A stretch of 33,464 bases of DNA from Gammaproteobacteria bacterium. GTDB taxonomy: Bacteria; Pseudomonadota; Gammaproteobacteria; Steroidobacterales; Steroidobacteraceae. Of this stretch, positions 1 to 33,464 are shown piece after piece (position 1 is the stretch's first letter; every line of letters begins with the position of its first letter). Below the pieces are notes generated by a model. It searched no databases. It saw nothing but the letters and a program-made list of their open reading frames with translations, and was not told the DNA's origin. The DNA lies in the NCBI GenBank assembly GCA_003132425.1, contig PKXS01000124.1:12343-45806 (forward strand), written 5' to 3'. Both the position numbers and the translations under genes were made by a program.

Positions 1-802
1 CCAATTGCGCGGCCCGCGTGCGCAGGCTGGGCACCGCCGGCCCCTCGCCGGCAATCAACAGCAGGGCGTCGGGTCGCAGCCGGCGCATCTCGCACATCAT
101 CTGGAGAAGAAATCCGATGTTCTTTTCATGCGCGGCGCGGCCCACGAACAGCAGCAGCGGCCGATCGGCCGCAATACCGTAACGGCCGCGAAAGGCGCCG
201 CCGTCCCCCAGAGCGAAGCGTTCCGCCGGCAATCCGGTCGGTAAGATCTCGATCGGCTTGCCGATGCCGTACTCCACCAACGCCTCGCGCATGGCCCGCG
301 ACGGCGCAATCACCGCGTCGAGCTGATTGCATTGGGAGCGGCTAAAGCGGCGAGCGAGACCGCGCCCTAGTGCGCGCGGCAGCAGCGGTACATAGTGGTG
401 CAGGTACTCTTCGAACAGCGTGTGATAGGTGGCGAGGACCGGAATCTTGAATTCGCGGGCAAACTTCAGGGCCGCGTAGTGCGCGAGGAACGGCGTGTGC
501 ACGTGCACTACATCGAACTTGCCGTCTCCGCGGGACCCGCCGCGCCCGAGCGCCGTCAGCGATTGTCGCAACCTGCCCCAGGACATGATGCGGTCCTCCG
601 GGTCCCGCGGCACGGCGCGCGCCGGCACGCGGCAGATCGATGCATCGCCGCGGTCGGCCCCGGTGCGGGCCGGCGCGTACTGGGGCGCCACCAACACCAC
701 TTCATGCCCCATATCGAGGAGGTCGCGACGGAAAGTCTCAATCGACGTGGAAACGCCATTGACGCGGGGGAAGTACACATCCGAAATCTTGAGAATCCTC
801 AC
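1..802 (-). CDS. GT4-family glycosyltransferase, C-terminus cut by window edge
   Basis: Transfers a sugar from an activated donor, probably to a lipid or polysaccharide acceptor at the cytoplasmic face of the inner membrane; the exact substrate cannot be told. The open frame starts at a GTG (800-802) and runs off the left edge, giving about 267 residues. It opens with VRILKISDVYFPRVNGVS, the N-terminal Rossmann strand and Gly loop of GT-B fold family 4 enzymes. HTPFLAHYAA and TYHTLFEEY follow, the usual acceptor-side motifs. The C-terminal domain begins with LLLFVGRAAHEKNIGFLL, then AGEGP. The EX7E donor-binding motif would lie beyond the edge. The start is 7 bases after the stop of pepQ, so the two are probably co-transcribed. 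The family is clear; the start codon is moderately sure. Confidence 0.85.
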   Translation of the reverse strand, partial: MRILKISDVYFPRVNGVSTSIETFRRDLLDMGHEVVLVAPQYAPARTGADRGDASICRVPARAVPRDPEDRIMSWGRLRQSLTALGRGGSRGDGKFDVVHVHTPFLAHYAALKFAREFKIPVLATYHTLFEEYLHHYVPLLPRALGRGLARRFSRSQCNQLDAVIAPSRAMREALVEYGIGKPIEILPTGLPAERFALGDGGAFRGRYGIAADRPLLLFVGRAAHEKNIGFLLQMMCEMRRLRPDALLLIAGEGPAVPSLRTRAAQL

Positions 803-809
803 TGCCGGC

Positions 810-2138
810 TCAGGCTGCCGCGCGTGAAAACGCCTCGCGGGTCAAATTCTCAGGCTGGGATGCCGTAGTCGCTACATTGTCTTCGATCCGAATGCCGCCA
901 AAAGGACGCAGGCGCTCGACCACGGACCAATCGATATGCGCGCGCCGCGCATCGGCATGCGCCGCGGCCAGCAAGGAGTCGATGAAGTAAATACCCGGTT
1001 CAACCGTCACCACCACTCCGGGCTCGAGCATGCGAGTAAGACGAAGATAGGGGTGTCCCTCGGGACGCTTGCGTTCGTGTCCGTGCAAGTCGCCCATTAC
1101 GCCGCCGACATCGTGCACCTGCAACCCGAGCAGGTGCCCTATGCCGTGGGGGAAAAAAACCGTGGTGACGCCCATCTCCAATGCAGCCTGACCCGCTAGC
1201 TTCGTCAGACCGGCAGCGTGCAAGACATCGCCGACAACGCGGTGCGCAGACAGATGCACCTCGCGATAATCGCGCCCGGCGAGAATTTCGCCGCAGAGGG
1301 ACAGCTGCGCCTCGTCCAGCGCATCGATGAGATCCGCAAACATCCCGGGTGCCGCCGCGTGCGTGCGGGTAATGTCCGACGCATAGCCCCGATATTGAGC
1401 GCCGGCGTCGATCAAGAAGGAGCGCAGCGGCGCGGGAGCGCTGCGCTCTAGATTCTGATAGTGCAGCACCGCCGCATGTTCGTTGTACGCCACGATGTTG
1501 TTGTAGGGCATCTCCTCTTCCCGCTGCACGCAGGCCTCCAAGTAACGCATATGTACCTCGTATTCGCAGGCTCCGCGGCGAAACGCCGCGAGCGCGGCAG
1601 CATGACCGCGAGCTCCGAGCGTATTTGCACGGCGCATGCACTCGAGCTCGTATGTGGTCTTTACCGCCCGATCGTAGTGCAGTCGCGTCAGCAAGTCGGG
1701 CGGGTTAATCCTCTCTGCCTCGCTCTCCTCAAAGCACTCCCGGGGGCCGATCATGGCGACACGGCCGAGATTGGCCCAATGCGCGCCGGCTTTCGACGGA
1801 TCCGCCATCACGGTCAGGTCGACCGCTGCGGTCCAGGACGCCTGGGGCGGGCTGGCGGGTTTGTGCCAGAAGTCGTTTGGCTGGTAGAACAGGACCCGAG
1901 GCCGCGCACCCGGCGAATAGACCAACAGGCAGCGCGGATTGTCGGTAACCGGCACCCACGCCTTGAAATGAGGGTTCACTTTGTAAGGGTAGTCTTGGTC
2001 GTCGAGGAACTGGGTCGGCGGGCACCCAGCGTGAATGACGAGCGCGTCGAAGCCGGTTGCGGCGAGCGCCTGGTCCGCGCGCCGCATCTGGGTCTGCAAA
2101 TGCTGAACATAGAGCCGATCGAGACTGTCTTCGCTCAC
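810..2138 (-). CDS. pepQ: Xaa-Pro dipeptidase (prolidase), M24B family
   Basis: Cytosolic metallopeptidase that hydrolyses dipeptides with C-terminal proline, the last step in recycling proline-rich peptides. The 442 residues match the length of E. coli PepQ (443). The pita-bread fold metal ligands are all visible: D244 in FLIDAGAQYRGY, D255 in ASDITRTH, H335 in FFPHGIGHLLGLQVHD, E380 in VTVEPGIYF and E419 in GGIRIEDN. The N-terminal domain (about 1-160) contains YPYKVNPHFKAWVP, typical of PepQ. The GTG start is fixed by a strong AGGAGG four bases upstream (2143-2148). The glycosyltransferase follows within 7 bases. Nothing looks broken, so an active enzyme is expected. Confidence 0.95.
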   Translation of the reverse strand: MSEDSLDRLYVQHLQTQMRRADQALAATGFDALVIHAGCPPTQFLDDQDYPYKVNPHFKAWVPVTDNPRCLLVYSPGARPRVLFYQPNDFWHKPASPPQASWTAAVDLTVMADPSKAGAHWANLGRVAMIGPRECFEESEAERINPPDLLTRLHYDRAVKTTYELECMRRANTLGARGHAAALAAFRRGACEYEVHMRYLEACVQREEEMPYNNIVAYNEHAAVLHYQNLERSAPAPLRSFLIDAGAQYRGYASDITRTHAAAPGMFADLIDALDEAQLSLCGEILAGRDYREVHLSAHRVVGDVLHAAGLTKLAGQAALEMGVTTVFFPHGIGHLLGLQVHDVGGVMGDLHGHERKRPEGHPYLRLTRMLEPGVVVTVEPGIYFIDSLLAAAHADARRAHIDWSVVERLRPFGGIRIEDNVATTASQPENLTREAFSRAAA

Positions 2139-2142
2139 GTAC

Positions 2143-2148
2143 CCTCCT
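2143..2148 (-). promoter_or_regulatory. Strong ribosome binding site of pepQ
   Basis: On the minus strand this reads AGGAGG, four bases before the GTG at 2136-2138. It is a full match to the anti-Shine-Dalgarno sequence and decides the non-ATG start of pepQ. Confidence 0.75.
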
Positions 2149-2373
2149 AAGGTTGCACCGCCGCCCTAAAGTATGCGCCAGACCCCCTCTGCAGCTATAG
2201 GGGCCGTTAACCCCCACCGCGGTTCCGGGCGTTAAAGGCGTTGTAGGACTCGCGAAAGAGATATGAAAATGAGGCAAAACCCTCTAAAATCGCCCGGGAC
2301 ATTTGGGTGGAAGCCCAATACGACACGCTTACCTATAGCGTTTTATCCATAAATTTTTCTGGGGTATCGATAG

Positions 2374-2607
2374 ATGAAGACCAAACTTGCTCTATGCGCT
2401 TTCGCCGCTGCATTCGTGCTGAGTGCCTGCGGTGGCAAGACCGAGGCTCCTGCCCCGGCTGCTGACACGACTCCTCCTCCGGCTGCCGCTCCTTCTCCTT
2501 CCGCGGACGCTTCCGCTTCCGCCGCTACTGATTCAGCTGCTGCTGCCAGCGCGGCAAGCGATGCAGCGGCTCAGGCAGCGTCGGCTGCAACCGCTCCGAA
2601 GCAGTAA
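2374..2607 (+). CDS. Small Ala/Pro/Ser-rich lipoprotein
   Basis: A 77-residue exported protein. Residues 1-19 form a signal peptide (MKTKLALCAFAAAFVLSAC) ending in the lipobox LSAC, so C19 should be lipidated. The next residues are GGKTE, with no Asp at +2, which favours the outer membrane. The rest is low-complexity Ala, Pro, Ser and Asp/Glu with no fold to recognise and is probably an unstructured periplasmic tether. The gene stands alone, with about 235 bases of non-coding DNA upstream and a hairpin terminator downstream, so it is probably monocistronic. Ribosome-binding signal is weak (GGGGTATCGATAG before ATG). Function unknown; the lipoprotein call is secure. Confidence 0.85.
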   Translation: MKTKLALCAFAAAFVLSACGGKTEAPAPAADTTPPPAAAPSPSADASASAATDSAAAASAASDAAAQAASAATAPKQ

Positions 2608-2632
2608 TTCGCTTCGTTAGCTGATCGCACAT

Positions 2633-2679
2633 GCCCGGGCGGGCTGCCGGCAGGCACGTTCGCCCGGGCTGTGTGTTTT
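2633..2679 (+). terminator. Intrinsic terminator after the lipoprotein gene
   Basis: The arms GCCCGGGCG (2633-2641) and CGCCCGGGC (2661-2669) are perfect complements. The loop contains a second palindrome, CTGCCGGCAG (2644-2653). The hairpin is followed by TGTGTGTTTT, a modest T-rich tail. It begins 25 bases after the lipoprotein stop. Confidence 0.7.
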
Positions 2680-2702
2680 GAGGTACAAGGAAAACGGCTG
2701 CG

Positions 2703-3221
2703 TTGCTCATAAGCATTCGTGACTGCAGGCACTCCAAGCAGGATCGCCAGTGGATCCGGAGTGTTTACGGCGAGTATTTAGATTCCCTGGCCGACTTGAA
2801 TACGGGTTTTTTCAGCGTCATCGGCGCGGATAGCCCGAGCGAGGATGAAATCTTCGCGAATTGGTTCGCCAATGATCAATCGCATCCGCTGTTGATCCTC
2901 AAAGGATCAGACGCGGTGGGTTTTGCGTTGGTGACGCGTCCACGGATACCGGCGGCCGGCGAAACTTCCGTCAACTATTTCATGTCGGAGTTCTTCGTCC
3001 GCAAGCCGCATCGCGGAATGGGCATCGGCCGCGATGCCGCCACCTTGATTTTCGACCGCTTCGCTGGCGAGTGGGAAATCCTGCAATATCAGCGAAATCC
3101 CGCGTCCGTGGCATTTTGGCGGCGGGTAATCGGCGATTACTGCAAGCGCGGCTACACGGAGCGCACACGCAACGGCGAAGTTCGCCAACGCTTCAAGAGC
3201 CGGTCGCCGACTTTTCCGTAG
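2703..3221 (+). CDS. GNAT-family N-acetyltransferase
   Basis: Cytosolic acyl-CoA-dependent transferase; the acceptor cannot be inferred. It has 172 residues. The acetyl-CoA pyrophosphate loop is seen as RGMGIGR (104-110), preceded by the beta-4 strand FMSEFFVRKPHRG, and NPASVAFWRR (132-141) is the usual GNAT motif B. A TTG start is the only option, because an in-frame TGA lies at 2679-2681 and no ATG or GTG comes before the conserved region. A weak AAGGA sits about 12 bases upstream. Its last 29 bases overlap the 3' end of the convergent aminotransferase gene. Fold assignment is good; substrate unknown. Confidence 0.8.
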   Translation: MLISIRDCRHSKQDRQWIRSVYGEYLDSLADLNTGFFSVIGADSPSEDEIFANWFANDQSHPLLILKGSDAVGFALVTRPRIPAAGETSVNYFMSEFFVRKPHRGMGIGRDAATLIFDRFAGEWEILQYQRNPASVAFWRRVIGDYCKRGYTERTRNGEVRQRFKSRSPTFP

Positions 3222-4416
3222 CGATGAGCCGCTCCGCGGCGATCGACTCGGCGACGTAGGTGACGTTGTGAGGCATTATTCCGGCCAAATTCATCCGGCT
3301 GTCGGCGGTCATGTAGATATGGCAATTCTCGCGCAGGCGATCCACGGCGTTGCTGGAAACGCCGAGCAGCGAAAACATGCCGCGCTGCTCTTGAATGAAA
3401 TCGAATGAGGGATCGCCGGTAGCCGCCCGCAATTGCGCGGCGAGTTCCGCGCGCATCAGCTTGATGCGGTTACGCATGGCCCCCAGTTCGCCCAGCCAAG
3501 AATTCTTCAAGCCGGTGTCCGCGAATATTCGGGCTGCGATTGCCGCGCCGTGGTCGGGCGGCATCGAATAAATGCCGCGTGCAATTTGCAGCACGTGGCT
3601 TTGCACCGCATCGGCCCGCGATTCGTTTTCGCTCACCGCGATAAGCGCGCCTACGCGCTCTCGGTATAGTCCCAAGTTCTTCGAATACGACACTGCAACC
3701 AGCGATTCCGGGACACTGTCGGTAACGAGGCGCACTCCGGCCGCGTCCGCAGCCAAGTCTTCGCCGAAGCCCTGATACGCGAGATCGAGGAACGGAGTGA
3801 GTCTACGGCGCTCGAGAAGGGCGAGGACTTCCCGCCACTGACCCATGCCAAGGTCCGCGCCCGTCGGGTTGTGACAGCACGCGTGTATCAACACCACATC
3901 TCCCGCGGCGGCCCGATCCAGCCGCTCGAGCATCGCTTCAAATCGCAATTCGTGGGCCGCTGCATCGTAGTAGGGGTAGCGCTCGAGCCGCAGGCCGGAG
4001 TTTCCCAACAGCGGCGGGTGATTGCCCCACGTCGGATCGCTGACGTGGACCACGGCGGTGGGCGCGGCGGCGCGAATGAGCTCCGCGCCCACACGTAAGG
4101 CACCGCATCCTCCGGGGGTCTGTACAGTTCTCACGCGCCGATCACGCCGGCCGGCGTGAGATGCGCCGAGGACCAGTTCCTCCACCGCGCTGTTGAATTC
4201 CTCTCGCCCCGCCGCGCCGACGTAGGACTTCGTCGATTGTGCCGCTAGGACCTGCTGCTCGGCTCGCCGCACGCAATCCAGCACCGGTGTATTGCCGCTT
4301 GAATCGCGATAGACGCCGACGCCTAGGTCGACCTTCTTGGGCGAGGAGTCGGCGCGATATTTCGCCATCAGACCGAGGATTGAATCGACGCTCAATTGGC
4401 TGAGTTGTTGAAACAA
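3193..4416 (-). CDS. Class I aspartate/aromatic amino acid aminotransferase
   Basis: PLP enzyme moving the amino group between aspartate or aromatic amino acids and 2-oxoglutarate. Its 407 residues match the AspC/TyrB subgroup. Seen residues: the Schiff-base Lys K246 in SYSKNLGLYRERVG; W130 in SDPTWGNH; N183 in CHNPTGADL; D211 and Y214 in FLDLAYQGFGED; R254; R280 in ARGIYSMPPDHG; and the carboxylate Arg R374 in DSRMNLAGI. IYSMPPDHG replaces the usual NYSNPPxHG, which could shift side-chain preference. The start is a TTG (4414-4416) giving MFQQLSQL, which aligns with the family N-terminus; no good Shine-Dalgarno precedes it. Whether aspartate or aromatic acids are preferred cannot be decided. 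Confidence 0.9.
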   Translation of the reverse strand: MFQQLSQLSVDSILGLMAKYRADSSPKKVDLGVGVYRDSSGNTPVLDCVRRAEQQVLAAQSTKSYVGAAGREEFNSAVEELVLGASHAGRRDRRVRTVQTPGGCGALRVGAELIRAAAPTAVVHVSDPTWGNHPPLLGNSGLRLERYPYYDAAAHELRFEAMLERLDRAAAGDVVLIHACCHNPTGADLGMGQWREVLALLERRRLTPFLDLAYQGFGEDLAADAAGVRLVTDSVPESLVAVSYSKNLGLYRERVGALIAVSENESRADAVQSHVLQIARGIYSMPPDHGAAIAARIFADTGLKNSWLGELGAMRNRIKLMRAELAAQLRAATGDPSFDFIQEQRGMFSLLGVSSNAVDRLRENCHIYMTADSRMNLAGIMPHNVTYVAESIAAERLIATEKSATGS

Positions 4417-4465
4417 GAGTTAGGACCCCACTGATGACCCAAGGCGCATTATAGTCCATGCCACC

Positions 4466-5332
4466 ATGGGCATCTGGCACACCTCCTATCGTGGATTGGC
4501 GCTGGCGGTGGCGCTGGCGGTGGGCGCCGCGAATGCCGTTGCCGCAGCGGGTCCGTCCGAAGAGGTACCGAGACTAGTCAGTCTGAGCCCGCACATCACC
4601 GAACTACTGTTCGCGGCCGGTGCTGGCGATAGGATCGTGGGCGTCGACGACGAGAGCGATTACCCGGCGGCGGCGGCGGCAATCCCACACGTCGGAGAAG
4701 TGTCGGAGCTCGATATCGAGGGTCTGCTGAAACTGAAGCCGACTCTAGTGATTCTCTGGGACAGCGCCACGACGGCCCGGCGCAAGGCGCAACTCGAGCG
4801 CCTCCATTTGCGGCTGTACGTCACCGAACAGCGGCATCTGGACGACATTGGCAGCACTCTCATCGAGTTTGGCCGCCTCGCCGGCACGTTGCCGGTTGCC
4901 GTTGCCGCGGCACGCAAGTATCGACACGACTTAGATCAACTCCGCGCGCAATATGCCGGCCGGCGGCGGCTGACGGTGTTCTATCAAGTGTGGGATCGGC
5001 CGCTGTACACCTTGTCGGGCAAGCACGTCGTCAACGAGATGTTGTCGCTTTGCGGTGGGGAGAATATCTTTGCCGATTTGTCCACTCTGGCGCCGGCCGT
5101 CGACAAAGAGGCGGTGCTCGCGCGCAACCCCGACGTGATCATCATTGGCGCAATCGGCGCCGACGGCGCGCGGCAGGCCCGCGAGTGGAGCGATTTTCCG
5201 GATCTTAAGGCCGTGCAAAAACATCGAGTTTTCACCGTCGATCCGTCGCTCTCAAGCCGCATGGCGCCGCGGATCCTCCAGGGCGTCGCTGCGATCTGCG
5301 GCTTGCTCGATCGGGCCAGAGGCTCGCCATAG
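4466..5332 (+). CDS. BtuF-like periplasmic cobalamin-binding protein
   Basis: A 288-residue class III periplasmic binding protein, likely for cobalamin or a related corrinoid. A signal peptide covers about 1-28 (ALAVGAANAVAAA). The mature part begins PRLVSLSPHITELLFAAGAG, continues with IVGVDDESDYP and the linker region LDIEGLLKLKPTLVIL, and has the C-lobe pattern NPDVIIIGAIG. All are typical of BtuF, and iron-siderophore or haem binders are the alternative. No BtuC permease or BtuD ATPase lies beside it, so partners would have to be encoded elsewhere. I see no cobalamin riboswitch in the roughly 50 bases upstream. It is convergent with the barrel gene, with a 40-base gap. Confidence 0.82.
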   Translation: MGIWHTSYRGLALAVALAVGAANAVAAAGPSEEVPRLVSLSPHITELLFAAGAGDRIVGVDDESDYPAAAAAIPHVGEVSELDIEGLLKLKPTLVILWDSATTARRKAQLERLHLRLYVTEQRHLDDIGSTLIEFGRLAGTLPVAVAAARKYRHDLDQLRAQYAGRRRLTVFYQVWDRPLYTLSGKHVVNEMLSLCGGENIFADLSTLAPAVDKEAVLARNPDVIIIGAIGADGARQAREWSDFPDLKAVQKHRVFTVDPSLSSRMAPRILQGVAAICGLLDRARGSP

Positions 5333-5372
5333 CAAGATGCCGCTACTGCGGCCCATCGCCATGAACTACCGT

Positions 5373-6695
5373 TCAATAGGGATAGTAAATTCCGGTGAAG
5401 ATGGCAACGCCCTCGCTGCCGTAGCCGATATCGACGTATCCAACCACAAAGGGCCGGGCGATGCCGCGAAACCCCACACCGTACACCTTGTGCAGCTGTT
5501 CCAAGGGAGAGGTGCTCGATCGCGAAAAGACTCTTCCCAGATCGACGAAGGGGGTCACTTCCACGTCGACATACGTCGAGGTGGCATCGAAGGACCACAC
5601 CTTGCGGCGCAACTCGACGCTGGCGGAAAAGGAATCCCGATCATAGAATCGTCCCTCGCCAAAGCCGCGCAGAGGCTGCTCACCCCCGATCACGCTTGCG
5701 CCGCCGCCGATGCTGCTGAGGGCCCAGAACGGCACATCGTGCGTGGTGGGCAGATAGCGCAGAGCCATGTGCGTCGCGAGTATCGTGCCGGGCGCGAGCG
5801 GCCAGAAGTCGCGTCCGTCTATTCCGGCTTCGCTGTACATTGAATCGTTCAAAATGCCGTTGCGGCTGGCCATTCCGCCATAGGCAACCCACTCCATGCC
5901 TTGACTGGGCACCGTCAGGTCATCGCGGGTGTCATAGACGAGGGACAATCGATTGAGCATCTGCGCGCTGTTGGTACCCACCCCCGCAACGGAACCATAA
6001 CGGGTTCCAATCGATGCGATGCCCGGCAACGTCCCCGGCAGCACGTCCACCTCCTCCTCGCGGCCGGTGTACAGCAGCTGCCAGGCGTGATTTAGATTCA
6101 GACCGATCTGAATCTGTGCCAGTTGCTGCTGGCTGGTATAGTTGCTTTGCGCAATTTGCGGCGATGCATTGCCGAAGCCATAGAAACGCGCCGTGCCGTC
6201 ACGGTTCGAGATCAAGCTGCCGTTGATCGACCAGCGTTCCTGACGGGAGCGCCCTCTCTGGTACTCGGCATCGAATGCCCGCTCCACGCGCTCCATGATC
6301 GACGCGACTACCGACCATTGCACATCCTCCGATGGATACGCATATATGCGTCCGTGCGCGCCATAGCCGAAATAGGGGTTGTAGAGAACGTCAGGCGCGA
6401 TGATGCGGCGGATTTCGTGTTGATCATCGCTTTGCACCCACGTCGGAATCAGCCCAAGGGTAGTGCCACTGTTCGGATTGACGGCGATCTCAGGTACTGG
6501 AATGAACGGCGCGGTCGCGGGATTGAACCAGCGCGACAATCCCGTGGAGTTCGCCGGAGTCTGGACCGTGCCGGGCGCCGGCGCTTGCGTCGGACCTTCG
6601 TCGGCTGATGCCGGCCACCAGGGCATCGCCAGTAGGATGGCAACCGAGCCCCAGATCAGATTCAACTTGTCTAGCCGAGGAATAGCGCAAGGCAC
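5373..6695 (-). CDS. BamA/TamA-type outer-membrane beta-barrel protein
   Basis: A 440-residue exported protein. A signal peptide is likely in residues 1-31 (IWGSVAILLAMPWWPASA). The rest is rich in alternating, aromatic-ended strands. Near the C-terminus lies LRGFGEGRFYDRDSFSASVELRR, the surface-antigen (Omp85) barrel motif in which RGF is the lid-lock signature. The chain ends in a barrel-type aromatic strand, FTGIYYPY. There is no room for POTRA domains, so this is a barrel-only relative rather than BamA itself. The start appears to be GTG (6693-6695) without an obvious Shine-Dalgarno, so a few residues of uncertainty remain. Function unknown; such proteins act in outer-membrane insertion or export. 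Confidence 0.8.
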   Translation of the reverse strand: MPCAIPRLDKLNLIWGSVAILLAMPWWPASADEGPTQAPAPGTVQTPANSTGLSRWFNPATAPFIPVPEIAVNPNSGTTLGLIPTWVQSDDQHEIRRIIAPDVLYNPYFGYGAHGRIYAYPSEDVQWSVVASIMERVERAFDAEYQRGRSRQERWSINGSLISNRDGTARFYGFGNASPQIAQSNYTSQQQLAQIQIGLNLNHAWQLLYTGREEEVDVLPGTLPGIASIGTRYGSVAGVGTNSAQMLNRLSLVYDTRDDLTVPSQGMEWVAYGGMASRNGILNDSMYSEAGIDGRDFWPLAPGTILATHMALRYLPTTHDVPFWALSSIGGGASVIGGEQPLRGFGEGRFYDRDSFSASVELRRKVWSFDATSTYVDVEVTPFVDLGRVFSRSSTSPLEQLHKVYGVGFRGIARPFVVGYVDIGYGSEGVAIFTGIYYPY

Positions 6696-6941
6696 TGGAG
6701 TAGCCGCTCGATAGCCGTGAAGATCATGTTGCGCATGCCGCGAAGGGGCGGATTAACGCCTGCAATAGTTCAATCCGCCGCGAGGAAGATGGCACGCATG
6801 AAATCCTTACCAGAATCAATTAATAGGAAAATTACCGGAACATTAACACAGAGCCGTTGGAATGATCCTGTACACGCGATCGAGACCCGCGCGTGTCATG
6901 CGCGTTCCGAGCGGCCTTGCGCGATTGCGTTTCGCGGTGAT

Positions 6942-8039
6942 TTACGGCATAGGCCTGCCGCAGCGGGCCAGCACACTTCGTAGATCGCGCAGCGCCGGAA
7001 ACACCTCGTTGTTCCAATCCGCACCCTGCGCATCGTAGGCTCTCTGCTCGTATTCCACGATCTCCTTGTCTTCACGAAAGATATTTTCGGTGAACCACAC
7101 TACGAAGGGCCACACCGCGTGAATGATGCCGGGCACGCGCGGCTTCTTCACCGACAGATAGCCGTAGGTGCGGTTGGTTCGCTGCGCGGCATCCAGCGGC
7201 GTGTAGGCGAGCCATACATCCAATACGGGGTCATTGGTTTCCTTGATGTCGCGCCCCAGCCAGACTTTCAGATTCTGGGTCGGGTAGTCGGTACGAATGC
7301 GCATGTGATCCGAGAAATCCTTCTTTGTCACGCTACGCTTGCGCATCAAGTCCACGATGACCTGTTCTCCCACCGATTGCCGGCCTTCTGTCCGGGTGAA
7401 ACTGTATTCCACTTGCGCCCAGTCCTCGCCGTGTTGCCGCCCGATGCAATTGGCCTTGATCGAGCCCATTTGCTTGCGATGCATGAACTGGTGATTCATG
7501 TCGAATAAGTTTTCGTGCATGAAGGTGTAGTGGCAGGCCACCTGGCGATTAAGCCGCCGAGTCTTGTAGTCCTTGCGCTGCGAGGAGCCGAGCCCGGCGG
7601 GGAAGCGGCTTGTCGCCAACGCCGGATCGCCAGGAAAGACAAAAATCAGGCCGTCCAGTTCGCGCGCGGGATAGCTCTTTACCCCATTGGGCAGCCGAGC
7701 CATGCCGAAGTAGGGGACATTCACGCATTTGCCGCACTGGTCGTAGGTCCAGCCGTGATAGTGGCATTTGATCTCATCACCGCTCACGACGCCAAGGTGC
7801 AGAGGCACCTGGCGGTGGGCGCAGCGGTCCTCCAGCGCGAATACCGTCCCGCTCGTACCGCGATACAGCACGATGGGCTGGCCGGCGAAATGCCGGCCAA
7901 GGGCACGGCCCACTTTTAGCTCGTCGGACCAGGCGAGTGGGTACCAGTAATCGGGATGCGCGCCTACGCGACGCAGGTCGAACTCATTGGGCGAATTCGC
8001 CTCGCGCAGGGCGATCAAGTTGGTGCGATCTTCGGGCAT
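6942..8039 (-). CDS. Rieske non-haem iron oxygenase, alpha subunit type
   Basis: A 365-residue oxygenase that would hydroxylate or demethylate an aromatic or similar ring using electrons from a separate reductase. The N-terminal Rieske domain shows C73-x-H75 in DRCAHRQVPLHLG and C92-x-x-H95 in CHYHGWTYD. The catalytic domain shows the mononuclear iron motif HENLFDMNHQFMH (H175 to H187, with H183 and H187 as ligands). The open frame extends to 8213, but ATG at 8037-8039 is preferred: it has GGAG six bases upstream, and the domain then begins normally (DYWYPLAW). No ferredoxin or reductase gene is adjacent. The single-component neighbourhood and roughly 360-residue length resemble vanillate O-demethylase-like enzymes. 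Substrate unknown. Confidence 0.85.
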   Translation of the reverse strand: MPEDRTNLIALREANSPNEFDLRRVGAHPDYWYPLAWSDELKVGRALGRHFAGQPIVLYRGTSGTVFALEDRCAHRQVPLHLGVVSGDEIKCHYHGWTYDQCGKCVNVPYFGMARLPNGVKSYPARELDGLIFVFPGDPALATSRFPAGLGSSQRKDYKTRRLNRQVACHYTFMHENLFDMNHQFMHRKQMGSIKANCIGRQHGEDWAQVEYSFTRTEGRQSVGEQVIVDLMRKRSVTKKDFSDHMRIRTDYPTQNLKVWLGRDIKETNDPVLDVWLAYTPLDAAQRTNRTYGYLSVKKPRVPGIIHAVWPFVVWFTENIFREDKEIVEYEQRAYDAQGADWNNEVFPALRDLRSVLARCGRPMP

Positions 8040-8266
8040 TGGGCGCTCCAAACAGCGGTACGGCGCCAGCGTAGCGCGCCGGCGCATCCCATCGTCAAGT
8101 GTTGGGGGCTGTATTATCAACAGGGGCCCCGCTGGCCGCAATTTCGCAAGTTGCCGCCCCGCGGGGCCATCGCTGCCGACCGTCTCCATTAAAAGACAGT
8201 AGTCCGATGACATTTATCGGCGTTAGCGTGTACGCTTTAGCCACCTCATTGCGGGAGAATGTACTT

Positions 8267-8791
8267 ATGGCGCTTTGGAAAGAAACACCCATGCCCGCGA
8301 CCGCGGCTCCGGCGACTCCTTCGGCGTCGCCGCCGGACCGGCATTTGGGGGAACGGAGTTCGAGCGACTCGAGCGTTGGCGTTTCGCCGCGCCGGCCCAC
8401 GCCCCGGGAACGGGTAGAGGGGGGCGAATCCGTGATTGCCGCGAATCTATCGATCGAGGGCAAGATCGAGGGCTCCGGGAACGTAAAAATGGCCGGCCGG
8501 TTCAAGGGGGACGTGCGCATAGACGGCAATTTCAGCATCGAGGCCGGCGCGCATTTGACCGGTCAGGTGCTGGCCGGCATCGTGGTCGTCGGTGGCGAGT
8601 TGCAGGGCAATATCGAGTCCGCCAAGCGAGTCGACGTTCAAGAGGGCGGCGTTATCGTGGGCGACGTGAAGGCAGGGTCGATCACGGTGGCGGCCGGCTC
8701 GCGCATGCGCGGCCATGTCGAATTCGGTTGGGACGAGGAGAAGGCCGCCAAGAGCACCTTGGGCGTGGTGGGGGCCGGCACTCCGAAATGA
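8267..8791 (+). CDS. Bactofilin (polymer-forming cytoskeletal protein)
   Basis: A 174-residue protein expected to polymerise without nucleotide into filaments that scaffold cell-shape or polar complexes at the inner membrane. Residues 1-54 are a flexible Pro/Ser/Ala-rich tail. Residues about 55-152 are the bactofilin beta-helix, shown by its repeating hydrophobic and Gly pattern (SVIAANLSIEGKIEG, GNVKMAGRFKGDV, ANLTGQ-like turns, GGELQGNIES, GGVIVGDVKAG). The open frame reaches back to 8099, but ATG at 8267 is chosen because GGGAGAA precedes it and the upstream residues are not family-like. The stop overlaps the start of the zinc-ribbon gene (ATGA), a sign of coupling. Function in this host is inferred from the family. 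Confidence 0.9.
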   Translation: MALWKETPMPATAAPATPSASPPDRHLGERSSSDSSVGVSPRRPTPRERVEGGESVIAANLSIEGKIEGSGNVKMAGRFKGDVRIDGNFSIEAGAHLTGQVLAGIVVVGGELQGNIESAKRVDVQEGGVIVGDVKAGSITVAAGSRMRGHVEFGWDEEKAAKSTLGVVGAGTPK

Positions 8792-9150
8792 GCGTCGCTC
8801 GGCAGGGCACTTTTGGCGCAACACGAATATGTCCGCACTGCAAGGCGACCGTTCTACAAAGCGCCAATATCTGCCCTGGCTGCCAGCACCATCTGCGCTT
8901 CAATGCCGGGAACGCGGAGCCGCAGACCGCGGGGTTGCCGGCAATGCGCATCGAGGGCTCGATTCACTATCCGAGTCCCGACGAGCAATGCGAGTACAGC
9001 GTCGTCATATCGATTACCAATGAAAAAGGCGAAAAAATCGCGCGTCAAGTGATCGGCGTGGGCGCGCTTCATCCCGGCGAGCGGCACAACTACAGCTTTT
9101 CGATCGACATGATGCCGCTGCGCGGCGGCGCGGATCGCAAGAAAGGTTGA
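8788..9150 (+). CDS. Zinc-ribbon protein coupled to bactofilin
   Basis: A 120-residue protein of unknown role. Residues 15-33 hold CPHC and CPGC separated by 11 residues, a four-cysteine zinc ribbon. After it, residues 54-110 (MRIEGSIHYPSPDEQCEYSV onward) look like a small beta domain, with GVGALHPGERHNYSFSI. No signal peptide or membrane segment. It begins at ATG 8788 inside the bactofilin stop, so the two are very likely translated together and may work together at the cytoskeletal filament. The ending TGA abuts the folE stop with no gap. I recognise no named family beyond the zinc ribbon. Confidence 0.8.
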   Translation: MSVARQGTFGATRICPHCKATVLQSANICPGCQHHLRFNAGNAEPQTAGLPAMRIEGSIHYPSPDEQCEYSVVISITNEKGEKIARQVIGVGALHPGERHNYSFSIDMMPLRGGADRKKG

Positions 9151-9774
9151 TCAGGGTTTAGCGCTTCCCTCGATGTCGATGAAGCGTAGAAACTCCGCGC
9201 GCGTACTGGCGTCCGCGCGGAAAGTGCCCAGCATTTTGCTGGTGATCATCGACACGCCGCGCTTGTGCACACCGCGCGTCGTCATGCACTGATGCACCGC
9301 GTCGATCACCACCCCGACGCCGCGGGGTTTGAGCACGTCGTCGATGCAGGCGGCGATTTGCGCCGTGAGCTTCTCTTGCACTTGGAAGCGGCGCGCGAAG
9401 CCGTCGACCACGCGGGCCAGCTTGCTGATTCCGACCACGCGGTCGGTGGGTAGGTAGCCGACATGTGCCCGGCCGATAATCGGCGCCATGTGATGTTCGC
9501 AAAACGATTCGAACGCGATATCGCGCAGCACGACCATTTCGTCATAGCCTTCGACTTCCTCGAACGTTCGGCGCAAATATTCGCTCGGATCGATCGAATA
9601 TCCGGAGAACCAGTCGCGGTAGGCGTTGACCACGCGTTTGGGAGTCTCGCACAGGCCTTCGCGATGCGGATCGTCACCGGCCCACCGCAGCAGCGTCTTG
9701 ACGGCCGCTTCCGCGGCGGTGCGGGTTATTGGATGTTTCGTTCTCTTGGCCACATTATTCCCCAGGCTCGTCAT
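9151..9774 (-). CDS. folE: GTP cyclohydrolase I
   Basis: Converts GTP to 7,8-dihydroneopterin triphosphate, first step of folate (and queuosine or pterin) synthesis, in the cytosol. It has 207 residues. Zinc ligands C92 and H95 and the catalytic His H94 are in [12 protein letters not shown]; the third ligand C163 is in [19 protein letters not shown] and [17 protein letters not shown] are standard. The motif has CMTT where CMTM is usual. ATG at 9774 is the longest start; GTG at 9751-9753, preceded by GGGGA, is a plausible shorter start removing seven residues. It is convergent with the zinc-ribbon gene. Confidence 0.95.
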
Positions 9775-9794
9775 ACGATATCACTTTGTCGCTC

Positions 9795-9826
9795 CGGGCA
9801 GGCTGAGGCTTCGGGCAGACTGAGGC
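9795..9826 (+). repeat. Pair of 15-bp direct repeats upstream of folE and the M20 gene
   Basis: CGGGCAGGCTGAGGC (9795-9809) is repeated as CGGGCAGACTGAGGC (9812-9826), one mismatch, with starts 17 bases apart. It lies in the divergent folE/M20 spacer. It may be a chance duplication or a tandem binding site. Confidence 0.5.
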
Positions 9827-9880
9827 GGCCTTGCATAAGTTACAATCTGACGCCGTTGGGCTTAACTCAGAGATTCAAGC

Positions 9881-11329
9881 TTGAAGTATCGCGCCCGTTT
9901 ACCGATTGCCGCCGCCGCGTGCGCACTGTGCGTTCAATCCGCCTGGCCGGCCGCGCCGCAGGTCGATGCAATCACCCGCCAAACGGCGCATGACATCTTC
10001 AAGCAATTGATCGAGATCAACACCACCGATTCTATCGGAAGCACCACGGTCGCTGCGCAGGCAATGGCGCAACGGCTGCTCGATGCGGGATTTCCGAAAG
10101 CCGATGTCGCGGTCGTCGGGCCGAACGACCGTAAGGGAAATATGGTCGCCCGTTATCGGGGCAGGGCAGGTAGCAAGCTTAAGCCCATTCTGATCATCGG
10201 ACATATCGACGTCGTCGAAGCGCGGCGCGAGGATTGGACGACCGACCCGTTCCGTCTCGTCGAGCAGGACGGATACTTTTACGGTCGCGGCACCCTGGAT
10301 ATGAAGTCGAGCGACGCCGTCGCGGTCAGCGATTTCATTCGCCTGAAAAGGGAAGGGTTCGTTCCGGATCGGGACATCATTCTTGCGCTTACCGCGGACG
10401 AGGAGGGCGGCAAGTCGAACGGTGTGGATTGGCTGCTGAAGAATCACCGGGATCTCATCGACGCCGAATACGCGCTCAATCCGGATGCCGGCATCGGCGG
10501 GGTCAGCACGGATCACGGCAAGCCCTTGGCGGTGGAGTTCGAGGCGACCGAGAAGCTCTATGCGGATTACCAGGTGCTCGCGACCAATCCGGGCGGACAT
10601 AGCTCCTTGCCGAGACCCGACAATGCGATCTATCAGGTGGCGGACGCGTTGGCGCGGCTCGAGAAATCGCCTTTTCCGTTCGCGCTGAATGCGGTGACGC
10701 GCGAATACTTTGCACAGATGGCGATGATAGAGACGGGGCAGAGAGCCGCCGATGTTCGCGCGATCTTGGCGACGCCGCCCGATCCGGCGGCAATTCAACG
10801 TTTGTCGCAGGATGCGATTTATAACTCGACCATGCGCACGACCTGCGTGGCGACCATGATGAGCGCCGGCCAAGCGCCCAACGCGCTGCCGCAGCGCGCG
10901 GCCGCGAACGTCAATTGCCGCATATTTCCCGGCCATTCCCAGGAAGAAATTCGCTTGAGTTTGGTGAAATTGTTCGACGATCCGCGCCTCACGGTCCGTT
11001 ACCAGAGCGACAGCGGCGAGCTGTCGGATCACGGCTCGGACCGCATGGCAATGACGCCGCCGCCGCCGCGCCCCGACGTGTTGGGGTCGCTGCGCAGAAT
11101 CGCCGCTCAACTGTGGCCTGGTACGCCGGTGATTCCCATCATGGCGACCGTTGCTTCCGACAGCATGTACACCATGACGGCGGGGATACCAACCTACGGG
11201 GTCAGCGGCCTTGCGGTGGACCGCGACGACATTCGGATGCACGGCAAGGACGAACGGATCAAGGTCGATTCGTACTACACGGACGTCGAATTTTATTATC
11301 TGTATCTGAAGGCGCTGACGACGCACTAG
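9881..11329 (+). CDS. Exported M20-family metallopeptidase
   Basis: A 482-residue zinc-dependent amidohydrolase or peptidase of the ArgE/DapE/CPG2 group. An N-terminal signal peptide (residues about 1-24, ALCVQSAWPAA) sends it to the periplasm. Metal and catalytic residues: H108 and D110 in IIGHIDVVE; D140 in GRGTLDMKSS; E174/E175 in TADEEGG; and a C-terminal His in IRMHGKDERI. Where many relatives have an NEGG loop this one has NPDAG (D202). Start is a TTG at 9881, only weakly supported by GAGA upstream; no ATG gives the full signal peptide. The spacer to the divergent folE is 106 bases. The substrate is probably a peptide or acyl-amino acid, not further resolved. Confidence 0.88.
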   Translation: MKYRARLPIAAAACALCVQSAWPAAPQVDAITRQTAHDIFKQLIEINTTDSIGSTTVAAQAMAQRLLDAGFPKADVAVVGPNDRKGNMVARYRGRAGSKLKPILIIGHIDVVEARREDWTTDPFRLVEQDGYFYGRGTLDMKSSDAVAVSDFIRLKREGFVPDRDIILALTADEEGGKSNGVDWLLKNHRDLIDAEYALNPDAGIGGVSTDHGKPLAVEFEATEKLYADYQVLATNPGGHSSLPRPDNAIYQVADALARLEKSPFPFALNAVTREYFAQMAMIETGQRAADVRAILATPPDPAAIQRLSQDAIYNSTMRTTCVATMMSAGQAPNALPQRAAANVNCRIFPGHSQEEIRLSLVKLFDDPRLTVRYQSDSGELSDHGSDRMAMTPPPPRPDVLGSLRRIAAQLWPGTPVIPIMATVASDSMYTMTAGIPTYGVSGLAVDRDDIRMHGKDERIKVDSYYTDVEFYYLYLKALTTH

Positions 11330-11387
11330 AGAATGCATCCGCCGATTCACAAACCGATGTCCCTGTCGCCAGGGAGGGCAATCGATC

Positions 11388-11882
11388 ATGACAAATACAT
11401 TCTACGCAGGCATTCTGGGAGGATTGATCGGCGGGATCGTTGCGGCATCTCTTCTCATTCATTTGGACCGGAGCCGTACCATACCGTCACGGGCGCCTAC
11501 CGTGGCGATGCGCTCGCAGGACGTGGTGTCTGCGAGCAGGATCCGGCTCATGGACGCCGGCGGCAAGGTTCGCGCGGAGCTTACGATGTCCGCGGACAAC
11601 AGCCCTGCGCTTTTCTTCTACGATAGTGCGGGAAGAAACCGGATGGTGATGGGGCTATATTCACCCGCCGAGGGCGAAGCGCCATCCGTCGTCCTGAACG
11701 ATGCCGAAAAACGCGCGGCCGGCATATTTCGGCTGTTTGGCTCCCGCGATACTCCGGTGATCGTGCTGAAAAACCAGGGCCGTGATCGATCGGTCTACGG
11801 CCTCAACCCGACCTCGATGGATCCATTTCTCGCAAACTATGCCGGCGACGGAAAAAAGAGCGATGTATTCGGCAGCTACTAG
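11388..11882 (+). CDS. Membrane-anchored protein with Dxx-G-x-R repeats
   Basis: A 164-residue protein not assigned to a family. A single transmembrane segment (about 4-24, YAGILGGLIGGIVAASLLI) anchors it, with the rest probably periplasmic. The soluble part has at least three spaced copies of a strand-turn-strand unit: RLMDAGGKVRAEL (about 53-65), FFYDSAGRNRMVMGL (about 76-90) and VVLNDAEKRAAGIF (about 100-113). A later, poorer copy is VLKNQGRDRSVYGL. This suggests a small repetitive beta structure. GGAGGG upstream gives a good ribosome site. The next gene starts inside its 3' end, so the two are coupled. Confidence 0.65.
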   Translation: MTNTFYAGILGGLIGGIVAASLLIHLDRSRTIPSRAPTVAMRSQDVVSASRIRLMDAGGKVRAELTMSADNSPALFFYDSAGRNRMVMGLYSPAEGEAPSVVLNDAEKRAAGIFRLFGSRDTPVIVLKNQGRDRSVYGLNPTSMDPFLANYAGDGKKSDVFGSY

Positions 11883-13299
11883 AAGGCAACGGGGACTGAT
11901 TCTCGCGTGCGCCGCGTTGGCCGCTGTTGCCGGCGGCTGGCTCCTCTGGCGGCACCATGAAAAGCCGCATCGTCCCCAGTACGTGCTGATCAACGAGACC
12001 GGACAGCATGCCTACGATCTGGCGTTCAGGATGAGCCTCAAGCTCGCCGAGAAGAAGTCCGGCATCGAAAACGCGCTGGTTCTGCTTGCGTCGCTGCCGC
12101 CATCCAAGACCATAGAGCAAACGGCGACCGAGCTGTTCACACGGCTGCAGATCGGTGCGCGGCGCAATGGGCGCGGCATCCTGTACTTGTACAGCGCCAA
12201 GGAAAATCTTCTGAAGATCGAAGTGTCGTACGCGCTCGAAGGCGACATTCCGGATATCTACTGCCGCCGCCTCGAGGACGCGGCAAAGACGTACATGCTA
12301 TCGGAGGTACCCCAGGATTTCATTTCCGAGCTCATCATCACTACTAATCTGCGCGGCATGGGCGAGACCCGCGCCGCCAACCCGCCGTCGCCGCCCAAGT
12401 GGGTCAACAGCGACTTCCTTTCGGGCGGAGGGGGAGCGCTCGTGCACGGCTACAGCAAGACGCTGGCCGACTATGAGCGCGCCATCCTCAATCTACCGGA
12501 GGCGGAGTTGAAGGAGTTCTTGCCGGCGCCGGATGCCGGCGTGACGGTGGATCGCTACCTCGCGTCCCTCGCAGCGGGCATCGGCGATCCGCGCCTCCCG
12601 CTTCTAACGCAGGGTAGCCAGTTGTTTCGCGCCGTCGTACCCCGTGACGAGGCGCAGCAGCAAAGGATTGCTGAGTTCTTCCGGGCTGCCGCTCCCTATC
12701 GATTGATATTCACCGGCAATCTTGCCCTGGCGGTTCCGCAGCCCGGTCATTCGAATCTGCCGCTCGTGCTTCGCCGCGGAACCGACAATCTGTGGTACGT
12801 GGACGAGGCGAAGGCTTGGACGTACTTTCACCGCTTCGAGGACAGCGTCAACTTCTTCGTGAAGTACTCCGACAATCCGTTCCTTCGTGAATTGCGTGCG
12901 CTGAACATGCCCAATATGGACGGCGCAATTTACGGCGCGCACGTCGGCACGCCTGCTTTGCTCGCATACCCATATTCATTCGCCGCAGCCGTGCAGAGGC
13001 AGGAAGACAAGATCCGCGAGGCCCCGCGCGATGCCGCGAACCATGCGGCGCTGGGCGATCTTTACCTGTTCGAATCGAATTGGCTGTCGAAGGCGATTGC
13101 ATCGTATGAGGAGGCATCCGCTCTCGCTCCCGAGGATCTGGCGTACCGATGGCGGCTCATGGATCTGTACCTGAACGCCTCGCAAGCGGACAAAATGCTG
13201 GCAGAGATGAAATACCTGGCGGAGCATTTGCCGGCCGATCGGCAAACGCAGGATTGGTATCGGTACTACAAGAAAGAGTATGACTTCGGCCGGGATTGA
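11863..13299 (+). CDS. TPM-domain membrane protein with TPR-like C-terminus
   Basis: A 478-residue protein with one N-terminal membrane segment (about 11-29, LILACAALAAVAGGWLLW). The rest is likely periplasmic. Residues about 40-165 form a TPM domain (IENALVLLASLPP, GRGILYLYSAKENLLKIEVSYALEG). The TPM domain occurs in the YgcG and MOLO-1 groups, which act in membrane maintenance. A central region follows, then a C-terminal TPR-like pair (AANHAALGDLYLFESNW, AIASYEEASALAPEDLAYRW). ATG at 11863 overlaps the previous gene by 20 bases. The open frame extends back to 11782, but the overlap start with GAAAAAAGAG upstream fits the membrane anchor better. Confidence 0.72.
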   Translation: MYSAATRRQRGLILACAALAAVAGGWLLWRHHEKPHRPQYVLINETGQHAYDLAFRMSLKLAEKKSGIENALVLLASLPPSKTIEQTATELFTRLQIGARRNGRGILYLYSAKENLLKIEVSYALEGDIPDIYCRRLEDAAKTYMLSEVPQDFISELIITTNLRGMGETRAANPPSPPKWVNSDFLSGGGGALVHGYSKTLADYERAILNLPEAELKEFLPAPDAGVTVDRYLASLAAGIGDPRLPLLTQGSQLFRAVVPRDEAQQQRIAEFFRAAAPYRLIFTGNLALAVPQPGHSNLPLVLRRGTDNLWYVDEAKAWTYFHRFEDSVNFFVKYSDNPFLRELRALNMPNMDGAIYGAHVGTPALLAYPYSFAAAVQRQEDKIREAPRDAANHAALGDLYLFESNWLSKAIASYEEASALAPEDLAYRWRLMDLYLNASQADKMLAEMKYLAEHLPADRQTQDWYRYYKKEYDFGRD

Positions 13300-13307
13300 T
13301 CGCGGCG

Positions 13308-14081
13308 CTACCCTGCGACGAGGATCCGGTAGCCGAGATCCAACGTCGGTAAACTCAATACTCTCCCGTAGCGACGGTGCCAGTCGCCGGCTCTGAGATC
13401 CTGCCGAAGACGCTCAAGGCCTGAGGATATGTCTCCGAGTTTCGAAAACGTCGATATCGCGGATCGAACTCCATGACTCAAATACGCCTCCGGGCGACGC
13501 CAATACGCCCCCAGAAATCCATCGCTGCAGTCATGCGGGACCGGCAATTCCGACACGGTCGTTTCGCCAAGCACACGGCCGATCTGCGGCAGCGTTGGGA
13601 AGACCTGCCGGTCACACTGCAGGGTGTCCGGGAAGTAGTCCGTCAGCCAAAATCCAGGTGTTGAAGGATCCCAGGTTACGATAACGATCCGGCCGCGGGC
13701 CACGCGCCGGAGCTCTTGCAAACCTCTTTGCCAATCCGGCCAGTGATGGATGGTGAGGATGGCCAAGGATGCATCGAAAGCCGCGCCGCGAAACGGCAAA
13801 GCCATTGCCGTTGCCTGAATAGCCGGCGCTGCGTCGTGCGCGCGCTGGCGAATCATCACAATAGAGGGCTCGACCGCTATAACGAGTCTGTCGGACGGCT
13901 CATATGAGCCGGTTCCAGCGCCCACATTCACTACTGTGCGGGCATTGCCCAGACTGCGAACGATATCATCGCGGATTCGAGGATCCGGCCGCCGATGGTG
14001 ACGATAGTCTTGCCCAATGCTGTCGTAGAGCGCGACCACGTGCGGATTAGATGACCCGCCGAGCAGCTGCCGTCGCGGCAT
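13308..14081 (-). CDS. Class I SAM-dependent methyltransferase
   Basis: A 257-residue methyltransferase. Motif I is VVNVGAGTGSY (50-60), with the acidic residue of motif II at E71 in IAVEPS. Other landmarks are ATAMALPFRGAAFDASLAIL and the following TIHHW, typical of UbiE/COQ5-like enzymes. The substrate cannot be named. Its start overlaps the cupin gene by 35 bases, so translation is probably coupled, with cupin first. It is convergent with the TPM gene, 8 bases between stops. Confidence 0.82.
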   Translation of the reverse strand: MPRRQLLGGSSNPHVVALYDSIGQDYRHHRRPDPRIRDDIVRSLGNARTVVNVGAGTGSYEPSDRLVIAVEPSIVMIRQRAHDAAPAIQATAMALPFRGAAFDASLAILTIHHWPDWQRGLQELRRVARGRIVIVTWDPSTPGFWLTDYFPDTLQCDRQVFPTLPQIGRVLGETTVSELPVPHDCSDGFLGAYWRRPEAYLSHGVRSAISTFSKLGDISSGLERLRQDLRAGDWHRRYGRVLSLPTLDLGYRILVAG

Positions 14082-14397
14082 TTCCGGTATTTGGCGTTCC
14101 TTGGGGCTCTATTAGAAGAACATGCGCTTCATCTTCCGCGACCGGGCAATGTTCAACCCCCTTGGGGACCACAAAAATTTCACCGGGACCAAGCATGACC
14201 ACTCCGTCTCGAAGTCGAATGCTCATGCGCCCGCTGAGGACAAGGAAAAAGTCGTCCGTATCCTCATGCTTGTGCCAAACAAACTCGCCCTTCACTTTGA
14301 CTACCAGCAGGTCATGTCCATTGAATTGGCCGACGACGCGGGGTTGCCAGTGCTCTGCAAACGTCGACAGCTTGTCGGCTAGATTTATGGCTTTCAT
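14047..14397 (-). CDS. Cupin-domain protein
   Basis: A 116-residue single-domain cupin, likely a small metal-binding dioxygenase-like or sensory protein. Cupin motif 1 appears as GEFVWHKHEDTDDFFLVLSG (H42 and H44), with Asp at the usual Glu position. Motif 2 is GEIFVVPKGVEH (H83). The C-terminal tail, AATAAARRVI, is low complexity and overlaps the methyltransferase reading frame. The minus-strand hexamer TATAAT at 14436-14441 upstream could be its -10 box. Substrate unknown. Confidence 0.8.
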   Translation of the reverse strand: MKAINLADKLSTFAEHWQPRVVGQFNGHDLLVVKVKGEFVWHKHEDTDDFFLVLSGRMSIRLRDGVVMLGPGEIFVVPKGVEHCPVAEDEAHVLLIEPQGTPNTGNAATAAARRVI

Positions 14398-14435
14398 CGA
14401 TAGGGGGCCTGCGAGGCGAGACCGCGATCGGGTAA

Positions 14436-14441
14436 ATTATA
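14436..14441 (-). promoter_or_regulatory. Possible -10 box of the cupin-methyltransferase pair
   Basis: Reads TATAAT on the minus strand, a perfect hexamer, 38 bases before the cupin ATG. I see no convincing -35 element at 16-18 bases upstream, so this is a weak call. Confidence 0.3.
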
Positions 14442-14518
14442 GCGCCCAAGTACGCTACACAGCCGCTACTCAATGCCATAATAGAACAGTTGGATAGCAC
14501 GTAGCCGAGGCGTCACGC

Positions 14519-14770
14519 ATGGTTAAGGAACATCGCTATTGGTTTCCCGCCAAGCGATACGGTTGGGGTTGGGGCCCGCCCAACTCCTGGCAGGGATGGG
14601 CGGTCCTGTTGTCTTGGTTGGCCACGATTCTCGTTGCAACGCCGCTATTGAGGCGCGCTCACCCTGCTGCAGGGTGGATCTTTCTGATTGCCATGCTCGG
14701 TTTCCTATTATTGATCTGTTACGTAAAGGGTGAGCCGGCGGCTTGGCGCTGGGGCGGCCCCAAGAAATGA
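14519..14770 (+). CDS. Small two-helix membrane protein
   Basis: An 83-residue protein with two predicted transmembrane segments, about 26-43 (WAVLLSWLATILVATPLL) and 52-68 (WIFLIAMLGFLLLICYV). The N-terminus is aromatic and basic (YWFPAKRYGWGWGPPNSW), and the tail is short and basic (RWGGPKK). It resembles small membrane proteins of unknown function seen in many proteobacteria. Its TGA overlaps the ATG of the pirin gene (ATGA at 14767-14770). Confidence 0.75.
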   Translation: MVKEHRYWFPAKRYGWGWGPPNSWQGWAVLLSWLATILVATPLLRRAHPAAGWIFLIAMLGFLLLICYVKGEPAAWRWGGPKK

Positions 14771-15633
14771 CGGTCCGCCAGATAATCGAGGCGCGCCCGC
14801 GCGACTTGGGCGGTTTTGCCGTGCGGCGTGTGTTGCCCTACGAGGGCGGGCACATGGTTGGTCCGTTTATTTTTTTTGACCACTTGGGGCCGACGGAATT
14901 TATGCCGGGTCACGGTATCGACGTCAGGCCTCATCCGCACATCGCGCTCGCTACGGTCACGTATCTTTTTTCCGGCGCGTTGGAGCATCGAGACAGTCTC
15001 GGTTCGGTGCGGGAAATCCGCCCGGGCGATGTCAATTGGATGACAGCCGGGCGCGGCATAGTGCATTCCGAGCGAACTCCCCGGGCGCCGCGCGCCGCGG
15101 GTGCGCACATCGAGGGCATTCAGAGTTGGGTCGCCTTACCCGACGGGGAAGAGGATGTCGAGCCGAGCTTCACGCACCATCCGGCAGCCGACTTGCCGCG
15201 ATTCACCGCGGACGGAATCGATCTAACGGTCATCGCTGGACAGGCCTTTGGGCGGCGTTCGCCGGTCGTCACGCGTTGGCCGACCTTGTACGTGGATGCG
15301 CAGATTCCATCGGGTGCAACGCTCGAAGTTCCCGCAGAGCACACCGAGCGGGCGGTGTACGTCGTACGGGGCGCCCTCGCCATCGCGGATAGCGCGGTGA
15401 CCGAGGGTCAACTGGCGATCATCGAGCCATCGGCCAAGCTTGCCTTGCGGGCCACCGGCGATGCGCGGGCGATGTTGCTGGGCGGCGCGCGATTCGCGAC
15501 GCCGCGTCATATCTGGTGGAATTTCGTCGCTTCCTCGCAGGAGCGTATCGATCGCGCGAAACAACGCTGGGAGAAACAACAGTTTCCGGCTGTGCCCGGC
15601 GAAACGGAATTCATTCCGCTGCCGCTGCACTAG
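14767..15633 (+). CDS. Pirin-family protein
   Basis: A 288-residue bicupin. Pirins bind iron, and some, such as E. coli YhhW, act as quercetin dioxygenases; others bind transcription factors. The N-terminal metal motif is RPHPHIALATVTYLFSG with H56 and H58, completed by H100 and E102 in MTAGRGIVHSE. The second cupin covers about 170-260 (YVDAQIPSGATLEVP, RAVYVVRGALAI). ATG at 14767 is inside the previous stop codon; the open frame reaches 14743 but the overlap start matches the family N-terminus. Coupling to the small membrane protein is likely. Confidence 0.88.
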   Translation: MTVRQIIEARPRDLGGFAVRRVLPYEGGHMVGPFIFFDHLGPTEFMPGHGIDVRPHPHIALATVTYLFSGALEHRDSLGSVREIRPGDVNWMTAGRGIVHSERTPRAPRAAGAHIEGIQSWVALPDGEEDVEPSFTHHPAADLPRFTADGIDLTVIAGQAFGRRSPVVTRWPTLYVDAQIPSGATLEVPAEHTERAVYVVRGALAIADSAVTEGQLAIIEPSAKLALRATGDARAMLLGGARFATPRHIWWNFVASSQERIDRAKQRWEKQQFPAVPGETEFIPLPLH

Positions 15634-15634
15634 C

Positions 15635-16597
15635 ATGCGAATTGCGGCGATGATGATCGTTGCGGCTGCCTTGCTCGCCGATTGCCTGGCACCGATCCCG
15701 TGCCGCGCCGGCGATGACTCGCCGCAAGTCCTGGACGAAGTCGTGGTAACCGGGGAGCGCGCCGGCCCTGGGCTGTGGCACGTGCATCGCGGCGCCGCGC
15801 AATTGTGGATCATGGGCACCGTGACGCCGCTGCCGAAGAACATGACCTGGCGCTCAAAACAGCTCGAGCAAGTGTTGGACGGCGCGAATCAAGTGCTGGT
15901 GCGCAAGCCATTCGAGATCGGTATTGCGCGAGCGCTGTGGTTGCTGATCACCCAGCGAGATTTGTTGATGGTCGGCGGCGGCAAGAGGCTCAAGGATGTA
16001 TTGCCGCTCGACTTGCACGCTCGCTTCGCCGCGCAAAGAGCCAAATTCACCAAAGATGCCGATAAATGGGAGCACTATCGCCCCATCATCGCCACGTTAT
16101 TCCTCCAGGAAGCGGCACTGCGCCGGGTGGGTCTGTCGACGCGCTTGGAGCTCGGCAAGGAGGTGCGGGATTTGGCGCATAAGCACCACGTCCGCATCGA
16201 GGAGATCAAGATCGCCGGCATTCATGATTTCCTGGACGCGCTGAAGACCATGCCGCCGGCGACCGAGAACAAATGCGTGGCCGCGGGGCTGGCCACGATT
16301 GAAAGCGGCCTGCCGCGACTTGTCGATCGGGCGAGCGCCTGGGCGACCGGGAATGTCGAACGCATGCAGAATTTACCGGAACCTGCGGAAGTCGGCGCGT
16401 GCCGTGCCGCCGTCAGCGCTGATGCCGGCGCCGGCGATCTGCTCGCACTCATGCGCCGCACATGGGTCACCAGCATGGAGAAATATCTGCAAAGCGGCGG
16501 GGTAACGCTGGCAGTCGTCGACATGGATATGTTGCTGGAACGCGGCGGCATCCTCGACGCGCTGCGCGCTCAGGGCTACGAAGTCGACGCACCGTAA
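15635..16597 (+). CDS. TraB/GumN-like exported protein
   Basis: A 320-residue protein with a signal peptide (about 1-25, AAMMIVAAALLADCLAPIPCRA). The mature domain begins LWHVHRGAAQLWIMGTVTPLPKNMTWRS-like, the TraB/PrgY/GumN pattern. A conserved His (GxxH) near that strand in many members is replaced here by GTVTPLP. The C-terminus has LAVVDMDMLLERGGILDALRAQGY, the usual end of the fold. The start ATG lies one base after the pirin stop. The family is likely proteolytic or lipid-linked, but function is unsettled. Confidence 0.75.
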   Translation: MRIAAMMIVAAALLADCLAPIPCRAGDDSPQVLDEVVVTGERAGPGLWHVHRGAAQLWIMGTVTPLPKNMTWRSKQLEQVLDGANQVLVRKPFEIGIARALWLLITQRDLLMVGGGKRLKDVLPLDLHARFAAQRAKFTKDADKWEHYRPIIATLFLQEAALRRVGLSTRLELGKEVRDLAHKHHVRIEEIKIAGIHDFLDALKTMPPATENKCVAAGLATIESGLPRLVDRASAWATGNVERMQNLPEPAEVGACRAAVSADAGAGDLLALMRRTWVTSMEKYLQSGGVTLAVVDMDMLLERGGILDALRAQGYEVDAP

Positions 16598-16668
16598 GTG
16601 CTGGGGATGCGCCGATCGAGAGTTGCCACCACCCATGGCGTGGTGCATTGTGAGAAACACTTAATTCC

Positions 16669-16674
16669 AGGAGA
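16669..16674 (+). promoter_or_regulatory. Ribosome binding site of the OsmC-like gene
   Basis: AGGAGA sits four bases before the ATG at 16679 and fixes that start. The longer open frame back to 16598 has no such signal. Confidence 0.65.
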
Positions 16675-16678
16675 TCTC

Positions 16679-17116
16679 ATGAGCGACAAGACCGCGAGCG
16701 TGCACTGGGAAGGCCGGGGCAAGAAAGGCGTCGGTAAGATAAGCACCCAAACCGATGCCTTGAAGTCGTATCCCTACGGATACGGAAGCCGATTTGAGGA
16801 CGATCGGCGCGGCACCAATCCCGAGGAGCTATTGGCCGCGGCCCATGCCGCATGCTTTACCATGGCGTTTTCCTTTGCCTGCGATGCCGCGGGCTTTGCC
16901 ACTACCGCCGTCGACACGCAGGCCAGCGTGCGATTGGTGATGAAGGGCGGCGGATTCCTGATCGAGCACATCGACTTGCGGCTGGAGGCAAACGTTCCCG
17001 GCATCGACGAGGCCGCGTTTCAGAAGATCGCCGCGGGTGCAAAGAAGGATTGTCCTCTGTCAAAGGCCTTGGCCGCCGTGCCGGAGATTTCGCTCAGTGC
17101 GGTGTTGCGAAAATAG
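16679..17116 (+). CDS. OsmC-family peroxiredoxin
   Basis: A 145-residue thiol peroxidase of the OsmC group, which reduces organic hydroperoxides in the cytosol. The two active cysteines are C59 in HAACFTMAFSFAC and C125 in KKDCPLSKAL. The N-terminal HWEGRGKKGVGKIST and GTNPEELLAAAHAACF are family signatures. Start is ATG 16679 with AGGAGA upstream. It ends flush against the convergent DUF1648-like gene. Regulation is not evident from sequence. Confidence 0.92.
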   Translation: MSDKTASVHWEGRGKKGVGKISTQTDALKSYPYGYGSRFEDDRRGTNPEELLAAAHAACFTMAFSFACDAAGFATTAVDTQASVRLVMKGGGFLIEHIDLRLEANVPGIDEAAFQKIAAGAKKDCPLSKALAAVPEISLSAVLRK

Positions 17117-17644
17117 TCATTCGCTGCCGCCTCGGCGAAACGCGACCATCATGGTTGCCACCCATGCCGCCACGCCGATGAGAAACACGGCGATGCCCAC
17201 GGCAAACCATTCATTGGAAAGTTGCGGCGGTTGCCGCGCATTCGCGTCGAGCACCAACCAATGCACGTAGCACATGAAGGCCACCAGCATCGCTCCCAGC
17301 CAAACGCCATGCGCGACCAGAAACGCGCGTGTATGTTCGACTCGTTGCGGCGCCAGCCAGTATTCGCGGTTCGGTAGTTTCAGATCGGTCGCTCGTGAAT
17401 AGGCCAATGTCAATACTCCCACGACGCCGAGAGGGAGGCCGAGGGTGAGGATGAGCGCAAACAACCAGTAGTCGCCGTGCGACATAAAGCCGTTGGGCCG
17501 GCCCGCGGCATCGAAGTGAACGGCAACGATCGATGGCAGTGCGGCCGCGCTTCTATTCACAAAAATGATCGCAAACGCCAGCAGCAAAATGAATATTAAC
17601 CAAGCAAGCTTGTGAGAAAGCCGCCGGGGTTTCGCAATCTCCAT
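17117..17644 (-). CDS. DUF1648-like membrane protein
   Basis: A 175-residue protein with about four transmembrane segments, for example LAWLIFILLLAFAIIFV, WLFALILTLGLPLGVVGVL, AHGVWLGAMLVAFMCYV and AVGIAVFLIGVAAWVATMM. The loop LPSIVAVHFDAAGRPNGFMS matches the DUF1648 signature found in SdpI-type immunity and related proteins. ATG at 17642-17644 shares one base with the stop of the PhyH gene (TGATG). The open frame continues to 17665, but the overlap start is preferred. Role unknown. Confidence 0.75.
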   Translation of the reverse strand: MEIAKPRRLSHKLAWLIFILLLAFAIIFVNRSAAALPSIVAVHFDAAGRPNGFMSHGDYWLFALILTLGLPLGVVGVLTLAYSRATDLKLPNREYWLAPQRVEHTRAFLVAHGVWLGAMLVAFMCYVHWLVLDANARQPPQLSNEWFAVGIAVFLIGVAAWVATMMVAFRRGGSE

Positions 17645-18453
17645 CACCGACCGGGCGACTGCCACAGCACGGGGAACAAGGGGTGATTCATCGGCGCCCC
17701 TGCCGGCAGCTCGCCGGTAAGTCCGGGAAATTCCGGAGAGGTTTTCCAGCGGCGCGGCGCGTGGGTAATATCATCGCCTAAGAACCGCACGGAAAATACG
17801 CGGCGGCGGTTCGTGCCTTCCAGGCCTCGAGCGGCATGCAGGGTGAGCATGTGAAAGGCGACGGCATCGCCCGGTTCCAGGGCCCAACCGAGAATCGGAA
17901 TGTCGCTTCGCTGGGCCTCGATGTCCGGTAGATCGGCGAGACTGCCCTCGGGAAACCACTTGGCCTGGTCATCCATGAACGAGCGCGGCATCAGCCACGG
18001 GCCGCGGTGCGAACCGGCCACGAATTCCAGCGTTGAGGGCCGGCTCACCGGATCGACCGGAATCCAAAAGCTCACGTTCTGGCGCCCGTCGATGTTGTAG
18101 TACGGCTGATCCTGGTGCCACGGCGTCGGCTGTCGGGTGCCGGGCTCCTTGGTGAGCATGTGATCGTGGTACAGGCGAGCCGTGGTGCTTTGCATCAGGC
18201 GGGCCGCCGCCGCCGCGAGCGGGGTTTCGAAGATGAAGCGCTGATACAGCGGATTCTCCTGCCAATTGCAGAAGTCTTCGACGAAGCGGCCGGGGTCGTT
18301 GGCGCCGCTGGCCACCTTGGCGCGGGGACTCAAGTGAGCGAGATTCGCGTCGATTCCGGCACGCAGGACCGCCATTTCCTCGGGCTCGAACAACTGGCGC
18401 AGGCACACCGCCCCGTCACGCTGGAACTCATCGACAATCTGGGCGCTAATCAT
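17644..18453 (-). CDS. PhyH-type Fe(II)/2-oxoglutarate dioxygenase
   Basis: A 269-residue oxygenase of the phytanoyl-CoA dioxygenase superfamily, which hydroxylates a substrate while decarboxylating 2-oxoglutarate. The iron triad is H113 and D115 in TPWHQDQPYYN, with H206 in HMLTLHAARG; R218 in RRRVFSVRFLGDD fits the 2-oxoglutarate Arg. EFVAGSHRGPW is a family feature. The start overlaps the pyrD stop by four bases (ATGA at 18450-18453). Substrate unknown; being downstream of pyrD does not imply a pyrimidine role. Confidence 0.88.
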   Translation of the reverse strand: MISAQIVDEFQRDGAVCLRQLFEPEEMAVLRAGIDANLAHLSPRAKVASGANDPGRFVEDFCNWQENPLYQRFIFETPLAAAAARLMQSTTARLYHDHMLTKEPGTRQPTPWHQDQPYYNIDGRQNVSFWIPVDPVSRPSTLEFVAGSHRGPWLMPRSFMDDQAKWFPEGSLADLPDIEAQRSDIPILGWALEPGDAVAFHMLTLHAARGLEGTNRRRVFSVRFLGDDITHAPRRWKTSPEFPGLTGELPAGAPMNHPLFPVLWQSPGR

Positions 18454-19490
18454 GGGCCGGCATCGCGTGTAAGGGCATGGAGTATCTCCTCAACCAGCAA
18501 GTGTCCGCCGAAGGCAAACCCAGTATAAATCTGAATGAGGTTTGCGCCCGCCCGCAGCGTCGACAACGCATCCTCGGCGCTTACGATACCGCCTACCCCG
18601 ATAATGGGGAAGCTCGCGCCCAGTTCGGCTCGAAGGTGCGCGATCACCGACAGAGATGCACGATGCAGCGGGGCGCCGCTGAGGCCGCCGCGCCGATCGC
18701 TCGGCCATGCCTCCCCTAAGCTGCTCAAGTCGGTCGAGGTGTTGGTGGCGATGACGCCGTCGACCCGGAGCGAGCGCAAATTCGAGGCGAGCGCGGAAAT
18801 CTGCTCCGGTTCGAGATCGGGAGCGACTTTGACCAGCAAGGGAACGTGCTTGCGGTAGCGCACCTTCAGATGAACGCGCTCCTCGAGCAGCGAACCCAAG
18901 ATTCGCTGCAATCCGTCCTGGGACTGAAGTTCGCGCAGGCGCGCCGTATTGGGAGAGGAGATATTGACGGCGACGTAATCCGCAACCGGATAAACCTTGC
19001 GTAGACAGGCAAGGTAGTCTTCGTGCGCATTCTCGATCGGCGTATCGAAGTTCTTGCCGATGCTGACGCCGCGAATCCCTGGATAGCGGCTTCGCGCCAA
19101 TCGGTTGACCAGGTGATCGACCCCTTTGTTGTTGAAGCCCATGCGGTTCACGAGCGCGCGCTTGTCCGGAATCCTGAACATTCGCGGCTTTGGGTTGCCC
19201 GGTTGGGGGCGCGGCGTCACCGTGCCCAGCTCAATATGACTGAAGCCCAGCGCGCCGAGCGCATCCAAGTAATCGCCGTTCTTGTCGAAGCCGGCGGCGA
19301 GTCCGACGGGATGCGCGAACTGCAATCCGAGGCAGCGCACCGCAAGGGCGGTCGACACTTCACGAGCCGGCCAGAGCGGGCGCAGCAACCGCATTCCCGC
19401 CAATCCGAGGTCGTGAGCAAGCTCGGGATTCAGGCGCGAGAGGATCGTCAAAGCGGCCCGCGCAATGGCCGAAGACGCGCGGCGCCTCAT
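18450..19490 (-). CDS. pyrD: Dihydroorotate dehydrogenase (quinone), class 2
   Basis: Oxidises dihydroorotate to orotate, passing electrons through FMN to ubiquinone at the inner membrane; fourth step of pyrimidine synthesis. It has 346 residues with the class 2 N-terminal helical extension (AALTILSRLNPELAHDLGL). FMN and catalytic motifs include VGLAAGFDKNGD, NRMGFNNKG, and VNISSPNT with the catalytic Ser near S179, plus VGGIVSAEDA and IQIYTGFAFGG. ATG at 19488-19490 overlaps the stop of the broken SGNH gene (ATGA), and no Shine-Dalgarno is seen, so translation may depend on coupling. Intact. Confidence 0.95.
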   Translation of the reverse strand: MRRRASSAIARAALTILSRLNPELAHDLGLAGMRLLRPLWPAREVSTALAVRCLGLQFAHPVGLAAGFDKNGDYLDALGALGFSHIELGTVTPRPQPGNPKPRMFRIPDKRALVNRMGFNNKGVDHLVNRLARSRYPGIRGVSIGKNFDTPIENAHEDYLACLRKVYPVADYVAVNISSPNTARLRELQSQDGLQRILGSLLEERVHLKVRYRKHVPLLVKVAPDLEPEQISALASNLRSLRVDGVIATNTSTDLSSLGEAWPSDRRGGLSGAPLHRASLSVIAHLRAELGASFPIIGVGGIVSAEDALSTLRAGANLIQIYTGFAFGGHLLVEEILHALTRDAGP

Positions 19491-19834
19491 CGCACGGCGT
19501 CGATCGCAACGCGTGGCGGCGTTGCGACGCAGGCGGCGAGAGAGATACCCAGCCGCTCGTGCTGGTCAGCGTCGAGATGAATCCCGTCAATCGTGCTCGC
19601 GTCGGTCACGGTGCCGGCATCGAAGAAATGACGGCCGTTCAAGCAATCCTCGATGACGCGCACCGAACGTCCCTGCTGCTTGAGCAAGGCGATTTCCATC
19701 ACGCCCGGCCAGCGCGCGGGGAAGGGTAGGCGATTGCGCGTGGCGGGGATGATGCCCCACGAGAGAGAATCCGCATGAACGAGTATTTGCTGCAATGCCT
19801 TTGCCCGATGTAGTGCAAGTGCGCGACCTTCCAA
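19487..19834 (-). pseudogene. SGNH hydrolase remnant with internal in-frame deletion
   Basis: A 115-residue frame that carries only the two ends of a roughly 200-residue SGNH/GDSL arylesterase-like hydrolase. Residues 17-68 hold the N-terminal block, ILVHADSLSWGIIP with the nucleophile region ADSLSWG, then RWPGVMEIAL and VRVIEDCLNGR. Residues 69-102 hold the C-terminal block, HFFDAGTVTDAS and DGIHLDADQHERLG with the Asp and His of the triad. The blocks meet at about 19630/19631, so the central part (GTND-type oxyanion block and surroundings, about 120-130 residues by family expectation) is missing. The frame stays open, so a short peptide may still be made. It overlaps the pyrD start. Confidence 0.75.
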
Positions 19835-19974
19835 GCAACTCCCAGTTTGAACCAGTGGCCGGTTTCTTGGAAATCCTCATTGGCTGCATACGTGCCGTTG
19901 AGGTCCCGTTCCAGTTGCTGGATGTCGGCTCCAGGCTCGGCATGGGCGATCGAGTTAAGGGTGGATCTGAACAT
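19699..19974 (-). other. Unassigned possible coding fragment upstream of the SGNH remnant
   Basis: A 91-codon frame beginning at ATG 19972-19974, with GGGTG just upstream. The first 57 or so residues (MFRSTLNSIAHAEPGADIQQ, then LERDLNGTYAANEDFQETGH and WFKLGVAWKV) look like ordinary protein. The rest runs out of frame through the SGNH block and looks random. It may be a frameshifted or truncated gene, or a short real gene. I recognise no family. A loose TTGATC...TATAGG promoter lies immediately upstream. Confidence 0.35.
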
Positions 19975-20258
19975 AACACCCTATATGCAACGACGATCAC
20001 TGCGATCAAGCATTGTAACGATGGATTCGGCTTGCGGGTTGGCGCGCGTACCGGAGACTCGGGCGGACCTGGCTAGAGGTTCGATTGAGCCGCCCATCGA
20101 AACATCGGGATTAGAGAGTGCCTGCATGTTTGGCGGCTCGAAGCTGGCCAGGACAGTGGATTGTCACTTAATTATGCGCGGCATCCGATCGAGCGAGGTT
20201 CCAGCAACGCAGTGGCGCCGGGCTTTAGTTTACATATTGAAGGGCAAATTTACCGCGA
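19975..20258. other. Non-coding spacer between the pyrD cluster and marR
   Basis: About 280 bases with no convincing gene on either strand. Together with the decayed 19491-19974 it makes a stretch of roughly 770 bases without an intact gene. I see no RNA gene or repeat in it. It would contain the promoter of the minus-strand pyrD cluster. Confidence 0.5.
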
Positions 20259-20690
20259 TCAAACCAATGCGCCGAGATTGCGTCGAAGGCTATTGCCGTT
20301 TGCACCCGGGCGAGCTTCCAGACTCGCGTGCGTGCGTTCCCAAACGGGAACAGCCTTCGACAACAACGTGATTCCGCCGGGGGTGAGAGTCAGTAGGCGG
20401 CTACGGCGGTCCGCTTTATCGGCAGCGGTTTTGACCAAGCCGCGGCGTTCCAGCGGCTTGAGTGCGGCGGTCAGCGTCGTGCGATCCATCACCAGCAATG
20501 CTGCAACCGACCCGATGCTCGGCGGGCGGGGCCGGTTCAGGGACATCATCAGCGAGAATTGGCCGCTCGTCAGACCGAGCGGTCGCAACGCCTCGTCGAA
20601 ACGGCGCGCCAGCGCTCGCGCCGCGCGTTGCACGTGCAGGCAGAGGCAATGATCGCGTACCCGCAGAGTGGTCTTGAAGGGGATTGACAT
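20259..20690 (-). CDS. MarR-family transcriptional regulator
   Basis: A 143-residue winged-helix regulator that normally dimerises and releases DNA on binding a small phenolic or on thiol oxidation. The DNA-binding region is GLTSGQFSLMMSL, SIGSVAALLVMDRTTLTAALKPLERRGLVKT-like, then the wing DKADRRSRLLTLT. Cysteines are present near the N-terminus (CLCLHVQRA), so redox sensing is possible. It is divergent from the DUF899 gene, and a palindrome in the shared promoter is the likely operator. ATG at 20688-20690 lies only five bases from its predicted -10 box, so the mRNA may be leaderless. Confidence 0.92.
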   Translation of the reverse strand: MSIPFKTTLRVRDHCLCLHVQRAARALARRFDEALRPLGLTSGQFSLMMSLNRPRPPSIGSVAALLVMDRTTLTAALKPLERRGLVKTAADKADRRSRLLTLTPGGITLLSKAVPVWERTHASLEARPGANGNSLRRNLGALV

Positions 20691-20712
20691 GTCTCATATA
20701 AGTTGATATCAA
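20684..20712 (+). promoter_or_regulatory. Promoter for the DUF899-VOC pair
   Basis: A perfect -35 TTGACA (20684-20689), a 17-base spacer and the -10 TATCAA (20707-20712). Transcription would start near 20719, giving a leader of about 26 bases that includes the GGGAGA ribosome site of the ATG at 20746. The -10 lies in the operator palindrome. Confidence 0.6.
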
Positions 20713-20724
20713 CGTATTTGTCAA
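20696..20724 (-). promoter_or_regulatory. marR promoter
   Basis: On the minus strand: -35 TTGACA (20719-20724), 17-base spacer (20702-20718), -10 TTATAT (20696-20701). The operator palindrome lies wholly inside the spacer. The expected start site falls at or next to the marR ATG. Confidence 0.65.
20698..20717. promoter_or_regulatory. Likely MarR operator palindrome
   Basis: GTTGATATCAAC (20702-20713) is a perfect 12-bp palindrome. Skipping one unpaired position each side, ATA and TAT extend it to 20 bp. Its size and place between divergent promoters next to a marR gene fit MarR binding, which would repress both genes. Confidence 0.7.
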
Positions 20725-20745
20725 GTTGGCATTGGGAGAATCGGC

Positions 20746-21510
20746 ATGCAGCACAACCGCATCGTATCGCGCGAGGAATGGCTTACCGAGCGCCAGGCGC
20801 TTCTCGCTCACGAGAAGGAAGCCACCCACTTGCGCGACAAGGTAAACGCCGAACGGCTGGCTTTGCCGTGGGTGAGGGTGGATGAGAACTATTTCTTCGA
20901 TACTTCCAAAGGCAGGAAATCGTTGAGCGAACTGTTCGACGGCCGCACGCAGCTCATCGTCTACCACTTCATGCTGGGCCCAGGCTGGGCCGCGGGTTGC
21001 CCCGGCTGCTCATTTCTCGCCGATCATATCGACGGCGCGCTCGCTCACCTACAGCACCATGACGTGACCATGATTGGCATATCGCGCGCGCCGCTGTCGG
21101 AAATCCAGGCCTACCAGCGGCGCATGGGTTGGCGCTTTCCCTGGGTCTCGGCCAACGGCTGCGACTTCAATCATGACTATCATGTCTCCTTCACCCAGGA
21201 GGAGCTCGCGGCAGGGAAGGTCTTCTACAATTTCACGCAAACCGACAGCGCCGAAGCGAATGATGAGCTGCCGGGCCTCAGCGCCTTCTACAAGGACGAG
21301 GCGGGCACAGTCTTTCACACCTACTCGAGCTATGCGCGCGGGCCCGAGGAGCTGATCGGCACTCTGATGATCCTCGATCGAGCGCCCAAGGGCCGCAACG
21401 AAGGGACCACCATGGACTTCGTGCGCCGGCACGACGAATACGAGGCCCTGCCGCGCGCGAAGCATTTAAATCCAACCCCGGAGTTAGCCCATGTCCAGCA
21501 CCGTCAGTAA
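20746..21510 (+). CDS. DUF899-family thioredoxin-like protein
   Basis: A 254-residue protein of the DUF899 family, which has a thioredoxin-like fold. The motif GWAAGCPGCSFLADHIDG carries C85-x-x-C88, and ISRAPLSEIQAYQRRMGW and FPWVSANGCDFNHDYHVSF are family hallmarks. No signal peptide, so probably cytosolic. The exact reaction is unknown. GGGAGA precedes the ATG. It is divergent from marR and probably controlled by it; its last 20 bases overlap the VOC gene, so the two are one transcript. Confidence 0.88.
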   Translation: MQHNRIVSREEWLTERQALLAHEKEATHLRDKVNAERLALPWVRVDENYFFDTSKGRKSLSELFDGRTQLIVYHFMLGPGWAAGCPGCSFLADHIDGALAHLQHHDVTMIGISRAPLSEIQAYQRRMGWRFPWVSANGCDFNHDYHVSFTQEELAAGKVFYNFTQTDSAEANDELPGLSAFYKDEAGTVFHTYSSYARGPEELIGTLMILDRAPKGRNEGTTMDFVRRHDEYEALPRAKHLNPTPELAHVQHRQ

Positions 21511-22264
21511 TTTCGTTTGGTACGACTTGATGACCACCGATACCGCCGCTGCGGAATCCTTTTATCGCGAAGTTGTCGGTTGGCGCACGGCCGATTCCGG
21601 CCTGACCGACCGGAGCTACAGCATTCTGAGCGCCGGCGAGAATCCGGTGGGCGGGTTAATGCCGATACCGAAGAATGTCCAGGACGCCGGCGGGAGTCCC
21701 CGCTGGATGGGCTACGTCGGCGTGGGCAATGTCGATGAGCATGCCGCGCGCGCGCAGAAGTCCGGCGGCGCCATCCACCGCGCGCCCGAGAATATTCCCG
21801 GCGTCGGCCGCTTTGCGATCGTCAGCGATCCCCAAGGGGCGACCTTCGCGCTCTTCCAAGGTTCACCCGGCGCCCAGGCGCCGTCCGTGCCGCCCGGCAC
21901 GCTGGGTCATGTCGGCTGGAATGAGCTGTACGCGGTCAACTGGCAAGAGGCGTTCGCCTTTTATTCCGGCCAGTTCGGATGGCGGAAAGATCAAGCGGTC
22001 GACATGGGTCCCATGGGCACCTATCAAACTTTCGCGGCCGGCGGTCCTGCGATCGGCGGGATGATGACCAGACCCCAAGCGTCGTCCGCCCCTTCTTGGC
22101 TGTTTTACTGGAATGTCGAGGGCATCGATGCGGCGGTGGCGCGTGTGACAGCGATGGGCGGCAAAGTGCTCCACGGCCCTCAGCAGGTTCCGGGCGGAAG
22201 CTGGATAATCCAGTGCTCCGATCCGCAGGGTGCAATGTTCGCGCTCGTCGCCATGCATCGCTGA
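21491..22264 (+). CDS. Two-domain VOC (glyoxalase-like) protein
   Basis: A 257-residue protein with two vicinal-oxygen-chelate modules. Module 1 (about 7-118) starts FVWYDLMTTDTAAAESFYREVVGWR. Module 2 (about 132-255) starts GHVGWNELYAVNWQEAFAFYSGQFGWR. Each ends with a strand of the DPQGAxFAL type (SDPQGATFALFQ; CSDPQGAMFALVA). Family members act as dioxygenases, glyoxalases or binding proteins; metal ligands cannot be assigned with certainty here. The ATG follows GGAG and overlaps the DUF899 gene. MarR-DUF899-VOC may respond to a toxic electrophile or antibiotic, but this is inference. Confidence 0.88.
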   Translation: MSSTVSNFVWYDLMTTDTAAAESFYREVVGWRTADSGLTDRSYSILSAGENPVGGLMPIPKNVQDAGGSPRWMGYVGVGNVDEHAARAQKSGGAIHRAPENIPGVGRFAIVSDPQGATFALFQGSPGAQAPSVPPGTLGHVGWNELYAVNWQEAFAFYSGQFGWRKDQAVDMGPMGTYQTFAAGGPAIGGMMTRPQASSAPSWLFYWNVEGIDAAVARVTAMGGKVLHGPQQVPGGSWIIQCSDPQGAMFALVAMHR

Positions 22265-22360
22265 TGCGGCAACTGCGCCGCGCTCGATGTTGAGCCGCCA
22301 CTGCAATCGCGGCATCATGCGGGGGGCGCGGCACAGTGGCGCGCGTTACAAGGACTGTTC

Positions 22361-24121
22361 ATGCGGCGCCGGCTGTTGGTCGTGCTCACGACCTTGGCTC
22401 TCTCGCTTCCGGCGGGCGGTGCCTTCGCTGCATGCAAACTTGGCATAATGGCCGAGCTTCCCGTCACCATGGCGGGCTTGAGGCCCATGGTTACCGCACA
22501 AATCAACGGGACGGACGCGCAGTTCATTGCGGACAGCGGCGCCTTTTACAGCCTGATTACTCCCGCGGGCGCGGCTGAATTCAAACTACGCCTGAGTTCG
22601 GTTCCCTTCGGTTTCACGTTGAAGGGCGTTGGTGGGTACGCCGATGTTTCGCTAACTACAGTCAAGGTCTTCACGCTTGCCGGCTTCCCGATACGCAACA
22701 TTGAGTTCTTGGTCGGCGGTAGCGACCCTGGGGGCGGCAGCGTCGGCCTGCTTGGCCAAAACGTGTTCCGGGTCGGTGACGTCGAGTATGACCTCGCCAA
22801 GGGCGTCATCAGGCTGATGCACCCTGACGACTGCGGCCATGCGAGGCTGGCATATTGGGTCACCGGCTCTGAACCTTATTCCGTCATCGATATCGCGTCG
22901 ACCACTCCGACGTTACCTCACACGATCGGCACGGCATTCATCAATGGCGCCAAAATTCGCGTCATGTTCGATACCGGCGCAGCAACTTCGGTGTTATCGC
23001 TCAGCGCCGCGAAACGCGCAGGAGTCACCCCCGAATCGCCGGGCGCCGTCGATGCCGGCTATTGGCACGGAATCGGCCGGTCCTTATCCAAGAGTTGGAT
23101 CGCACCCTTCTCCAGTTTCAAGATCGGGGAGGAGGAAATTCGCAACACGCGGCTGCGAATCGGCGATGTCGGACTCGATAATACCGACATGCTGATCGGC
23201 GCGGATTTTTATCTTTCACATCGCATCTACGTTGCCACCAGCCAACACAAGCTTTACTTCACCTATAACGGCGGCCCGGTGTTCAACCTGACTTCGTCGC
23301 CATCGACGAAGGCGGCAACCGATCCGGCGGCGGATGAGCCGAGCGATGCGGCTGGATTCAGCCGGCGTGGCGCCGCATTTGCCGCCCGCCACGATTACCA
23401 GCATGCCATCGCCGACTTCACCCGGGCCTGCGAGCTGGCGCCGGGCGAGGCGGACTATTTTTATCAACGCGGTATCGCTCGTTGGCAGAATGAGCAGCCG
23501 GATCTCGCGGCGGAAGATTTCGACCAGGCGCTCAAGCTCAAACCCGATGACGTTTCCGCGTTGATGGCGCGAGCGGAGCTGCGCCTGAGGGGTAAGGATA
23601 ATGCTGGGGCAAGCACGGACCTTGACGCCGTGGATCGGGTGTCGGCCAAGGAAGCGGACATTCGCTTTACCCTCGCACGCGATTATGTGCGCGCCGATCT
23701 GCTGCCTCAATCCGTGGTTCAATACGATCTTTGGATTGCGTCTCACTCCGACGACTCAAAGCTCGTCATGGCGCTGAATGATCGCTGCTGGTTAAGGGCG
23801 CTGTCGGGACAGGATCTGGGGGATGCCCTGGCGGATTGCAATGCCGCCCTTAACCGCAGTCCAAAGGACGGCCCCATCAACGCGCAGATCTTCAATAGCC
23901 GAGGAATGGTTCGCTTGCGGATGGGCGACTTCGACCGGTCAATCGCCGACTATGACGCGGCGATCAAGCTGCAGCCGAAGTATGCTTGGGCTGTGTACGG
24001 CCGCGGCTTGGCGAAACTGCGGCGAGGAAAGAACTCCGAAGGGCAAAGCGACATTGCGGCGGCGATTGCGCTACGGCCCAGAATTGCCGATGAGCTCAAG
24101 AAGCGCGGCATCGCTCCATAG
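22361..24121 (+). CDS. Exported double retropepsin-like protein with TPRs
   Basis: A 586-residue exported protein. The signal peptide (1-24) ends GGAFA-AC. Two retropepsin-like modules follow: module 1 (about 35-155) has FIADSGAFYSLI with D58-S-G-A and the closing LLGQNVF. Module 2 (about 185-302) has VMFDTGAATSVLS with D204-T-G-A and closing LIGADFYL. Each aspartic-protease half normally supplies one Asp, so the two could pair within one chain. Residues 331-586 are tetratricopeptide repeats (RRGAAFAARHDYQHAIADFT, YQRGIARWQNEQPDLAAEDF and a C-terminal pair near 505-565), for partner binding. Start ATG has AAGGA upstream. Substrate unknown; probably periplasmic. Confidence 0.8.
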   Translation: MRRRLLVVLTTLALSLPAGGAFAACKLGIMAELPVTMAGLRPMVTAQINGTDAQFIADSGAFYSLITPAGAAEFKLRLSSVPFGFTLKGVGGYADVSLTTVKVFTLAGFPIRNIEFLVGGSDPGGGSVGLLGQNVFRVGDVEYDLAKGVIRLMHPDDCGHARLAYWVTGSEPYSVIDIASTTPTLPHTIGTAFINGAKIRVMFDTGAATSVLSLSAAKRAGVTPESPGAVDAGYWHGIGRSLSKSWIAPFSSFKIGEEEIRNTRLRIGDVGLDNTDMLIGADFYLSHRIYVATSQHKLYFTYNGGPVFNLTSSPSTKAATDPAADEPSDAAGFSRRGAAFAARHDYQHAIADFTRACELAPGEADYFYQRGIARWQNEQPDLAAEDFDQALKLKPDDVSALMARAELRLRGKDNAGASTDLDAVDRVSAKEADIRFTLARDYVRADLLPQSVVQYDLWIASHSDDSKLVMALNDRCWLRALSGQDLGDALADCNAALNRSPKDGPINAQIFNSRGMVRLRMGDFDRSIADYDAAIKLQPKYAWAVYGRGLAKLRRGKNSEGQSDIAAAIALRPRIADELKKRGIAP

Positions 24122-24145
24122 CCAAACGACGGGACGTGAAAAGAA

Positions 24146-25963
24146 ATGCTGAATGCAAGACGGAATTACCGCGGTGTCTTCGCGCCGCTCGCGCTGATGT
24201 TGTCGCCTGTGGTGAGCCTCGCCGGTGCGGCGGCGGCCGCACTCCCGGCAAGCGCGCTGCTGGCGGGGCGCCCCGGGCCGTCGCCAGTGTCGAATGCGGC
24301 GTTCATTCCGGGCGCCGGCGCGCTTGCCGCGCCTGCCTTTGCCGGCGTTTTGCGGATACGGCAAAGCCCGCTTCGAAGCGCGCCGGCGATCGACAAGCCG
24401 ATGCAAGATGGGCGCGACGCGCGGCTGTTTCCTGGCGTCAGCATCGAACTGTTCACGATGGGCGATCTACTCGTGCCGGTGCAGCGCGGCGAGATGGTGC
24501 ACGAGACCGAATCGGGCTCGGCGATCAGCTTCTGGAGCGTGATCCCGCAGATCGGCCGCGTCTGGCGCGAGTCTGCCGACGGCGGCTGGTCGCGGGCAGC
24601 TTTCCCGCTCATGCTCGTCAACGACACCGAAAACCATGCCCACCAGGGGCTCGCGACGTTTCTATACCGCAACGGCAAGATCAGCGATCTCGCGATTCAG
24701 TTCGTGCAGCAGAGCGCGCCGTACCTGCTCGGCCAGCACTTCGTCGCGTGGGGCTCGGCGCATGCGGATTTGGCGCCCGCGGATTCGGGCGCCCTTGAGG
24801 ATCGGCGCGCCGCGGCGCGCAAGGAACTCGCCGCTCGACTGCCGGCCATGCACTGGGCCGATCTCGTCAAGATGGTCCCCCCCGGCACGCTGGATGGCTT
24901 CGGCGGCCCGCTCGATCCGAAGTGGCTGCTCGAGGCTGCGCTGGTGCGCGACGGCACGCTCTACTATCAGGAGGCTGCGACTCCCTACGGACCCTATCCT
25001 TATCCGCTCGAGATGCGTTTCGGCGTCCGCTCGGTGATGAAAAGCATCGGCGCGCCGCTCGCGCTGCTGCATCTGGCTGAAATTTACGGACCGTGGGTGC
25101 TCACGCTCAAAGTTGGCGACTATGTGCGCGGACTCGATCCGAAATGGAATCGAGTCCGCTTCCTCGATGCCGCGAACATGTCCACCGGCTTCGGCGGCAC
25201 CGGAACTCTGAAGACGAACCCGAATAACTTCCTCGATGGCTACCTCGACGCCAATTACGATGCCTGGTACACGGCACACTCGCAGGCCGACAAGCTCGCG
25301 CAGATCAACGCGAATCTCCATCCCTATCCCTGGGAGCCGGGGACGGTCATGCGTTACCGCGACCAGGACTTTTATCTGCTTGGCGCGGCCATCGACGGTT
25401 TCCTCAAGTCCATGCGGGGTCCTTCGGCCGATGTTTGGAACATGCTGATTGCGGAGGTGTTCGAGCCGATCGGAATCCAGCATGCGCCCGCCGTCAGAAC
25501 TCGAGAGGCGGGCGGACGGGAGGGCCTCGTCTGGCTCAATGCCGGGTACTATCCGACCCTCGATGATCTCGCAAAAATCGCGCTGCTGTACCAGGATCGC
25601 GGCGCTCACGGCGGCCATCAACTCCTGAATCGACAGCTGACCTCGGACTTGGTCGCGGCGCGCGATGCGATCCAAAGGGACGGCGACTTCTCAGTGACTC
25701 GCGTGGCGCCGGAGAACGCGGCACCCGAATCCGAGTTCTACAAGATGGGGTTCCACTTCGTGCCCTATGTACGCAGCGCGAGCGGCAGGCGCTACTATCT
25801 TCCGACGATGTCCGGCTTCGGTGAAAACGAGGTCACGTTGTACCCGAACCGGATGATATCCATCGTGATGGGCAACGCAGCGCAGTTCCACCCAGGGGAT
25901 CAGATCAAGTCCGACAAGGGTCCGCAGACCATCCGCGCGGTCGATCGTCTCGCGCCATTTTGA
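24146..25963 (+). CDS. Large exported serine hydrolase (beta-lactamase-like)
   Basis: A 605-residue protein related to class C beta-lactamases and penicillin-binding esterases. An N-terminal signal segment is likely (about 11-32, FAPLALMLSPVVSLAGAAAAAL). The nucleophile motif is S296-V-M-K299 in RFGVRSVMKSIGAP, and the second element is Y404-R-D in MRYRDQDFYLLGAAI, replacing the usual YSN. STGFGGTGTL matches the family loop. The usual KTG third box is not obvious; the C-terminus has MSGFGENEV. The first 280 residues are an extra domain I do not recognise. It starts 24 bases after the TPR gene, so they are probably one operon. Substrate unknown. Confidence 0.78.
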   Translation: MLNARRNYRGVFAPLALMLSPVVSLAGAAAAALPASALLAGRPGPSPVSNAAFIPGAGALAAPAFAGVLRIRQSPLRSAPAIDKPMQDGRDARLFPGVSIELFTMGDLLVPVQRGEMVHETESGSAISFWSVIPQIGRVWRESADGGWSRAAFPLMLVNDTENHAHQGLATFLYRNGKISDLAIQFVQQSAPYLLGQHFVAWGSAHADLAPADSGALEDRRAAARKELAARLPAMHWADLVKMVPPGTLDGFGGPLDPKWLLEAALVRDGTLYYQEAATPYGPYPYPLEMRFGVRSVMKSIGAPLALLHLAEIYGPWVLTLKVGDYVRGLDPKWNRVRFLDAANMSTGFGGTGTLKTNPNNFLDGYLDANYDAWYTAHSQADKLAQINANLHPYPWEPGTVMRYRDQDFYLLGAAIDGFLKSMRGPSADVWNMLIAEVFEPIGIQHAPAVRTREAGGREGLVWLNAGYYPTLDDLAKIALLYQDRGAHGGHQLLNRQLTSDLVAARDAIQRDGDFSVTRVAPENAAPESEFYKMGFHFVPYVRSASGRRYYLPTMSGFGENEVTLYPNRMISIVMGNAAQFHPGDQIKSDKGPQTIRAVDRLAPF

Positions 25964-25982
25964 GGACGCTGCCGCTGGGGTC

Positions 25983-26678
25983 TCAGATATAACTCCACGA
26001 GGCGAGCGCGCCAAGGTAAAAGCAGATTTCGGTGAGCTGCTGCGTGGCATCGAGAGCGTCGAAGGTGGCAGGATTGAAGCGGCGTTTGAGGAAAGCGGCG
26101 AACGCGATCCGCATGACAATGGCGGCGCAGAGACCTATCAGGCCCGGAATTCCCAGCAAGGTTGCGGGGGCAAAACCCAGCGCCAGAGCCAAGGCCAGAT
26201 CGCCGTTCGATAGCCGGGGCGCCGCGTCGGTGCGTGTTGCGATAACCGACACCGCCAGCGCGCGGCTGGCGGCGTGTCCCGAGATCATAATCACACCGAG
26301 GGCGAGGTATTCGGGCAGCGGGAAGGGCAGATTCGCAGCCGACAGCGCCATTAGCGCGTTGTACTTAATCAAGAGAACAAACAGCATGCCCAACGCGCCG
26401 AAGCTGACCGCGCCGGCCCTTCCTGCAACCTCGAGCGCAGGCTCCCGTGAAAACCCACGTTCGTGAATCGCGCCGGTGATCAACACCGTCGCCAGCATCG
26501 ACAGGACCACCGCCACGCTCGTCGGCCAAACTTGCGCGCTAAGCCAATAGGCACAAGCGCCCACCGCGCCGACCAGCACGCCCACGAGCGGCACGAAGCG
26601 CGCGGCCGCAAATGCCGATATCGATGTGCGCGTGTAGAGCAGCAGCGCCGTTAGGAACCGGCCCCGCTGCGCGCTCAT
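25983..26678 (-). CDS. CobS-like membrane protein with degenerate active site
   Basis: A 231-residue protein with about six hydrophobic segments that follows the layout of CobS, adenosylcobinamide-GDP ribazoletransferase, the last coenzyme B12 assembly enzyme at the inner membrane. Matching regions are [39 protein letters not shown] and [13 protein letters not shown]. The family's motif after LTGG-LH, which carries several Asp (HxDGLADxxDG), reads [21 protein letters not shown] here, so the Asp residues are gone. The GGxTGD motif is replaced by [11 protein letters not shown]. It could be a decayed or repurposed relative. It overlaps uvrA by four bases (ATGA). No other cobalamin-synthesis gene is in view. 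Confidence 0.6.
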
Positions 26679-29539
26679 GCGCTCTTGCGCCGGGACGTTC
26701 GAGCCAAGGTAGCTGCCGGCGCCAGCTTGGATTGCAAGTAGCGCCCAGTGTAGGAGACCCGGTTCGCCGCAATGTGTTCCGGCGTGCCGGCCGCGATGAT
26801 CTGCCCGCCGCCGTCTCCGCCTTCGGGGCCCAAGTCCACAACCCAGTCCGCGGTCTTGATCACGTCGAGATTGTGTTCGATCACGATGACCGTATTGCCC
26901 TCATCGCGCAGCCGATGCAGCACGACCAGCAGTTGAGCGATGTCGGCGAAGTGCAGACCGGTGGTCGGTTCGTCGAGGATATACAGAGTGCGCCCGGTGG
27001 CGCGCTTCGACAGCTCTTTGGCTAGTTTGACGCGCTGCGCCTCCCCGCCCGACAGAGTGGTCGCGCTCTGGCCGAGCCGCACATAGGAGAGCCCGACATC
27101 GAGCAGTGTTTGCAGCTTCGGGTGCACGCCGGGAACGGCGGAGAAGAACGGCAGAGCGTCCTCGACCGTCAGACTGAGGACTTCTTGAATGTTCTTACCC
27201 TTGAAGCGAATTTCCAAGGTCTCGCGATTGTAGCGTTTGCCCTTGCATACATCGCAGGGAACGTAGACATCCGCGAGAAAATGCATTTCGACTTTGATTA
27301 CACCGTCGCCCTGGCAGGCTTCGCAGCGTCCGCCTTTGACGTTGAAACTAAACCGTCCCGGTTCATAACCGCGCGCACGCGATTCCGGCATGGCAGCAAA
27401 GATTTCGCGAATCGGCGCGAACAGACCCGTATAGGTCGCCGGATTGGAGCGCGGCGTGCGGCCGATCGGACTTTGATCGATCTCGATCACGCGATCGACG
27501 AAGTCCAATCCCTCGATGCGCTCGAAGTGCGCCGTTCCCGCGGAGGCGTGATTAAGTTGGGTGGCCACCGCGCGAAACAACGTGTCGTTGACGAGAGTGG
27601 ACTTTCCCGAGCCCGACACGCCGGTGACGCAGGTCATCAGGCCGAGCGGGAATTCGGCAGTGACATTCTTCAGATTATTGGCCGTCGCTCCCGTCACCCG
27701 CAACATGCGTTTCAAGTCGGGCGCGCGGCGCGCGGTCGGGATCTCGATGCGCCGCCGCCCACTCAGATATTGCCCGGTGATCGAGTCGGGATGGGCCGCG
27801 ATGTCTGCCGCGGTGCCCTGAGCCACGATATTGCCGCCATGCACGCCGGCGCCGGGGCCTAAGTCCACCACATGGTCGGCTTGCCGGATCGCGTCTTCAT
27901 CGTGTTCGACCACGATTACCGTGTTGCCGAGATCGCGCAGGTTGCCAAGAGTATCCAGCAGGCGCTGGTTATCGCGTTGATGCAGACCTATCGAAGGTTC
28001 ATCCAGAATGTACATGACGCCGACCAGACCGGAGCCGATCTGGCTCGCTAAACGGATGCGCTGCGCTTCTCCGCCCGACAAAGTATCGGCGCTGCGGTTC
28101 AGCGTCAGATACCCCAGCCCGACATTGCCGAGAAAGCCGAGGCGGGCGCCGATTTCCTTGACGATCTTCACCGCGATTTCGCCGCGCCAGCCGCTCAGTT
28201 TGAGTTTGGAAAAGAATTCGATGGCCCGCTCGACCGACAAGGACGACACCTCGGGCACGCTCTTGCCGTCGACGAAAACATTGCGCGCCGCTCGGTTGAG
28301 CCGGGTTCCGCCGCACTCCGGGCAGGGGCGCGAGGAGCGGTACTTGCTCAATTCCTCGCGCACCGTCACCGATTCTGTTTCCTTGTAGCGACGCTCGAGA
28401 TTCTTGATGATTCCTTCGAAGGTGTGCTGGCGCCTGATAGTGCCGCCTTTGCCGTCGAGGTACTTGAAATCGATTTGCTCCTCGCCGCTGCCGAACAGAA
28501 CCAGATCTCTGATTTTCTGCGGCAGGCTCTCGAACGGCGCCTCGATGTCGAATTTGGTGTGCCGCGCCAGCGATTGAATCAGTTGGAAGTAATAGGCGTT
28601 GCGCCGATCCCAGCCGCGCACCGCGCCGCCGGCCAGCGACAAATGCGGATTGGCTACGATCTTGGCGGGATCGAAAAAATCCTGAGTGCCGAGGCCGTCG
28701 CAGCTTGGGCAGGCGCCGGCCGGATTATTGAAGGAGAACAGACGCGGCTCGAGTTCACTCAGGGAATAATTGCAGATCGAGCAGGCAAACTTGTCGGAGA
28801 ATACGAGCTCTTTGCGCTCCGGTTCGTCCATGTAGGCGATCCGCGCGACACCCTGACCAATCCGCAGGGCAGTTTCAAAAGACTCGGCCAAGCGCTGGCT
28901 CAAATCGGGCCGCACCTTGAATCGATCGACCACGGCTTCGACGGTATGTTTGCGGCGCACGTCGAGCTTCGGCGCTTGATCCAATTCCACCACCTTGCCG
29001 TCGATGCGCCCCCGCACGAAACCACCGGCCTGCAGCTCGTCGATGACTTCGGCGTGTTCGCCCTTGCGTTCCGCAACGGCCGGCGCGAGCAACATCATCG
29101 GCGTCCCCTCAGGATGCTGAAGGACCGCATCGACCATTTGACTCACGGTTTGCGCAGCCAAGTCGATGTGGTGATCCGGACAGCGCGGCGTGCCGGCCCG
29201 GGCATACAAGAGGCGCAGATAGTCGTGAACTTCGGTCACGGTGCCGACGGTCGAACGCGGATTGTGCGACGTCGACTTTTGTTCGATCGAAATCGCCGGG
29301 GATAATCCCTCGATGGTGTCGAGGTCCGGCTTTTCCATCATCGACAAGAACTGACGGGCATAGGTCGACAAGGATTCGACATAGCGCCGCTGTCCCTCGG
29401 CGTAGATCGTGTCGAACGCCAGCGAGGACTTACCGCTGCCCGATAAACCGGTGAACACGATCAACCGGTCTCGCGGCAGGTCGAGGTCGATGTTCTTCAA
29501 GTTATGGGTCCGGGCGCCCCGGATTCGGATGTTTTGCAT
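26675..29539 (-). CDS. uvrA: Excinuclease ABC subunit A
   Basis: DNA damage-recognition ATPase of nucleotide excision repair, acting with UvrB and UvrC on the chromosome. It has 954 residues from the ATG at 29537-29539, where [17 protein letters not shown] begins as in all UvrA; the open frame further back is not family-like. Walker A loops: GLSGSGKS (31-38) and GVSGSGKS in the second half. Signatures [11 protein letters not shown] and [11 protein letters not shown] with Walker [13 protein letters not shown] and LDEPTTGLH. Zinc modules CSIC...CPSC and CEAC...CDVC are intact. The stop overlaps the CobS-like start. It is divergent from ssb across 191 bases. Confidence 0.98.
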
Positions 29540-29694
29540 GTAACCGATTACTATACGCCCGGCGTCAAGGTCAGGGCTACGCGCCGATTTGGGCCGGAAT
29601 TGGGGCTTGGATCGAGCACAAACGCCGGTAGGCCCCACCTAAGAATCTCGATGAGCGCGCCTCCCCAGCGCCGTGTGAGCGGCGGCGGCGCGTG

Positions 29695-29700
29695 TACAAT
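29695..29700 (+). promoter_or_regulatory. Possible -10 box of ssb
   Basis: TACAAT lies 30 bases before the ssb ATG (29731) and leaves room for a leader with GGGAG. No good -35 is seen 17 bases upstream. I see no CTGT-N8-ACAG LexA box in the uvrA-ssb spacer. Confidence 0.35.
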
Positions 29701-29730
29701 ATGTGACATTCAATCGTTCGGGAGTTCGTC

Positions 29731-30219
29731 ATGGCGCGCGGTGTAAACAAAGTCATTTTGGTGGGCAATCTTGGCGCCGACCCGGAAACCCGTTCGATGC
29801 CGAGCGGCATGACGGTGACGAACATTCGCATCGCCACCAGCGAATCTTGGAAGGACAAGGCCTCGGGCGCCCAGCAGGAGCGGACCGAGTGGCACAGCAT
29901 TGCGTTGTTTGGCCGATTGGGCGAAATCGCCGCGGAGTATCTACGCAAGGGGTCTCAGGTGTTTGTCGAGGGTAAACTGCGCACGCGCAAGTGGCAGGAC
30001 AAGCAGGGGAATGACCGCTATACCACGGAAATCATCGCCGACAATATGCAAATGCTGGGCGCGCGCGCCGGTGGGGGGGGCGGTGCAGCGGGTGCCGGGG
30101 CGGGCGGTGGGGCGGAGCGGGCCGGCGCAGCGAACGCCGCGCCGCGCGAGGACTACGATCAATCCCCGGCGCCGGCCGGCGGCGGGAAAGAGGATTTCGA
30201 CGACGATATTCCGTTCTAA
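29731..30219 (+). CDS. ssb: Single-stranded DNA-binding protein
   Basis: Coats single-stranded DNA in replication, recombination and repair. It has 162 residues: OB fold over about 1-105 ([54 protein letters not shown]), then a Gly/Ala-rich linker and the conserved C-terminal tip DDDIPF, which binds partner proteins. GGGAG precedes the ATG. It is divergent from uvrA, a common arrangement in proteobacteria. Length is slightly shorter than E. coli SSB (178). Confidence 0.97.
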
Positions 30220-30268
30220 TCCTGGCGGCCAAGGGACCAACGTCAACGCCGGCAATCGCTTCGACCGA

Positions 30269-31378
30269 ATGGAATGGGCCGGGGCCTTTGGGGATCTCGG
30301 CACGCTGATTCCGTTTGTCGTCGCCTATATCGCCGTTCTTAAAATAGATCCCTTTGGGATTCTGTTTTCCTTCGGAACGGCCATGCTGATCTGCGGCCTT
30401 TACTACAGGACCCCTTTCCCGGTTCAGCCGATGAAAGCCATCGGCGCCGCCGCGGCCACCCAGGCGGCACAGACCGCGGTCATTACGCAAGCGGCTGTGT
30501 ACAGCGCGGGCTTGGTCACGGGAGCGATCTGGCTGGTGCTCGGACTCACCGGAGCGGCCACGCATATTGCAAAGCTCGTTCCAAGGTTCGTCGTTATCGG
30601 AATTGTTCTCGGCCTCGGACTGGGGTTCATGCTCGAGGGCATCAAAATGATGAGCGCCGGTTGGGTTGTTGCCGCCATCGGTCTTGTGGGAACTCTGCTG
30701 CTGCTGACGAACCGGGCCATCCCGGCCATGTTTCTGCTGCTTTTTTTCGGTGCCGTGTGCGCTGCCATTCAAAATCACGCAGCGCTGGAGGCGCTATATG
30801 CGGTGAGATTCGAGTTTCGAACGCCGACATTTGCCTTATCCAGCATCACTTGGTACGACTTCGTGGTGGGAACGGTTTTTCTAGCTCTCCCGCAGGTGCC
30901 TCTCACGCTCGGTAATGCCGTGATCGCCATCACCGAAGAAAACAACCGCCTCTTTCCTGACCGTCCGGTGACCGAAAAATCCGTCGCGACCTCGATGGGG
31001 TTGATGAATCTCGGGAGCGCGGCTGTCGGTGGAGTGCCAATGTGCCATGGCGCGGGTGGGATGGCGGGGCATGTTGCCTTTGGAGCACGCACGGGCGGCG
31101 CGCCGATGATCCTCGGCGCGACCCTGTTGATCCTTGCGTTTTTCTTTAGCGGGTCCATCGAGGCGATTCTCGCGGTATTCCCGCGCGCCGTGCTCGGAGT
31201 GATCCTTTTTCTAACCGGCGCGCAGCTCGCGCTCGGTTCGTGTGATTTCAGCAAGAACAAGGGCGAGCGATTTATTACGCTCGCTACCGCGGCCTTTGCG
31301 ATGTGGAATGTCGGCCTGGCATTTATCGTGGGAATGACGCTCGCTTACATCGCGAAACGCGGGCTGCTGCGGTTGTAG
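30269..31378 (+). CDS. MOT1-type molybdate/sulfate transporter
   Basis: A 369-residue inner-membrane transporter of the MOT1 (SulP-related) group, probably importing molybdate. Family signatures: MEWAGAFGDLGTLIPFVVAYI at the start (GDLGT), PFPVQPMKAIGAAAA (PVQPMK), and VPMCHGAGGMAGHVAFGARTGG in the second half. About ten hydrophobic segments are seen. ATG at 30269 follows ssb by 49 bases; no Shine-Dalgarno is well placed. No other in-frame start exists between the ssb stop and this ATG, so this start is likely right, though NRFDR just before it is also family-like. Downstream sits the wrecked MmgE/PrpD gene. Confidence 0.87.
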   Translation: MEWAGAFGDLGTLIPFVVAYIAVLKIDPFGILFSFGTAMLICGLYYRTPFPVQPMKAIGAAAATQAAQTAVITQAAVYSAGLVTGAIWLVLGLTGAATHIAKLVPRFVVIGIVLGLGLGFMLEGIKMMSAGWVVAAIGLVGTLLLLTNRAIPAMFLLLFFGAVCAAIQNHAALEALYAVRFEFRTPTFALSSITWYDFVVGTVFLALPQVPLTLGNAVIAITEENNRLFPDRPVTEKSVATSMGLMNLGSAAVGGVPMCHGAGGMAGHVAFGARTGGAPMILGATLLILAFFFSGSIEAILAVFPRAVLGVILFLTGAQLALGSCDFSKNKGERFITLATAAFAMWNVGLAFIVGMTLAYIAKRGLLRL

Positions 31379-31411
31379 GGCGCGCGCCTCTTGCGTCCGG
31401 TATAGACACCT

Positions 31412-31883
31412 TTGAGAAACGCAGCCCTAACCCATCCGCTGACGCGCTTCATCGCCGGGTGTCGCTACGAGGACCTGCCGGCGGAAGTGGCGACGCTCGC
31501 CGGCCTGTGTCGTGTTGAAGGAGAACACCGAGCTCACGGCCCGTTACCTGTTGTCGGAAGCCGAACAGCCGGGCGGCGAAAAAGGGGCGATCGTCGACAT
31601 CGAGCTAACCGACGGCACCTTGCTAACCGACGGCACCTTGCTCGGACCGGTGAAGGGCGTGAACATACTTTTTCCGGATCGCCTGCCCGGTCGCGAGGTC
31701 GTCGAGGCAAAGTTCCGCTGGGCGGCAGCGGATGCCCTGACGCAAACCCAGATCGACGCCGTGCTGTGCCTGGTGCGGGCGTTGCCCGAGCTGCCGGACC
31801 TCAGGACACTTGCACAGAACCTCGCTGTGAGGCCGGGCGCCCGGACTCAAGGAATGCGGGCGCGCTGGCGCCCCAACGCATAG
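31412..31883 (+). pseudogene. MmgE/PrpD-family remnant, middle lost and frame shifted
   Basis: The start and the end of an MmgE/PrpD-type protein (normally about 450 residues) with no middle. From the TTG at 31412, about 30 residues fit the N-terminus (THPLTRFIAGCRYEDLPAEV). From about 31512, in the next frame, about 110 residues fit the C-terminus (VDIELTDGTLLTDGTLLGPV, PGREVVEAKFRWAAADALTQ, LVRALPELPDLRTLA). The junction is near 31500-31512 with a change of frame. It overlaps the 3' end of the convergent permease by 37 bases. Functional use seems unlikely. Confidence 0.65.
31605..31642 (+). repeat. 18-bp tandem duplication in the MmgE/PrpD remnant
   Basis: CTAACCGACGGCACCTTG occurs twice in a row (31605-31622 and 31623-31640), followed by two more matching bases. 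It adds six in-frame residues (LTDGTL repeated), so it does not change the frame by itself. Confidence 0.9.
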
Positions 31884-33277
31884 ACCGCGCCGCCCGTGAT
31901 CAGAAGCGCTGCGGTCATACCGGCGACTTTGCACACGGCCAGCAGCGGGTTCGGATCATCGGGTGACGGCACGAGCGCCAGCACGATGGATCCAAGCGTG
32001 GTCACAAGCCCTACGAGCGCCATCGTGACGATGGTCACGCGGCCACCCGGTATGGCCAGCTCGCCCGGCACGGGCGCGCCGCCGGATAACGGTATCGCAC
32101 TGGCGAACAAGGAGATGAACGGCAGCATCACCCCAATGACCATCATGCTGATCAACACATCGTAGGCACCCTTGACGGTGGTCCCGGCCTGGCCGAGAAA
32201 GGCAAACACGGCAGCGATCGCCGACTGCGTCACGATCGCGACCGTCGGCGAACCGTAGCGCGGATGCAGCTTCGCAAAGCTCTTCGGCAGGAAATGATCG
32301 ATGCCGGCGACGAACGGGATCCGGGCGACCGCCCCGAGCCAAGCGCCAACGCTCCCGAGGCAGGCCAATGTCAGAAGCGCGGCCTCGACCGGCGTGACCC
32401 ACGCCAGGTGCAGATGCTCCGCGGCGCTGCGGATGGCTTCGATGACGCCGTACAGCGCACTGGTCTGTGCCATCGGTAGTATGACAAGGACGCTCAAGGT
32501 TCCCGTCAGGTAGATCGCAGCGATCATCGGTGCCGCCGCCACGAGCGCTCGCGGCACGGTGCGCTGCGGATCCTTAATTTCGCCGCCCATGAAGGAAGCG
32601 GCTTCGGGTCCCGTCCAGGCAAACGCAATCGTAGACCAGAAAACGAGGTCCGACAGTCGCAGGCTGGGCACGAAGCCTGCTCTGCTGAATGGGGTTGCGG
32701 ACCCGAATTTCAGCCACGTCGCCGCGCCCAGGAGCGCGAGTACGAAAACGGCGAGCCAGCGTGAGACTGCGCTTAAGTTGCTGAGCCACTTCGCGATCGC
32801 CATGCCTCGCAGGTTCAGCAGGGTGGCAAGCGCCAGACCCCCGAGCGCAAAGACGATGAAGTAGGCAGGGGAGGCGCCGGCTTGCGCACGCGCGGACAGG
32901 AACAGCGCATTGCCGGCCGCGAAGTACAGAATGCCCGGGAAATACGGTAGGTTGCTGGTCCAGTAGGTCCAGCCGGTCATGAAGCCGACGCCCGGGCCGA
33001 ACGCCTGCTTGCTCCACACGTACAGGCCGCCCTGTGCGGGGTAGCGGGACGAGAGGAACACGACGCATACCGACAGCGGCAGGAACATCAACAGGCCCCC
33101 CAGCAGCCAGACCACGAGCGAACTTTGACCTGCGGCGGCAGCGGTGGCGATCCACTGGAAGTTTGTTCCGGCGGTGACGAAGAACAGGATCACGTCACGC
33201 AGGCCGAGCGATGTCCTCAAGCCCGCGGTGCCACCGCCAATCTCGACGACTTTATCGCGAGTCTGCGGCGGGCTCAC
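31847..33277 (-). CDS. APC-superfamily amino acid permease
   Basis: A 476-residue transporter with about twelve membrane segments in the inner membrane. Helix 1 has the unwound-helix region VTAGTNFQWIATAAAAG; next come SSRYPAQGGLYVWSKQAFG and GWTYWTSNLPYFPGILYF. FAWTGPEAASFMGGEIKDPQRTVPRALV, with the EIKDPxRxVPRA signature, is strong evidence for the amino acid/polyamine/organocation group. Start is a GTG at 33275-33277, overlapping the upstream stop by 3 bases (GTGA). Substrate unknown; glutamate/GABA-type or other amino acids are possible. Its 3' end overlaps the MmgE/PrpD remnant on the other strand. Confidence 0.88.
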   Translation of the reverse strand: MSPPQTRDKVVEIGGGTAGLRTSLGLRDVILFFVTAGTNFQWIATAAAAGQSSLVVWLLGGLLMFLPLSVCVVFLSSRYPAQGGLYVWSKQAFGPGVGFMTGWTYWTSNLPYFPGILYFAAGNALFLSARAQAGASPAYFIVFALGGLALATLLNLRGMAIAKWLSNLSAVSRWLAVFVLALLGAATWLKFGSATPFSRAGFVPSLRLSDLVFWSTIAFAWTGPEAASFMGGEIKDPQRTVPRALVAAAPMIAAIYLTGTLSVLVILPMAQTSALYGVIEAIRSAAEHLHLAWVTPVEAALLTLACLGSVGAWLGAVARIPFVAGIDHFLPKSFAKLHPRYGSPTVAIVTQSAIAAVFAFLGQAGTTVKGAYDVLISMMVIGVMLPFISLFASAIPLSGGAPVPGELAIPGGRVTIVTMALVGLVTTLGSIVLALVPSPDDPNPLLAVCKVAGMTAALLITGGAVYALGRQRARIP

Positions 33278-33464
33278 TCGTCCGAACTTCCCCGCGAACG
33301 GACTGTGTTCAAATCCGCGAGATTGATGCTCTCGAGTTCCGGAAGAGCCATGATCACCCGCATGGCCCAGCGCTCCCCGTCGGCAAGATCCGCCGCGTAC
33401 AGCTCTCGAGCCAGCGGTCCGTTGCGAGCGACTATCGCGTCTCGGATGTTTCCAGGTCCCGTAC
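33274..33464 (-). CDS. Unrecognised gene, N-terminus beyond window edge
   Basis: The last 63 codons of a gene, read from the right edge to the stop at 33274-33276. The visible part includes IRDAIVARNGPLARELYAAD, LADGERWAMRVIMALPELES and INLADLNTVRSRGSSDE, mixed helical with no clear motif and not hydrophobic. It overlaps the permease start by 3 bases, so the two are co-transcribed. I do not recognise a family. Confidence 0.6.
   Translation of the reverse strand, partial: TGPGNIRDAIVARNGPLARELYAADLADGERWAMRVIMALPELESINLADLNTVRSRGSSDE

Follow-up and report, generated by a model that had tools for sequence, protein, structure and literature searches.

A conserved palindrome between divergent promoters as the probable operator of a MosR-like MarR-family regulator

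A palindrome that lies between a marR gene and a divergent DUF899 gene, and overlaps the promoters of both, is very probably the operator of the adjacent MarR-family regulator, which would repress the two genes, its own included, until released by thiol oxidation or an electrophile. The window (the whole stretch of DNA analysed, 33,464 nucleotides) had earlier been read from its letters alone, and in that sequence-only reading a single MarR dimer was proposed to shut both genes, with autoregulation. The proposal is supported by conservation of the site, which recurs in a like arrangement across many bacteria that are only distantly related, by the phasing of promoter elements around it and by covariation of the site with residue 70 of the regulator, from which we infer binding and repression.

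The operator and its conservation beside a MarR subfamily

The marR gene (20259–20690, minus strand) encodes a 143-aa MosR-like regulator, the MarR domain of which (PF01047) scored 35.3 bits against a cut-off of 24.6. Among solved structures MosR was its closest match by sequence and fold, and MarR structures were the best fold matches of its structure model (mean pLDDT 95.2); the structure-model alignment comprised 36 proteins, namely that of the window and 35 of loci L010–L089. The presumed divergent target, the DUF899 gene (20746–21510, plus strand; Pfam DUF899 at E 3.6e-92, AhpC-TSA at E 4.3e-06), encodes a thioredoxin-like protein with a CPGC motif and is preceded by the likely ribosome-binding site GGGAGA (20734–20739, plus strand), its leader and ribosome-binding site appearing normal in the window. 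A VOC/glyoxalase gene (21491–22264, plus strand; Pfam Glyoxalase) overlaps the 3' end of DUF899 by 20 bp (21491–21510), which suggests translational coupling in one operon, and the two genes are probably co-transcribed. Of the 64 loci with a divergent DUF899, the window among them, 46 had a VOC homologue farther along the same strand within the DNA examined. An OsmC-family gene about 4 kb away (16598–17116) lacks this operator.

Proteins of the MarR family typically bind a palindrome of 16–20 bp near their own promoter, a pattern that the putative site and its covariation with the regulator would fit. In the window the operator core GTTGATATCAAC (20702–20713) is a perfect 12-bp palindrome; allowing one mismatched pair, the symmetry continues over 20 bp (20698–20717), and the flanking A/T positions are also conserved among relatives. 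The 12-mer occurs as a single exact copy both in the window and in the 4.08-Mb genome. When the window was shuffled 100 times, 48 of the shuffled sequences held a copy with at most two mismatches. Taken on composition alone, the palindrome is therefore weak as evidence; it is raised above chance because it is conserved. Three further 12-mers with one mismatch were found in the same genome, none with TTGAC at a spacer of 16–18, as well as one other exact 10-mer, on contig C124 inside a 559-aa frame and likewise without TTGAC. These 12-mer and 10-mer searches thus returned no second operator in the genome of the window, where the site appears to be a local operator only, and a regulon within this genome was rejected since the additional sites lack a phased TTGAC. 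Twelve plasmid records matched 20600–20900 at 60–80% identity, none of them across more than 80% of that span.

Relatives were located by MarR protein search alone, without use of the operator. The first set comprised 83 loci, made up of the best 80 of 278 relatives, two from an order-level search and the window. TTGATATCAA was found upstream of marR as an exact copy in 81 of these 83 loci and with one mismatch in the remaining two, whereas control windows of the same loci held it exactly in 0 of 1484 cases and with one mismatch in 5 of 1484. Class- and phylum-wide searches enlarged the collection to 197 loci, of which 180 were distinct after removal of 17 duplicates. The MarR was close in 144 of these, scoring at least 115 bits, and more distant in 36. 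Rows from the window's own genome (L001–L005) were left out of all counts, and L008 and L009 were left out of the 83-locus count. Among the close-MarR loci TTGATATCAA was exact in 135 and had one mismatch in 8, the exception being L132, which is cut short by the end of its contig so that 27 bases could be searched; among the more distant MarRs it was present within one mismatch in 4 of 36. The distance from operator to marR start was mostly fixed across relatives. Conservation of the palindrome beside marR and DUF899, which the sequence-only reading had looked to as a check, was therefore found, at 83/83 and 143/144 within one mismatch. The putative operator goes with the MarR subfamily rather than with the marR–DUF899 pair, since DUF899 is the divergent partner in only 64 of 147 site-bearing loci.

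The distant MarR homologues at L009, L189 and L196 have a different upstream palindrome, about AGTGTATATACACT. One genome (G303) carries three close marR paralogues, L069, L080 and L098, with the exact operator at two and GTTGACATCAAC at L098. Within the order the gene has a patchy distribution: matches at E 1e-20 were present in 5 of 296 genomes, that of the window included, two of these distant (34–38%), and none of the eight same-genus genomes among those listed had one. Near relatives of marR were found in Alphaproteobacteria and Acidobacteriota, and taken together with the patchy occurrence this makes horizontal acquisition likely.

The outermost base pair of the 12-mer varies with residue 70 of the regulator, with which the recognition helix begins (70–82 in the model) and which is encoded at 20481–20483 on the minus strand as Arg. 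Arg70 accompanied G...C outer bases in 95 loci, with another outer pair in 8 of 103 Arg70 loci (T/A in one of these, L159), and Gln70 accompanied A...T in all of its 39 loci. His70 was found with C...C (3 loci) and Pro70 with T...A and C...G (one locus each). Arg–G and Gln–A are textbook base preferences. On the best tree, built from 126 of 151 rows after near-identical rows were thinned and with many forks unresolved, five changes of residue 70 were counted, one or two of them for Gln. An independent-pairs test of residue against base could not reach significance with so few events. The covariation is thus suggestive of the site being read by this MarR, and not proof of it, because the independent changes are few.

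Interlocked promoters and the start of marR

Two promoter-like sequences had been described as interlocking within 41 bases, TTGACA-N17-TATCAA on the plus strand and TTGACA-N17-TTATAT on the minus strand, and both proved correct letter for letter. The predicted DUF899 promoter has its -35 TTGACA at 20684–20689 (plus strand), over codons 1–3 of marR on the opposite strand, and its -10 TATCAA at 20707–20712 (plus strand) within the palindrome, the TGA before TATCAA possibly making this an extended -10. For the predicted marR promoter the -35 TTGACA is at 20719–20724 (minus strand), a place at which TTGAC is conserved in relatives, and TTATAT is at 20696–20701 (minus strand). As described, the palindrome sits in the minus-strand spacer and overlaps the plus-strand -10. 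The assignment of TTATAT as the marR -10 held up only in part: the hexamer is present where it was placed and -10-like sequences occur there in relatives, but it agrees with TATAAT at 3 of 6 positions, and TATATG one base on (20700–20695) agrees at 4 of 6. The one operator thus overlaps both divergent promoters in the window sequence. A generic sigma-70 scan of the window reported neither promoter, which is not counter-evidence because TATCAA lacks the final T demanded by the scan and TTATAT has too few matches.

The phasing of these elements was followed in 147 distinct loci chosen for a site within one mismatch, a set which informs on phasing and partners and not on the presence of the site. 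Facing the target, TTGAC lay 16–18 nt before TATCAA in 115 of the 147 loci, at exactly 17 nt in 104, and on the marR side it began 11–13 nt before the palindrome in 112. A phased -35 was seen on both sides in 96 loci and on neither in 16, and at other upstream positions TTGAC occurred in 9 of 11760 cases. The marR side carried a hexamer with at least 4 of 6 matches to TATAAT in 125 of 147 loci as compared to 36 of 882 control places, and in 120 of 147 the best -10 started one base earlier than the place of TTATAT.

The first codons of marR double as part of the opposite promoter. The start codon of marR is at 20688–20690 (minus strand), and 117 of 147 site-bearing loci have an in-frame ATG or GTG at a distance of 23 nt from the start of the palindrome. 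The usual start of the gene, ATG TCA AA, reads TTTGACAT on the other strand and there constitutes the target -35. Serine at position 2 was encoded by TCA in 102 of 104 cases compared with 31 of 700 for the other serine codons of the same genes, a bias which points to selection on the DNA and not on the protein. The MarR of the window has four N-terminal codons fewer than its relatives (MSIPF as opposed to MSNAVEIPF-like), and the spacing is nonetheless kept.

The marR -10 ends roughly 6 nt short of the ATG, a spacing at which the predicted transcription start falls on the ATG. In the 21 nt ahead of marR, AGGAGG was matched at five of six letters in 5 of 147 loci and at four in 27 of 147, against 45 and 191, respectively, of 588 control windows, none of which reached six. 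On the target side a match of 5 or 6 was present in 114 of 147 loci within the 90 nt after the palindrome, a longer window that is not directly comparable. The spacing from -10 to ATG, together with ribosome-binding-like sequence that is scarcer than in controls, makes a leaderless or nearly leaderless marR mRNA likely, from which the regulator would probably be translated.

Bound at 20698–20717, a MarR dimer would cover the DUF899 -10 together with part of the spacer in front of it and, in the marR promoter, the spacer and the upstream edge of the -10. With the dimer lying over both promoters, DUF899 and marR would both be repressed, marR by its own product. Even in the repressor-free state RNA polymerase should not use both promoters at once, because they are so tightly interlocked, with the DUF899 -35 in the first codons of marR, that they would be mutually exclusive.

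Divergent partners, unlinked sites and a candidate regulon

The divergent partner of marR in the 147 site-bearing loci was DUF899 in 64 and a homologue of the window VOC in 8. The 74 remaining partner ORFs, which were picked mechanically, included DUF1428 (10), BNR (10), PhnB-like (8), glyoxalase (8), GST (8) and DUF1579 (4). In 18 genomes with Arg70 regulators (about 105 Mb) the 12-mer GTTGATATCAAC was found 34 times compared to once for a reversed control, and ATTGATATCAAT was found once. Eighteen of the 34 were marR sites (8 by comparison, 10 by coordinates or loci) and 16 were unlinked to marR. Twelve of the unlinked sites lay upstream of target-type genes, namely DUF899 (2), PhnB/3-dmu (2), VOC (2), GST (2) and one each of DUF1579, DUF1428, BNR and MacB-like, and in 9 of these 12 TTGAC was found 17 or 18 nt before TATCAA, pointing at the gene. 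The other four comprised L219, inside a coding frame, L221 and L224, without a recognised gene, and L226, before an AraC-type regulator; L221 also has a phased TTGAC. In some genomes, then, the predicted operator also precedes unlinked target genes. One genome (that of L078) contains six operator sites. Diverged DUF899 paralogues at L231 and L232, with 26–30% identity to that of the window, are unlinked to marR and carry the operator.

Twelve genomes with Gln70 regulators contained 24 RTTGATATCAAY sites, of which 16 were ATTGATATCAAT, 2 were GTTGATATCAAC and 6 were mixed. Twelve of the 16 ATTGATATCAAT were marR sites by their loci. Judged from translations, no target-like gene was found at the 4 unlinked ATTGATATCAAT and 2 GTTGATATCAAC sites in these genomes, the former four lying within coding frames or before unrelated genes, and the two mixed sites examined (L245 and L246) lack TTGAC. 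A regulon in the 12 Gln70 genomes was consequently rejected, the unlinked sites not being at target-like genes.

No paper in the literature searched contained GTTGATATCAAC, none containing TTGATATCAA also mentioned 'MarR family', and no description of this operator was found there. Nor did any paper searched treat MarR together with DUF1428, and nothing found there on MarR together with DUF899 bore on this switch. We consider the chances even that the sites belong to a widespread, undescribed MosR-type thiol-switch regulon in Alphaproteobacteria, Acidobacteriota and others, in which, all taken jointly, TTGATATCAA would form part of the target -10, the target -35 would lie in the first codons of the regulator, the regulator mRNA would be leaderless and an Arg/Gln change at residue 70 would rewrite the outer base pair. 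If so, DUF899, DUF1428, DUF1579, PhnB-like, VOC, GST and BNR proteins would serve a common thiol or electrophile defence, which would give several families of unknown function a functional context. An exact putative operator and a predicted regulon are in this way provided for a common MarR subfamily, and with them a handle on DUF899, DUF1428 and DUF1579, which are Pfam families without assigned function. The loci also illustrate how a regulator residue and the DNA base that goes with it may change together, and how protein-coding codons may be held fixed by a second role in the promoter of the gene opposite.

The sensor, alternative explanations and known systems

The presumed thiol switch is formed by Cys15 and Cys17, the codons of Cys15-Leu16-Cys17 being at 20640–20648 on the minus strand. 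Cysteine was found at both positions in 83 of 83 regulators of the first set and in 143 of 144 of the close-MarR loci, aligned with the Cys-x-Cys pair of MosR. The pair is not tied to this operator, as it is common in more distant MarRs (29 of 36, a group in which 32 of 36 lack the operator). According to PMC5823404, an intrachain disulphide can form between Cys10 and Cys12 of MosR, and DNA binding falls on oxidation. By analogy, an oxidant or electrophile that reacts with Cys15/Cys17 would free the dimer from its site and so switch on DUF899 and the VOC gene behind it. Sensing of an oxidant or electrophile is suggested by the Cys-x-Cys, the match to MosR and the thioredoxin-like, VOC and GST targets, and we regard it as fairly likely to proceed via Cys15/Cys17.

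Under the best-surviving alternative, which is possible though rather unlikely, operator and dual repression would be the same and a small ligand, such as an electrophilic metabolite or perhaps an aromatic acid, would act in the usual MarR pocket, the cysteines being structural or minor. The presumed VOC, PhnB-like and GST targets belong to families that act on small molecules, and most MarR members are ligand-responsive according to PMC5823404. On the other hand, the Cys-x-Cys is present throughout the first set in alignment with the MosR pair and the closest solved structure is that of a redox regulator, MosR, so that a Cys-x-Cys thiol switch is the more likely sensor. Alternatively, the MarR might repress its target and activate or leave alone its own promoter, the overlap serving mainly for promoter competition; this we hold to be improbable. 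The operator is centred some 18 bp ahead of the predicted marR start and falls largely within the spacer, which would suit such an arrangement. OhsR is a MarR protein. Some redox regulators do activate, OhsR among them to judge by a paper title. Against this, the operator ends on the very base with which the marR -10 of relatives usually begins, where a bound dimer should block polymerase, and the conservation profile has no prominent site at an upstream position like that of an activator. That the palindrome is the site of some other regulator, or arose by chance or for structural reasons and resembles promoters incidentally, is hardly credible even though a near match is expected by chance within the window alone and the generic promoter scan found nothing, since the site is held within one mismatch beside 143 of 144 close and 4 of 36 more distant MarRs, covaries with residue 70 and is kept beside many different divergent partners.

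The nearest known counterpart is MosR (Rv1049 of Mycobacterium tuberculosis; PDB 4fx0/4fx4), which shares the MarR fold and was the top sequence match (E 4.7e-18), with the MosR-DNA complex 4fx4 as the best structural match (38% identity, TM 0.79/0.84). Each protein carries a Cys-x-Cys pair where the first dimerisation helix begins, and the recognition helix reads DRTTLTA in the window MarR and ERTTLTR in MosR. Control of an oxidoreductase gene, given for MosR in PMC5823404, is a further likeness; the target genes themselves differ. The redox MarRs OhrR, OspR, MgrA and AbfR are similar in fold and in having a cysteine near the N terminus. OsbR was considered as a likeness and set aside, its cysteines being at 55 and 133 (PMC8567585). 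Unlike the window MarR, whose cysteines are two residues apart, Xanthomonas OhrR pairs Cys22 with Cys127' of the partner chain (PMC5823404). The match to the NCBIfam OhrR equivalog was weak (51.4 bits compared to a cut-off of 200), and no ohrA target was seen.

The MexR-type operator is GTTGA-N5-TCAAC. Its GTTGA/TCAAC half-sites are common to the window operator, in which they are 2 bp apart compared to 5 for MexR. MexR was not named among 53 sequence matches and by fold ranked below MosR (4zzl, rank 15). Divergent, autoregulated switches of repressor and target are exemplified by TetR-tetA and MarR-type pairs, with which the present arrangement shares one operator between two overlapping divergent promoters; unlike in these switches in general, the target -35 here lies within the start codons of the regulator and is conserved there across genera. 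The type of switch is accordingly ordinary, and what is added is the depth of conservation, the overlap of coding and promoter sequence, the pairing of residue and base and the shared set of targets.
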